Assembly: GCA_025558095.1 (NCBI GenBank)
Contig: JAIVFI010000005.1
Span: forward strand, 496,001-560,000
From: Hyaloraphidium curvatum
Lineage: Eukaryota > Monoblepharomycota > Hyaloraphidiomycetes > Hyaloraphidiales > Hyaloraphidiaceae
DNA: 64,000 nucleotides
Direction of reading: 5' to 3'
Shown here: positions 1 through 64,000 of the stretch, piece by piece
Layout: each line of letters begins with the position of its first letter
Numbering within the stretch: the first letter of the stretch is position 1
Translations under genes and position numbers: made by a program
The notes under the pieces: model-generated
Databases searched by the model: none
What the model saw: the letters and a program-made list of their open reading frames with translations, nothing else
Told to the model about the DNA's origin: nothing

Positions 1-96
1 AACGAGGTCAACGTGCGGCTCGGCAAGCCGGTCTTTGACTGCTCCAAAGTGGACGAGCGTTGGCGAGACGGGCCTGCAGACGGTTCCTGCGATTAG
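1..96 (+). CDS. 3' end of an unidentified gene (partial)
   Basis: Frame 1 is open from the first base to a TAG at 94-96 and gives about 31 residues ending in PADGSCD. It may be the last exon of a gene that lies mostly left of the window. The stretch is too short to assign a family. It contains two cysteines and no recognisable motif. The frame could equally be chance, since the GC-rich sequence has few stops. Confidence 0.3.
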
Positions 97-372
97 ATGA
101 CGGTGTATCGGCCTCGAAGTCGATGATCGGATGCCAGTAGTCCAAAAGGGGTCGGTGGGGGTTTCTGACGAGCCCCGAGTCAGAAGCAAGTCAAGAGCGC
201 GGAGCCCGTCCGAGTTGTGCGCACTCTCACAAGCGTCACCGGCCATCGAGGTCATTAAGCGAACGCGGGAGCGTCTCGGCTTTGCGTCGGCTTGAAACAG
301 GGCGCCGCGGCCCCGCAGGCTCGCGCGTAGCTTCGTGACTCCGGCGCTTTCCCACCGAGAAACCGCGTCGCG
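97..372. other. intergenic, presumed promoter of the LSM14 gene
   Basis: This is a 276-bp stretch between the left partial frame and the LSM14 start codon. I see no conserved coding frame and no clear TATA box. It presumably carries the LSM14 promoter and 5' UTR. Confidence 0.4.
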
Positions 373-2161
373 ATGTCCGCCGGCTTGCCCTACCTGGGCT
401 CGAAGATTTCCCTCATTTCGCGGTCCGACATTCGCTATGTCGGCACCCTGCACTCGGTGAACCAGCAGGAGTCGACCGTGTCCCTGCAGAATGGTTTGGA
501 CGCGTTCGCGCAGAGGGAAGACACGTCGGGGTCTAAACAGCCCAACCCGCAGTGCGGTCATTTGGCACCGAGGGCAGGAAAGGAGGCGGCGCAGAGGAGT
601 TGCCGGCCTCGGACCAAGTGTTTGACTACATCGTCTTCCGTGGGGCCGACATCAAGGACCTCCAGGTTCTTGAAGCCGCTTCCGCGCCACCCCCCAAGCC
701 TGCGATTCCAAACGATCCGGCGATCCTTGCGGTCGGTACATGGTTTCTAGTTTTGCCTGCTTCAGTTGTGCTTACGGAAGGTTAAAGACGCAGGTTCCGC
801 CCGGTGCCGCGCCTATGCAAGGCTTTGGCCCTATGGGCGGCATGCCTTTCGGGATGCCACCGAACGCGATGGGCTTGAACCCTTTCATGCTGCAGCAGTT
901 GGCGATGCAGAACCCCGCCTTGTTCCAGCAGCTGCAAGCGGCTATGCTCCAGCAGGCTAGCATGGTGAGAGGTGCGGTCCCGTTGGCAGGAAGCAGCTCA
1001 TTGAGCCACACACAGATGCAGCAACAGATGCGACCTCCAATGGAAGGCCAGGCAGTGCGACCGCCGGCTCCGCAGGCTGCTTCTGCTCCGGCAGAGGCCA
1101 CCAAACCCGAAGAAGAGGCCGTAAAGAAGATGGAAGCGCTCCAGATCGCGCAGCCAAAGGAGGCGCCGAAGGTTGCACCGGTTCAGCCTGCGGCGAGATC
1201 CGCCGCTGCCGAGCCAGAGGCTGCGAAGGCGGCCCCGGCTGCGGAGCCGAAGGCCGCCGAAAACAAACCAAAGGCGGCGCCGACGATGGCGGCGGTAGTC
1301 GCTGGAGCTGCAGTCGCTGCCAGAGCAGATGGTGATTGCTTGTGCGCTAAGCTACTCACACTAGCTGATCGCGATCACAATAGGTGCGGCACCGGCTCCC
1401 AGGCAGCCGCGCGAAAACAACGATTTCAACCGTGGCGGACGTGGAGGGCGCGGCGGCCGCGGTGGTGACCAGGCAGACCGCTCGGGAGGTCAGGATCGCC
1501 GCCCGGCGGAAGGAAGTGGTTACGGAAGGGGAGGTCCCCGTGGTGGCATGGCGGGACAGGGCCGTGGAGGCGCCCCGCGAGCTCCGCGTGTCACGGTGCC
1601 GGTGCCGGACTCGGAGTACGACTTTGAAGGCGCAAACAAGAAGTTCGAGGAGATCACCAAGGACGACCCGAAACCCGAATTTCACCACGACGAGCACGGC
1701 GCAAAGGCCGAGAAGGAGCAGGAGGTTGAGATCGAGGTCCCGGTTTCCCCGACGAACTTCTATGACAAGAAGAACTCGTTCTTTGACAACATTTCGTGCG
1801 AGACGAAGGACCGATCTGAGGCTGCCGAGAGGTGGGCGGCATTTTGCGACGCGGTTCCACCTCTTGCTGACGAACAAGCTGTGGTAGCGGACACCACTTT
1901 GATCGGAGGGCGAACCAGTTCCAGGAGCGGAAACTGAACATGGAGACGTTCGGGCAATCGGGAGCATACGTCGGAAGGGGACGCGGCCGGGGTTACGGAA
2001 GGGGACGCGGCGGCGGCGGGAACCGGGGTCGCGGGCAGGGGCAGCGGTGGCGGGTGGGTGTTGTGCGTCGTACAATCGGTTCGATCTAATCGGTGCGGCT
2101 GTCGCAGGCGAATCCCAACTCTACCGGAGACCCTCAGTCGGTGGCAGAGGCTAGGTCTTGA
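373..2161 (+). CDS. SCD6: LSM14/Scd6-family mRNA decapping and translation repressor
   Basis: Cytoplasmic P-body protein that represses translation and promotes decapping with Dhh1/DDX6 and Edc3/Dcp2 in known family members. Six exons give about 494 residues: 373-493, 553-731, 794-1331, 1384-1831, 1909-2053, 2108-2161. Residues 1-85 form the divergent LSm domain, starting [19 protein letters not shown] and ending [14 protein letters not shown] methionine-, glutamine- and alanine-rich linker follows. Next come the FDF motif ([14 protein letters not shown]), an FFD box ([14 protein letters not shown]) and a TFG box ([10 protein letters not shown]), with RGG/GRGRG tracts before FDF and at the end. 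The splice between the FFD and TFG boxes (intron 1832-1908) restores the normal spacing. Domain order and length match the family, so the identity is firm. The last exon is less certain, because unspliced the frame would stop at 2087-2089. Confidence 0.9.
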
Positions 2162-2324
2162 ACAAAAGAGGAAGGATGAATCCAATTTGGCGATCCGACG
2201 TGTTGACCATTCGCTGCACATCCACACGCACGATCATGGGCGAAGCATGGGGCGTGCCCGCTGCAACGCCAACGTACGGACGCGCGCTCCAAGTGCCGTC
2301 TCAGAAGTCCGACGAAGATCTCCG

Positions 2325-3853
2325 ATGTCCGGCTTCCAGAACTTCTACGATGCCGGCGGATTTCACGGCGGCTTTCCCGGAATGATGCCGGCCAGGGAAG
2401 GCGCCTTTGTGGGTTCATTAGGGGAAGTTCGGGGTCACTCGCCAACGCTTGGCACCGGACTTCAGGACGAGATGCTCAGGGCGTATTCGGTGGTAATGAT
2501 GGCGACGAAGGAGCCGAAGGAAAATGTGAACTACGGGGGCAAGAGTGGGTTCTCCGGGGCTCCGGGGTCCCATTCGGAGATCTTACCGCGCGACAGTCCT
2601 CCTTCCGCCTTCCGCCCTGGACAAGCTCTGTGAGATTCCATTACCCTCCCAAGCCGAGAATTTTCGATTCTGATCTTGCACCGTTTCGCTGTCTCGCTCC
2701 CCTTGGCTAGCGCGACTGCATATCGAGTATCCCATGACCTTTGAGCTGTCCAACAGATCTTTGGACCGCAAGACCCACGCGGGCGTTTTGGAGTTTGTTG
2801 CCGAGGAGGGACGCGTCTACTTGCCCAACTGGGTCGGTGTGCTCTTTCGCTGGGCCATGGACGAGTCTATAGCTCGCCTGCTTTTCAGATGATGAGCCAG
2901 CTGCTGCTGGAACAGGGCGACCTCGTGCGGATAAGAAACACCAGCTTGCCGACTGGGTACTTCGTCAAGATCCAGCCGCAGCACCCCGATTTTCTTCAGA
3001 TCACGGATCCGCGGGCAGTGTGCGTGTTCCTCACGCCATGGTCCCGTCTGCCGAGCTCACGGACGTCTGCTAGTCTCGAGAACGTGTTCAGGAACTTCTC
3101 GACGCTAACACAGGGCGACATCATTAGCATTAGTTACAACAAGAAGACCTACGACATTCTCGTGATGGAGATCAAGCCGCCAGGGAAGGGCATTTCCATT
3201 TTGGAGACGGACCTCGAGGTCGACTTTGCGCCGCCATTGGGCTACGTCGAACCAGAGGCGAAGCGGCCGGCCAGTGCCACGGTTAGTCGCACTCCGCGCT
3301 TGCCGGGGCTCTTCTCGTGGTGACGGTGGATCGCCTCAGCCGAGCCTTGCTGGGTCCCAGATGAGCATCGATCAGCACGTGGTCGAACGCGAAAAGCCCA
3401 GTTTCTCGGCGTTCGCGGGATCCGGAAACCGCCTGAGCAACAAGGGGAAGGGAGCTGCGGTGCCGCCGTGAGTGTTGTGAGAAATGTCGAGTGCCTTTGC
3501 TAACCGCTTTAGCCCAAACAGGAGCGAACCTGTTGTGCACGCTCCTTCACAAGCCTCCGCTGCCCCCGCTGCTCTTCATCTCCCCCCTGGAAAGCTCTTT
3601 TTCGGTGCGCACATCAATGATGCAAAGTGTTGCTGTAGCTGATGCCCATCACCTAGGTTACAAGGTCGAGCCGTACAAGACCAAGGAGGAGAAAGAGGCT
3701 GAGAAGGAAGCTGCGGCACAAGCTGCTGCCTTGCCGACGACTGGGGGACAGACGCTGCGGGGAAAGAAGCCTCCCCCTTCACCAGCACCCTCGCCGAAGC
3801 CGCCAGCACCGCCATCGCAGGCGCAACCTTCGAAAGGATATACCCTGAAGTAG
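2325..3853 (+). CDS. UFD1: UFD1 ubiquitin-fusion degradation protein
   Basis: Substrate-recruiting cofactor of the Cdc48/p97-Npl4-Ufd1 segregase, acting in ER-associated and proteasomal degradation. Nine exons give about 357 residues, inside the family range: 2325-2408, 2466-2544, 2597-2629, 2711-2832, 2889-3019, 3074-3281, 3340-3467, 3513-3604, 3657-3853. The double-psi barrel is clear: [20 protein letters not shown], then [30 protein letters not shown] and [20 protein letters not shown]. The C-terminal part carries the conserved GKLFFGYKV before a lysine/glutamate-rich and proline-rich tail ending GYTLK. The first intron (2409-2465) is in frame and optional. The other splices are forced by conserved residues on both sides. 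Confidence 0.9.
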
Positions 3854-4117
3854 AGACCTGGATTTGTACGCTTGGACGTGGACTGAAAGATCGATGAGCT
3901 TTGTCGTCCTCCGTTGATGTGATCATTCGCAGCATTGGTCTCCCGCTCCGAGCGCACCTCCCCTCCCACACCCGCTCAGGCTCTCGTGCCCCGTTAACGA
4001 ATCAGGCAGGTTCATTACTTGCCGCGCCGCGCCGGCAACGCGTGCTGCGGCCTCTGGCGACTTGTTCTGACCGTGATGGGCCGACTCGGTCGCGGAAACA
4101 AAAGTTCCCGCATCGCA

Positions 4118-4931
4118 ATGTCGGACGAGCAGGCCAAAATTGAGGAGGTCGTTGAGGACGTCGAGGAGGATGATGACATTCCGGACCTCGAGGACGCTCC
4201 CGGTGCGGAGGGAGGCGCTGCTGGCGGCGATGACGACGGCGACGTGCCCGCGGACATGGCCGGTACCCGGAAGAACCAGTCGCGCAGCGAGAAGAAGGCC
4301 CGCAAGGTCAGACATGATGCGTTGGCCGCGATAAGTTTGCGGTGCTGACGCGCCGTCGGTAGGCCCTCTCGAAGCTCGGCCTGAAGGTCATCCCCGGCAT
4401 CACCCGCGTCACCATCCGGAGACCCAAGAACGTGGGTTTCGCTGGAGCTCGCGGCACGATCACGAAGTCTGAAGCTCGCTTCGCAGGTCCTGTTCGTGAT
4501 TGCCCAGCCCGATGTGTACAAGAGCGCTACCTCCGAGACATACATCGTCTTCGGCGAGGCCAAGATTGAGGACCTCAACTCACAGGCCCAGGCCTCGGCT
4601 GCCGAGCAGTTCAAGGCCCCCGACATGAGCGGAGCTCGCGACAACGACGACGATGTCCCGGACCTTGCCGAGGACGAGGAGGCCGTTGACGAGACCGGTG
4701 TCGAGGCCAAGGACATTGAGCTTGTGATGACGCAGGCCAACGTCTCGAGGGCAAAGGCAGTCAAAGCCCTCAAGGTACGGATGCTAATCGGAATCTCCTT
4801 TCGGTATCCTGACGCCTCTCCCTCGCAGGAAAACGACAACGACATTGTAAACGCAATCATGGCGGTAAGTGGACGCGGCGATGCTGTCTTGGCCGCGGGA
4901 TTTACTTCGCTATCCCTAGATTACGCTCTAG
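4118..4931 (+). CDS. EGD2: Nascent polypeptide-associated complex subunit alpha
   Basis: Alpha subunit of the ribosome-bound NAC heterodimer, which shields nascent chains and controls SRP access. Five exons give about 197 residues: 4118-4306, 4363-4431, 4487-4774, 4829-4864, 4920-4931. An acidic N-terminus precedes the NAC domain ([51 protein letters not shown]). The C-terminus is a UBA domain ([20 protein letters not shown], then [12 protein letters not shown]). The final exon codes only three residues plus the stop, and it recreates the usual end of the family. An upstream in-frame ATG at 4076 would add 14 residues; I prefer 4118 because it gives the typical [10 protein letters not shown] start. 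Confidence 0.92.
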
Positions 4932-5144
4932 TGCCAAATTTCTGCGCAAAGCTCCGTCGTGGCTGGCTTGGTTCCTTCTGTACGGGGGCTGGCAATACAC
5001 TGCGTGCTGTGGTGCCAACCTCAGAGGAGTGAAGAGCAAGTCCACAATATAAAATCACGAACCAACTACATCTAGCTAGCTATCAACTTGCCAGAACTGG
5101 AGTAGGCGAACCCCTGAGGTTGCTGGCGCGCGCTGCGCGTCAGA

Positions 5145-6887
5145 TCACTTGGCCTCGATGCGCCGATCCGGGCTGATGACCCGTGTCGGCCCCGCCGTCC
5201 CGTTGGTCCCCACCTGGCCGTTCTCGCCCTCTCCCGAAAGCTCCATCTCGGCCTGCTTCCGAACCACGCCGACGACGGAAGGCAGACACAAGCCGCAACA
5301 GCAGATGAGGATGCCGAGCAAAATCCAGACGGGAATGAGCACCACAGCCATAGAGTAGCCAGCCCCGTTGAGGCGCGCGGCCAGCAGGCCGATCAGCAAG
5401 TAGGCGAAGAAGGAGACTATGCAGAAGAACACGATGCGGGCATTGAGCATGCCGCTCATGGCTTCCTTGACCTCCTTCTCGGCGCCTTCGGGGAGCTCCA
5501 TCCCCAGGGGAAGGTCCAGAGTGGGACCCTTGACGCGGAGGATGATGAGGTGGATGGCCTCGAGCAAGCCGGGGAGGTAGAGGGGAATGAAGACCCTGCC
5601 GACGTGCCGGGTAAGCCGGTGCCCCCACAAGATCGCACCTTTGGTACCCACACTGGCCAGCCGACACTGATCGACCCCTCGGCTTTCAGGCAGATGAGGA
5701 TGGCGAGAGCGACCCTCAAAGCCTGCCACCGGAACTGGTCCCACACCGCAAAGGCGGTCTCGCCTCCCGTCATCTTCTGCAACTTGTAAACCAGCTTGGG
5801 CTCCTGCGTCTCCTCGTCCGTCTCCTTCACCAGATGGGGCACGCCGAGCTTCTGCGTCATCTGGAACGCCCGGATGTTGGCCGCAAAGTTGATGGCCTCG
5901 ATCAGCCAGTACGGCACAAAGACGAGCCACCACGACGCGGATATCGTGGCGTCCAGCTTCAGAACGACCAGGATTTGGAACACGATCCCCAGGATATGGA
6001 ACGTGAGACCGAGGATCTTGGTCATGCGGGCGCGTTCCTCGCGCTGCTTCCGCTTCCGTTTGCGCTCCTCTTCGTCGAGGCCGAGCTCGTCGTCGTGGGC
6101 GTCCCCGAGCTCTCCCTCGTCCTCCCCTTCCGCGGCCTTGGTCGGCAGCGAAATCAGAATGAGGAGAATGACCAGGTCCAAGAGCCAAAGGGGCGAAAAT
6201 ACCGCGGCCCACGGCCACGAGACCTTGCCGTCCGTCTGCAACGTGAGGAAGATCGGGAACAGGAGAAAGACGCAGAGGAGGAAGGTGCAGGTGAAGAAAA
6301 AGACGTTGATGAGGCGGATGACTTCCGGGTTCAGGAACTCCTGGAGCACGAAGGCGTGGGTTCAGAGGCCGAATCATCGGGCGGCCTGCTTCCCGGAACC
6401 CACCGCGAGCGGCCCCGCTTGATCCATCATGGTCACACCGCGCTCGCCATATTCGTCATAAAGTGCCCTCTTGCCCTCGTCGGCTGTTCGTATTGGCCGC
6501 GTTAGCTGGAGGCCCCGCTGCCGCCGCTGCCAGCACATACACAGGGTGTCGAAGGCAAACTTGATCCGCTGGAACTGGAAGGCCGAAGAAACGAGATTTA
6601 AGTGCGTTGATCACAGTTCAGTTCAGAGCTGGTGACCCACGGCCTCGGTGGTTTCCGGCGTGTGGTCGCGGACCTTGTCGGGGTCTGGCGGAGGTCAGGA
6701 CGCCGGACGGGAGCAGCCACGGGGTGCACGCACGGTACTTGAGCGCCATCCGGCGGTAGCCCTTCTTTATCTCTTCCTGCGTGGCCGTGCGCGGCACGCC
6801 CAGCACGTCGTAAAGCGACGCGTGCATCATCTGGGCCGGCGTGAGCTCGGGCGGGGCCGCAGACGACGACGATGCTGCGGCCGCCAT
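5145..6887 (-). CDS. J-domain protein fused to a TMEM185-like multi-pass membrane region
   Basis: Six exons give about 483 residues: 6887-6734, 6684-6641, 6574-6541, 6483-6404, 6340-5652, 5595-5145. Residues about 20-85 are a complete DnaJ domain: SLYDVLGVPRTATQEEIKKG, then the HPD motif in KYHPDKVRD, then FQRIKFAFDTLSDEGKRALY and DEYGERG. After MMDQAGPLAEFLNPEVIRLI come several hydrophobic segments (for example FFFTCTFLLCVFLLFPIFL and ILLGILICCCGLCLPSVVGV) with a charged EEERKRKRKQREERARM loop between the first pair. The pattern resembles the TMEM185A/B family. The protein should be a membrane-anchored Hsp70 co-chaperone, with the J domain facing the cytosol by inference. Every splice is needed to keep the J-domain signature intact. 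The start at 6887 lies about 158 bp from the divergent BOP1 start. Confidence 0.8.
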
Positions 6888-7044
6888 CGTGGCGCGACTT
6901 CGAAGGTTGTCGGACGATGCCGTGGGGCGCGGCGAACGTGCGGTGCCGCACGCCGGCGCTGGCAGGTGATCGCGAATATGTGCCGGCGGCCGCGGGCGAC
7001 GCCTAAGAGCTCCGCAAAGTAAACAAAGCTTGCCGGCTCGTCCG

Positions 7045-9875
7045 ATGGCTCCCAAGCGCAAGGAGCCCGAGCCCGCTGTGGCAAAGGGTGTGCCGGCGGG
7101 GAATTTGTCGTCCGATGAGGAGGACGCGGCGCTGGCCAGCTTGGCACTGGAGGATAGCGAGTCGGAACCCGAGCCTTGGAGCGACGAGCTCTCGGAGGAG
7201 GCTGGCTCGGAAGACGGCTCCGAATCTGCGGACGGAGAGAACGAAGTGGAATCTGATGACGCTGGGTCGTCCGCGGACGATGAGAGCGGCGACTCTTCTG
7301 ACGAGGACGGCGAGGGCTCGGACTCGGAAGGCGATGAAGGCTTGTCAGCTGGTTCCGCGGAGGAAGATGCGGAAGCAATGCCAAATGGACGGCCGTTGTC
7401 ATCGGAAGGACTCGGTGACACGGGGGACAAGGAGGCGCCCGCTGCTACTCGCCAACGAGTAAAGGTCCAACGAGGATCGTCTTCCAAGTCTGCCCGGCAG
7501 ACCGTCACGAGCGATGACGACAGGTGCGAAGTTCTTCTGCGTTAGCACCACGTGTCTCTGACGCCTTTTCTAGCGGGTACTCTTCGAAACCGGAGCGGAA
7601 AGGTTCGCTCGATACCGTCGACTCCGCGGAAGGAGAGGCCGGTGCTGTCACTGAACTGCCTTGGTGGCGCACCAACCCGGAAATCGAACCGATTTACGAG
7701 AGCGATACGTCCGACGAGGTGGGTGGAGCCTCCTTCGATCGCCAGAGAGCTGCGTCTAAGACCGGCCGCAGGAAACCGGAAACACCGTCGGCAACATTCC
7801 TTTGGAATGGTACGCGGACTATCCGCACATCGGCTACACCGTGGACGGCAAGAAGATCATGCGCCCTGCGACCGGCGATGCCTTGGACAAGTTCCTTGAC
7901 CAGATGGATGACCCCAAGAGCTGGCGGACTTTCCACGACCCCTACGAGGGCAAAGACGTGGTGCTGACGCGGGAGGAGCTGGACCTGATAAAGCGGCTCC
8001 AGGGCCAGGCTTTTGGTGATTCGTCGGTTGATCCCTTCGAGGTGCGTTTCGATTCTTTCGCAGCGCGAGGCAACCTGACCATGCCCCCATAGCCGACAAT
8101 CGAGTGGTACACCAGCAAAGTAATGGAAACTCCCCTGAACGCAGCTACGGAGCCCAAGAGGCGTTTCATTCCTTCGAAGTGGGAGGGCAAGAGGGTTGGT
8201 TGCACTCCTCGTCCTTCACTATCCGGTACTGAGGCAGCTTTCCGCAGATCATGAAGATTGTCCGCGCGATTCGAAAGGGCTGGATCGTTCCTCGCGCCGA
8301 GAAGGCTCCCAAGAAGCCCCCGGTTTACATGCTTTGGACGGACAATGATGAGGAGCGGCCGGACCACCCCATGCACGTGCCCGCGCCGAAAATGGCACCG
8401 CCGGAGCACAACGAATCGTACAACCCGCCGGCAGAGTACATCCCCACCGCCAAGGAGGTCGAGGAGTGGAACGCGGCGGATCCAGAGGACCGCCCGACCA
8501 ACTTCATCCCCAAGAAGCACAAGAACCTCCGCTCGGTCCCGGCCTACACCCGCCTCCTGAACGAGCGCTTCGAGCGCTGCCTGGACCTGTACCTCTGCCC
8601 GCGCGTGCGCAAGCAGAAGATCCAGATGGACCCCGAGGCGCTGATCCCGAAGCTGCCGGATCCCAAGGACCTGCAGCCCTTCCCCATGGTGCTCGCCATC
8701 ACATACACCGGCCACACCGGCAAGGTGCGATGCACCTCGGCGGATCCCACTGGCCGATGGCTGCTCTCGGGGTCGGACGACCGGACGGTGAGGCTCTGGG
8801 AGGTCAACACGGGGCGGTGTTGGAAGACGTGGGACGTGGAAGCCACCGTCCACTCAGTAGCATGGAACCCGAACAAGGCTCTCTCCGTTTTCGCCGCCGC
8901 CGTGTAGGTGTTTTCCTGTTGGCTCGGTTTTCGAGTTCTGACCACGCGTGACTGCGCAGCGGCGACACCGTGCTTCTGGTTGCCCCGGGGATCGAGAACG
9001 AGGCCGTGCAGACGGCATCCGAGGCGATCTTCCGGTCGGAATCGGCGGCGCCAGACGACAAGGCGGGAGTCGTGTGGGCGAAACCTTCCGAGGCCGAAAG
9101 CCGCGCCGGGATCCGGGTCGTGCTGCGGTTCTCGCGGAAGGTCAGCAGCGTGGTCTGGCACCGCAAGGGCGACTACTTTGCCGTGCTGAACCCGGACGGT
9201 AAGCCGTTCGCGTCGGTGGATCGTGCCGGCATTTGACAGTTCCACAGCTCCGAGCTCTCCAATCTCGGTGCACCAGCTTTCGAAGCGGCAATCGCAGCAC
9301 CCGTTCCGCAAGTCCAAGGGCGCCGTGCAGAAGATGCTCTTCCACCCCACGAAACCTTTCCTTTTCGTTGCGGTAGGTTGCACGGCGGACACCCGTCTTT
9401 ACTGTCTCTGAACCTCGTTGCGCAGACGCAGCGCTACGTCCGGGTCTACGACCTCATGAAGCAGGAGCTGCACAAGACGCTGATGTCCGGCGTCAAGTGG
9501 ATCTCCAGCATGGACGTCCACCCGCAGGGCGACAACGTCATCGTCGGCTCGTTCGACAAGCGCGTGTGCTGGTTCGACATGGACCTCTCCAGCAAGCCCT
9601 ACCGCGTCCTGCGGTCGCACGACAAGGCCGTGCGCGCGGTCAGCTTCCACCGGCGCTACCCGCTCTTTGCCTCGTGCAGCGACGACGGCACGGTGCAGAT
9701 CTTCCACGGCATGGTGTACAACGATCTCATGCAGAACCCCCTCATCGTGCCGGTTAAGGTGCTCCGCGGGCACGAGGTGGCGGACGACCTGGGGGTGCTG
9801 GGGTGCGAGTTCCACCCGCTGCAGCCGTGGATCTTTTCGTGCGGCGCGGACGGCACGGTGCGGTTGTTCTCGTGA
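7045..9875 (+). CDS. ERB1: BOP1/Erb1 ribosome biogenesis protein
   Basis: Component of the PeBoW/Nop7-Erb1-Ytm1 complex needed for 27S pre-rRNA processing and 60S assembly in the nucleolus. Eight exons give about 821 residues: 7045-7523, 7574-7718, 7772-8041, 8093-8194, 8248-8903, 8960-9198, 9248-9372, 9426-9875. The first 150 residues are a very acidic serine-rich region. The BOP1NT domain follows ([56 protein letters not shown]). A C-terminal WD40 propeller starts at [20 protein letters not shown] and runs to [11 protein letters not shown]. The motif [18 protein letters not shown] is typical of the family. All exon joins restore conserved blocks. The gene is head-to-head with the J-domain gene and converges on the DNA polymerase gene 86 bp downstream. 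Confidence 0.93.
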
Positions 9876-9961
9876 TTGTAAACTGGCATTGGCAATTGAA
9901 TCGGTTGGATACAACAAAGCAATGAGGAGACACAGAAGACGAAGCCCTAGACCGGCCGCGC

Positions 9962-11924
9962 CTATGCACAGCGCATCTCTGGCGGGATGTAGTTGAGCTT
10001 CAGGATGCGGAAGACGTCGCGTTCGTCGCGGCAGTCGATCCGCTCGCCGGTGGCCTTGTCGAAGATGCCCCAGCTGGAAGCCGCGGTCAGCGCGATGATG
10101 GCGATCCGGCTGCTTCCGACCGCACCTCTGGAACTGCAGGCCCTTCTCCCTTGCAGAGTACTCCCTGATGCTGCGTTCGAACATCGTGCTGCGGGCATCG
10201 GACTTCAGGCCCGACAGATCGTTGCAGCCGTCAACACCAACCTCCCGCTCCATCCGACGACGGCGCATCCGTAGCACCCGATCGGCGAGACGACGATGTC
10301 CATCTGCCTGAACTTGCCGCTCGTCGGCGACCGCACGATGCAGTAGGCCTTGTCGAGGCAGTCGACCCCGAACCCCTCCTTGGCCACGCCGTTGTGCTCC
10401 TTTGCCGAGTCGGCCGGCGTGTGCTCCGTGAACATGAGCAGCTCCGCGATGAAGTTGCGCCTGCGCAGCTCCTCCACGAGCGCCCGGAGCAGGCCGCGCT
10501 CTGCGCCCTCGGTCGGCGAGGCCAGGAGCACGTCCACGTCCCCCGAGTCGGGCTTGCCCCGGCGGTACCCGCCCACGACGGTGTGGAGGATATCGGGCTC
10601 CATGGTCTTGACCGCGTCGACGACCGCAGCCGCGAGCTCCTCGACCTCGGTGCGCGGGATGCGCAGCTTGAGGTCGTCCCAGTACTTGAGCCCCATGCGC
10701 TGCTGCGACGACAGGTTGGCCTCGCGCTTGCGCACCTCCTCGACGCTGCGGTAGCCCTTGTTGTACCACTCGCGCGCCTTGCCGGGGCCGACGCCGTAGA
10801 CGGTGCAGAACTCGGCCATGACCTTGAACCGCTCCTCGTTGCGCTTCAGGGCGGCCTCGGTGATGCGGCCCGCCATGATGAACTCGTCGATCTTGGTCGC
10901 GATCTTGGGGCCGACCCCGATGATGCCCTTGGCCTCGGCGGGGTTGGTGAGCTTGCGCGGGTAGGCCCGCACCGCGGCCACGGCCCGGCGGTAGGCGAGC
11001 GAGTTCATCTCGTCGCCGTTGAACTCGCGCGCCTCGGCCAGCGTCTGCAGGTCCGCGCACAGGGCGTCGTTCGGCGACCGCAGCGGGGTCGGCCTGCGGC
11101 ACGCGTACTTGGTGTTGACGAAGGTCGGGTCCAGTTTGCCCGGGGCGCGGGGGCGGGGGGCCGCCTCGCCGTCGGAGCTGGCGCCGTCCGAGGCCGCGTC
11201 GTCGTCGCCGGCCACGCGCGAGTGCGAGGAGGCGAGGTGCGACATGAAGGACAGGCGGGCGCGCTTGGGGCCTTCCTGGGCGGCCGGCGAGGGCGGGGCG
11301 GCGGCGGGTGCCTGGGGGGGTGCTTGGGGTGTGACGTGCGGGACATCGGTTGGGGCCGAGGGCCCGGCTGCGGCCGCTGCGGCCTCTTTTTCCAGCTCCG
11401 CCTTGCGCCTGGGTGCCGCCCATAAGCAGGTGAGTGCGACGCGGGCCCGCCTCTTCGCACCTGCGCTCCGCAGCATCCGCGGCCAGCGTGGCGAGCGTCG
11501 ACGGCCGCTTGCGCTTGTCCTGCGGCGGGGGCGGCGGTGCGGCGGCCGGCCTGAGCTCGTCCGGGATGGCGATCTCGTATGCGCCGAACGGCAGCCGCTC
11601 GCGCTGCACGGCCGAAGCGTGGGCCCACGCGAGGGAGACGGCGGGTGCGGCGCGGCAGTCGCGCGGCAGATGGCGGCCGATGCGCGATGCGGACTGCGCG
11701 ACGCTGTCAGCGGTGTCTCGACCGTGCTAGGGCGGTCCCACCTTGAGGGAGGTGACGACGACGTCGAACACGCCCTGCGGGGATGGTGCACCCTGCTCGG
11801 CGACCCGGACGTCCGCGCCGCCGCGCTCGAGCACCGCGCGCGTGGTGTCGTTCGCCGGCAGCCCGATGCCGAGGAGCAGCACGCGCAGCCCCGCGAACAC
11901 CGGTTCCCCCGGCGGACTCGACAT
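9962..11924 (-). CDS. POL4: Family X DNA polymerase (lambda/Pol4-like) with BRCT domain
   Basis: Gap-filling polymerase for base-excision repair and non-homologous end joining. Five exons give about 585 residues: 11924-11742, 11693-11461, 11408-10242, 10188-10126, 10073-9962. Residues about 10-90 form a BRCT domain (FAGLRVLLLGIGL, GVFDVVVTSLK, AVSLAWAHASAVQRERLPFG). An alanine/proline-rich linker follows, then the 8-kDa lyase and fingers (GIIGVGPKIATKIDEF, EFCTVYGVGPGKAREWYNKG). The palm has VVGGYRRGKPDSGDVDVLL, holding two catalytic aspartates, and FRQMDIVVSP with the third. The thumb segment reads CAVVGWSGSTMFERSIREYS and the chain ends LNYIPPEMRCA. The sugar-proximal motif is GW (as in TdT and Pol mu) and not the YF of Pol beta and lambda. 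Length and domain order match human Pol lambda. Confidence 0.9.
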
Positions 11925-12045
11925 TCTGTTTGGTACGTCGGTCCCGCCCTCCCCGCGATTGGGTGTTCGGCTCAGCGGGCGTCTTGTGCCGCGAACCGCA
12001 CACGGCCGGTGGCGGAGGCGCGTGTCGGGCGCGATCCGGCATCGC

Positions 12046-13722
12046 ATGGATGCCGGCGATGTCCCGGCGAGGACACCGCGGCGGGGGGCGGCCGGCAGCC
12101 CGTGTGACGCCTCTCGGACACGGCCGCCCGGCATGCCGCGGACGGCTTCCGGCGGCCCGCTGAACGCCCCGTGCGGCATGCCGGCAGCCTCGCGGACCCG
12201 CCGGCGCACCGCATCGGCCTTCGGCGGGTTATACGGGACGCGGTGGGCGCTGCTCGGCCTGCTGCTCGCGGCACTCCTCCTCGGCCCCGTCGGCCCGCAG
12301 CACGCGGACGCGCAGGAGGACGTGTCAAGGCGCTGGCGCAAGCAGCAGGCCCCCGCACTCGCCGCGGAGCGCCTGGGCGCGGGGCCCGCGGGGGCGTCTG
12401 CGCGCGACTCCGACAGCCGCACCGCCGTGGCCTACATCGTGCTCTGCCACGACGTCGACTCGGTGCGCGGCGCCGCGGAGCTCTTCGAGGCCCTGTACAC
12501 GTCGCCGTCGCGGACCCGCTTCTACGTGCACATCGACCTGGACGCGCCGGCCGCCGCCGTCGCCCTGCTCAAGGACGTGGTGGCGCGGTACCCGCCCGAC
12601 GTCGCGGTCATGGTGCCGAGGATAAAGGTCGGCTGGGCAGACGTCACGATGGTGGACGCGGAGCTGTCGGCCCTGCGCGCGGCCTTCGAGTCGTGGGACC
12701 GCTGGTCGCGTGCCGTGGTGCTCTCGGGCACCGCGTACCCGATAAAGTCCTCGTGCGAGCGGGAGCGCTGGCTCCGGGACACGGACCCCAGGGTCAACCT
12801 GGTGCACTACGAGAAGCTGTGGAAGATCTGCGAGTGGGGCGACCCCGGCCGCGGCGAGCACTGCAAAAAGACCCGGGCGCGGTGCGAGGACGTCGAGTGC
12901 ACCAGGATGAGCAAGACCCCCGGGAACGGCGTGGTCTACAAGGGGCCGCAGTGGGTCATGGTCTCGCGGCCCTTCAGCGAGTACGTGCTGGAGCACCCGC
13001 TGCCCCGCGCGTGGCTCGAATTTTTCCGGTCCTTCTCCGAGGGGCCGGACGAGATGTACTTCCCCACGGTGCTCATGAACGGGCCCGCCGAGTTCCGCGA
13101 GTGGGCCAGCGTGGGCACGCCGCGCGGCACGCACCGGTGGGACCGCCTGCCGCCCTTTGCGGAGCAGGAGGCCTCGGGCACCGCCGAGGTGCCCGCCGAC
13201 GCCGGCCTGCCCCCCGCGGGCGGCCACCCGCCCCACGCATCGAACCACTCCCACATCCTGCGCACGCCGGCGCTCATGTACACCCTGTGGAACTCGGCGC
13301 GCAGGCTCGGCTGCCCGTCGTACCCCTCGGACTCGCCGTGGGGGTGGAGCCCGTGCTGGCTCGGCCGGGAGGACTTCCCGGACCTGGTGCGGAGCGACAG
13401 GCAGTTTGCACGCAAGATGCGCGCGGGGGAGGGGGTCAAGCGGTGGCTGGCGGCGGTGTGGAACGCGACGTGCACGTCCGGCGGCGAGCTCGGCGCGGAT
13501 CCGGGGCCGGACCCGTTCCTGGAGGGGTTCCGCGCGGCGAGAACGCACAAGCGCGACTTGGCGGCGTCCGAGGCGGCGCTGGGGGCCTACGCGTACACGG
13601 GGATGACGGCGCTGTCGCAGCGCATGCTGCGGTACGCGCTGCTGCTCACGGCGGCGGCTGCGCAGAACATCGCGAGGTTGGGGCGCAGGCTGATGCAGGG
13701 CAGGAGGAAGGCAAAGGCATGA
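12046..13722 (+). CDS. Core-2/I-branching-type glycosyltransferase (GT14)
   Basis: Probable Golgi type II glycosyltransferase of the GT14 family, which includes core-2 N-acetylglucosaminyltransferases and xylosyltransferases. A single exon gives 558 residues from ATG 12046. A signal anchor (TRWALLGLLLAALLLGP) lies near residues 65-82. The catalytic domain begins VAYIVLCHDVDSVRGAAELF, with FYVHIDLDAP, KVGWADVTMVDAELSALRAA, RAVVLSGTAYPIKSS, GPQWVMVSRPFSEYV and SEGPDEMYFPTVLMNG, all in the family order. Paired cysteines (CEWGDPGRGEHC, CEDVEC) suggest a disulfide-rich luminal domain. A second hydrophobic stretch near the C-terminus (LLLTAAAAQNIARL) is unusual. Donor and acceptor sugars cannot be read from sequence. 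Later in-frame ATGs at 12133 and 12178 are alternative starts that keep the anchor. Confidence 0.8.
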   Translation: MDAGDVPARTPRRGAAGSPCDASRTRPPGMPRTASGGPLNAPCGMPAASRTRRRTASAFGGLYGTRWALLGLLLAALLLGPVGPQHADAQEDVSRRWRKQQAPALAAERLGAGPAGASARDSDSRTAVAYIVLCHDVDSVRGAAELFEALYTSPSRTRFYVHIDLDAPAAAVALLKDVVARYPPDVAVMVPRIKVGWADVTMVDAELSALRAAFESWDRWSRAVVLSGTAYPIKSSCERERWLRDTDPRVNLVHYEKLWKICEWGDPGRGEHCKKTRARCEDVECTRMSKTPGNGVVYKGPQWVMVSRPFSEYVLEHPLPRAWLEFFRSFSEGPDEMYFPTVLMNGPAEFREWASVGTPRGTHRWDRLPPFAEQEASGTAEVPADAGLPPAGGHPPHASNHSHILRTPALMYTLWNSARRLGCPSYPSDSPWGWSPCWLGREDFPDLVRSDRQFARKMRAGEGVKRWLAAVWNATCTSGGELGADPGPDPFLEGFRAARTHKRDLAASEAALGAYAYTGMTALSQRMLRYALLLTAAAAQNIARLGRRLMQGRRKAKA

Positions 13723-13814
13723 CGGGCTCTCTGCGGGACATGGCGGAGCGGACACGGACAAGGTGCGAGTGCGTGAACCATTGGAAGCGGGGCCAGGGGC
13801 TGCGGGCAATCTTG

Positions 13815-15897
13815 TCAATCTCTTTCGAAAAAGACTACCACCTCCACGAGCTTGGTCTGCGGGAAGAGGTCCACGGGCACCGCCTTGGTCATCCGGAATG
13901 GCCTTCCGGGGAACTTGTCCGCAGTCGGGCGGCAGAGGCTGGAGATTGGGGATCAGCCAGTCTTCGGATACGAGACCTCGCAGCACGCACTCGATGAAAT
14001 TGCGGGACGCTGCCGCGGGGTTGCAGGCGACGTAGACGAGCTGCTTGAGGTCCGCGCAGTTGCGGATGGCCTTGGTCACCGAGGGGTGCACGCCCTCCCG
14101 CGGCGGATCCAGGACTGCGACCACCTTCTCCCCGCCCTTGAGCTTCCCAAACACCCCCGCGAGCGCGTCCTCGACCCTGGCGCAGATGTACTCCACATCC
14201 TCGCCCTCGCGGAGCCCGTTGACCTCGGCATTGATCGCGGCGTCCCGCACCGCGTCCGCCGACAGCTCCACCCCGACGATCCTGCGCGCGACCTTGGCCA
14301 TCGTGAGCCCGATCGTGCCCGTGCCGCAGCAGAGGTCCAGCAGGGTGGTGTCCCGGTCGGGCGAGAGGCCGCACCACTCGCGGACGATGCCGTACAGCTT
14401 CTCCGTCGCCGGCGTGTTGACCTGGAAAAAGGCGTTGGGGCTCACGCGGAACCTGAGGGCCCGAGTCAGCCAGCTCCGCGGGCCCATGCGACGGGCAGAC
14501 GAACCGGAGCCCGCAGAGATCCTCGTGCACGTATCCGTCGCCGATGAGGTCCACGAGGGGCTCCTTGTCCGTGAACCCGTTGAACACGCCGTCCCACTCC
14601 TGCCACATGAGCGACTTGAGCTCCACCTCGCCGGCCGATATCTTGCGCTCGAAAAACTCGGCGAGCAGGCGCTTTTCCTCGTCGAGGCGCTCGCGCGACA
14701 TGCCGCTGGGGTTGATCTGCACGATGGCCTGGTCTGCGAGCAAAGCGGGTCAGCGAGGGCCGCGACGACGATGCCGCGAGATGCGCACTTTCTCCGGACC
14801 AGAACGTCTTGACGACGAGCAGGCGCCACGTTCCGGTCTTGTCGATCCGGTCGTAAGCCTTCCACTCGTGCCCGTCGGCATACTCTTGCATCACGCTGCG
14901 TATGCGCAGGGCGGCCTCGGAAACGTGGAGGCACTCGGAGGCATCCTGTCAGCATAGGTCGATGAGCGTTCGAAAGCGATCGCGGCGTGCCAATACTCGC
15001 CAGAACAGCGGTGTACCCGTCCTTGACCAATCCGAGGAGAAAGCCCAGAGTCTGCTTGCCCCAGGGGTCGACGCCGAACGAAAACTCGCACTTGGTGCGG
15101 TAGTGCGTCTCGATCGGGGAGGGAACAATGTCCAAAAGCGGGCACGGAAGCCCACTGGCGACCAACACGCCGTCGTCCAACCACTGCATCGTGGATGCGC
15201 CCGCCGGGGCCAATTCCTTCAGCGATTTACGCACGCCGACGAGGACATCGCGGGCGACTTTGGTCTTTTCCGCCAGCTGCTGCGCGTACGGCATTCGCCA
15301 CAGCGGGGTCACCTGGTCCGCGAGGCGTTCCTGCGGAGTCCGCGAATCGTCCGGGGCCGCTTCGTTGCGGCTCTTCTTCATGCCCCGCCGCCCTCGCTGT
15401 GCGTTCCCGGTTCCGTTGGCGTTCGGCCTCCACGTGTCGTCGATGCTCTCCAGCTGGACCTGCTGGCCCTTCACGGAGACGTCGGCGAGCTTCTCCATCG
15501 CCCGGTCCCGATCCTCCTTGGACTTGAACGTCACGAAGGCATAGTTCCACTTCTTTGCCTTTTTGACCCGCGAGAGTTCGAAGCCGGCGCAGGCTGCCCG
15601 CACGTCTTGCTCGCTGGCCTTCGTAGGGAGGTTCCTCATTTGGATTTGGTAGCTGACACCCCCGGCACCTCCAGCTGACGCATCGGCATTGTTTGCAGGC
15701 TCAGTGTCCGCCTGATTAGGCCCGTCCGGTTCCGTTTCGTCGTGTTCCAGAGCTTCTTCCTCGCCGCCCTGTTCGACGTCCCCCGAACTGTCCATTCGGC
15801 GCTTCGTGTTGTCCGGATCCGGAAGCTTTCCTTCCGAATCGATTTCCACTTCTTCTATCGGTCTTTTCTTGGAGCCGAGCTCTGTATCCGGCTCCAT
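13815..15897 (-). CDS. TRMT2A-like tRNA (uracil-5-)-methyltransferase with RRM
   Basis: S-adenosylmethionine-dependent enzyme that makes m5U54 (ribothymidine) in the T-loop of cytosolic tRNA. Five exons give about 618 residues: 15897-15007, 14945-14789, 14733-14505, 14452-13972, 13913-13815. After an acidic N-terminus, residues about 80-155 form an RRM (YQIQMRNLPTKASEQDV, WNYAFVTFKSKEDRDRAMEK). The TrmA-type fold follows: YRTKCEFSFGVDPWGKQTLG, DKTGTWRLLVVKTF, SPNAFFQVNTPATEKLYGIV, the SAM motif LLDLCCGTGTIGLTMAK, VVAVLDPPREGVHP and YVACNPAAASRNF, where the cysteine is the expected nucleophile. It ends AVPVDLFPQTKLVEVVVFFE. The combination of RRM and methyltransferase matches animal TRMT2A better than yeast Trm2. 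The donor at 15006 (GTTCTG) is weak, so that junction is uncertain. The start is 78 bp from the divergent CCCH gene. Confidence 0.87.
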
Positions 15898-15975
15898 GTT
15901 GTGTGTTGACGACGGCGTCGGGAGCCGAACAGCAGTCGCAAAAGCGGCCCGAGCTTCGTGTCCTTTTCGAGGCCG

Positions 15976-17868
15976 ATGTATCGACAGGAGCCGTACGACC
16001 GCGGCCGCGAAGAGCGGCGGTACAGCGATGCGCCGCCGGAACGCCGGCAGAGCGACGTCTACGGCTCGAGGAACGAGGCGTACGCTCATCGGCGGCCGGA
16101 GGAGGACCGCCGGCACTACGACGCGCCGCAACAGCGCTACGACTCGGGCTACACTTCGAGGCAGGAATACGACGATTTTTCCAGGAACTTCGGCGACCGG
16201 CGAGGCTACCACGCCGAACGAGGGGACGGCTACGCCGACGGGCGCAGCTTGGACGGGCGGAGAAACGACGCTTACGCGGCCCAGCCCCACCATTCGTCCT
16301 CGAGAAGAAGCGATTACGATGACAGAAGGAACGAATGGGACGGCCGGCATGTTTCCGGTGGTCGGTGGCCCGCCGAAGGCTCGGGTCGGGACCATTACGG
16401 CTACCAGCGAGAGAGCGAGGACCGGCGCTTGAGCTACGACTCGCGCCCGCGGACGGACTCTGTTGCCTTGGACTATGACAGAGGGAGGTCGGGCTATGGC
16501 GATCTGCAAAGTCGGCGACCGTCGAGCTACGACTCGGGGAGATCCTACCATGGATCTGCGACGAGCCGTGATCGAGGCGAGCGCAGCCAAAGCTACGGAG
16601 CGCGGCAAGAGTTCCGAAAAGAGTCTCCCCCTTCCGCAAGAGGGCAGTCGCGGGACAGGGGAGGAGCGTCTCACCACTGGCAGCAACCACATGACGCACA
16701 CAGATCCTACGAACGAAGGGACAGACGTTCGCTTTCACCGAGAGGGCGCGCCGCCTATGATGCTACGCGACATGACTCCAGGGACGATTTGCGCGCCGGA
16801 TCTTACGCGCGCGGAGGGCCGGATGGGTACGAGCACCGCGGGCCCCAACCAGACAGATCGAACGAAGACCGATCGTGGCCGGAGGGGCGCGGCAGAGCAG
16901 GCTACGAAGACGATTATCGTCCACGTGAACGAACGGCGCAAGGAACCTCATACTCGAACGGATCCGGGAGCTACGATGACCGCGGCGAGCCGCCGCCGCG
17001 GCCCGAGGAATCCTCCTCTCCGGCCGATGCATCCGCGGATCTTGCGAACGTAAGCGCACAGGAGCTTCTGATGCAGCTGCTGTCCGCGGAGGACGGTGGC
17101 GAGTCTGTGCCGGAAGATCAGGCCCGGCCTCAGTACGAAACCTACACAATGAAGCCTGAACTCGACGGCAAGAAACCGTCGTTCCGGGACATGGACCCCT
17201 TGGTTCTGCCGGAAGGCGTCTCGGCGGAGAAGGCGGCCAAGCTGCGGCAAGCGCATCAGTCAAGGCTCCTGCAGTCCGAGCTCCACCGAAAGAGAGAGAA
17301 CGAAAGGGACCAAACGAAGACTCAATCTAGGAAGGTGACTGCGTGTCGCTTTGAGCTGAACGGACGCTGCACGAGCGGCTCGGATTGTGAATGGTCGCAT
17401 GACCCGGACGTCCTCGCGGAAGCCCGCCGAGCAAACGAGCGGCTGCCGGATGTGTGCAAGTACTTCAAAGTTGGGAGCTGCAACCGTGGAGCGGAGTGCG
17501 AATTCAGCCACGAGCTGAAGCACGAACCTTGCAAGTTCTACCACTGGTTCGGGCGGTGCAAGGGCGGCGACAAGTGCGACTTCTCGCACGCGCCGTTGAA
17601 CGAGCGGCAGCAGCAATGGGTGCAGAACCAGATGAAGAAGAGGCTCAAAGCCCAGGCATGCCGCTTTTATGCCGCGGGCAAGTGCAAAAAGTCGGATGAG
17701 GACTGCGCCTTTTCCCATGAACCTCTTACGCCCGAGCAAGCTGTTCGCCTGCAGAGGGACCTCGAGGAGGAAAGGCGTCGTGCTTGGAAGGAGGGACAGA
17801 GGAGGGCAGGGGTCGTTAAATCGGAGCCCCGGCCGGAGGAACAGGTACCCTTTGTTCCCGGCCTCTAA
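15976..17868 (+). CDS. Protein with four CCCH zinc fingers and an R/Y/S-rich N-terminus
   Basis: Single-exon gene of 630 residues. The first 350 residues are a low-complexity region rich in arginine, tyrosine, serine, aspartate and glycine, with many RGR, DRR and YDSG repeats of the kind that drive RNA binding and condensation. Four tandem CCCH fingers occupy about residues 460-590: CRFELNGRCTSGSDCEWSH, CKYFKVGSCNRGAECEFSH, CKFYHWFGRCKGGDKCDFSH and CRFYAAGKCKKSDEDCAFSH. Between the two parts lies an acidic segment. The family context suggests an RNA-binding protein in mRNA 3' processing or decay, but I do not recognise a specific orthologue. It converges on a second CCCH-like gene 57 bp downstream. 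Confidence 0.8.
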   Translation: MYRQEPYDRGREERRYSDAPPERRQSDVYGSRNEAYAHRRPEEDRRHYDAPQQRYDSGYTSRQEYDDFSRNFGDRRGYHAERGDGYADGRSLDGRRNDAYAAQPHHSSSRRSDYDDRRNEWDGRHVSGGRWPAEGSGRDHYGYQRESEDRRLSYDSRPRTDSVALDYDRGRSGYGDLQSRRPSSYDSGRSYHGSATSRDRGERSQSYGARQEFRKESPPSARGQSRDRGGASHHWQQPHDAHRSYERRDRRSLSPRGRAAYDATRHDSRDDLRAGSYARGGPDGYEHRGPQPDRSNEDRSWPEGRGRAGYEDDYRPRERTAQGTSYSNGSGSYDDRGEPPPRPEESSSPADASADLANVSAQELLMQLLSAEDGGESVPEDQARPQYETYTMKPELDGKKPSFRDMDPLVLPEGVSAEKAAKLRQAHQSRLLQSELHRKRENERDQTKTQSRKVTACRFELNGRCTSGSDCEWSHDPDVLAEARRANERLPDVCKYFKVGSCNRGAECEFSHELKHEPCKFYHWFGRCKGGDKCDFSHAPLNERQQQWVQNQMKKRLKAQACRFYAAGKCKKSDEDCAFSHEPLTPEQAVRLQRDLEEERRRAWKEGQRRAGVVKSEPRPEEQVPFVPGL

Positions 17869-17925
17869 TGGAGCGCGCATGCCATGTGCGAGAAGATCGA
17901 TGTAATGTAGAGCAATGTACATCGA

Positions 17926-19368
17926 TCACTCGTCAATCTCGCCCTCCTCCAACTCGCCGTCGGGCCGTCGCGGCTTGGCCGGAGATGACCAGCCATGCTT
18001 CGACGGGCAATTGGCATTTACGCAGAATCCAAGCACCTGGAAGGTACACAGATTCGGGGCGGACGTTAGCGGGGGAGCATGTGGTCGCGGCGGACCCGGC
18101 TGCCCGAACGGCATGCCAGGTGCACCGTGCTGCGGAAAGGTCAGGGCATGGAAGCAAGAGAACGGCGTCAAACTCACGGAACCGTAGCCGCCGGGTTCCA
18201 GAGGCCACGGCGGCGGAGGAGGTTCGTGACTGAACACTGAAGAGGGGTCAAAACCGTTCGGCACGGGCATCAGCGGAGCCGGAGCGTATCCCTCCCCAAT
18301 CCAGGGTTGGAAAGGCGCGGGATGATGTTGCTGGAATACGGACGTGATGTCCTGTATCGGAGGTCCCGGAGCAAAGTGCGGCTGCGGCCACGAGCTCTCC
18401 GGCGGCGGAAGGTATGCTCCCGGTTCCGCAAACTGCCCGTTCTGGAACGCGAAATGGGGCTGGGTGTCCATCCACTGGGCACGGCTCTGCGAGGGCACAA
18501 CTCCGCTTGCATGCCACGGCGTCTTGCCTTGCGCATGGTTCGGGCTGACCGGGGAGTTTCCGGGCCACTTTCCGTTCTTCAAGCGTTCCCGTTCAAACGT
18601 GGGTATCGGGCGGGCGTGAGGTTCCAGAACCTGAGGCTTGTTTTTCGCCTTGTTCTTCTTCTTCTTCGCCTTCGGGCCCTCGTTCGCTGGCTTTGGAGCC
18701 GGCGCGCCGGGAGCCGGGCCGGCTCGCTGGGAATCCGCAGAAGGAGTTGCAGCCGGCGGGGCCTTCTTTGTCTGCAGACTCGCAAAGACTTTCGCGCGCA
18801 ACGCGTCGAGATTTCCGAAATCCGGTGCGGCGAGAAACGTTGATGTCTCCGGAGGCACGCCCTCTCCCACGTCCGTCCCCGCAGACTGTTCCCCAGACAC
18901 ATGCGCCAAATCACCCGCAAGATCCATGGGATCCAATTGGGAACCCTCCGCCCCATCCCCGCCGTCCACCGTTGGCGATCCAGTGTCGAGTACCGAAGCC
19001 GCGACCGAAGGAGACTCAAGCAGCGCCTCAGGACCACGCACATCGAGGCCACCGCCGGCGGCTCCCTGATCCGCACCAGAGTCGGATGCGGGCGTTTCGG
19101 CAGAAACGACCCCGGTTTCCGAACTACCAGCCCCCGCCACAATCGGGAATCCACCCGGGGAAGGAGACATGCCCTCCAACTGGCCATCATTCGCGCTTGC
19201 CGGAGCTTCCGCCGCGGCAACAGCGGCTATGGAAGGCGCCGGCGACGCAACAGAAACGGCAGATCTTCCTTCCCCGGCTCCCCTACGAACCAAAGGAAAG
19301 GGGACCGCAAACCCGCGAGAGTCCCGGTACGGACACTTGTGACCATGGCGGGCTAGGTAGTCCGCCAT
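17926..19368 (-). CDS. Proline-rich protein with a single C-terminal CCCH-like finger
   Basis: The frame is open for 480 codons. A GTGAGT...CGCAG intron at 18130-18177 (48 nt, in frame) would reduce it to 464 residues with exons 19368-18178 and 18129-17926. The N-terminus (MADYLARHGHKCPYRDSRGF) is followed by a long alanine/serine/proline/glycine-rich region and a lysine block (KAKKKKNKAKNK) that could be a nuclear signal. A proline/tryptophan/histidine-rich segment comes next. Near the end C-x7-C-x4-C-x3-H (CTFQVLGFCVNANCPSKH) fits a CCCH finger. The tail is ELEEGEIDE. Such tails are common in nuclear RNA-processing proteins. I do not recognise the orthologue and infer only an RNA-related role. 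Confidence 0.65.
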   Translation of the reverse strand: MADYLARHGHKCPYRDSRGFAVPFPLVRRGAGEGRSAVSVASPAPSIAAVAAAEAPASANDGQLEGMSPSPGGFPIVAGAGSSETGVVSAETPASDSGADQGAAGGGLDVRGPEALLESPSVAASVLDTGSPTVDGGDGAEGSQLDPMDLAGDLAHVSGEQSAGTDVGEGVPPETSTFLAAPDFGNLDALRAKVFASLQTKKAPPAATPSADSQRAGPAPGAPAPKPANEGPKAKKKKNKAKNKPQVLEPHARPIPTFERERLKNGKWPGNSPVSPNHAQGKTPWHASGVVPSQSRAQWMDTQPHFAFQNGQFAEPGAYLPPPESSWPQPHFAPGPPIQDITSVFQQHHPAPFQPWIGEGYAPAPLMPVPNGFDPSSVFSHEPPPPPWPLEPGGYGSVSLTPFSCFHALTFPQHGAPGMPFGQPGPPRPHAPPLTSAPNLCTFQVLGFCVNANCPSKHGWSSPAKPRRPDGELEEGEIDE

Positions 19369-19555
19369 AGCGACACGGGAGTGGATTCCACCACGCGCAG
19401 GGCGCGTCCTGCACCGGAGCGCTCTGGGAATGGTGCCCGGCCCGGGCTCTAACGTTGACTTGTTGATCTGTCACTTGCGGTCCCCACCACATCATCCTTC
19501 GTCCCCGCACCTTCGTCTTCCTGCATGTATTTCCTTCAGAGAAACAAAGAAATGA

Positions 19556-20343
19556 TCATGACAAAGATCCCCGATTGAACATCCCCGAGAGCTCGCTTTT
19601 GCTCTTTTTCTCGAGTTCCTTTCGCCGTTCCTTAATCTTCTGCAGCTCTGCCCTCGGCGCGGGATCCGCGGGATCCAACGCAACGACCTGCATTCGTCCT
19701 GGTCGTCCTCGTGGTCTGCTGTTTTGATGCTGCAACGTACCTTTTTGAAGTCAGCCTCCGCCAAGTCGAGATCATCGTTGCCGAGCTCCGCCATCGCACT
19801 GCGAAGTCCCCGCAGCGGTCTAGCCGTGGCCAACAACAGAGAGGCAACGACTCCCTACCGTCGGAAGAGAGCTTTTACGTTCTTGTCGTCCACATTGAGG
19901 GCTTGATCGGCTGCTCTGATGGCTTTGTTCCATTCCCCCAGCTTCAGCTGCACTGCGGCCATGTTCGAGTACACCGCTGCCAACTGGGTCTTGATGGAGT
20001 CCTTCTGACTCTGCTCAATCTGCCCCTGGGCGATACCCGGCACGGCCGAACCACTGGTGTCGAGCCCCTGCGATGACGGCCTGGGGGGTTAAGTCGTGCC
20101 GTGCGAAGGCTCCGAAGCCGTGGCCGCGCGCCGAACGGAACTAGGTCGCCGAATCGTTCCAAGCCCCATTGTCCGAGGCGGTGGCAAGGTCCGCTGCGCG
20201 TCCACAAGGACGCGTACCTTCAAGTGCAGGACTGCCTCGTGGTACAGTCGCAAAGCACCCTTGAGGTCGCCAGCTTTGAATGCAGCGTTCCCGGAGTCTT
20301 TTCTCGCGATGCCTTCCTTGATCTTGTCCTCTATTGCTGCCAT
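19556..20343 (-). CDS. Small tetratricopeptide-repeat protein
   Basis: Four exons give about 174 residues: 20343-20218, 20067-19859, 19798-19738, 19684-19556. Three TPR-like helical pairs are visible: IKEGIARKDSGNAAFKAGDL with KGALRLYHEAVLHLK, then LAAVYSNMAAVQLKLGEWNK with AIRAADQALNVDDKNVKALF, then RRAMAELGNDDLDLAEADFK with KVVALDPADPAPRAELQKIK. The charged tail KERRKELEKKSKSELSGMFN resembles the C-terminus of FKBP-type immunophilins, but there is no isomerase domain here. It is probably an Hsp90/Hsp70 TPR co-chaperone or adaptor. Three of the splice sites are fixed by TPR periodicity. Confidence 0.75.
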
Positions 20344-20445
20344 GTTTCCGCGATGGCCCGGGAAGTGGTGTTGAGACGCGAGTTGAGACGCGTTGGACGT
20401 TCACGCGCCTCACCGGCTCATCTCCAGGTCCTGCAGTCGATCGCA

Positions 20446-20802
20446 ATGGCTCCGTTGAGCAGTCATCCGAAATACGAACAATGGAGCTCCGAAGCGCGGG
20501 ATGACGCGCGTCGCTTCGCACCCCTCGGTGCCGTCTTTGGAACCGCACTGGCCGCGACCGTAGCGCTCGCGCGGGGCAAGTCGCAGATCTTTGCGCTCCA
20601 AAACGTTGTGGCCTGTGCCTTGAGCGGTGCCACGTTTACGTACCTGGCCCACGAATGGAAGTTTGCAACCGGCATCCACGTTCGGATGCGCCAGGACCAG
20701 CTTAGGGCGTTGGAGGAGCGCGAAGCGCGCCTCAAATCGCAGCTCGGGGAGCTCGAGGGGCCGGAGACGAAAGGAAAGCCCGGAAGAAGCGATGCCGCGT
20801 GA
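20446..20802 (+). CDS. Small two-helix membrane protein, unidentified
   Basis: Single exon of 118 residues. Two hydrophobic segments are present, about residues 25-45 (FAPLGAVFGTALAATVALAR) and 55-72 (NVVACALSGATFTYLAH). A basic and glutamate-rich amphipathic tail (RALEEREARLKSQLGELE) follows and may form a short coiled coil. The size and layout suggest a mitochondrial or ER membrane protein. I do not recognise a family. The stop is only 7 bp from the stop of the convergent permease gene. Confidence 0.55.
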   Translation: MAPLSSHPKYEQWSSEARDDARRFAPLGAVFGTALAATVALARGKSQIFALQNVVACALSGATFTYLAHEWKFATGIHVRMRQDQLRALEEREARLKSQLGELEGPETKGKPGRSDAA

Positions 20803-20809
20803 TATGGGT

Positions 20810-22638
20810 CTATTTGACGACGGCCATCTCGCCGGCCACGATCCCCGCCGCAATCGCGAGGACGGCCGGCATCGTCGCCACTCCGTGTTTGAAGAAAGCA
20901 GCCCAGCTCACGCGGAAGCTGAAGCGTCCCAGCACCGAGAGCCATATGAGCCCGGCGAGGGCGCCGATCGGGGTCAGGTTCGCCCCGAGATTCGACCCGA
21001 TGCAAAGTCCCCAGTATGCGCCCTGCTTGATCAGAGGCTCCGAAGCAGAATCCGCAAACTGGAGGAACAGCGGGTGCTCAATCACGAGCACAAAGAGGAT
21101 TGTCATTGGGAGGTTGTTGAAGATGTTCGAGGAGAGCGCGGAGAGGAAGCCGATCGAGAAAACGGCTGCGACAAAGTTGGGACAAAGGAAGGAAAAGGCC
21201 CACGCGAGGCGGCCCGTCCAGCCGAGGTAGTTCAGGGCTCCAACGAGGATGAAGAGCCTGCGAATTGTACGCGTTAGTTGTCTCATGAATGCCTCGACAT
21301 GGCATCCAATACGCACGAAAGGCAAAAGGGCGCAACCGCCCAGGGGAGTCTTGCCAAAGCAAGCGAAGTCCGCGGTAGGCGCGCCCGAACCGTTTCCACT
21401 GCTGTGAGCCAACGACTCCGGGGCTGAGAATCAGTGGCCTCCTCAATAACGGCGATCTCCTTGGTATCAGGGCTCGAACTGTCGGCTACCGGGATCGGCT
21501 CGGGGGCGACTACTTCCGGCGAGACGCGTCGAGACTGCCTGCTGTTGATACTTGCTGCTTCCAGCAAAGAGGGCACGCTGCTCCTTCGCTTCATTTCGCC
21601 GGAAATGGTTCCGGCGGCGGGTTCGCTGTCCAGCTTTCCGGCGACGGGTTCTCCATCCGTCTTTCCGAGCTCGACTTCCACGTCGCCGTCGCCAACCGGA
21701 GAGCTTCGTCTCGTGTCCAAAAGATCCCGCACGAGGTCCTTGCTGAGGACCAGCAACGCCCATGGTGCTGTCAAGAGCGCCACCGAGACGTGCTTGAAGA
21801 ATGACACGAGCAAAAGTGTGAGGAGGCAGGACACCATGCATGCGAGCCCGAACCACATGTCGATGGGGTCGTGAACTTGGTATTTCGTATCGTTTGCCAG
21901 TGAGCCCAGCACGTCCGGGATCGCGGCCGGTATTCGGTTCCGGAAAACAAGTAGCAGCAAGGCAAGGGTTGCTCCAGTGGCAGCCAGAGCGGGTAGGGCC
22001 ATCCAGGCCGTGTAGACTGCATAGGATATCTGGTTGGCCTGCGCAACGACGATGTTCGTCGGGTTCCCGATGACAAGGAACATAGAGGCGGTGTTGGCGA
22101 CTTGGAAAGTCGATACAAGGTAGGGGAAAGCGTCCGCGTCTATCAAGGTCGTGAAGTAAAGAATGATCGGCGTCAGGACCAGGACGACGACGTCGTTCGA
22201 GAAGATTGCAGCAACGACCGCCGTCAGGAGATAGATGTAGACGAAGAACTTGCGCCCCGACTTGCCGCCCAGAGTGGCGACCTTGAGGGCCAAGAAACCG
22301 AACAGGCCCGACAGCTCGATCGAAACCGACATGTACGACAGAGAAAAGATCAAAATGACGATCGCCCAGGGTTCCACGTCCCCGAAGCCAACAATTCCGG
22401 TTCGAACGACGGCAAAAGGTATCGCGGTGGTTGCCAGGAGAAAGAGAACTGCCAGCACCGGGGCCGTCGCCACGCCGAGCGGTATCCGGAACCATGGCGA
22501 CTGGCGTTGCCACGGCGGAACCGGGATCCGCACAGGGAAGAAGCAAAAGACCAGGGCACAGAGGAAGGCCGCGAGGGCCAGGTACGAGAACACCGTCAGC
22601 GGTTGCAGGTCTGCAGGAACGGTCCCGGAATCTGCCAT
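20810..22638 (-). CDS. ArsB/NhaD/SLC13-superfamily membrane transporter
   Basis: Two exons (22638-21317, 21257-20810) give about 589 residues with some eleven hydrophobic segments. Recognisable ion-transporter-superfamily blocks are VKVATLGGKSGRKFF-like LALKVATLGGKSGRKFFVYI, AIFSNDVVVLVLTPIILYFT, NTASMFLVIGNPTNIVVAQA and, in the second half, LSALSSNIFNNLPMTILFVL and LCIGSNLGANLTPIGALAGL. The paired SND and NNLPM hairpins and GNPTN/GSNLGAN loops are typical of the arsenical-pump (ArsB) and NhaD/SLC13 transporters. A long cytosolic loop rich in serine and glutamate splits the two halves (about residues 300-420). The substrate (arsenite, an organic anion or Na+/H+) cannot be decided. No ArsA or ArsC gene lies nearby. 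The splice joins AVAPFCLS to LFILVGALNYLGW. Confidence 0.82.
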
Positions 22639-22851
22639 TCTGGCCGTCCCGGCGCGAAGGAATCCGGTGTCCTGTAGCCGGAGACAAGGGAGAGTGAAGT
22701 CCCGGTTCCCAGAGGCAAGTCCATAGCGCGCTATGCCTCTGGTTCTAGCATGGCGGTCAACCAGGGTTCGGGGCGACGAGCAACAAGGGAACGCTGCACG
22801 TGCACTTCACGCACGGCCGTTGCCGGCATCGCTGCAGAAGCCTCTCATACG

Positions 22852-23200
22852 ATGCTGAGCCGGGTTCCGCGATTGGCCGTGTTGCGGGCCGCGGCGCCCC
22901 GGGCGCCCGTGTCCGCTTCGCTCGCGGTTCGCTGGGCATCGGACGCGGCGAAGGACGCACCAAAGGAGGCACCAAAGAAGCCGGCACCGGCGGCCAAGAA
23001 AGCGGCTGGGGGGGACGGATCGGATCTTCTGCCGCCCCTGTAAGTCTCGTTGTCCAAGCGAGCGAGATGGATGGTGCTGATGACGGGACAGCGTCAAGGA
23101 CGTCGAGCCCGGCATGCTGGTGTTCGGGCTGCCTCCTAAAGCGGACGACTTCTATTCTAAGCAAGGATGGCATTGGCCAATGGCCGGACAAAAGCACTGA
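22852..23200 (+). CDS. Small mitochondrial protein, unidentified
   Basis: Two exons (22852-23039, 23092-23200) give about 98 residues. The N-terminus MLSRVPRLAVLRAAAPRAPV lacks acids and is rich in arginine and alanine, as in a mitochondrial presequence, with a plausible cleavage near AVRWASD. A lysine/proline/alanine-rich linker (KEAPKKPAPAAKKAAGG) follows. The C-terminal part VKDVEPGMLVFGLPPKADDF with YSKQGWHWPMAGQKH looks conserved and compact. It could be a small subunit of a respiratory complex. No family is assigned. The GTAAGT donor and ACAG acceptor join in phase. Confidence 0.6.
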
Positions 23201-23364
23201 GGCGGATATTGAGGATGGGGATGCCGCTGTGCCGCATCGCAGCCGCGACAAGCTGAGCGGAGTGTGCCACGACCGGCCCATGACCGGCGCTCGATGTAAA
23301 GGAAGGCGCAAGATGGGCATTTTCTTCACCAGAAGCCTACATCACGCCTGTGCGGGGCAAGCAC

Positions 23365-25748
23365 CTATTGGCGGTGGCTGCCCTTCCTGCTGGGCGAATT
23401 TGGCGGCCGCGGGCTCGCGCGTCCAAGGAAGGACGTCGTCCGCCCCAGTTTCGGCGTCCAGCCGTCGTGCCCATTGCCAGGCCCGTCCGGATGATACGGT
23501 TTGGGCGAGCTGCGCCTGTCGATGCCGATCGTGCCGGCATACGGGTCCATCGGCTTGGCGATCCCCGCGTACCCAGAGTACGGAACTTCGTCACCGACAA
23601 AAGTGCCCGCGCTGTCGTCCGGTCCCGCCTCAATGTCCGCGTTGAGGAGAGAAACCCCCTCCGGTCGCGACGACCTGCGTGCCAGCTCGACCGCGCCATT
23701 CCTCGGGCTAAAGTGCCTCCGTCGAGGCTGCCAGACGACGATGAAGAGCGCGACCAAGCAGACGCCAATCAGGGCAACCGGCACGGCCACAACAGCTGCC
23801 GTTGCAACTCTGCCCAGGGCCTCGCCGGCGTGTCCCGCGGGAGGAACGGTTCCCGCCGCGTAAATGACCATGACGCCGAGCGTCCAGCTGATCTGGAGCC
23901 CGCTGATCTCGTTCACGGACCGCAGTGGCACCATGTCGTCCTTGTCCTCGTCCGCCAAATACTGCTGCGGGATGCCCAAGCCTTCGTGCAGGAAGTTGAC
24001 CAGCCACGCGGCCTTGAAGCACTGGAACTGCAGCTTCTCCACGTCGTGCACGTGCGGGAACTTGCTGCTCCGGAACGCGTCCATGGTGGTGTTCCAGTCT
24101 TGGGCGCAGAAGGTACGGGCGGCGTTGGCGAAGTCCTTGTACGAGTAGTCGCCGCCCAGCTGGAAAACGTTCTCGACCGTGTACCAGTACTCCGAGATGC
24201 CGATAAAGTGCATGTCCGGCCGCCTGCCCGGGGCACCACCGGGAATGTGCACCCCGTTGAAGAGGCAAGGCTCGTCAGGGCACGGCGCCGTCTTGTTGAG
24301 GAGCGGGATGGTGGTGAGCACGCACTGTGCAAAGGAGCCTGTGCCGACGAGGGTGGGGTTGAGTGAAGCGATCGCCGACGGGAGATGTTCGCGGTCCTTC
24401 ATGACCACGCCGTTAGGCAGACAAGGGTCCAGGACAGTCAGCCGATCCTGCGACGACGTGTTCCCTGGCGGAGGTGCCGCCTCCATCTTGCGGAGGACGT
24501 GACCCGTCGCGGCAGCGACCGCGGACGACGGAGAATCCGCCGCAGATTCGTCGTCGGCGCTCGGGCCGTCTTCCGCGCGCCGCTGCAGACGCTGGGTAGA
24601 AGCCGTGGGTGCCACAGTCCGCGAGTTGTGCCTCGAGGCGCGATCCTTCCCTGCCACCTCGCGCGAAATCGCGCTGGCCTGCTTCTGCGCTCGGTCCACC
24701 AGCCAGCCGAGATACCGCCGGCGCGCCTCGTTCATCCCGTACCCGAGGAACGTGGTGGTGTACACCGAGTACTCCAGATCGGCCCCGCCGAGCGTCCGCA
24801 GGTTGACCTGCATCATGTCGTTTGCGTGCACCTTCCGGATGTCGGCGGTGGGCTCAAAAGTGATCTGGGTAGACGCGCCGCCCATGTCCAAAAAGCCGAG
24901 CGTCTCGCCAGACGCGAAGCCGCCCATGAGCTGGTTGATGGCCACCCAGCCGTAAATCCCCTCCCACTCGCCCGAAATGACCTGGATGTGGGCGGCGCAA
25001 TCGGGCAAATGGAATTTGTAGTTTGTCCGGAAGAAGCGGCAGGTCTCGGCCAGCACCGCGTCGCGCTGGCTGGGCGGCAGCAAGCGCATCCCGGCCGTCG
25101 CGTAGAGGAAAACGGGCGTCGTAGACACCTCCGATTCCGGAATCACGGTGAGGGCGTGGTCCATGAGCGGCTTGAGGTACGCCGCAAGTTCCTGCGGTTT
25201 CGGCCCGAACGACGAAATGCCTGGTCGTGTCCGACAGGGACTGTCAGCTCCCCAGAGAGCCTTCGGAATCGCGACGACCCACCCGGCTCCACGCGCTTCT
25301 GCCAATCTTCCCCATCCTCGTCGCCCTTCTCGACCAGCGGGAGCGAATTCCGCGTGAGGTTGCCCACCGTCCCGTGTGCCTCAATCTGGGCCAGCGTCCA
25401 CCGCGTGTCCTTCCACGAGTAAATCTGCAGCCGCGAGCCCGAGCTGCCGGCGTCGATCACGATGCCGTACTTGCGGTGCGCGGCCCACGGCTCCGGCGCG
25501 TCCGGGCCCGAGACCGCGGGCGCTGCTGCTTGGCGCCGCTGAATGCGGGGCAGCATTGCCGGGTCCACCACCAGCGCCAGCCCGACGCCCGCGGCGTACA
25601 GCAGCAGGAATACAGCCGCGAGCAGCGTGCACGTGCGGCGCGCGGCCGCACGGCCCCCGAACCCCCAGTGCTGGAGCACCACCAAGTTGTGCCGGATGAA
25701 GACGGGCCGGTGCGCCTCGCCCACGCCGCAGAGCGGGCAGGCAAACAT
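23365..25748 (-). CDS. Apyrase / nucleoside diphosphatase of the GDA1-CD39 family
   Basis: Hydrolyses nucleoside di- and triphosphates, in the Golgi or ER lumen in known fungal members (Ynd1, Gda1), where it removes inhibitory GDP/UDP after glycosylation. Two exons (25748-25283, 25220-23365) give about 773 residues. The N-terminal signal anchor (TLLAAVFLLLYAAGVGLALV) is preceded by CPLC. The apyrase conserved regions are all present: IDAGSSGSRLQIY (ACR1), YATAGMRLL (ACR2), the segment around GIYGWVAINQLMGG (ACR3), LGFLDMGGASTQITF (ACR4) and the YSYKDFANAA region (ACR5). A second membrane segment (VATAAVVAVPVALIGVCLVA) precedes a cytosolic serine- and proline-rich tail. Two membrane spans and the tail fit the CD39/Ynd1 type. 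A low-complexity insertion rich in serine and alanine lies between ACR4 and ACR5. Confidence 0.87.
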
Positions 25749-25889
25749 GCCGTCACGCGCGGCAGCCGCTCATTCGGCGCCGGCGCTCCCGGTCGGGGAA
25801 CTGCGGGCGGGCACAGCCTCGGTGTTGATCGTTCGCACCGCTGCGGCAGACAAGCAAACACTGCGACGTGTCGCAGACGGGAGCGCGAA

Positions 25890-27401
25890 ATGGACAACGA
25901 CACGCTCGTCCGGCTGTTCGAGACCGGCGCGATCGTGTTGTTCCTGGACGCGCCGCTGGGGCTCGAGTTCGGCATCGACTACTCGTCCTGGGAGACGGGC
26001 CCGCGGTTCCGGGGTGCCAAGCTGATCCCACCGGGACTGCACTTTGTGTATTACAGGTGGGCCAGAAGAGGCTGCGGCTCGTTTGCCGGGGCTGTCGGTG
26101 ACCTGATCGTGGCGTTCTCGGTGGCCATTCGCTGCTGCGCAGCGCACGGAGCAAGGCGGGCGAGACCGCGGTGCGGACGGGATTCTTTGCGTTCCTCGAG
26201 CCGAAGCAGGTCCGTGAGCCGGAATCGGCTGCTGCCATTGTCACCACTGGGTGCTGATGCCGCGATGTCCGAAGATCGTGGTCAAGCAGTGGAACCCGGA
26301 AACGGAGGATGTGTTCGAGGACAGCGAACTGGATCCGGATCAGGTCGAGCGCTACAAATTCAGTGCGTCTAGCACCGCCATCTCTCCGTCGTGACTTGTT
26401 CTGACAACTGCATGACCAGATATCCGCGAGTTTGAACCGTACCTCGGCCCATACCCCCTCATTCCCGACGAGCCCGGGGCGCCCAACATGTACCACCGCT
26501 GGCTGGTACAGACGAGCTACATCAGCAAAGATGCGCTCAAGCGGATCCTGCCGCCGTCGGGCAAGGTCTCGGGCATGACGTCTACTTCGCTCCTGTCCGA
26601 GGTGCCGGAACCGAGAGCACGGGCAGCGGGCAAGGGCAAGGGCCCGCCACCCCAGGCGGCGGACGCCGCCAACGAGTCGCTGCGGATCAATTTCACCCCT
26701 TTTGACCTGCGCATGTCGTTTCCGCCGACGGCGAACGGGCCGGAACGGACAAAGTACAGCCTGGACAAGAGCTGGCTGCTGGAGCAGCTCATCCGGACCG
26801 AGTACGAAGGTGGGCCGTCGTCCACGTTGCTTCCTGGATCGCATTGCCTGAGAGCGTTGCCAGGCGACTACAGGCTCCTGCTCGCCGAGCTGCAGCTCTC
26901 CTTCCTCGTCTTCCTCATCGGCCAGGTCTTTGACGGCCTGGAGCAGTGGAAGAAGCTCATCGGCCTGCTGTGCCAGTGCGACGAGGCCCTGGCTCGCTAC
27001 GGTGCCACCCTGTTTGCCGAGTTTGCCGGGGTGCTGCTGAACCAGCTCGAGGACGTGCCCGAGGACTTTTTCATCGATGCGCTGTCTGGGGACAACTTCC
27101 TGGGCCATATGCTCAAGGTGGGCTTCCCGTTTCCCGGTAGAGGCTCCGGTTGACGCCGAGTCCGCCCCAGAACTTTGTCCTCCTTCAACGGGACGCCGAC
27201 ATCCCCCTGCCGGCCGTGCTGCGCAGCCGCACCGACGCCCTGCTCGACCACCTCCGGGACAAGCACCGTTGGGACCTGCGCGGGGAGCTGGCGGACCTGA
27301 TACCCGAGGACGACATCTCCGAGACGGGCGAATACTACGGGGACGGGGACGCACCGGAGCCGGAAGTGGTGGAGCTGGACCCGGAGGACGAAGAGCAGTG
27401 A
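25890..27401 (+). CDS. AAR2: AAR2 U5 snRNP assembly factor
   Basis: Binds Prp8 during cytoplasmic assembly of the U5 snRNP and is exchanged for Brr2 in the nucleus. Six exons give about 398 residues: 25890-26056, 26143-26209, 26275-26362, 26420-26809, 26864-27117, 27171-27401. The N-terminal beta domain has GAIVLFLDAPLGLEFGIDYS, RFRGAKLIPPGLHFVYYS and RTGFFAFLEPKQ. The helical C-terminal domain has SWLLEQLIRTEYEGDYRLLL and AELQLSFLVFLIGQVFDGLE. The tail is acidic. The exon joins recreate KAGETAVRTGFF and NIREFEPYLGPYPL. It is divergent from the apyrase gene, with 141 bp between start codons. Confidence 0.9.
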
Positions 27402-27528
27402 ATGCGCGGAGACGCCGACCGTGCTGTTAGCTATTCCCATGCTGCATCCCATACCCGAAGAAACCCGCAAGCTCTCTGCCTTTGTACAGATCGAAAGAAG
27501 AAGCCGAAGATGAAGATGATTCCCCCGC

Positions 27529-30500
27529 TCAGTCGCTCTGCGCAGCCACCGCCTTGCCGTTGGTCTTGGGCGGCGCCCTCTCCTCCACCTCGAACTCGGG
27601 CGACAGCGGGTTGGTCGGCGTCGCGACGTGGAACGACGAGTGCGGCGTGCCGGCACCCCATGGCAGGTGCAGCGCGCCGATCCCCGCCACCGAGTCGATC
27701 GGGAAGCCGAGGTCCATCACGCTCGAGTTCTTGCCGAGCCCGCTGGGCGGGCTGGCCGGGTCGAACAGGCCCATGTGGTCGTGTGCCCCGCGGCCTTGGA
27801 ATCCGGCGTTGCTGCCCCTGTGCGCCGGGGCGGCGGGCAGATCGGGCGACGGCGGCCGCATGCCCGCGGCGCCGGCGAGGATGCCGAACTCCTCGTCGTC
27901 CTCGGCGCGGAACGCGTGCCCGAGCTCCACGGCGAACTGCTTCTCGCCCGCCACCGCCTCGTCGAACTCCTTGTCCAGGCCGTTGGCGCGCATGAGGTGC
28001 TCGAGGGCCTCGAGGTAGCGCCCCGCCAGGGACCAGAACCGCGTCATGCGGCGCAGGCCCAGCACGTGGGCCTTGATGTAGCGGCGCGCGCGCGCGCCGA
28101 CGTCGCCCGAGACCGCGGTCGGGCCGGCGTTGTTGGTGTCGTACGGGTAGACGGCGTTGATGATGTGCACGACGCCCGTGTGGAACATGGAGTAGGCCGC
28201 GAAGCCCGAGAAGCGGTTCAGGAACGGGTTGGGCACGATGACCTCCTCGAGGATCTTGCCCACGCGCTCGGCCGAGGTGGTGCACACGTCGCGCGAGATG
28301 GGCGTCGGCCAGACCGGGTTGTTGGGCGGCAGCTGCGGCTCGGGGATGTGCGGGTGGCCGGGCTCGTCCGGGTGGTGGTAGATGCTGGCGATGGGCCCGT
28401 TGGGCGGGTCGTTGTGCGTCGCCGCGCCGATCTCGGACTGCGGGATGGGCAGGGGCCCGTAGGGGAAGGGGAACGAGGGCCGGTGCAGGATCACGAGCAC
28501 GGCGTGGTACGTGATGTGCAGGTAGCCCCCCATCCACATGTGCTGGTTGTAGGGGAAGCCCGACAGGTGCGGGTGCGTGAGCTCCGGGGGCAGGGAGCGG
28601 TACCAGTTCCTCAGGCTGGCGTCGAGGATGGCGAGCTCCGAGTCGATCATGGAGTTGTTGCCCGAGCGCGCCACGTGGTAGCCCAGGCCCATGCCGGTGC
28701 CCATGCCCTGCAGAGCGCCCGCGACGGCGCGGTTGTTGCTGCGGCGGGCCTGGTTGGCGTACCGCAGCACCTTGCCGAGGATGTCGATCAGCACCACGTT
28801 GAGCGCGTTGTGGCCCAGCGGCGGCGATCCCGGCGGCGGCGGCGTGTAGGGGAGCGTGTTGGTGAAGGGGATCCGCGGCAGGCGCGAGTTGGAAAAGAGG
28901 CCCGACCCGTCGTCGTCGACAAAGGACGAGTGCGTGTGCTCCCAGATGGTCTCGTCCGCCGGCAGCGACAGCAGGCAGTCCCGCTCGTCGATCGTGAAGG
29001 GGCGGTCCGCGCCGGCCGAGATGCAGCGGTCCTGTGTCGCAGAACGAGCGATCAGCGAGGCGAGGAGAAGCGGGTGAGGGGTTACCAACCATGTTGAAGC
29101 AGCTCCACCAGATCCTCCGCCTCGTCTCGCGGTCGATCCACCCCAGAGGCTTGTCCACCATCGGCAGGTCCTCGTAATCGATGTTCATCTTCATCTCCTG
29201 CGCCATCCTGATTGCCATTCCTGGATAGGGGGAAGATCATGATCAGTGATCCGTCGAAGGCGGCGAGGCGCCGGCGAATGACGTACCGGTGTACATCCAA
29301 CCCAGGCTGCCCTTCCCGCTCCCCGCGGCGCCGAGCGCCAGCAGCAGCAGCGCCTGCACGGTCGGCACGCTGGGCTCGTCCATTGCGTTCTGGAGGAGCT
29401 TCTTGGCGCGGTTGAAGAAGGGGTCGCCGGCCGCGTACGGGCGGCGCGGGTCGGTGTAGATCAGGGGGTCGTTGGAGAAGCGCGCGGACATGGTGTAGAT
29501 GGCGTTGAGGAGCAGGGGCGGGTGCTGGTTGGTCGGGATCAGGTTCTCAAGGAAGCTCGAGCTGCAACGGCGGGGAACGGCAGATCAGCAGCCGATCGTC
29601 GTGCGGGCAAGCCGCGCAACGCGTGTCCGAACTACCCACCGGTGGATGATGGGCATCAGCGGGTACACGTGCGAGAAAAAGAGGGTGATGAGCGGCATGA
29701 TGACCTCGTTCTCGCCGTAGGGCGGCTCCCTGGCCGACGAGCCGACCTCGGAACCAGCCGAGTGCACCGACACCGAGTCGGAGAAGCTCTGCCTGGGCGC
29801 GTGGTGCGCGGCGACCTGGGCCAGCGCGGTGGCGGCCGGCTGGGCGCGCGGCGAGTGCAGCTGCAGGCCGCCGTCCGGGTAGAGCACGCCTCCGTTGGCG
29901 TGGACCGCGGGCTCGTCGCCGTCCGCGTAGCCGCCGTCGTCCGAGCCCGACTCTGAGCCCGAGCCGTAGCCGTCGTCGCGGTCCTGCGAGTCCGAGGCGG
30001 CGTCGTCGCTCTCCTCGGCGTACGAGAAGCCCGCGGCCGAGGCCGAGGCCTGGCGCCTGCGGTCCGAGCCGGCGTTGCTGGGCGTGCCCGAGTCGATGCG
30101 GGCAAACAGCAGCGGGTTTGCGACGCCGGGCGAGATGGTGCCGGGCGGTGCGGCGTGGCGCGAGCCGGCTGCAGCGGCGGTAGCGAGGCGGCCGGGCTTG
30201 CGGGCTGGTTGGCGGCCGCGTGCAGCCGCGCGAGCGCCGTTGCCGGCGGCCAGGGCGGCCTGCATGCCCAGCGCGGCGGCCGCGGCCGAGGCGGCGGAGG
30301 GTGCGGGCGACGGGGCCAGCGGGAGCGCGGGCGAGGGGGCGTGCCCGGCTCCCCCCCTGCCCCGTCCCCTGCCCCTGCCCCGCGGCGCCCTGCCCCGCGG
30401 CTCGCCCGTCTCAGCGGCCAGCCCGCCCAGGCCGGCCAGCGCCGACAGCGCGGGCAGCGCGGCCAGCTCGCCGACGGCGCCGGGCACGTGGTTGGACAGC

Positions 30501-30760
30501 AGCGACTCCATCATGGAGAGCCGCTTCTCGAGCGACTCGATGTAGCCGACGCGCGGCCCGCGCTTCTTCGTGCTCGGCGTGTACGCGCACTCGGCCTTGG
30601 CGTGCACGCAGTGGCCGCACGGCGCGGCCCCGTCGCACTTGATCTTCTTGCGGTGGCACGCGTCGCACGCCTTGGTCGACCGCTTGCGCTTCTCCGCTCG
30701 GCCCGCGCCGGGCGTGCCCTCGCGCGACCCCACGCTCTCGGTGTCGACCGCGCTGCTCAT
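27529..30760 (-). CDS. Zn2Cys6 fungal transcription factor
   Basis: Gal4-type nuclear regulator. Four exons give about 1,009 residues: 30760-29640, 29561-29287, 29220-29090, 29031-27529. The zinc cluster lies at about residues 30-58: CDACHRKKIKCDGAAPCGHC followed by a sixth cysteine in AECAYTP. The dimerisation region GPRVGYIESLEKRLSMMESL comes directly after. The next 230 residues are alanine, serine and arginine-glycine-rich. The fungal-specific middle homology region begins VIMPLITLFFSHVYPLMPII and includes NQHPPLLLNAIYTMSARFS, GWIDRETRRRIWWSCFNM and WYRSLPPELTHP. The C-terminal 100 residues are glycine/proline-rich. The target pathway is unknown; the divergent neighbour (a Rieske-type oxygenase) is a possible target only by position. 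This gene is the strongest single sign that the genome is fungal. Confidence 0.9.
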
Positions 30761-31231
30761 CGCCGCGGCGGCGGGGGGGAACCGTGGGGGACCGGTGGGC
30801 GAGTGATTGTCCCAAGCAGCCGGCATGCAAAAGAGCCGACGAGCCGAAGATCGGCCCGCAACACGGCCAGACCCCATTACCCCATTCATGTCTCGGGCAC
30901 CGTCAGATTAATTCCAATACATCCTCATTGATGCCATGAAAGCGCATCCGGCCATGTCGCTCCCTCCCCCGCGTCCCAGCCCGGGCTTCTGCCTCCTCTT
31001 CGCGGAAACTTCGCAACCGGGGAGAGTTAAGCGTCAAGACGCCCAGGAATGGGATGCCATGCTCAATCTTCGACATCTCGGAATATTCTTGTGGTCTTCC
31101 CTCTTTCTGATCTGCTCTTGCTTGACTCAAAGGTTGGCAGGGCCTCCGTTCGGGCCGCACAGCCACACTGAACTTCCACGCCGTTAAAACCTGTAACTGC
31201 AGCTCGCCTGGACCCCGCAACCGCCGAAACG
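30761..31231. other. divergent promoter region without a recognisable gene
   Basis: This 471-bp gap separates the divergently transcribed Zn2Cys6 regulator and the oxygenase gene. Only short frames without conserved features occur. Base composition drops around 30,890-31,180, as expected for promoters and UTRs. I see no clear repeated CGG-type binding half-site. Confidence 0.45.
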
Positions 31232-32329
31232 ATGCTGGCCACCGCCGAGTCTCCCCTCGCCCCCCCGATCCTGACCTCGGCCGGCGGCGCCACCTCCTTC
31301 CCGGCCCCCACCCGGGCGCTCCCTGCCTCCTGGTTCACGAGCGAGGAGATTTACCAGCTCGAGCGGCGGGCCATCTTTTCCCGCGCGTGGCTTGCCGTAT
31401 GTCACCTCTCGCGGCTCGAGACGGGCGTGCCGTACGAGGACGAAATGGCCAACTACCCCTTCACCGTGCTGCTGGCGGAGGACGGCACGGTCACGGCCTA
31501 CCGGGGCCACGGCATGCCCGAGGACAAGAGGGAAAAGGTCCACGTGTACTGCACAAAGCCGGGCGATTTCGTGTTCGTCAACTTGGACGCTGCGCCGGAG
31601 CCCGTGCCCTTCTCGGAGTTCTTCCCCGGCATGGAGAAGGTGCTCGGCGAGTTTGACTTTACCGGTTTCAAGTACCACACGCGCTACGAATGGCTTGGCG
31701 AGTTCAACTACAAGACGTTTGTCGATGGCTTCCAGGTACAGTACAGTTACTCGTGCGCCCTCGCCGCAAGTCGTTGATCCCCTCCCGCTGCACAGGAATG
31801 TTATCATTGCGCGATTGCCCACCCCGGCCTCGCCAAGGACTACCAGATGGATTCGTACAGCGTGGCCTCGTTCCAGGGCTGGTCGCGGCACTCTGTCGCG
31901 CGCAAGGACTCTTCCTGCCGCCCCCGGTCCGCCGAAGGCCCGTCCAGCGGCGACGCCGACGGAGCGTGGCTCTGGCTCTTCCCCAACCTCGCCATCAACA
32001 TCTACAGCGCCTCCATCTCGATCCAGCGGCTGATCCCGCTCTCGGCCGTGCGCACGCGGATGGACATCTCGTTCTACCGCCGGCACGGCGTCACGGACGC
32101 CGAGGTCGACGCCTACGTGGAGTTCGCCAAGGTCGTGGACCGCGAGGACTTTGACCTAGTCGCGGGGGCACAGACCAACCTGAATCGCGGGGTGTACGGG
32201 TCGGGATTGCTGCACCCTTCGAGGGAGGCGGGGGTGATCTACTACCAGGGCGAGATACGGAGGATGATGGAGGCGCATGCGAGGGCGGAAAAGGCGGAGG
32301 GGAGGGAGATCTGGCCCGCGGGCCGGTGA
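31232..32329 (+). CDS. Ring-hydroxylating oxygenase alpha-like protein lacking Rieske ligands
   Basis: Two exons (31232-31735, 31796-32329) give about 345 residues related to choline-monooxygenase-type ring-hydroxylating oxygenases. The N-terminal part keeps the Rieske-domain frame (IFSRAWLAVCHLSRL, NYPFTVLLAEDGTVTAYRG). It then jumps to HGMPEDKREKVHVYCTKPGD without the usual C-x-H and C-x2-H ligands, so the [2Fe-2S] lobe is shortened by some 40-50 residues. The catalytic domain retains NYKTFVDGFQECYHCAIAHP, with the two histidines that bind mononuclear iron. Activity as a normal Rieske oxygenase is doubtful. A 39-bp stretch near the 3' end is duplicated and the second copy supplies the stop codon. 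The substrate is unknown. Confidence 0.75.
32233..32271 (+). repeat. direct repeat copy 1 in oxygenase gene
   Basis: A 39-bp unit starting GGTGATCTACTACCAGG, repeated at 32325-32363 with one mismatch. In this copy it is read as VIYYQGEIRRMM. Confidence 0.85.
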
Positions 32330-32363
32330 TCTACTACCAGGGCGAGATCCGGAGGATGATGGA
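32325..32363 (+). repeat. direct repeat copy 2, overlapping the stop codon
   Basis: Second copy, 92 bp downstream of the first. The offset is not a multiple of three, so the same bases are read in another frame and supply the TGA at 32327-32329 that ends the oxygenase reading frame. Confidence 0.85.
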
Positions 32364-32624
32364 CTTGGAAAGAGGAAGGGAGGGGGGAAGGGAAGAAGGA
32401 CGAGATCGGGCCCATCTATCGCCGCTACGCGGCATGCATATGTATCGCTGTATTGCCTAAATTGGAGACCGAGCACGAAGCTCTGACGTGCTTTGGGCGT
32501 TTCCCGTCTTCGGGTCCACTCGGGCGGCTTCTGTGCATGGGAGGATCCGTCCCCCATTGCCACCTCGTCTTCCCCCTCCGGCACGGCCACAAAAGCCCAT
32601 TCTCTCTTCTCGGCCTCCCGAACG

Positions 32625-33536
32625 ATGCCACACAAAGCAGCGGCCCACAGCGGTGCGCTGCCGGACCTCAAGGTCGCACAGACGGCGCGCGGTCCCGTCG
32701 AGTTCTGCGAGGCCGGCTCGGGTCCCCCGCTCCTTTTCGTGCACGGCGCACCAGGCGGCGCGGACCAGGGCATGCTCATGGGCAAATTCCTCGCCGATGC
32801 GGGGTTCCGCGTCGTCGCCGTGTCGCGGCCGGGCTACTTGGGGACGCCGCTGTCCGAAGCGAACGCGCTGCCCTCGCAGCAGGCCGACCTCTGGGCCGCG
32901 CTGATGGATGCTCTGGATATCGAGGCAGCCGCGGTGGTTTGCTGGTCGGGAGGGGCACCGTCGAGCTATAGGCTCGCTGTGCAGCACCCTCAGAAGGTCA
33001 AGGCAATAGCCGTGCTTGCTGGGGTCAGCAGAGCCTACTCATGGAAGGGAACTCTGGACGAGAAGCTGCTCAGCTCCGCCGTCGGGCAAGGGCTCATCGG
33101 CCTGCTTGCTAAGGTGGCGCCGAACTCGTTGATCGAGAGCACGCTCGCGGCGCAGGGAGACCTGCCCAAGAAGGAGCTCCACGAGCTCGCAAAGCACGTC
33201 GAGTCGGACCCGGCCAAACGCGAGTTCGTCCTCCAGCTCGCGCGGACGGTGGTGAACCGCAAGGTTGGGCTGGCCAACGACCAGAAGCGGTTCCCCGAGA
33301 TCGGTGACCTTGAGCTGGACAAGATCGCGGCCCCCGTGCTGCTCGTCCACGGCGATCGCGACATTGATGTGGACATCAGCTACAGCAGGTTCGCAGCAGA
33401 GAAGATCCCGGGGGCCAGGCTCGAGGTGGTGCCCCACGGCACGCACATTGCCGTGTTTACCGATCCCAACAGCGCCTCGATCCAAAAGATCATTGTTGAT
33501 TTCCTGGGACTGCACGTGCAGCAGAAGATATTGTAG
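32625..33536 (+). CDS. Alpha/beta hydrolase
   Basis: Single exon of 303 residues. The fold is clear: PLLFVHGAPGGADQG (oxyanion loop HGAPGG), RVVAVSRPGYLGTP, the nucleophile elbow VVCWSGGAPSS (serine in CWSGG instead of GxSxG), the acid in LLVHGDRDIDVD and the histidine in VVPHGTHIAVF. It resembles bacterial-type serine hydrolases of the epoxide hydrolase/haloperoxidase group. The substrate is unknown. There is an in-frame non-ATG extension upstream, but ATG 32625 begins the compact domain. The gene converges on the S9 peptidase gene. Confidence 0.8.
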   Translation: MPHKAAAHSGALPDLKVAQTARGPVEFCEAGSGPPLLFVHGAPGGADQGMLMGKFLADAGFRVVAVSRPGYLGTPLSEANALPSQQADLWAALMDALDIEAAAVVCWSGGAPSSYRLAVQHPQKVKAIAVLAGVSRAYSWKGTLDEKLLSSAVGQGLIGLLAKVAPNSLIESTLAAQGDLPKKELHELAKHVESDPAKREFVLQLARTVVNRKVGLANDQKRFPEIGDLELDKIAAPVLLVHGDRDIDVDISYSRFAAEKIPGARLEVVPHGTHIAVFTDPNSASIQKIIVDFLGLHVQQKIL

Positions 33537-33588
33537 ATGCAACATTGTGTGTAGAGCAGCGTGGAGATTGAAGGCATGCACGGAGCAT

Positions 33589-35832
33589 CTACCCCTCGAT
33601 CGCCAACACGTCGAGGTAGAACGCCAACTCGGTCTCCAGCGCCTTCCTGATGTTTGCCGCCTGCCTCCATCCGTGGCCCTCGCCCTCGAAGAGCACGTAG
33701 TCCGCCCGCCCGCCCTTTTTCCTGACGGCATCCACGATCGCCTCGGACTGGGCCGGTGGCACGACCTTGTCCTCGCTGCCTTGGAGGACCAGGAGGGGCA
33801 CGGAAATGTTGCCCGCACTCGTGACCGGGGAGCGGGAGACGTAAACGTCGGGGATCGTGGCAGCGGGGCCGCCCATGAGCGAGTCGAGGTAGCTGGAAGG
33901 ACGCGGTAAGCAATTGTTCTTCTGCGAGCGAGTCCGACGCACCGAAGCTCGAACTTGTGCGTGAACTTGGACAGGTGAATCTAGGTGCATGTGAGGCACA
34001 ACAGGGGAATCAAACGCTTTGCAACGTACCAGATCGGCGACGCCGTACGATGAACAGCCAGTAGCAAACGTCACAGGGGCACCTGGCACAAACGGCAGCG
34101 GCAACTCGAGCGCCAATAGCGTTGTCAGGCCGCCTGAAGGAATATCAGCAAGCTTTCTAATCGAGCAGGCAGCACACGTACCGGCCGAGCCACCTGCGAT
34201 AACAATTTGCTTGGGATCAGCAAGGCCCTCCTTTGCCAGGTACCCCGCCGCCGCGACCGAGTCCAGCACGTCGACAACGCCCCACTCCCCGTCCAGCCGT
34301 GCCCTGTACTCCCTTCCGTAGCCGGTGCTGCCGCCGTAGTTCAAGTCCAAGTATGCAAACCCGCGCGTGGTCCAGTACTGAACGCCGTATGAAAGGCTGC
34401 CGAAGCAGTTGCTCGTCGGCCCGCCGTGGATCTTTACGACCGCCGGCGGCTTGGCACCCGCGGGAGCCGAGTAGTCCGGGTTTGTCGGAGCGTAGTAGAA
34501 GGCGTAGGCGGTGCGCTCCTCGCCGCTCGGCGAGCGGGTTGGGAAGGAAACGGCGCGGGCAGGCGAGATGTAGGACTTGTCCACGTCGATGGACGAAGTC
34601 CGCTTGAGGACGTCCAATTTGCCCGTGGTGGCGTTGTATAGGTGGAGACAGGCCTCCGAAGTCGGCGAGGCGGCGACAAAGACGGCGCTTTCGGCCCCAG
34701 GGACGGCGCGCAGGCGCGAAATGACGGTGAACGGAAGGTCGTGCTTGGTGAGCTTGCCTGTGGGGATGTCAATTGAGCAGAGCGTGCTGACGGCGTTGCG
34801 AGTGAACGAAGCGACGATCGTTTTGTCGTTTAGGAAATCAAACTGCGACCTGAGGCGCGAGCGTGAGCACGACATCAAGTCCAGCGATTGCAGGTCATCT
34901 CACCCTCCGAAAGTCCATTCGGGCGAACCGAACTCGCCGTCAGCAACACCACCATCCTTCACGACCGGCGACACCACTTTCTTGCCGACATCGTAGGCCA
35001 TGAGCTGCCAGAAGCCGCTCGAGTCGTCGGCGAAATAAACCCGCCCGTCCGGTCCGAACTTGGGATAGGCGCAAGACGCCCCATCATCCTTGCTCGTGGG
35101 CCGTCCGGCCACGACTGTTTCCTCGCCAGAAGCAAGATCCTTCACACAAAGTTCCGAACCTGTCCAGGGCATGTCCGGATGATCCCACCGCAGGTAGCAC
35201 GCCATCTTGCCCGAGGCGTCGTACCGCGGGTTGGAAAAGAAGTCATGGCCCTGTGCCACCGTGCGCAGTGTTTCCCCGGTCTCGAGGGAGATGGAAACGA
35301 TGCTGTTCACAACTCCGGTCGGCTCGTCGTCCGTGTGGTCCTCCGCGACACAGAGCATTTCCTTGCCGTCTGGGCGGATGCTAAAGTCGGCATACCGGAG
35401 AACGCTCGATTCCGGTGTAAGAGGAGTTATGTTCGAGCCAGGCCGGGCAATGTAGACGCGATTGCCGGGGAAGTTGGAGAACACGATCGTGCCGGCCCCG
35501 GCAGCCACGGAGCCACCGCCGTACTCATGCACGGTGGTGCGGGAATTGAGCGGCGCGGGATTCACTTCCCTGACACGGTCCTTGGCCCTTTCTGCGCCGA
35601 GAACGCGTTCCACGATCACGCCTCTCGCTGGCGCGGGAGTCGGGCGGTTTTCGACGTGTACAATGGCGCCAGTGGCCGGATCGACAACAACGTCGGGAAT
35701 GGAGACGGAAGCCGACGCGATGAGGTCGGCCGAGATCGGCGATTCCCACAGTCCGTAAGGCGAGGTCGTGGGGGACATGTTGTTCGACGCGTGCGAAAAG
35801 GCACGCAGGACGGCTCGGAGGCGCGACAGCAT
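33589..35832 (-). CDS. S9-family serine peptidase (acylaminoacyl/dipeptidyl peptidase-like)
   Basis: Five exons give about 680 residues: 35832-34904, 34849-34182, 34133-34030, 33980-33943, 33892-33589. The first 400 residues form a beta-propeller (SPYGLWESPISADLIASASV, DFSIRPDGKEMLCVAEDHTD, SPEWTFGGSQFDFLND). The C-terminal catalytic domain has VVKIHGGPTSNCFGSLSYGV, LDLNYGGSTGYGREYRARL, the nucleophile in IVIAGGSAGGLTTLLAL, the acid in VLQGSEDKVVPPAQS and the histidine in FEGEGHGWRQ. A 38-nt mini-exon (33943-33980) supplies IHLSKFTHKFELR, which the family requires between SSYGVADL and YLDSLMGG. A methionine at 35778 (MSPTTSPYGLW) is an alternative start. The extra N-terminal 18 residues are arginine- and alanine-rich and could be a targeting peptide. 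Confidence 0.87.
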
Positions 35833-35982
35833 GCAACGCGTCCTCGACGCGTTCGGAGTTCGGAGTCCTCGACGCGGAGTGGGGCGGGTGAAACAAAGGC
35901 CCGAGGCGGCCGCCCAAGGGCGCGCGCCCTGCTGCAACTTGAGGGATCAAACTGGATCATCCCAACGTGCTCCCACAGCAAA

Positions 35983-37425
35983 ATGGACGACCAGAGCGAC
36001 TTCAGCCTCTCGAACTCTTCGGTCAGCGACTTCTCGAGTGACTCCGAAGGGGCGGCTTTGGCATTGGCGTTGGCCGCGGCGGTGCCTTCCCAGGCCTCGC
36101 CCCGCAGCACCTTTCGTGGCATTACACTGCCGCTTCCGGCCGGCCAGGCGCCACATCCCGTGGACTATGGCCCTCCACCGGCCATGTCGCCTGTAGCATC
36201 ACACGCTCGTGCATTGGACGGGCCGCCGGCCGCAGCAACGCCTTTTGCATCGCCCGCCCCATCGGCTGCGTCCCTGGGGTCGTCTGCCACGGCTGTTCCG
36301 CCGGCAACGGCCCGGACTTGGGACCCCTCCCGCGGTGTTGGCGGCCTATTGCTCCAGCGGACCATGCTTTCCAGCGGCGTGCGGCTTTCGTACGTCGATT
36401 CCGGCCCCTTCACGCCGCGCGACACCGTCCTCCTCCTGCCGCCCTTTCCGGAGGGGCCGCTGGCCTTCAGGAAGCTGATGCCCGCGCTGGTGGCCAGGGG
36501 ATTCCGGGTCATCGTCCCCACGCTGCGGGGCTGGGCTCCGGGGGATCCGTCGCCGGCCAACGCCGACGCCGCGACGCTGGACGCATTTTATTCCGTCAAG
36601 GCGCAGTGCATCGACCTCGCCGAGCTCATTTCGGTCCTGGGGTTGCCGAACGCAGTCGTCGGCGGCTCCAACGCCACCGTCGTGATGGCGACACATTTCG
36701 CCTTGCTGTTTCCCCACCTGGTATCGCGGCTCTTGATCCTTTCCGGGCCATACCATCCGCCGCCGGAGAACTACGTGCCTCTGGCCTTGCTCGCCGTCGG
36801 GGCGGACCCGACGCTGGGGTACAAGCTGTACCTGGCCAGCGACCGCGCGAGGATCGAGTTCGATGCCGATCTGCCCTTCATGCTGAAGGTCTTCATGCGC
36901 GGGGGAGGACCGGAGGAGATGGAGCTGCTCCACAAGCTCAAGAGCATATCCGGGCTTGCGGCCGTGGGACCGATGGTGGGCTTTCCCGTGCCACCGTCGC
37001 CGCTTCTGTCGCAAGCGGATGAGGACATGCTGGTTGCCCACCTGGAATCAATAGGGGGATGCTCCGGGCCGTTGATGTGGTACCGATGCGAAGCCCGGAC
37101 GTTCAAGGAGTTCCAGGGGGTGCCGAGAGAGATACGCTGCCCGGTGCTCTTCTTGACCGGTGCCTGGAACCCGCTCGGGGCGCCGGGGCAGCGCGCCGAG
37201 ATGCGGCGGCTGTGCGCGGACCTCAACGAGATCACTTTGCCGCACGTCGGGACGTGGATCTCGATCGAGGCACCCGAGGAGGTTGCGGAGGCCGTGTCGG
37301 CGTGGACCGGCCAACCGCGCCGCGGGAGCATCGGCCCACCCCGAAGCGGGAGCGTCGGCACGTTCCAGGGCGGGAGCATGCAGCTGCACGGGGGAAGTCA
37401 CGGTTGGGGCAGCGGGTGCCCGTAG
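35983..37425 (+). CDS. Alpha/beta hydrolase with a disordered N-terminal extension
   Basis: Single exon of 480 residues. The first 120 residues are serine-, alanine- and proline-rich. The hydrolase domain begins around MLSSGVRLSYVDSGPFTPRD, with VLLLPPFPEGPLAFRKLMPA, FRVIVPTLRGWAPGDPSPAN, a nucleophile region NAVVGGSNATVVMATHFALL and, near the end, VLFLTGAWNPLG and LPHVGTWISIEAPEEV with the candidate histidine. The usual HGxP oxyanion loop reads PPFPEGP, and the acid position is unclear (AWNPLG lacks aspartate), so catalytic competence is uncertain. It resembles epoxide hydrolase-like proteins. The tail holds four RRGSxG/GGS repeats. Its start is 150 bp from the divergent S9 peptidase start. 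Confidence 0.72.
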   Translation: MDDQSDFSLSNSSVSDFSSDSEGAALALALAAAVPSQASPRSTFRGITLPLPAGQAPHPVDYGPPPAMSPVASHARALDGPPAAATPFASPAPSAASLGSSATAVPPATARTWDPSRGVGGLLLQRTMLSSGVRLSYVDSGPFTPRDTVLLLPPFPEGPLAFRKLMPALVARGFRVIVPTLRGWAPGDPSPANADAATLDAFYSVKAQCIDLAELISVLGLPNAVVGGSNATVVMATHFALLFPHLVSRLLILSGPYHPPPENYVPLALLAVGADPTLGYKLYLASDRARIEFDADLPFMLKVFMRGGGPEEMELLHKLKSISGLAAVGPMVGFPVPPSPLLSQADEDMLVAHLESIGGCSGPLMWYRCEARTFKEFQGVPREIRCPVLFLTGAWNPLGAPGQRAEMRRLCADLNEITLPHVGTWISIEAPEEVAEAVSAWTGQPRRGSIGPPRSGSVGTFQGGSMQLHGGSHGWGSGCP

Positions 37426-37718
37426 GTGCAACCGGAACTCTCGAACAAGGTCGTTCGCGGTGCACACAACTTCCGATCGGTTCCATCCATTCTCTACTCC
37501 CGTGCTGACGGAGTGCCCGGTCCGATCAACGGCCCGTCCTCCGCGCCGAGTTTCCCGCGGTGACCCGTCCGCGGCCTCCCCCCCTCCGTCCTCTTGCGCT
37601 CCACGAAGCAAGCGGCTCGCCCTGTCCGCCTCCGACCTCCCGCGCCGGCAGCATGCCCTATGAACCGGGAATCCGGGTATCTTGCCCCCCCTTAACGCCC
37701 CTCCGCGCGATTTTCCGA
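37426..37718. other. intergenic between convergent genes
   Basis: About 290 bp between the stop codons of the hydrolase and the RRM protein. No conserved coding frame or RNA gene was seen. It must contain both 3' UTRs and terminators. Confidence 0.4.
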
Positions 37719-39551
37719 CTACGCGTTCCCAGCCGCGTTCGAACCCGCGTTCGAGTTTTGCGACTTGCGGTGCCGGTGCCTCCGCGAGAACCCCTCCCCG
37801 CCCTGCGCCGACGACGGCCTGCCGCCGCCCGCGGCGCCGTTTTCGGCGTCCGCGGGCGGCTGGGCGGGGCGGATCTGGTGCGAGTGCGAGCGCTGGTGCT
37901 TGGGCGGGGCGGTCAGGAAGGCCGAGAGGAGGACGGGGCGCGGGCCGGGGGGTGGGGAGGAGGAGCCGTTGGTTGCGGGGGGCGTGCGAGTGCGGGCATC
38001 GTCCGGGGTGCCGCCCGCCTTGCGCGAGGGGGCGGGGGCGTTGGTCGGGGGTCGGGGGGCGTTGCCGCAGCGGTCCTTGCCAAAGTTGATGCGGTACGAG
38101 GACCATGCGGGGTCGTTGCGCTTGGTCTCGACGGCGGTGATGGCGGAGAGGATGTCGGCAAAGTTGACAAAGGCGATCGACTTTTCCGGCACCGTGTCTG
38201 CGGGGCGCGCCGGTGAGGGCAAACGAAAACGCGCGGCACAAACACGACGCACTCAGCAGCTCGATCTCGCCAAACGTCTCAAACTCCCTCCTGATCTCCT
38301 CTTCCGGGAAGGTCTCCAGGTCGACGTTGCCCACGTACACGTTCCGCGTCGCTCCGTTGGACACGGCGTTCATGACCACGGGCGGCATCGGCTGCGTCTT
38401 GCCCCACCCGATCTTTATCCGCTTGCCGTGGATGATGAGGCCCTCGGACGCGGCGCGGTTGTGGAAGGCCGCGGCGCCGTCGGGGCTGATGAAGGTGACG
38501 AAGGCGATGCCCTTGTCGGGGAGGTACTTGATGTTCTGCAGGATGCCGCCGCGGATGTGCTGCGGACATGCAAGAAAGCGGTAAGGAACGGGTCGCCTCG
38601 GGGTTGCGGATCGGCACCCACGTCGCACAGCTCCTTGAGCACCGTGTCGGCGTGGATCCCGCCCAGGTACACGGTCCGGTTGACGACGCCGTTGGGCCCC
38701 ACGGACGGCTGCGCCTGCGCGTTCTGCCCGCCGTTGGCCTGCGGCGCCCACGGCTGCACCGGCTGCGGGTACGCGTAGGGCATGGCCATGGGCATGCCGG
38801 GGATGCCCATCGGCGGCGGCACCATGCCCGCGGCCATGAACCTGAAGTTGGGCATGCACCTGTCCTTGCCGAAGTTGACGCGCTTGTTTGCCCAGCGCTC
38901 GTCGACCTGCAGGGCCGTGACGGCGCGCACGGCGTTTGCGACCGAGGCCATGTGGACAAAGGCGATGCGCTTGTCCGGGATGACGCGCACGGTGTCGACG
39001 GTGCCGAAGCGGGCAAACTCCTCGCGCAGAAAGGCGTTTGTGAAGTTGGAGTCGATGTTGCCGATGAAGACGACGCGCGTGGCGCCGTTCTGCAGCGCGG
39101 CGAGCACGTGCGCGGGCGGCGGGCTCGTGGGCTTGCCCCAGCCGACCTTGAGCTCCTGGCCGAGCACGGCCAGGCGGCGCGTGGAGGCGTCGTGGTGGAA
39201 CATCGAGGCGGCTGCGGGGTCGAGGAAGGTGACGAAGGCGCACCCCTTGTCCTCGAGGATCTTGCAGCTCTCGAGCGCGCCGTGGCGCACGTGGTTGAGG
39301 ATGTCCTCGACGGCTGTGCCGCGCGGCAGGTTGCCGAGGTACACCGTGCGCAGCGTGGGCTGCAGCAGCGCGGCGGGCGTGCCGTAGTAGGGCATGTACG
39401 GGTACATGGGCGATGCCGGCGCGTACGCGTCCAGCGGGGACGGCGGCGTGTGCGCGCCGCGGCGGGCGGGCGGCGGCAGGTGCGCGGCGGCGCCGTTGAC
39501 CGCGTCCGGCGCGGCGGCCGCGGTGCTGGTGCTGCTGCCGCTCGCGTTCAT
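37719..39551 (-). CDS. Four-RRM RNA-binding protein of the Nrd1/Mrn1 type
   Basis: Three exons give about 571 residues: 39551-38622, 38559-38253, 38197-37719. Four RRMs are visible by their RNP1/RNP2 motifs. RRM1 has [11 protein letters not shown] and [13 protein letters not shown]2 has [20 protein letters not shown] and [20 protein letters not shown]3 has [11 protein letters not shown] and [19 protein letters not shown]4 has [20 protein letters not shown] and [17 protein letters not shown]. The phrase GWGKP/NFGKDRC recurs after RRMs, as in fission yeast Nrd1 and budding yeast Mrn1, which bind UCUU-containing mRNA. The two splices fall inside RRM3 and RRM4 and restore the RNP spacing. The proline-rich C-terminus is low complexity. 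Confidence 0.87.
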
Positions 39552-39846
39552 TTCGGCGGGAGCGCGGCGGCCGAGATCTGCGGGTGCGGCGGGCCCGCGG
39601 GGCCGCGGCGGCGCGGCGGCGGGGTCGGCGGGGCGCGCGGCGCGGAATGCGCGGCTGCGCGGGCGCCCGGCGGGGCGGCGGGTGTGCCGAGCAGCGAAGT
39701 GTGGGTGAAGTGCGGCGGGAGATCAGCCCGCCCTGCAGTGCCGTCCCCACGCCCATTTAACCCAGCGGTCCCGATTCGGGTCCGGCCGGCGCCACAGGCC
39801 GCGCTGCCGCGGTACCGGGTGCGCTTCTGGCGGGCCCGCGGCCGCG
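39552..39846. other. divergent intergenic region
   Basis: About 295 bp between the start codons of the RRM gene and the CaM kinase gene, very GC-rich with GCGGCGG runs. No gene is apparent. It should hold both promoters. Confidence 0.4.
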
Positions 39847-41291
39847 ATGACCTCCAAAGTGAACCTCAGCGAGCGGTTCAAGGCGAGCCCGCATCCACGT
39901 GCCCCGCCCCAACCGCCCCCGCTCATCCCGCGTTTCCGCTCCCGCAGTTCGGCGAGACCCTTGGGAAGTGCGTCCCTGCGCGTCGGGCTGCCCCGGGAGG
40001 CCGCTGACGCGCCTCCGCAGGGGCTCGTTCGCGACCGTGGTCATGGCGACAGAGGCCGCGACGGGCAAGCGCTTCGCGATGAAGATCATAGACAAGTCCA
40101 AGTGCCGGGGACAGGAGGTCGGCGCCTGCACTTTCCGCGGCGGAGGCCCGCGATCGCCGACGCCCTCCCGCCCCGTCTCCAGGAACACATCGTCAAGGAG
40201 ATCACGATCCTCAAGAAGCTCGACCACCAGAACATCATCCGCCTCTACGACGTCTTCGAGACGCGCGAGAAGCTGTACCTGCAGATGGAGCTGGTGTCGG
40301 GCGGCGAGCTGTTTGACCGGATCGTGAGCAGGGGCTTCTACACGGAGAAGGACGCGCAGAAGATCGTCAAGTGCCTCCTCGAGGCCCTCGACTTTCTGCA
40401 CAGCCAGAACATCGTGCACCGGGTGCGTGGACGGGCTGCTTTGGTGGCGATGCGCGCCTGAACCCTTCGGTTCCTTACCTTGTGCCCCCTCCCACCACCC
40501 GTTCCAGGACCTCAAGCCCGAGAACCTCCTCATGTCCAGCGACGCCGAAGACGCCGACATCAAGCTCGCCGACTTTGGCCTCGCCACCGTGGCCAGCGGC
40601 GACGACGCCCTCAAGACCTCGTGCGGCACGCTGACCTACGTCGCCCCCGAGATCCTGCGCAACCAGCCCTACGGCAGGCCCGTGGACATGTGGTCGCTCG
40701 GCGTCATCACCTACATTCTGCTGTCGGGCTACCCGCCGTTCTGGGCCGAGGACGACAAGGGGATCCTGGACCTGACCATCCACGGGTCGTACAAATGTGG
40801 GGTCCGCGCCAGTATGCCCCCCGAAACTCCCTCCAACCGAACTCGTTGCCGACAGTCTTCTCCCCCGAATGGGACGCCATCTCCGCCGACGCCAAGTCCT
40901 TCATCTCCTCCCTCATCGTCGTCGACCCGGCCAAGCGCATGACCGCCGCCCAGGCGCTGAAGCACCGCTGGATCGCCGAGGAGGTCGAGGCGACGGCCGA
41001 CATCGGCAAGGTGGTCGGCGAGAACCTGGTCAAGAACTTCAACGCCAAGAGGAAGCTCAAGGTGGGCGTGTCCGCGCGATCGCGATCGTGCGGCGGCTGA
41101 TCCGTCGCGTGCAGGCGGGGATGAAGGCCATCCAGGCCGCGAGGAAGCTGATATCGATGGGGACGCTGGGCCGGGTGGCCAAGGCCGCGCCGGAGCCGGA
41201 GCCGGAGGTGCCGCCGCAGGAGGCCGAGGAGCCGCCGGCCGAGGCGACGACCGTGGGGACGCTGTCGAGGCTGGAAATGAAGGAGAAGTAG
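39847..41291 (+). CDS. Calcium/calmodulin-dependent protein kinase
   Basis: CaMK-type Ser/Thr kinase. Seven exons give about 354 residues: 39847-39882, 39948-39967, 40021-40117, 40183-40422, 40508-40796, 40856-41061, 41115-41291. The kinase domain has the glycine loop FGETLGKGSFATVVMA, the VAIK-type lysine in RFAMKIIDKSK, the catalytic loop IVHRDLKPENLL, DFGLATV, the APE motif VAPEIL and the WSLGVITYILLSGYPPFWAE segment. HRWIAEEVE ends the domain. The following KRKLKAGMKAIQAARKLISM is a basic amphipathic stretch suited to autoinhibition and calmodulin binding. The first intron appears to use a GC donor (39883-39947), and the second exon is only 20 nt. Confidence 0.9.
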
Positions 41292-41430
41292 CGATACCCT
41301 GTCTTGCTTTGGATTATTGGCAGCGAGGCGTCTTGTCGACCGACGATGATCATCCCGACCGCATCCCGTCTCCCACGGCAACATTTCGTTAAACACCCGC
41401 CTGAGCACCGTCTCCGCGCATCTCGGAGCG

Positions 41431-42504
41431 ATGGCCACGATGCGCGCCGTGGTCGTCAACGGGAGCGGAAAGAGCCCCTCCGACATGGCCATTGGCGAGG
41501 TCCCGCGCCCCGTGCCCGGGCCGCACGAGATCCTGGTCAAAGTATCTGCATTCGGCATCAACAGGGCCGACACGCTGCAGCGCGCCGGCGGGTACCCCCC
41601 TCCGGCGGGCGCCTCGAGCATCATGGGCCTCGAGATCGCGGGGACCGTCGCCGAGGTCGGGCCTGGGGTGGAGGACTTCAAAGTCGGCGACCGCGCTTTC
41701 GGCCTGGTCCCCGGCGGAGCGTACGCCGAGTTCTGCACGATCCACAAGGACATGGCCACGGCGATCCCGGCCGCTTGGTCGTTCGAGCAGGCTGCGGCGC
41801 TGCCCGAGGTCTGGATGACGGCGTACCAGGCGCTCTGCTACATCGCTGGGGTCAAGGAGGGGGAGGACGTCCTCATACATGCGGCGGCCTCGGGGGTGGG
41901 CACGTGCCTGCTGCAGCTGGCCAAGGCGGCGGGGGCGAGGAACATCATCGCGACGGCGGGGACGGACCGGAAGCTCGAGCTCGCCAAGAGCCTTGGCGCG
42001 ACCCACGCGATCAACTACAAGAAGGAACCCGAATGGCACACCAAGGTCAAAGAGATCACCGGAGGCAGAGGCGTGGATGTGATCATTGACTTTGTAGCAG
42101 GGAGCTACTTCAAGGTGCGCAGTACACTCTGCTGTTGAAGCCCTCTGCCTGCTCACTTGCCCCTGCTCACTTGGCACCGCCAGAAAAACATCGAGTCGGT
42201 CGCCCTTGACGGTCGCATCATCATGCTCGCCCTCCTCGGCGGCATCAAGGCCGACCCCGACCTCAACCTGGCCCTGATCCTCATGAAGAGGATCCGGATC
42301 CAGGGCTCGACGCTCCGCACGCGCAGCCTGCCGTACCAGATCGACCTGGTCAAGTACGTGCGCAAGGATGTGTACGCCAAGATCGAGAAAGGGGAGCTGA
42401 AGAGCGTGATCGACAAGGTGTTCCCCTGGACGGAGATTGCCGAGGCGCACAAATACCTCGAGGCGGACCAGAGCATGGGCAAGGTCGTCATCACCGTCAC
42501 TTGA
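41431..42504 (+). CDS. PIG3-like NADPH:quinone oxidoreductase
   Basis: Medium-chain dehydrogenase/reductase of the zinc-independent quinone oxidoreductase type. Two exons (41431-42114, 42184-42504) give about 334 residues. The N-terminal catalytic lobe has SAFGINRADTLQRAGGYPPP and IMGLEIAGTVAEVGPGVEDF. The Rossmann domain has EDVLIHAAASGVGTCLLQLA (AASGVG nucleotide loop) and GRGVDVIIDFVAG. The C-terminus has RIRIQGSTLRTRSLPYQIDL and MGKVVITV. These are diagnostic of the TP53I3/PIG3 group, which uses NADPH to reduce quinones. No zinc-binding cysteine cluster is present. Length is normal. Confidence 0.88.
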
Positions 42505-42546
42505 TTCCCATGTACACAGCCAAAAGATGCCGCCGGCATGGCTAGC

Positions 42547-43767
42547 CTACTTCGCCTTAGCCTTTGCCGCTCGCGACGGCCGCGCAGGAGGGACGTCCGC
42601 GGCGGCTTCGGCGTCTTTTCGCCTCCCGCGCGCCGGCTTTGCCGCCACCGGGGGTTCCTCGGCTTCCGCCTCCTCCTCGGCTGTCTTCTTCCGCTTAGGT
42701 GCGGCCTTCGGTGCAGGTTTGCCTCGTCGCTTCTTCGATGCCGAGTCCGCAACCTCTTCCTCCTCGCCTTCCCCATACACTTCATCGTCGACCTCGACGT
42801 TCCCCTTCTTCCCGCGCGGCACGGTGTCCCCTTTCCCGCCGTCGGCGCCGTTTTTCTGGGGCCGCTTCGGCTTGAGCTTCTGCAGCGAGGGGACGAAGGC
42901 CGAGGTTCTGCCGCCGACGGTGACGAAAGAGATCGGCAGCCCCGAGAGCGTCCGAGCGTCTTTCTTGCCTTTGCTCCACTTTACGTGGAATAACCATTCT
43001 TTGGGGAACAGGGATGAATCGGCACCGGCGTCACAAGCAGTTTTGATGATGGACTCCATCTTGTCGTAGATCTCCCGCATGTCCTTGTCGTCCAGGGCTT
43101 GGACCCGCTCCTCGGGATGGATCCGGGCCTGGAAAAGGATCTCTGCAATCACAAACTGGCCAATCAGTTCGGCGATCTCAAGTTCTAGCTCACGGGGCCC
43201 ACCGTCCGCGATCCAGTTGCCGACACCCGCGGAAAAGGCCTGGTCCAGGAGCAGCGCTTTGATGGCCACGGCCCGCTTCCTCGCCTTCTCGCAAAAGACA
43301 TCGAAAGGGGGCATTTCGAGGTACGGATCGAAGCCCAGGAGGGAAACCGGGGGCTCGGCCTTGGGATCGTCGACCAGTCGCACGCGGCCGAGCCTTCGCG
43401 CGTCTGAAAAGGCCGCTTCCGTGCCGTCTTCGGTCGTGACGATCCACTTGACGAAGCGCGGGGGCCAGACGTCCTTGACGCTGAAATCCATGAACGAGAG
43501 CGGCGTCTCTCCTTTCACGCGGACGTGCCCCGTCATGCCCGCATGGAGCAGAATGCACGGCTTCTCATCCAGTACGAGCCAGAAGTGCTTGCCGTGACGC
43601 CCACTGCCCGTCACCTTGCGGTTTAGCACGTGCTGCATGAACGTCTCGTGCGTGCAGTTGGTGAACACGATAGGATCCTCGTACGCGACGACCTTCGTGA
43701 TCTTCTTGCCCTTGAGCGCGGCCTCCAGGTCCCGGCGCATCCTTTCGGCCTCGGGAAGCTCCGGCAT
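42547..43767 (-). CDS. Formamidopyrimidine-DNA glycosylase (Fpg/Nei family)
   Basis: Bifunctional DNA glycosylase/AP lyase for oxidised bases. Two exons (43767-43203, 43142-42547) give about 386 residues. The start at 43767 is set by chemistry: the family needs Pro2 as the catalytic amine, and the protein begins MPELPEAERMRRDLE. The N-terminal beta sandwich includes NRKVTGSGRHGKHFWLVLDE and ILLHAGMTGHVRVKG. The helix-two-turn-helix is restored by removing an in-frame 60-nt intron, giving GVGNWIADEILFQARIHPEE. No zinc finger is evident after it, as in plant and fungal Fpg. A long lysine-, alanine- and glutamate-rich tail (about residues 290-386) suggests a nuclear protein that holds DNA. Confidence 0.9.
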   Translation of the reverse strand: MPELPEAERMRRDLEAALKGKKITKVVAYEDPIVFTNCTHETFMQHVLNRKVTGSGRHGKHFWLVLDEKPCILLHAGMTGHVRVKGETPLSFMDFSVKDVWPPRFVKWIVTTEDGTEAAFSDARRLGRVRLVDDPKAEPPVSLLGFDPYLEMPPFDVFCEKARKRAVAIKALLLDQAFSAGVGNWIADGGPRELELEIAELIGQFVIAEILFQARIHPEERVQALDDKDMREIYDKMESIIKTACDAGADSSLFPKEWLFHVKWSKGKKDARTLSGLPISFVTVGGRTSAFVPSLQKLKPKRPQKNGADGGKGDTVPRGKKGNVEVDDEVYGEGEEEEVADSASKKRRGKPAPKAAPKRKKTAEEEAEAEEPPVAAKPARGRRKDAEAAADVPPARPSRAAKAKAK

Positions 43768-43977
43768 CGCGGCGGAGCAGAGTATGCGAATGGCAGTCGC
43801 CCAGCTCGGCACTGATGAGTCCGGGGCGATGTCAGTTCGCGTCACGGAAGGGCGTTGGGACGGAAAAGGGTGAGGGGGAACTGATCAACTGGGCAACGCG
43901 GACTGTCTCCCTGCCCGTACCGACTCGAGATCGACGCGCACTAAAATCGCATTCAAGGTCAGGTACATTGATTCCAG

Positions 43978-45349
43978 CTAAAGCCCATCGTCGCACCGCG
44001 TCTTTAGATCCCGGAGGTACCCGCACCACTCCCGATGCTGCTTGGGCCAATCAGCCTTCTGATGCTCCCGCGAGCAGTAGCTAGCGACACCGCAGCCACT
44101 GCACTTGAGCCCGGTGAGCTGAGTGTCTCGACAAACCCAGCAAGATGCGCATTGCGGGCACGTGCAAGCAAAGCGCCACCTGCAGGAGAAGAGGCTCAAA
44201 CGACGATCGGAGCGCAGCCAGCACCGATCCTCACGTCTTCATGATGAACTCGAGCCGCACGGGCAAAGTCACTCCGTCGCCTTCACCAAACTTGCCGTAC
44301 TCGATACGCAGCTCCTCCCCGGACTTGACGTCGCGGCGCGCCGTGGCGACAAAGACGCCGCTGTCGGGTCCGCCGGCTTCGACAGCCCAATCTGCGTTTG
44401 CCGACGAGCCACAGGCGTGGTTCAACAGGCTGGCGATAGGATAGATGCCCATGCCAACGCTGCGGCCGGCGGCTGTATCCGAAACCTCGTGCGCATTGTG
44501 AAACGCCGTGCGCAACAGCTTCTCGAGGATGCGTTTCTGTTCATCCAGCCCCACAACGTGCAGGTGGGTGTCCAAAAGGGACACGAAAGTGAGGATCTGT
44601 GGCTCGATGCTAATGTGCTCCGTCTGCGGGCACGTCAGGATAAAAGCATGCTGAGGCGCCGTGATGACCGGTGGTGCCGGATCCTCGTCGGCAGGTCCAC
44701 CGAACTTCCAGTTCAGCTGGGCGTCCCATCCAAAGACGCAGCGCTGGAAGAAGCGAAACAGCGAGTCGTCAATGTCCTCCGGAGACAGAGCACCGTCGGC
44801 CGATCTCTTCTTCGGCTTCCCGAATGCCGACTCCTTCTTCTGCGATCCGGCATTGGCCGCGCCGTCGGAAACCTTCAAGGTCGAGAGTCCGTCGCTGACG
44901 TCTTCCTCTTCCGATTCGGATTCCTCCGGCACGTCACGCCAAAAGACCTTCCGGTCGAGGTAACGGACCCGAGACGAGCGTTCGCAGTCTTCGCAAAGTT
45001 CATTCGTGGAGTCGTTGTGCCGCGGATCCTTCGCTTCCCACTCAGCAACTCGCCGATCCGTAAGCCTGTCGAAGCAAGAGTTGCAGAATCGGGCTTCCCG
45101 GGCTTCCCATTCCGGCCGCACGATCCCGGCAGGCGGCGCCTCTTTCAAGAACACTTCCCCTTTGGCAATGTCGCGATCTGCAACCAGGTGGAGCCCTTTG
45201 GCCTTCGTGAAGGCGATCCGAACCGGATAGCGGGCCAAGTTGGGAATCTCGAACGGCAAGGGCGCTGACGCCGATGCGGCGGCCACGAGCTGAGCACGCA
45301 GACCCGTGGATTCCGGACCCAGCAAATGAGGCGGGATCGAGAGGCTCAT
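43978..45349 (-). CDS. SET-domain protein with C-terminal MYND finger (SMYD-like)
   Basis: Candidate protein lysine methyltransferase. Two exons (45349-44235, 44179-43978) give about 438 residues. The SET domain starts RIAFTKAKGLHLVADRDIAK, with the catalytic core MGIYPIASLLNHACGSSANA and RDVKSGEELRIEYG, and the post-SET cysteines in WRFACTCPQC. An insertion between the SET halves carries CNSC...CEDC and an acidic serine stretch. A typical MYND zinc finger (CWVC, CSGCGVASYC, QKADWPKQH, WC) follows at the very end. In animal SMYDs the MYND sits inside the SET domain, so this order is unusual, although fungal proteins of mixed order exist. The splice joins EFIMKT to WRFACTC. Confidence 0.82.
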
Positions 45350-45465
45350 GTTGCCCTCGACCCTTCCAATCGCAAGCGTCGCACGTCGTGTTTATGTAAT
45401 GAGGAGCTAGCAATCGTGTTTATTCAGGGTCTCAGAGGCGTCAGCATCGACGCCAGAATCGCATC

Positions 45466-46332
45466 ATGCCTGGCCGAATCTTGATCTTCCAGGGCCCTGA
45501 GAGACCCCTGTCTATGCTTCTATGTCGGACTTTCGCTCGCCCGTCGGTTTCACAACGATTGGATACACGGGCCTTGCTTTCGCGAACACATGCCCTTGGG
45601 GGTCACGAAGCACCCCCACCGAAGCCCGGGTCTCGCGTGGTGTGGTTTCTCCGTCGAGTCGCCTGGTTTGTGCTGCCATCCATGGTGGTGTGGCAGAACG
45701 TTGTCGCGATCGGACGCGTCGAGGGCCGCTCCATGCAGGTGGGCAGTCCGAGGTCGACGAAGAGCTGTGCTCACACGGAGCCCGCAAGCCTACGTTAAAC
45801 CCGGACTCGAACCAGCTTATAGATGACATCGTCCTCCTGGACAAGTGGTCCATCAAGCGGGGCTATAAGTTCAACGTGGGAGACATCGTATTCTGCACGT
45901 AAGGTCGTCGCCGGCTCTACCCCACGCATGGCCGCTCTAACGGCCCATAGAGCTCCGCATGACAAGTCGCTGACCTTGACGAAGCGTATAGTTGCCCTGC
46001 CGTTCGACCTCGTGCGGCCGCTTGACTTTACCAAGAAGGCGTCTCCCTCGGGACAGTTTCTGTCGGACAAAGTGATCGAGATCCCGCAGGGTCGTTGCTG
46101 GCTCGAGTCGGACGAACCTTTCCACGGAACGGACTCGAACACCTTTGGACCCGTGCCGTTGGGCCTTATCCAGGCCCGCGTCGCCTACGTCATATTCCCC
46201 CGCTTCCGCAAGCTCGACCGAGGGGACTGGGAGGAGCGATCGAAGGTGCCGATGTGGGAAGAGACGGACAGCCCTACAAGGCGGATATCGTACCGGAGCG
46301 GCGGTACTTGGGTCCAGCCCAGCGGAGACTGA
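45466..46332 (+). CDS. IMP2: Mitochondrial inner membrane peptidase subunit 2-like
   Basis: S26-type signal peptidase of the mitochondrial inner membrane that removes sorting signals from intermembrane-space proteins. Three exons (45466-45738, 45789-45898, 45951-46332) give about 254 residues. The catalytic serine lies in GRVEGRSMQPTLNP, which is created by the first splice. The lysine lies in TLTKRIVALPFDLVR, created by the second. The membrane span is VAWFVLPSMVVWQNVVAI. GRCWLESDEPFHGTDSNTFG with PVPLGLIQARVAYVIFP is the conserved C-terminal block and favours Imp2 over Imp1. ATG 45514 (MLLCRTFARPSVSQRL) is an alternative start with a better presequence. Confidence 0.87.
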
Positions 46333-46361
46333 CTGGAGGTTATATTGGGAAGGCCATACCC

Positions 46362-47943
46362 CTACATAATCGAGCAGATCCCCGACTTGGACTCCTTTTG
46401 TTCGCCGCCGCTCTTCTCGAGCTCGTCCAGCAGCTGCAGTCCCAGCTTTGCTTCGTCGCCCGTCGCGCCCTCCACTTGTGCCACCCTCTCCATGAGTGTG
46501 CGGGCCATGGCGAGGTCCTTCGGCAGAACGGTACCCTCCATGTAGAGCTTTGCGACGTTCATGACGGACGGCGTGAATCCCTGTTGCGCGGCCATCCTCC
46601 AGTACTCCGACGCACGCATCTCGTCCTTCGGTGCAATCTCCTCGCCAGTCGCGAGGTCCTTCATACCCGTCTGGTACATCGCAGCCAGGTTGTGCTGCGC
46701 AACGGCCAGGCCCATCCCTGCAGCTTTCTCAAAGAGCCGGAAGGCGCGCGCCACATCCTTAGGAACCGGATCGGCACCTGTGGACAAAATGGCGCCCAGA
46801 ACGAAGATCGCATGCGGGTGATCTGTCGCCAAACCGACGTGAGGCCTTCTTCATGTCGGCGGGTGCTTGGACCTACCCAGTTCGGCCGCCTTCTCCAAAA
46901 GAACCACGGCCTTCTCCACGTCCTTCTCGACCATATCGCCTCTTCCATCCTTGTGCGCGATTCCCATTTGCGCCAAAGCATCCGGGAAGCCCGCTTCAGC
47001 GGCCTTCTTCATGAGGTCCCATCCTTGCCGCTGGGTCTCCTCCACGGCCGCCCAAATGGTCGCCAAGGCATACTGCGACGGTGCGTGTCCCTTGGCCAGC
47101 GCGAGTTCCTGCAACCTTCCAAGAGCGATTTGGGGACCATCCGGAACGGGTATTATGCCCCGGTGAAGCATGACAGCGACGTCACACTCCGCGTCCAAGT
47201 CCTCGCGCGAGATGGCCACATCGTAAAGCCGCATCGTAACCGGAATGGCGTTGGGATTCCGTGCCAGGACGCGGGCCAGCATGCTAATGTTTCGCGTGTC
47301 CTTTGCCGCGACTGGAGGAACGTTAAGCGGTGAACCAGGGGCGGAAAAGCGGCCGGGCCACTGACGTTCGAAAATCCTCTCATCGGTCTCCAGCATGTTG
47401 GGTTCGGGTTTCGGTCTTCCATCGGCCGCGTCCCCCACTGTGCTATTCACCGCGTCCACAGCGATTCGGAGCAACTGCATCCCATCCGGGGGTTCGATGG
47501 TAATGAGCTTCTGCTCCTTCATGGCTTTCAAAGTCCGGTCTGGGATTGCAACGTCTGCATCACATTGGCTGATCAGGGCGGTCTCTGGAGCTCATGATCC
47601 GCCGGGGCTAACCTTCTAAGGTGATCCGTCCCGGGACGTCGGTCTCCTCGTGCGCAATCGGCTCGTCTCCCTCAGACCCGGCTTTTTCTTCGGCGGCAGC
47701 AAAAATCCCGCCCATGGCAGATTTCTTCCGAGGTCCATGGGTCGAAAAAGGGCGAGAAGGCGCCACCCGCGTCCAAGCGGAACGTTCGGGCGGATTCGCG
47801 CTCTGCGCTCCTTCCCAGCTCGCAGAACACGCGTTCCCCACTCTCGGCGCCAAGAGCAAGGATGACGTCGCAAGGATTGGAACGCGCGACGGAGATGCGT
47901 GGCATAGGGCTAGAATCGGTGGCAATGGCCGCGATGGTCGCAT
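46362..47943 (-). CDS. Mitochondrial protein with Sel1-like repeats
   Basis: Three exons (47943-47613, 47554-46877, 46822-46362) give about 489 residues. The N-terminus MRPSRPLPPILALCHASPSR ... RPFSTHGPRKKSAM has no early acids and a typical RPFS-type processing site, so it is probably imported into mitochondria. The second half consists of Sel1-like repeats: WDLMKKAAEAGFPDALAQMG, KAVVLLEKAAELDHPHAIFV, AFRLFEKAAGMGLAVAQHNL and SEYWRMAAQQGFTPSVMNVA. Such repeats form adaptor scaffolds. I do not recognise the orthologue. The start codon is 52 bp from the left end of the transposon. Confidence 0.75.
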
Positions 47944-47994
47944 GTTTACAGCACGACGGGTGGCGTCGATCACGGGCTTCGTCTCGGTGAGTCG

Positions 47995-48017
47995 CACACA
48001 TCGCCTCTGCTACTAGC
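47995..48017 (+). repeat. left terminal inverted repeat (candidate)
   Basis: Reads CACACAT, six unmatched bases, TGCTACT, one unmatched base, GC. The same pattern, in the same register, occurs on the reverse strand at 56623-56645. Sixteen of 23 positions agree, in two blocks of seven and one of two. Confidence 0.5.
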
Positions 48018-48048
48018 TGTTGCTAGAAAATCCGCCGGCAGCGCCCCA

Positions 48049-49200
48049 ATGCCAGTGGCCTTGGCATCTCCATCTGCAAACTCTGCGCCTCGGGCTTCTT
48101 CACAACTACCTGTGCCCCGGACGCCAATGTTGGTGGACGGCCCCGCCATCGCAACTCGGCTCAAGCAGACTGGGAAGCTGAGCTCGGCGGAGATTTCTGC
48201 GTCGTTGGGAGTACATCGCACGACCTATTTTCGTTGGATCAAGTGGGCATCGCTGCCCCCGGCATCGAGAGAGGGAGTTCGCAAGGTCCGGAGCCGCCGC
48301 AAGGTCACGGACCAGATGGTCCAGGACATCGTACACGAGGCAAAAAGCCAGGTCAGGGTCACCCAGCAGGAGCTAGTTCTTTTTCTGGCAGAAAAGTACG
48401 GGATCCGCGTCTCCCAGCAGCACGTTTCGCGGCTGCTGAAGGCAAATGGCGTCACTAGGAAGAGGCTCACCGTCAAGTCTTCCGAGGCCTTACGGCAACC
48501 GGAAAGGCATCTTCTGTTTCATAGTCGCATCGAGAATGTGCCTATGGAACGCATGGTCGCACTGGACGAAACGGCTTTCGAGCTCAACGACCCGGGCAGC
48601 CACGGGTACTCGGACCGCGGAAGCCGCGCTGTTGTCTACCTCCCGCGGAATAGAGGTCCAAAGGTGACTCTGTGTCTCGCAGTGTCACCAAGTCCTCGTC
48701 CGGGAGCAGTTGCTGGAACGGTGATCTCGTATGTGATCTACCGTGGCAATATGAACACGGAGCGATTCTGCGCTTTCTTGAGGTCTGTTAAGGCAGACGG
48801 ACAGGGCCCCAAGAACGCGCTGAACATTGTGATTGACAATGCTGGTTACCATGGATCCCCTTTGAGGGCAAAGAAGACCGCAAATGGTACTGCGATTGTA
48901 GAGAACACCTCCGGCAAATCGTTCCTCGCGGTTCAGGCGGTGGCGAAAGCCAACAACCTCAACCTCGTGTACCTGCGACCCCGTACTCCCGAGTTCAATG
49001 CGAGTGAGCACGTGATAGGGCGGTTGAAGCGCCTTGTCCGGCGAGACTGTCCCTCCACTGTGGCCGATCTGATTGACGCTGTCGAGAGGGCGATACGAAT
49101 TGTTGGGGAGAGCGATCTCTGTCCCACTTTTCGGCACTGCATCAAGCTCAGCGCGGAAGAGAAGGCGCGCATTCAGCGGGAGATGCTTCGGTCCGACAAC
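48049..49200 (+). other. IS630/Tc1/mariner-like DDE transposase domain
   Basis: Helix-turn-helix region: KLSSAEISASLGVHRTTYFR, then VTQQELVLFLAEKYGIRVSQ and QHVSRLLKANGVTRKRL. Catalytic motifs: the first aspartate in MVALDETAFELN (about D173), the second in NIVIDNAGYHGS (about D263), and the third acid in RPRTPEFNASEHVIGRLKR (about E320). By hand count 56 residues separate the second and third acids, against 34-39 in typical family members. The residues needed for strand transfer all appear intact and there is no frameshift. Confidence 0.85.
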
Positions 49201-52200
49201 CTTGGTTCCACGAGCGGGTGCATACAACCGGAAACGGCAACTGGCGAGATCACGGGAGACACAAACTCGACCCGCATGGACACCGGATCGGGTCCCGGGG
49301 CCGCGCCCAGGAACGCGGTGGACGACGGCATCGCTGCTCGAGAAGCGGCCCGCCTGCTGCAGGAGGTGGGGAACTCGTCGCCGTCGTCATTGACGCGTGC
49401 CGACCTCCGTTTGACTTCCCAGGCCCGGGAACTCGGAGTGGCCGAGGTCGACGTCCACAAGGCCTACGATGTGAACCAGCTCTATGGCCGACTACGAGGA
49501 CTCAGTAATGGAGGTGCTTTCGGATCGGCGTGGAACACGTTTCTGGACGAGCTGCAGAACGCCCGCGCCACCGCCTCCAAGGACGTCATCGGCACCCTCA
49601 CCTCCCTCCCTCCCGACCAGTTCCGCGGAATATGCTCCGCAGTCGAGAAAGGCAAAGGCAAGGAGGTCCGCGCGGCCCTCTGCCGGAAGCTGCGGAACTT
49701 CGTCGAGCGACGTCGGCTCCCCGCGCCCGTCGCCGACGAACCATCGCCGGCCACTGCGGGCACCCCTTCCGGCCTCTCGCCGCCTCCGCCGCTCTTTCCA
49801 ACTGTTTTAGCGAACCCGATTTTCGCTCCAGCCGTTGTCGGAGCCCCGGGGGCGCAGCTGGACGCTCTGCTGGACTACGCTCTGGAGCCGACCGTGCCCA
49901 AGGACCTGCGTGAGGCTGTCAAGTACGCGTGCTGTGCCGGGCTTTCCGACCTGGACCAGGGTCGTCCGGACGGCAGTTACTCGTCCCTCTCCGCGACGAG
50001 GAAGGAACGACTTTTTGTCTCGCGCCTGGTGGCGGTCGACCGTGAAGGAGGCTTCCACCGCTGGACGGCAGCGACCGAGATCCGTCTGCGTGGGCGGCTG
50101 ATGGCGAGTGATGCGGCTCGTTTGGATGATTTCGTCCATTCCGTATTCCTTGCTCGAGTGCGGCACTTCGTTCGCCAGCCGGAAGCCGGGCTCATACCCG
50201 TGGAGGACTTCGAGCTCCCAGCCCAGACCCACCTCCGCCGGCCGCAGAACTGGCGCAAGATCCTGGAGGACGCCCTCGGCGCGCTCAAGAACGCGTCCGG
50301 GAAAGCCCTGTGGGATCGGAGGAGTCGTTCGCTCGAGGTTGCGCTCGCCAGCCTGACTCTGGAAGAGCGCATGGCGCTCGTTGTCCGCACGGACTTGCCC
50401 AAGGACATTGCCTTTCAGCAGGCTGAACAGCGCCGCATCTTCTTCGAAACCTTCCTCTGGGGCCCCATGAAGGCCAACGAGGCGCTCCTGGGCATACCGG
50501 ATCGTGGTCCGGTGCCCGCGCTGGTGAGCAACGTTCTGGCTTCCAGCTCCAGCATTCTGGGCTGACGGTGCACTCCTCGCAGCCGCTGACCTTCTACGAG
50601 ATCTTCCAGCCCACGAAGGGGTTAAGAGGCGTGAGCGAAAGGGCGGACGCGGACCTCGGCTCGTTCTTCGACAAGGCTTTGGCTGCTGTGCACGGAGAGG
50701 AGGGGCGCTCGGTCCTGTTTGAGTTGATCTTTTCTGGCCACCCGATGCGCGACCATTTGCTGGACTATTGGGGGTTCGATTCGCTCGTGAACCCTGTCAG
50801 CGACGCCGCCCGTCGCGCGAGCGTCGCGTTCCACCTGAAGTTGGACGCGCTCGAAAAGGCCTTTGACGCCAAGCGCGTCGACATCTGTTCCCTCGGATGC
50901 CTTTATTGTCCCTTCACAGTGGCGGTCGAGGGCCGGGTGCCGGCTCGGAACCCGGAGCGGAAGAGAAAGGACGCGAACGGCGCTACGGCCGGCAAGTCGT
51001 CGGATCAGCGCCAGTACGACGCTGGCGTGCGGCTCGGGCATCACGTCGCGGGGAAGCACTTTACGTGCCAGATCTGCCGCAAAGACGGCAGGCGTGTCAC
51101 GTTTGCGTTCGAGGCCAAGTACCGGGAACACGTGGAAACCCAGCATGCAGATGCTCCTCTCCAGTAGGTCTCCGCAAGAGATCCACACGGGGTCATTACT
51201 CATCCTCGCTGTCCCAGCCTCGTCATCCCCCGGGCCTTCACATCACGGCGCGGACTGCTGCTCGCCCAGGTCAACTACATTGTGCCGCACGCCTGCCGCA
51301 CTCAAGCAACGGAAGCGGAGAGTGCTGCCGCCGGAGCAACGGCGATGGACGTAGACGGGGCGAAGGACGAAGGTTGCGCGGCAAAGGAGCCCAGGTGCCA
51401 CCTCTGCCTGTCGACAACCCGGGGACACCGGCGAGGATGCCGGCCGGCTTTGCGGCAAGCTGCGGAGAATGCGTACAAGGCCGTCGGGGATGCGGAGCAC
51501 GAGCGGCACGTGACCGAGCGCGCCATGTCGACAACCTGGTTCTTGCCCGAGGAGGCCCTCCACCCCTGGGCGATCGAGCCGCTCAAGAGCGTGGGGCTGC
51601 TCATTTCCCGCGCCGCAACCGGTGCGGCGTCCTTTGCAAAGCTCGTCTGGACCTCGGCGATGCTGGCAGTATACAACGGTCTGCTGGACAACCGCTCCGT
51701 TCCCCCTGCCATCCTGCGCAAGTTCCCACCTTCCGTCGTAGCGAACATGGCGATGCGGGTGGTTTTGAACGAGGGGGCGCTAAACGCCAACGCAGGCACA
51801 CGCCGGAGGAAGAAGCCGCGCGGGGACATCGGCACGGATCCGGGCGTGGAGATCACCGCAACTGGCGCGGGACTCGGCACGGTCACGGAAATGGCGGAGG
51901 ACGATGACGAGCCCGCTGCCGAAGATGGGGAAGAAGAAGAGGAGGGCGGAGATTTCGGTGAATACGCCGGGTTCGCGGACTTCCTGGCCGGCGAGGGGGA
52001 AGCCGACGGACCTGAACACGTGCTGGAAGCTCTGGGCGCCGGCTTCGGTGGCGACGGGATGGCCGACGACGGCGAGGCTTTTGACGGTCCCGGCACCCTC
52101 TCCGTGGAGGAGCATAACGCGGCGGCTGCGGTTCTGCGGGCGGTAGTCACCGACGCCTACCACGAGCTGAGGCCGGACCTGGCTTCCGAGTTTGCCGACT

Positions 52201-55200
52201 GGCACCACTACCTGCTGCGCGGCCCGCTGCTCGGTTACTTCAGGAATCTTGCCGCAGGACGCCTCCGCACCGTCCCCATCCAGCTGCGCAAGGAGCTTTC
52301 GGACCTGATCCGCACCTTCCTGAAGGAGGAGCTGGACAACGCCGTGAAGCGGCAAAAGATTGGCCACATCTTGCGCTGCGTGCTGGCCAAGCTCGGGACG
52401 GGTGATACGAACTTTTTCGGCACCAGCTTCGCGGCCTTTGGCTGCAGCCCCGAGTTTGACGCGGAGGCTCGGCTTCGCCTGACCTGGCTACTCCTGCCGC
52501 TATCCGGACGCTCGCTGAATACGATCATGGACCTGCGGGAGCCCCGCGACCGGCCAAAATGGCCAGCGACTGTCCTACAGCGCGTGATGCTTTCGCTGAG
52601 GAAGCGGGACGTGGAGCTGAAGCGGTCGGCGATGGCGACGCGTATCCGCAGCGTCGCCATATCGCCGCAGAAGGCGCGCGGCAAGTCGCAGGACGAGGAG
52701 GACGCAAAGGCGGCGTACCTGCTGGATCTGCGCGACCGGGCCCAAGCCGAGCTCCGCCGGATGCCGCCTGAAGCGATCAGGCAACTGCAGGAGGAGGAGC
52801 GGCACGAACTGGTCGAGACGTATGTGGCTGACAAGCTGCAGTTGCGTGGCATCCCCGTCGAGATCCCCTCCGTGCAGGGGGTTGGCATCCACCCCACAAA
52901 GAGCCGCTTTTGGGGGCCGGAGTGGACGGAGGGCCTGGACAAGGAGGCGCTGTTGCAGCGCTACGAGAGGGAGCTGCTCGATGAGAGGCAGAGGGCGCGT
53001 CAGCTGAGCACAGCTGAACTTCGCCTCGCGCAGACGGGCAAATGCGCGGACGCGGACGCGTTTGGCTCCGAGGCTCTCTTTCAGACTATGCGGCTGCGGG
53101 AGGAGCAGATCGCGAGGCTCAAGATGCGGCGATCGTCAAGCGTTGCCTCGACCGGATCTGAACCAAGCCCGACGGCCTTGCCGCAAAGCTCGACACCGAC
53201 ACCTTCATCATCGAGTGCGGCGGACAGCGCTCGGCGCGTCGCCGCCAGCTTCACCACCGAGGCCGCAATGGACGTTGACCCTGCGAACGAGGCGGAGGGT
53301 GGTGGACCCTCTGCGACTCTGTTCCGCGGAAGTGCCGCCGTGGACCTGCTTTGCGCGGACATGGAATGCTCCGACTCGGAAGACGGCAATGTTGAGGCTG
53401 CTGACGACTTCCCCACGATCGGCGGCGGGAAGCAGAAGTCGAAAAAGGGCCGACCGATCCGAGTGGACCCCAAGCCGTGGCCGAAGAACGGGGCACCCAA
53501 GCGATTCCATGGCTACGTCACGACGGGGAAGAAGCGGGCGCCGCTGTCGCCCGAGGGCAAGGTGAAGAAGCGATTGGGGAAGTCACGTGTGGCGGCTCGC
53601 CGATGGTCCAGCGCGGCCGGAGGGAGCGGGGAGAAGAGCGTGGGTGACGCGTTCTCTCCCGTGGTGAGGTCGTCATTCTGATACGTTTCATGAACAACAG
53701 CAGTCAAGGACCCAAGGCGGCACCACCGGAGGGACCTGGGCCGCGGGCGGGATCCGGCCGCTCTTGACCAGGACTTCCCTCACCCCCATAGCCCTGTACA
53801 TAACCGCGAGCGATCTGCCCGACCTCTTCAAGATGCTCGGTGTTAAGCTCGGCCCCTTGGCACCGGACGTGGCCAAGATCAACCCCGATTACCTGTTTGG
53901 ACACCTGTTCAACAATGGCAACAAAATTGTTCAGGACGAGCGTCTTTTCCGCCTCCATCAGGAGGGGAAGCGCTCCCCGGCAGGGCACGCGGACGCCTCA
54001 CGGCCGACCCTTCGCCGGTCGGGCGATGCGCTGCACTGCTCGTGCATTGCTGGCATGGTTCTTCGTGGCCCAACCTTTGCCATTGTCGAGGAGCACATGG
54101 CCGTCGTGCCCAGGGCTTCGAAGCCGAAGGCACCGCAGCAGCAGTGGACGGAATCTGAGCCCAAAGTGACGCCGCCCTTGGATTGTAGGTCCCCGTTCTT
54201 TCATCGGAGCTTCCGCGCCTAACCTGCTTCCCAACAGTCTTCCTCAGCGCGCCATCGCCCGAGCCGTGTTGGGAGTGTACGGAGCCAGAACAGCACGCCC
54301 ACTGGCACGACTTTTCGGCCCAAGATTCGTTCGGGATGCCCGCGGTCCTCGTGCCCACCCTTCCGCACGGTGCTCCGGACCCCCCGCCGGGCATGGCCGT
54401 CGTTGATGGTATGTCATCCTTGCCGCTGCACTCAGCGCTGCTGATGTGTTCATCTTCAAGCTCACGGCTGGCTCCATGCTGGCGGGACCGTCTTCTTCCC
54501 CCCGCCCGCCATTACCGACGATGCCGAGCACTTGCTGGTAGATCCCGACTCGACTCCTTTCACGTGGATGGACGTGGATCAGGATTGGATCGGGCTCCCG
54601 CCTCCCGCCTCCATCCCCCCCGAACCCCCACCCGCAACATCACCGAACTCCTCCACATCGGTACCTTCCGAGTCTCCATCCTCCTTCACTCCCACCCTCG
54701 CTCCTCCGCCTCCTCTTCCCATCCCGACGGCCTCGCCTGTGGGTGCCGCAGGATCTTCTCCGCTTCCGCCCTCTTCTCCACCTGCCCCTGCTCAGCCTCC
54801 AACCTCCGCTCCTCTCCCACCGCACCCTCGCTCTACGTGCTCATCGATACCTCGTCCGCCTGTTGACTGGAAGACCTCTATACCGTGCTACAACTTTAGC
54901 CGGAAGGCGGACGCGGAGAAGCTAATGCCGCACTTCCTAACAATGGCAACGGAAGAGGAGATGTGGGATGCCGCCCAACGGGGCCTTCCCGTTTCTGGTG
55001 GCGTTGTCTTTTGCGATCCAAATCGCTGGTTCTATATGCAGGGCGGTCGACGACTTGCACCCGCGTTTGTGGCCCGCTGCCTGGACCCCGGCCCGGGGAG
55101 ACGGTTCGACTTCGCAAACACCCACCTACCCGAGCTTTCGGAGAAGATCGTCGTCACCAACCCGGACGGCACCACATCGACATACATTCTTGTGCGCGCC

Positions 55201-56630
55201 AACGTGCCCAAGGGGTGCATCTCTGCGGGCCGCATCAAGGACATCCGGCTCGAACACTCCTGCGACGAGACGGCCCGCGTTGCGCGGGCGACGCAGGCGG
55301 CGCCGCGCAACATCCGCTGCCGACACCACCCGGACGGCGCCGCCAAGCTCTCGGCTCACCGCCCGACCAACCGCGGGCATGCGAACCGCGACGAGAAGCT
55401 GCGGAAGGCCGAACGGAACTGGACGCTTTTCCCCAACCCCGACGGCGGGTCCGATGCCGACGGGGACAGGTTCTGGGGTGGTATCGCCGGCTTTGGGCGC
55501 GCCGGCGTCCGCCAGCTTCCGGAGCTCATTCTCGGCGTGCCTGGGGACCTCGATCGCCGGATGTGTGGTTACCAGCACGCTTCTAGGAAACTGGCGTCGC
55601 TGCGCAAGTCGCACACCCTCCCCTCCGGCCTGACAATCGAGGCTTGGGAATCGGCACTGCCTTCGCAGCGGACGACGAGCTGCGAGCAGTTTCGCAAGTA
55701 CGCCCATGCCATCACGAAGGAGCTCTGCTCCGTCGTCAAGTTCTACTGCAATGATGAGATATGGTTTGTTCACGGCCAGCCTGCGTGATTGGGATGCAGC
55801 CTTCCTGACGCCTTCTTTTGCAGCCGCGACCGCGTCCGTACCATCCGGAGGCGTCGGCAGGTGCTCGACTGGATCGCCCGCGACCTGTGTCGCAACCCGT
55901 ACTCGGGCAAGTTCGATTCCCAGACCACCTTCGCCTATGGCGCCGCCCGCTTTGGTCACGCAAGCAAGGGCGGTCCGGCTTCTCGGATTGTGCAGTTCAG
56001 GGCCGCGCTCGCGGCCGTTGGAATCCTCGTTTTGATCAACGAGTACCTGACGAGCCAGATGTGTTCAAAGTGAGTTTTCCCTCGTACTTCGCGCCTGATT
56101 TCGCGGCATTGATCGCCCTCTCGGCAGGTGCCTGACGACCTACGTTGTCCCCATCACCAACCCCGGGTGCCGTGGCGAGATCCGGGGCGCCAAGTACTGC
56201 CCGACCTGTCGCACGTACTGGATGAGGGACGTCAACAGCTGTCGGTCCATCGGGTACCTGTTCTGGTTCGCGATCGCTACCGGTGGCGAGCGCCCCTGGC
56301 CGTTCAAGCCTGACACCAGGAGGCGCAAGCCGTCGAAGCCGGCCGCGAAGTCCGCTGGTACGCTGATTTTGCTCGCTTTGGAGCGTGTGAGCTGATGGCG
56401 TTGCAGGCACCACTCTTCAGACCGGATCCGTTCCCACCGTGCCCAAGCGTCCTGGTGCGGTGGCGCGGGGACGCGGCTCTGCCAAGAAGGTCAGGCTGGA
56501 CGGCCCCGGCCGTGGGTCTTCTTATCTTTCTTCTCTACAAATTGGCGGGTGGTGCGAGCCCTCGCCTGTGCCCGATTGTGGGCTTGATCGAGGTGGAGTC
56601 CGAGAGGACCGCCTTTTTGGTGGCAAGTAG
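48049..56630 (+). CDS. DDE transposase-Fanzor fusion protein (single-gene model)
   Basis: Nine exons join in phase into 2,720 codons: 48049-50523, 50583-51163, 51218-53663, 53701-54184, 54238-54408, 54461-55763, 55824-56069, 56128-56357, 56407-56630. Introns are 59, 54, 37, 53, 52, 60, 58 and 49 nt with GT-AG ends. Residues 1-375 are a transposase with DNA-binding helices. About 400-1020 is unrecognised and ends in a CxxC/C2H2-like cluster (CSLGCLYC, CQIC, HVETQH). About 1060-2640 is a Fanzor with an N-terminal CHLC-H-C finger, helical recognition region, proline-rich insertion and RuvC domain with zinc ribbon. The middle segments have no good internal start: the first ATG after the transposase frame lies at codon about 50 of exon 2, and Fanzor could start alone at ATG 51345 (about 1,658 residues). 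The 37-nt intron is the weakest junction. Two separate genes remain possible. Confidence 0.62.
49201..51163 (+). other. unrecognised linker segment with zinc-finger-like cysteines
   Basis: About 630 codons between the transposase and Fanzor parts, crossing one intron (50524-50582). A serine/glycine-rich start leads to predicted helical sequence (QARELGVAEVDVHKAYDVNQ; DVIGTLTSLPPDQFRGICSA), a proline-rich hinge, another helical block, and a C-terminal cluster CSLGCLYC ... FTCQICRKDG ... YREHVETQH. I do not recognise these domains. The zinc-finger-like part could help the protein bind element ends. Confidence 0.5.
54961..56357 (+). other. Fanzor RuvC nuclease domain with zinc ribbon
   Basis: RuvC-I aspartate in SGGVVFCDPNRWFYMQGG (codon at 55015). 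The interim region CGYQHASRKLASLRK and KYAHAITKELCSVVKFY leads to TTFAYGAARFGHASKGG, which matches the Fanzor block where canonical TnpB has its RuvC-II glutamate. LINEYLTSQMCSKC (glutamate codon at 56041) and KYCPTCRTYWMRDVNSCRSI (aspartate codon at 56228) complete the site. The two CxxC pairs form the zinc ribbon. The segment is spread over three exons, which argues against bacterial contamination. A basic tail (KRPGAVARGRGSAKKVR) could be a nuclear localisation signal. Confidence 0.85.
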
Positions 56631-56645
56631 CATTCCATATGTGTG
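56623..56645 (-). repeat. right terminal inverted repeat (candidate), overlapping the element's stop codon
   Basis: Reverse strand reads CACACAT, six unmatched bases, TGCTACT, one unmatched base, GC. The TAG stop at 56628-56630 lies inside it, and the host phosphomevalonate kinase stop codon is 31 bp beyond its end. Confidence 0.5.
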
Positions 56646-56676
56646 TAGCCAGGTCGACGTCCAACTTGAGACCGGA

Positions 56677-58365
56677 TTACACCTTGTCGAGAACTGCTTT
56701 TAGCCCCTTGACATCTGCTGCGCGCTCGATCCTCGCACCCGCGATGCCAGCCCGGGATAGCAGCCCGCACACGCCCCCCCTCTTCTCCCACGCCTTCTGC
56801 ACCTCGCGCGCGACCTCTTCGCCAACCACGATGGCGTAAATCGCGTCCATACCACCTGCTCCGGGCACGGCAGCGACCAATACTCCGGGGCATGCCATGG
56901 TCTCGTCCAGCAACGAAGTCTGCTCCGGAGGCTCGATCGGCACCGCGGCCAGGTCCGACATCAATCTGAGGTTGGATCGGAGACCCAAACAAGTCTCATG
57001 CAGAGCTCGGAGGGCGGCAGTGGTTTCCGACGTCGACTTCATATCCTTGGCAGGTTGCGCCGAAGCACGGGCAAGGTCCGCCGCGTAACCATCCGGATCG
57101 GCACTGGCAAGCTCCTCCAAGCGCCGGAACAGAGCAAACAGCTTCATGTTCGCGCGATCAATGTCGGTCCACAGCACCCCGGCCTGATCCGGGTTGTCGG
57201 CCCGCCATTTGAGCACCTTGCTCACCATTCCCGGAGTCTCTGACCCAGCGGATATGTCCGCAAGCATGAGCACCAACCCACGTGGCAGACTGACTGCTGT
57301 ATGGCTGTAGTTCCAGGGGTCCGCGCCCGGTTTCGGCGCCAGCAGTTCCGCCAAGTCATTCAGCGTCAGCTTGGAAGCTTCATGGAGCTGAAGCAGGGAC
57401 ACTGAACTTAGCTTAAGCAAAAAGTTGAACATCGCCTATGCTCACCTTGATTGCGCGGGCGACAATTTCCGGGTCGAATCGACGGTACACGCCGGAACCA
57501 AACACGGCGCTCGCGACGTCGAACCCGCTGCCGACCTTGCCTTGCGCCAGACAGTGGGCAAGCTGCGCCGTAGCGTGCCCAATCTGCCTCCCGCGCCGCG
57601 CGAGGTCGGCGTCCTCGGAGGAGAGGGAGATCACTCCAAAGAACGAAAGGATCGTGAACACGAGGGACGTGACCAAAGCCGCAGACGACCCCAGGCCAGT
57701 CTTCCGTACGCCGCTCAACGGACCAAGCGGCATAAAAGGTTCCAGCTGCCCAAGTCCTTCCGCGGTCCGCGGCAGACCGCGCGCCTCAAGGTTGGAAGCC
57801 TGGGAGTAGAAGTCGTTGTCACCAAGCACGGCGACGGTCAAGCCCGCGGCAAGCTTCTCTTTGAAGATATGCGGCTCCGTGGTGAGGGCCAAAGACAACG
57901 AAAAGAGCAAGGCATTGGCAAGGTACGGGTTGCTGCCCGACCGCGCTTCCAAGCCTACGAGCGCCCCAGCGCCCTTGTCCACCACATCGTAGGCCCATTG
58001 CACCCCGTCAAATTGAGGGGAGACCACCGTAACCCGTCCAAGCAGGTTATGGGGTCGCTCCGAGAGGCCATCTGCGGTTGCATGGCCGGCGGTCCTCGCG
58101 CACGAGAAGAAGCGCGAATCCGTTGCGACCGACGTTCCCTCGTACGCCCTATCGAGAACAAGGTAGCCGCCGGTGATGAGCACTTTGCCGGGAGCCGAAA
58201 CGATTCTGTTGGGAGAATGGGCGCGGCGGCATCCGGAAAAGAGCGAGGCCGGCGTCCGCAGATTGGCGACGGCATCGCGACGGAAGGTCCGGGATCAGGA
58301 AACGCTGCAACTGAATGCCCGTTGGCCAATACTCACGTCCATTCCGCATTGCTTGCGGAGGGCAT
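56677..58365 (-). CDS. ERG8: Phosphomevalonate kinase
   Basis: Phosphorylates mevalonate-5-phosphate to the diphosphate in the mevalonate (sterol) pathway, in the cytosol. Three exons (58365-58337, 58205-57446, 57387-56677) give about 499 residues. The first exon supplies MPSASNAEW and splices to TIVSAPGKVLITGGYLVLDR, the start typical of the family. The GHMP ATP-binding motif is PLSGVRKTGLGSSAA, followed by LAQGKVGSGFDVASAVFGSG and SLPRGLVLMLADISAGSETP with GMVSKVLKW. The end VKGLKAVLDKV is complete even though the transposon stops 31 bp beyond its stop codon. The first intron (131 nt) is unusually long for this window. Confidence 0.92.
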
Positions 58366-58497
58366 GGCGAGCTGGCGCCGACGAGAAGTGTTTGGGCTCG
58401 GATCAGAGCTGGACGCATGGGCTGACCGTTCTTCCCCGTCTCCTGGCGAGGATTCCATTGTATCTGGCCTTTTGAGGAAGGGTAAAGTCATTACAAA

Positions 58498-59874
58498 CTA
58501 CTTTTCCTTCAGCCCGCCTTCGGGCATTTTCTGCATGGAGGCGTCGATCAGCTTTGTCCACAGAAAAGCAGCACTCTCGAACTCACCAGGACGATCTTGC
58601 CGATCACGCCCATCGACTTGATCTTGTCCTGAGCGAGGCGCACGTTCTCGAGTGTGAAGGTCATGCGCTCCGTCGCCGTGGTCTTGAGCACGCCCTCATC
58701 AACGTACTTGCTGACCGCCTGGAGGATCTCTCCTTGCGTGGCGATCTTGTCCTCAACGGCGAACATGCTTTTGGCGTACATAATCTGCCGGTTGCCGCGG
58801 TTAGGATGTGGCGTCCCACGGATTCTGCGTTACAACCTCGAGGGAGAGGCCCTAAAAGTACAGCGTCCACGGTCAGCGCCAGACCGGTCAAGCATGACGA
58901 TTCCACCCACCACAGACTTGAAGAACAGCGTCATCATCGTGGATGCCGACATCGCGAACCAGGGTAGGATGAAGTTCATTTTGCCCAGCGGGGCAATGAC
59001 CTGGGCGAGCTCGTTTATGAGTTCTGGATCCCAGCAGACGCATGCAAGACTGACCTGGGCGAGCTCGTCCATGAACAGATCCGGATCGTAGCACACGAAC
59101 GCGTAGTCGATCGTCTTGAGACCGATGGCCTCGAGCTGGGGCTTGAGCGGCTCCTTGTGGTTGATCACGTCTGTGGCGCCACATTGCTTGCACCACTCGC
59201 TAGACTCGGGCCGCGAGGCGGTGGCGACGACGCGCTCCAGCTTGAGCACGTTCCGGGCCAGCTGGATGGCAATGCTGCCGACACCGCCGGCACCGTTGAT
59301 GATGAGGAGCGACCTCGGGTTGGGCACAGAGCTGACGGGGATCCCCATGTGCTCGACGAGGCCTGAACAAGGCAAGTGAGTTTCATCGCCACGAGCACCT
59401 GCAGGTGAGAACTCACCCTCCCACGACGTGATCGCGCACAGCGGCAGCGCAGCGGCGTCCTCGAAGGACAGCGACTTGGGCTTAAATCCAACGATGCGGT
59501 AATCGACTAGCTCCAGCTCGGCATTGCAACCGGGCCTCGTACGATCACCTGAGGCAAGACATCAGACGTTGTGTCGCCTCGCAGCCATCTGGGGGACAAT
59601 ATGCACCTGCCCAGAAGACTTCGTCACCCACAGCGAAACCGCTGACTTCGCTGCCGACTTCCTCGACGATTCCCGCGGCATCCCAACCAACGACGAGGGG
59701 CGCATCGCCTCCCTGGAATCCCTCGCGGTGCTTGTAGTCGGTTGGATTCGAACTTGTCGAGAGAATCTTGATCAGGAGGTCCTTCGGGCCGGGCTTCGGC
59801 CTCGGGAGCTCCACGATCTTGAGCACGGACGCGTCTCCGGCCGTGGTCTGGCCAATCGCCTTGTAGGTTGCCAT
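58498..59874 (-). CDS. Zinc-type alcohol dehydrogenase-like oxidoreductase
   Basis: Medium-chain dehydrogenase/reductase of the zinc-binding-ADH-like group, expected to use NADPH on enones or quinones. Six exons give about 342 residues: 59874-59607, 59548-59417, 59362-59055, 59000-58911, 58784-58587, 58530-58498. The N-terminus has MATYKAIGQTTAGDASVLKI, SSNPTDYKHREGF and PLVVGWDAAGIVEEVGSEVS. The Rossmann fold has SLLIINGAGGVGSIAIQLAR (GAGGVGS), WCKQCGATDVINH and YAFVCYDPDLFMDELAQV. The C-terminal half has SMFAVEDKIATQGEILQAVS and NVRLAQDKIKSMGVIGKIVL. The fourth intron (58785-58910) is longer than usual and may hide a small exon. The final splice is one of two options. Confidence 0.78.
58997..59014 (-). 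repeat. 18-bp direct repeat spanning an intron 3' end
   Basis: Sequence tgacctgggcgagctcgt on the plus strand. The identical 18 bases occur 54 bp away at 59051-59068. The intron between is also 54 nt, so each splice site sits inside one copy. Confidence 0.85.
59051..59068 (-). repeat. 18-bp direct repeat spanning the matching intron 5' end
   Basis: Second exact copy. On the coding strand both copies contain CCCAGGTCA, giving the exon/donor junction here and the acceptor/exon junction at the other copy. Confidence 0.85.
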
Positions 59875-60028
59875 CGTGGTCCAAATGATGGGACTTTCTG
59901 GTTGTTCGAGAGCTAATGGCGGGTGAAGAGTGGAGCCGCTGTGGCGAAGTGTGGTGTGTTTGGGTCGGGAGCGTCTCCCGAGGCGCTTTCCTCCTCCTCG
60001 CGCTCGAATTCGAGAACGCCCCTCCTCC

Positions 60029-61207
60029 ATGCCCCAGCAACAGGCCCGTGATGCTGCACGCAGCGCACTGCCGCGCGACGGGCGCAGGGAGCCGTCCGCC
60101 GATGTCCCGGCGGGCGCCTCGCTGCCCGCCCTGGAAACCCTCCCGCGCAAACACCGCGCGGTCGCCGCATCCCTCCGCGGCGTCCCGGCCGACCAGCAGG
60201 AGGACGCGTTGCTCCAGGCTGTCCTCGTCGGCATGCGCGTGATCAACGCAGGGGGCCTTGGGGCCAATGAAGTGAACGACGCGGACCGGACCCAATGGGT
60301 GCACCCCACGGACATCCCCGGTGCTTCCGGCGAAGGACACGAGGCCGTGGCGGAGGAGGAAGTCGAAGAAGAAGAGGACGAAGCGCTCACCGTCGACGAG
60401 CTGTCGGCGCCGGAGCCGGAACAGCGTCCGAATCCCGTGCTCTACCCGGAGTGGTGGGGTCACGAGGAGCACAGCCCGGGCAGGCAGCCTATCAGGGAAC
60501 CTCTGCGACCCGCCAACTTGAATGGCATGCGCGGGGCGGCGCCCGGTAACGTGAGGACACATACCCAGACAAAGACGACCGGACCGAAGACCCTGAGGCA
60601 GGGTGAGTTCCAGTTCAGGCTTGAATGATTCTGCTCCAACTAACGTGCGTGTGCAGGACCAATGCAATCGTCCCAAACGCGGACCACTACGACGACGGTC
60701 ACGACGGTCGTCGTCGAACCGGGACCGGCACGCCAGCCCGCGGCGGGACGCACTGCGTCCGCCAAACGAGCCTCGGCAAACGGCACTCCAACAACTGCCG
60801 AGGCATCGAACGGGCCGAAAGCAAAGACTCCCGTGCCCGCTGCCGCTTCCTGGGAGATTCCCCTGCGCACTCGCGGGCCGACGCCGAACGCCGCGCCTCA
60901 GCAAAGGCCTACACGGAACCAGAGCACGACGCCGCAACCTCGGGCCCGGCCGGCGTCTGCTCAGCGACAACCTGCCTCGGTGGGCGCTTCCCCCGCGGAT
61001 TCTGCTGCCTTCTCGAGCCCGGAGGCCAACTCTGCGGACAATTCGCCGCGTTCGGCCTTGATGCCCCTGGTCAGAAGCTTTCTGAGCGATCCCATCATCG
61101 AGTGCCTCGATCTCAGCGTGCTGGAGGTGCGCGACGAGGAGGACGAGGAGCCGGAAAGCGGTCGGACGTGGAACGACGCGCGGGGCGGAATGCTCGCCGA
61201 GCAATAG
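60029..61207 (+). CDS. Low-complexity acidic protein, unidentified
   Basis: Two exons (60029-60602, 60657-61207) give about 374 residues. The first third has predicted helix (RKHRAVAASLRGVPADQQED, ALLQAVLVGMRVIN), then a glutamate block (EEEVEEEEDEALTVDE). The middle is threonine-, alanine- and proline-rich (TRTTTTTVTTVVVEP). The end has ALMPLVRSFLSDPIIECLDL followed by an acidic tail. No known domain is recognised. It is divergent from the oxidoreductase gene with 154 bp between starts, and it ends 32 bp from the convergent channel gene stop. Confidence 0.55.
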
Positions 61208-61239
61208 CTTTCATTTGTGTTGCTCCTACAGGCAACTCG

Positions 61240-64000
61240 TCACGCCACACGCGGTGCCGTCCTCGTCTTGGTTCCAGATCCCCTCGACTTGTTCATGTAG
61301 TACTCGCTCAGCCCGCCGACCTCCACCACCTTCATCTTCCCAGCCTTGATGTCACAGATGGCCAGCTTCTCCCTCAGTACGTCCAGGAAAGCGGACGTGC
61401 GCCTCCACCGCTGCACACCGCTCTGGAAGTTATGTCTGTGCGTGAGGAACAGCTGCAGCGTCGCAGTTCGCTTCTCGAAGGACATGGTCTCGAAGTAGAC
61501 CTCGACGTTGGCCAGAAAGTCCCGGTAGAGCCGCTCCTTGATGGCCGTGTTGAGCTCCGTCTGGAGCTTCGTTAGCTTCTCGCCCGTCGTCGTGATGTCC
61601 ACCCGCATCCGTATCGTCTCGACCTGGTAGCCCGAGCGCTTGATGTTGTAGATGAACAGGGGGGAAAGCACAGGATTGGCAATGTAGACTTCTCGCCCGT
61701 CCGTGTGGGTCAGGCACGTGGACATGAGCGACATCTCCTTGACAAAATAGCTCGTGTTGCCAAACGTCACCCGATCACCGATGTCGAACGGGTGGGTGAT
61801 GAAGAGGAAAATGATGCTCTCAATCAGGTTCTTGATCGGAGTCTGATGGTCGATGGGCGACGCGTCAACGAGCGAACGATCGGGTTGGCAAGGCATTGCT
61901 CACCTGGAAGGCAAACATGGCCCCGGCCCAGAAAGATGCCATTGCGGCGATCCACACCGAGACGTCCACTGAGAATGGAATTCAGCATCCTCCTCGACTG
62001 GCATTGCCAAGCTTCCACTCACGCCAAACGCTCAAGTAGAACAGCACGCTGACGAACAGAAGAATTGTGTTGACCAGAGCGTCCAGCTTTTGGAGAGCCT
62101 GCCAGGCATTCTGGAGGCTCTTGTCCAGAGCGACCTTGTCCTGGTAGATCTCAACCACGGCGTCTTTCATCTCCTGGCGGCTCACGAGGGAATCTCCATT
62201 GAGATCAAAGAGCGCAAACGCTTTTTCGGTCAAGCGTGGATCGCCGAAGAAGGTGGAAAAGGAGGAAAAGGGAAGCTGGTAGGTGGGATCCAACCACGAC
62301 AGAGTTCGCTGCTGCGGCAAGGTTGACGTTGCGTCGGTAAAGGGGCTTGCCAGCGGCGGCTTTCCATTGCCGTCCGGCACGTTCCCTCCGTCCGCAGGCG
62401 GAGCAGTTGCGGCCCCAGAAGAGTTCGCAGCGCCGGAATTGCTAGCCAAATGCGCCAAGCTGACGAACAGGTCGCGAGCCAACGTCTTTGCGTCCGTCAG
62501 GGTAGAGAACTTGAACTCGTCCGTCTTCAATACGCGAAGCAGCTCTTCCTCCACGGTATGATGGGCAGTAAAATGGTGGGTCACGTTCTTCAAGGTCGCC
62601 CAGTGCTTGAGCCCAGGGGAGCCACTGTTGGCTTCCCGATCGATGCCCGTTGCAGCCGCACCCGTCGTCTTGGTGACCTGAGGATGCGGCGCGGGGGCGT
62701 GCACCTCGTGCGATTCGGGTGATGGTTCCGCGGAATGGTCCGGCTCCGCATTCCCCGGCGTGGGAACCTCCCCAGGATCTCGCGGATCAGTGACGCTTGC
62801 GCTCGCCAGCGCCCGACACTGAATGACGGCCTTGTACAGCCGCTCCAAAACAAACTCCTCGAAGCGCGACTTCTCGCGCCGCTCCTGGTAGATGCGGCGC
62901 TGGAAGGAGCGCGCAAAGCGAGACATGGAAAAGCGCGACATGAGCCAGATCCAGCAAACGACCGTGGCCACGAAGAGGAAGCTGTCCACCGTGCTGGTGA
63001 TGCCGGTGGGATTCGTGAATGCGGACCGGAACACAACAAGCGAAACGGTCGTCGAGGTCGTCAGGATTGCGAACTTCTTCGTGACGCGGATAAACTGGTT
63101 GACTGAGCATGAGGCATGGTTAGCGCGTTGCCAGAAAGGGATCGCAACCTACCGTTGTCATGCCAGGTCTCGCTCACGTAGCCGAAGATCGCGTACTGAA
63201 TCGTCAACGAAAGATAGGGAATCAAGGGAACGGTGTACCACGACAGCCAAAAGACGTCCCAGGAAATGACGCTCCATATCGACCACATGACAACGGGGTA
63301 CCCGTTGATGGCAAAGAGCGGGACCCCGTCCACGGTGGTCTTTGCGCGGAAGTTCGTCCACCACGCGAGAGGGTTCTCCACGAAGAGGATCAAATCGATG
63401 ATGCCCGGAATCATGAGAACGATCGTCCCTGCGATCGCCATGAACAAAGCTGCGTCCCCCGGAGTTTTGTTGCGCACAAAGTCAATGATCTTGGTCAGGC
63501 GCGTCTCGCGCTTCGACCAGTCCACTTCCTTGCGGTCATCGACCTCCTCGTCGATCCAAGTGAAGGTGTCCTCGGGCGGCGCGACGCCCGGCGCATTCAG
63601 GGCCGCGCTGGGGTCCTTCTGGTGCGCATCGAGGTTCTTGAGCGTCGGCACCCGCTGCGGTGGTGCCACTTTGAGAGCAGAGTTCGGCACGGGTTCGAGC
63701 GGTTGAAGAATTTCATCGTGAAGGCGCTGCTCCTCGCGGTTCGTCACGGCCGTCGAGTCCGAGAGAGCAGAGGCAGGCCGCGGCGGGACCCCGAGTCCGG
63801 TGGTCGCCGACGGCGCAATGTGGACGGCCAAAGGATCGTTCTGTACAGCTGATTCGGAGGCCCACGGCTCAAATGTTGCCCCGGAGGCAGCCGTCAACTG
63901 TATAGGCGACACGTTCGGGATCTCCGGCAGCACGGGTACTGTCCGAGAGCCCTCATCCTCGTGCGATGGCTCCAAAGGAAACCCGTCCTCGTCGATTCGC
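61240..64000 (-). CDS. EF-hand MscS-type mechanosensitive channel (5' end beyond window)
   Basis: Fungal Msy1/Msy2-like channel of the ER or plasma membrane that responds to hypo-osmotic stress. Visible exons: 64000-63153 (continuing past the edge), 63102-62023, 61968-61904, 61842-61240. They give more than 860 residues. After a disordered N-terminus come hydrophobic segments (DAALFMAIAGTIVLMIPGII, VFWLSWYTVPLIPYLSLTIQ, TVDSFLFVATVVCWIWLM). A canonical EF-hand follows (FALFDLNGDSLVSRQEM). The MscS pore region reads VSVWIAAMASFWAGAMFAFQ and IKNLIESIIFLFITHPFDIG, with DRVTFGNTSYFVKEMSLMST as the beta domain. The GTGAGT donor at 62022 gives a normal 54-nt intron; a shorter alternative would be only 30 nt. 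Confidence 0.87.

Follow-up and report, generated by a model that had tools for sequence, protein, structure and literature searches.

A candidate single-chain fusion of an IS630/Tc1-mariner-type transposase and a Fanzor-type nuclease in mobile elements of Hyaloraphidium curvatum

In CRISPR-associated transposons of type V-K, the transposase and the nuclease are separate proteins, the nuclease is inactive and insertion takes place at a set distance from the recognised site. The locus described here resembles these systems in combining a type V-like nuclease fold with a transposase and in the set distance between site and insertion. It differs in that both parts are predicted from sequence to lie in one chain, with the catalytic residues kept. 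Fanzors accompanied by mariner transposases have been described as separate proteins in the available portions of four publications (PMC3627910, PMC10711439, PMC10432273, PMC11423790). The Fanzor1 proteins of Tc1/mariner elements such as PGv-1 and PUl-1 offer a likeness in their mariner-type transposase, Fanzor and terminal inverted repeats, but are separate from the transposase according to the accessible part of their description, whereas one spliced frame is found here (PMC3627910). No transposase-Fanzor fusion was found in the titles and abstract openings searched, the scope of which was thin on subscription papers and preprints. Fanzors in mariner elements are known; their fusion with the transposase in one chain is a strong candidate for a new arrangement.

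The DNA analysed (the window) comprises 64,000 nucleotides, positions 496001-560000 of contig C5 in a genome of 31.9 Mb and 55 contigs. Short introns in the genes, about 63% G+C and a lack of prokaryotic kin fit a eukaryotic source. An earlier note on it had proposed that a DDE transposase and a Fanzor nuclease are encoded as one fusion gene, Fanzors usually being separate genes in transposons; for the latter statement, the part of PMC3627910 that was available gives the same description.

The element and its spliced gene model

A DNA search of the genome recovered five near-identical copies (about 100% identity) of about 47990-56652, corresponding to about 391-9053 of the query 47600-56900 and referred to here as family A; the flanks on both sides differ among the five. 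A second family, B, is present in ten copies. The terminal inverted repeats are imperfect, with two 7-base blocks in A and shorter blocks in B, in which the ends carry ACAC and GCTACT-like blocks and the second block is deleted on the left in some copies. In A the gene nearly fills the element, so that about 60 bases remain at its left end and 22 at its right end. Small deletions are seen just inside the left end (first 50 bases) at places that vary among A and B copies, an example being the loss of window positions 48022-48030 in one copy (L007). With regard to the TA target-site duplication of IS630/Tc1-mariner transposons, TA adjoins the right end of 9 of the 10 B copies, with TA (four) or TC (six) on the left; three of the five A copies have TA on the left and none has it on the right.

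Relative to the window copy, the other four A copies show 5 to 11 base differences, with one indel each in two of them, and the C4 copy carries a one-base insertion at 54098. The chain is intact in four of the five copies, and splice sites are unchanged in all copies compared, a comparison that for two copies began about 165 bases in. In the other four copies the ATG at 48127 is present and exon 1 is stop-free.

Table 1. Predicted features of the family A copy in the window (positions of the window).
Feature	Position	Strand	Remarks
Target-site motif CGTCGATC	47964..47971	+	left flank, 27 bases from element
Whole element, family A copy	47990..56652	+	ends accurate to about 1-2 bases
Left bipartite terminal inverted repeat	47995..48014	+	CACACAT, 6 bases, TGCTACT
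Exon 1	48049..50523	+	transposase and C-terminal extension, 825 codons
Transposase core, helix-turn-helix and DDE	48127..49173	+	D173, D263, E320 of chain
Intron 1	50524..50582	+	phase 0; contains the TGA ending a transposase-only reading
Exon 2	50583..51163	+	two zinc-finger-like C-x2-C / H-x4-H motifs
Intron 2	51164..51217	+	phase 2; place and phase as in B, C and D
Exon 3	51218..53663	+	middle region, 36% identity to B
Intron 3	53664..53700	+	37 nt; B continuous here
Exons 4-5	53701..54408 (exon 4 53701-54184, exon 5 54238-54408)	+	
Intron 4	54185..54237	+	not in B, frame continuous there
Intron 5	54409..54460	+	phase 1; common to A and B
Exon 6	54461..55763	+	proline-rich linker and first RuvC motif (D2238)
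Intron 6	55764..55823	+	phase 2; common to A and B
Exon 7	55824..56069	+	E2560 and first half of CxxC zinc knuckle
Intron 7	56070..56127	+	phase 2; cuts CxxC pair (CSK/C); common to A and B
Exon 8	56128..56357	+	remaining zinc ribbon and RuvC-III RD (D2603)
Intron 8	56358..56406	+	phase 1; common to A and B; least certain intron
Exon 9 and stop	56407..56630	+	
Stretch conserved between A and B	56577..56611	+	candidate guide-RNA scaffold, weak; up to 23 identities in 25 bases
Right bipartite terminal inverted repeat	56626..56645	-	same two blocks and spacing as on the left

With eight GT-AG introns (37-60 nt) taken out, 48049-56630 reads as a continuous frame of 2,719 residues that closes with a stop. 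The frames, introns and chain of about 2,719 residues put forward in the earlier note were thereby borne out, nine exons translating through to the stop; the three introns that it had located (introns 1-3) fitted the spliced frame exactly, and the five more that it had counted were placed by hand (introns 4-8). A branch-like YTRAY site lies 15-19 nt before the AG in six introns out of eight. Intron 2 lacks such a site, and the nearest to the AG of intron 8 is at 11 nt. Splicing to a single polypeptide is inferred, and the chain may start at 48127 instead of 48049, since the first Met of B aligns with A residue 27; the ATG at 48127 occurs in all five A copies and that at 48049 in four.

A splice-aware dynamic-programming search of the same 8,582 bases, run without the model but with donor and branch rules fixed after the introns had been inspected, returned a chain of 8,162 nt in which seven of the eight introns were identical to those of the model; for the last, 56283-56329 was chosen instead of 56358-56406. 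By comparison, the opposite strand of 48049-56630 gave 1,094 nt, 40 Markov-1 resamplings of this stretch a median of 992 nt and a maximum of 1,901 nt, and five other window stretches, on both strands, a longest chain of 4,409 nt that was a single exon. A stricter version requiring a YTRAY branch site reached 5,156 nt and covered only the part past intron 2, as this intron is without such a site. The host gene adjoining the element (56677-58294, minus strand), which resembles phosphomevalonate kinase in a motif, holds an intron of the same kind (within 57330-57480; 58 nt, in-phase, GTGAGC...CAG, read by eye).

Domains of the predicted protein

The N-terminus is a predicted IS630/Tc1-mariner-type DDE transposase. 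Its core matched DDE_3 (4.7e-13) and HTH_33 (6.7e-6), and the window protein scored 114 bits against the IS630 model NF033545 (cut-off 100). In an alignment of four rows (A, B and two further relatives, leaving out C and D, see below), all four rows matched both the IS630 model and DDE_3, and the D, D, E triad was invariant. The likeness to IS630/Tc1-mariner transposases in DDE_3, helix-turn-helix and IS630 model score is accompanied by two differences: a large C-terminal extension and a spacing of 56 residues from the second D to the E, in both A and B, where usual members have 34-37. The genome also contains other transposases of the type that carry a long extension at the C-terminus (family E, at C5:421533 and C23:314192, and relatives); no Fanzor match was obtained where they lie. 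A further, single-copy Fanzor-like locus at C5:336026 is without a transposase match in the stretch read. At about 543-546 kb of contig C15, a B copy abuts a family E transposase that lacks its first part where the two meet; the right flank of this copy resembles that transposase, and its left flank had no match to the relatives searched.

About 1,900 residues separate the last DDE residue (E320) from the first RuvC residue (D2238), beyond which the C-terminus is a predicted TnpB/Fanzor RuvC nuclease. The RuvC D, E and RD residues are invariant and a C4 zinc ribbon is present in A, B and two single-copy relatives, C and D; E2560 is taken by us to be the catalytic E of the RuvC triad. The spliced window protein matched the TNB zinc-ribbon domain PF07282 at 1.5e-5 (25.5 bits, just below the cut-off of 26.3), and all four members matched it, the best at 6.1e-8. 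No match to PF07282 was obtained with the unspliced A frames scanned, because intron 7 splits the first CxxC pair and splicing completes the zinc ribbon. TnpB models matched the C-terminal part weakly, and profile matches to solved TnpB-like proteins included LaTranC and mimivirus L79 (each under 0.001) and Guillardia Fanzor1 (E 0.13). The Fanzor/TnpB motif, given in the available part of PMC3627910 as D-X(125,275)-[TS][TS]-X-X-C4 zinc finger-X(5,50)-RD, is present in order and residues in A, B, C and D, with SS at [TS][TS] in C and D; the spacer from the first D to TS is 324 residues in A and 337 in B, beyond the published range. As far as the accessible text on SpuFz1 and GtFz1 goes (PMC10432273, PMC11423790), the likeness to TnpB and Fanzor proteins lies in the RuvC D-E-D, the C4 zinc ribbon and the RD, and the difference in the 324-337-residue spacer and in the fusion of the nuclease behind a transposase.

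Between the two domains, the C-x2-C / H-x4-H motifs of exon 2, which is rich in C/H pairs, can be made out on inspection of all four (A-D); exon 2 had no Pfam match in A or B, and the exon 3 middle region had no match in Pfam or the protein database. Within the middle region of C, in a 1,374-codon frame, a weak OTU-protease-like match was observed (PF02338, E 0.018, 15.9 bits, cut-off 23.3). Among about 8,000 protein candidates sharing most words, no outside relatives were found for the middle frame or for exon 1 (as a three-family alignment), and none for the fused chain among about 8,000 candidates consisting of proteins of comparable length. Viral contigs, phages and prokaryote genomes likewise yielded no relatives, the collections searched being apparently poor in eukaryotes, which gives these negative results little weight. 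As relatives were not found outside, the fusion is seen in this genome only.

Near the right end, the stretch conserved between A and B is coding in the A model and lies past the stop in B, about 120 bases from the right end; its 17-base core occurs at 15 places, namely the 15 A and B copies. It had no match in Rfam. The right end folded no better than shuffles on the plus strand (z -0.31); for A, folding of the opposite strand had a z of -2.44. A right-end motif of B that resembles the target motif (AAAGGATT) was dismissed as a coincidence, as it falls within a hairpin and its spacing differs.

One product or two

In family B, removal of six introns gave 2,653 residues collinear with A over the full length; the two chains share 2,497 aligned positions, 43% of them identical. 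Part by part, B is 47% identical to A for exon 1, about 36% for the middle and 45% for exon 6. Introns 1, 2, 5, 6, 7 and 8 of A are common to B, introns 3 and 4 are missing from it, and introns 1 (57 nt in B) and 2 agree in place and phase. A single frame of B is open over almost the full element, in stretches of 808, 196, 1,003, 639 and 163 codons with single stops between them, and part of the B nuclease lies in another reading frame. The 1,003-codon stretch, within which no stop occurs between introns 2 and 5, crosses the position of intron 3 unbroken; this junction, the third named in the earlier note, is thus not a gene boundary. The B introns were placed by hand with A as a guide, and an unsupervised splice search of B agreed with the model for the first three and differed for later ones, which makes the 3' part of the B model dependent on A. 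All ten B copies are open in exon 1 and in the middle, and nine are open in the nuclease exon; transposase, middle and nuclease frames are all present in each of the 15 A and B copies. The alignment of B copies for polymorphism comprised nine of the ten (one was without an anchor), one of them out of register after position 3277.

C and D are single copies on contig C2 that are more distant from A and B and look decayed, given an apparent frameshift within the DDE domain of both and a G in place of the catalytic E in D. In each, a long frame (1,374 codons in C, 980 in D) runs from the middle region in the direction of the nuclease part or into it. Counterparts of intron 1 (59 nt in C, 63 nt in D; phase 0, directly past Val-Pro) and of intron 2 (phase 2, followed by Leu-Met-Pro in place of the Leu-Val-Ile/Ala-Pro of A and B) were located by eye in both. 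Together with the collinear chain of B, these counterparts support the transposase-Fanzor fusion gene of the earlier note. An uninterrupted spliced frame runs through both domains in A and B; directly past the splice acceptors, 9 of 30 residues are identical between them after intron 1 and 12 of 25 after intron 2 (LVIPR/LVAPR). Third codon positions are the least conserved in all nine segments compared between A and B, a purifying pattern, and pN (0.21-0.49) is below pS in each segment, pS (0.59-0.74) being near saturation. It is likely that the element has a single gene, for one spliced transposase-nuclease protein of about 2,700 residues; a fusion kept in two multi-copy families and recognisable in two older, decayed relatives is a strong candidate.

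It was also considered that both kinds of product are made, retention of intron 1 giving a transposase of about 840 residues and its removal the fusion, for which the regulated intron 3 of the P element provides an analogue. The unspliced reading of intron 1 (VSNVLASSSSILG/VCNLLSSSPAIPN, each up to its stop) ends at an equal codon offset in A and B, and 7 of its 13 residues are identical between them, no less than in the flanking exon, which makes an intron-retained, transposase-only product possible; the genome also holds transposase relatives at whose loci no Fanzor match was obtained. However, the TGA in question falls within a branch-like YTGAY site in A, B, C and D alike, so its fixed place needs no coding role, and the corresponding peptides of C and D agree at only 3 of 11 positions. 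Such a dual output was judged rather unlikely. Two separate genes were considered as well, with the transposase reading closed at 50563-50565 and a Fanzor gene whose start lies in exon 2 or exon 3. In favour of them are the in-frame stop between the parts, a Met in exon 2 (MRD) common to A and B and one early in exon 3 of C and D; separate genes are also the known arrangement in the available part of the work of Bao and Jurka (PMC3627910). Neither Met, however, occurs in all four families, no start codon past intron 1 or 2 being common to them, and conserved residues lie upstream of the first Met. Furthermore, the phases of introns 1 and 2 are kept in all four families, and the promoter of a second gene would fall inside coding sequence, making two genes quite improbable. 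Cleavage of one chain into transposase and nuclease, as in a polyprotein, would suit the long low-complexity linkers and the weak OTU-protease-like match in C, but that match is under the curated cut-off and nothing alike was seen in the A frames scanned; this, too, is improbable. The single spliced fusion protein was therefore retained as the preferred reading.

Target sites and a possible role for the fusion

The insertions do not look random: they tend to lie a short way upstream of genes, and a motif specific to each family stands at a set distance from them. All five A left flanks contain CG[TC]CGATC 15-30 bases out (three at 30, one at 27 and one at 15), against a window background of about 0.27 per kb over both strands. 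In B, the pattern A[AG]GGG[GAC][TCA]T stands exactly at -34 in 5 of 10 left flanks, and a looser pattern, fitted afterwards, in eight, with copies C5 and C6b as misfits; counted over 60 columns, T occurs at -27 in 10/10, A at -34 in 8/10, G at -30 in 9/10 and T at -2 in 10/10. The motifs were chosen after the flanks had been inspected. The A motif was absent from all ten B flanks within 60 bases, and the B pattern from all five A flanks. On the right, a same-strand ATG frame (at least 40 aa, or open) begins within 60 bp in 12 of the 15 flanks, as against 34% of random window stretches; looking outward on the left, one was found in 8 of 15. A palindromic target site, suggested by eye, was not supported, since none of the 15 sites fell at or below 5% of its own flank background and two fell at 7-10%.

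A host core-promoter element some 30 bp upstream of transcription starts might explain this pattern in place of any reading of the site by the element, and this is a real possibility, if short of an even chance. The excess of right flanks with a near ATG frame speaks for it, as does the genome-wide frequency of GCGTCGATCAC, which occurs 79 times, three of them at A insertions, compared with 6 for its reversed control. Against it, A and B use different motifs, and the B form GCAAGGGGTTT is barely enriched (14 compared with 8 for its reversed control, one at a B insertion). A division of labour in which the Fanzor half recognises the site, by means of its RNA or of its DNA-binding parts, and insertion by the DDE half takes place a set distance downstream is very doubtful, although nuclease-directed insertion in one chain would explain the fixed 34-bp spacing in B.

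With the single fusion protein as the preferred product, its parts would follow in the order helix-turn-helix and DDE, C-terminal extension, two zinc-finger-like motifs, lineage-specific middle and TnpB/Fanzor nuclease. The transposase part would excise the element and paste it where a short family-specific motif lies at a set distance, in many cases just upstream of a gene, a role in moving the element that follows from its IS630/Tc1-mariner family membership. With a guide RNA transcribed from the right end and on into the flank, the nuclease part would re-cut the emptied or allelic site, whereupon repair would copy the element back; such a role in keeping the element at a vacated site is suggested by the known behaviour of TnpB, as set out in the available part of PMC10432273. 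Fusion would bring both activities to one site in a fixed ratio, and it is a reasonable inference that homing would thereby be tied to transposition, as the earlier note had suggested.

The finding bears on the role of Fanzors in eukaryotic transposons, as the nuclease is here apparently tied covalently to the transposase. The near-identical and apparently recently spread copies would make the part of the nuclease in transposition directly testable, with the target spacing as a clean read-out. A natural transposase-nuclease fusion, if true, would also be of interest for targeted insertion tools.
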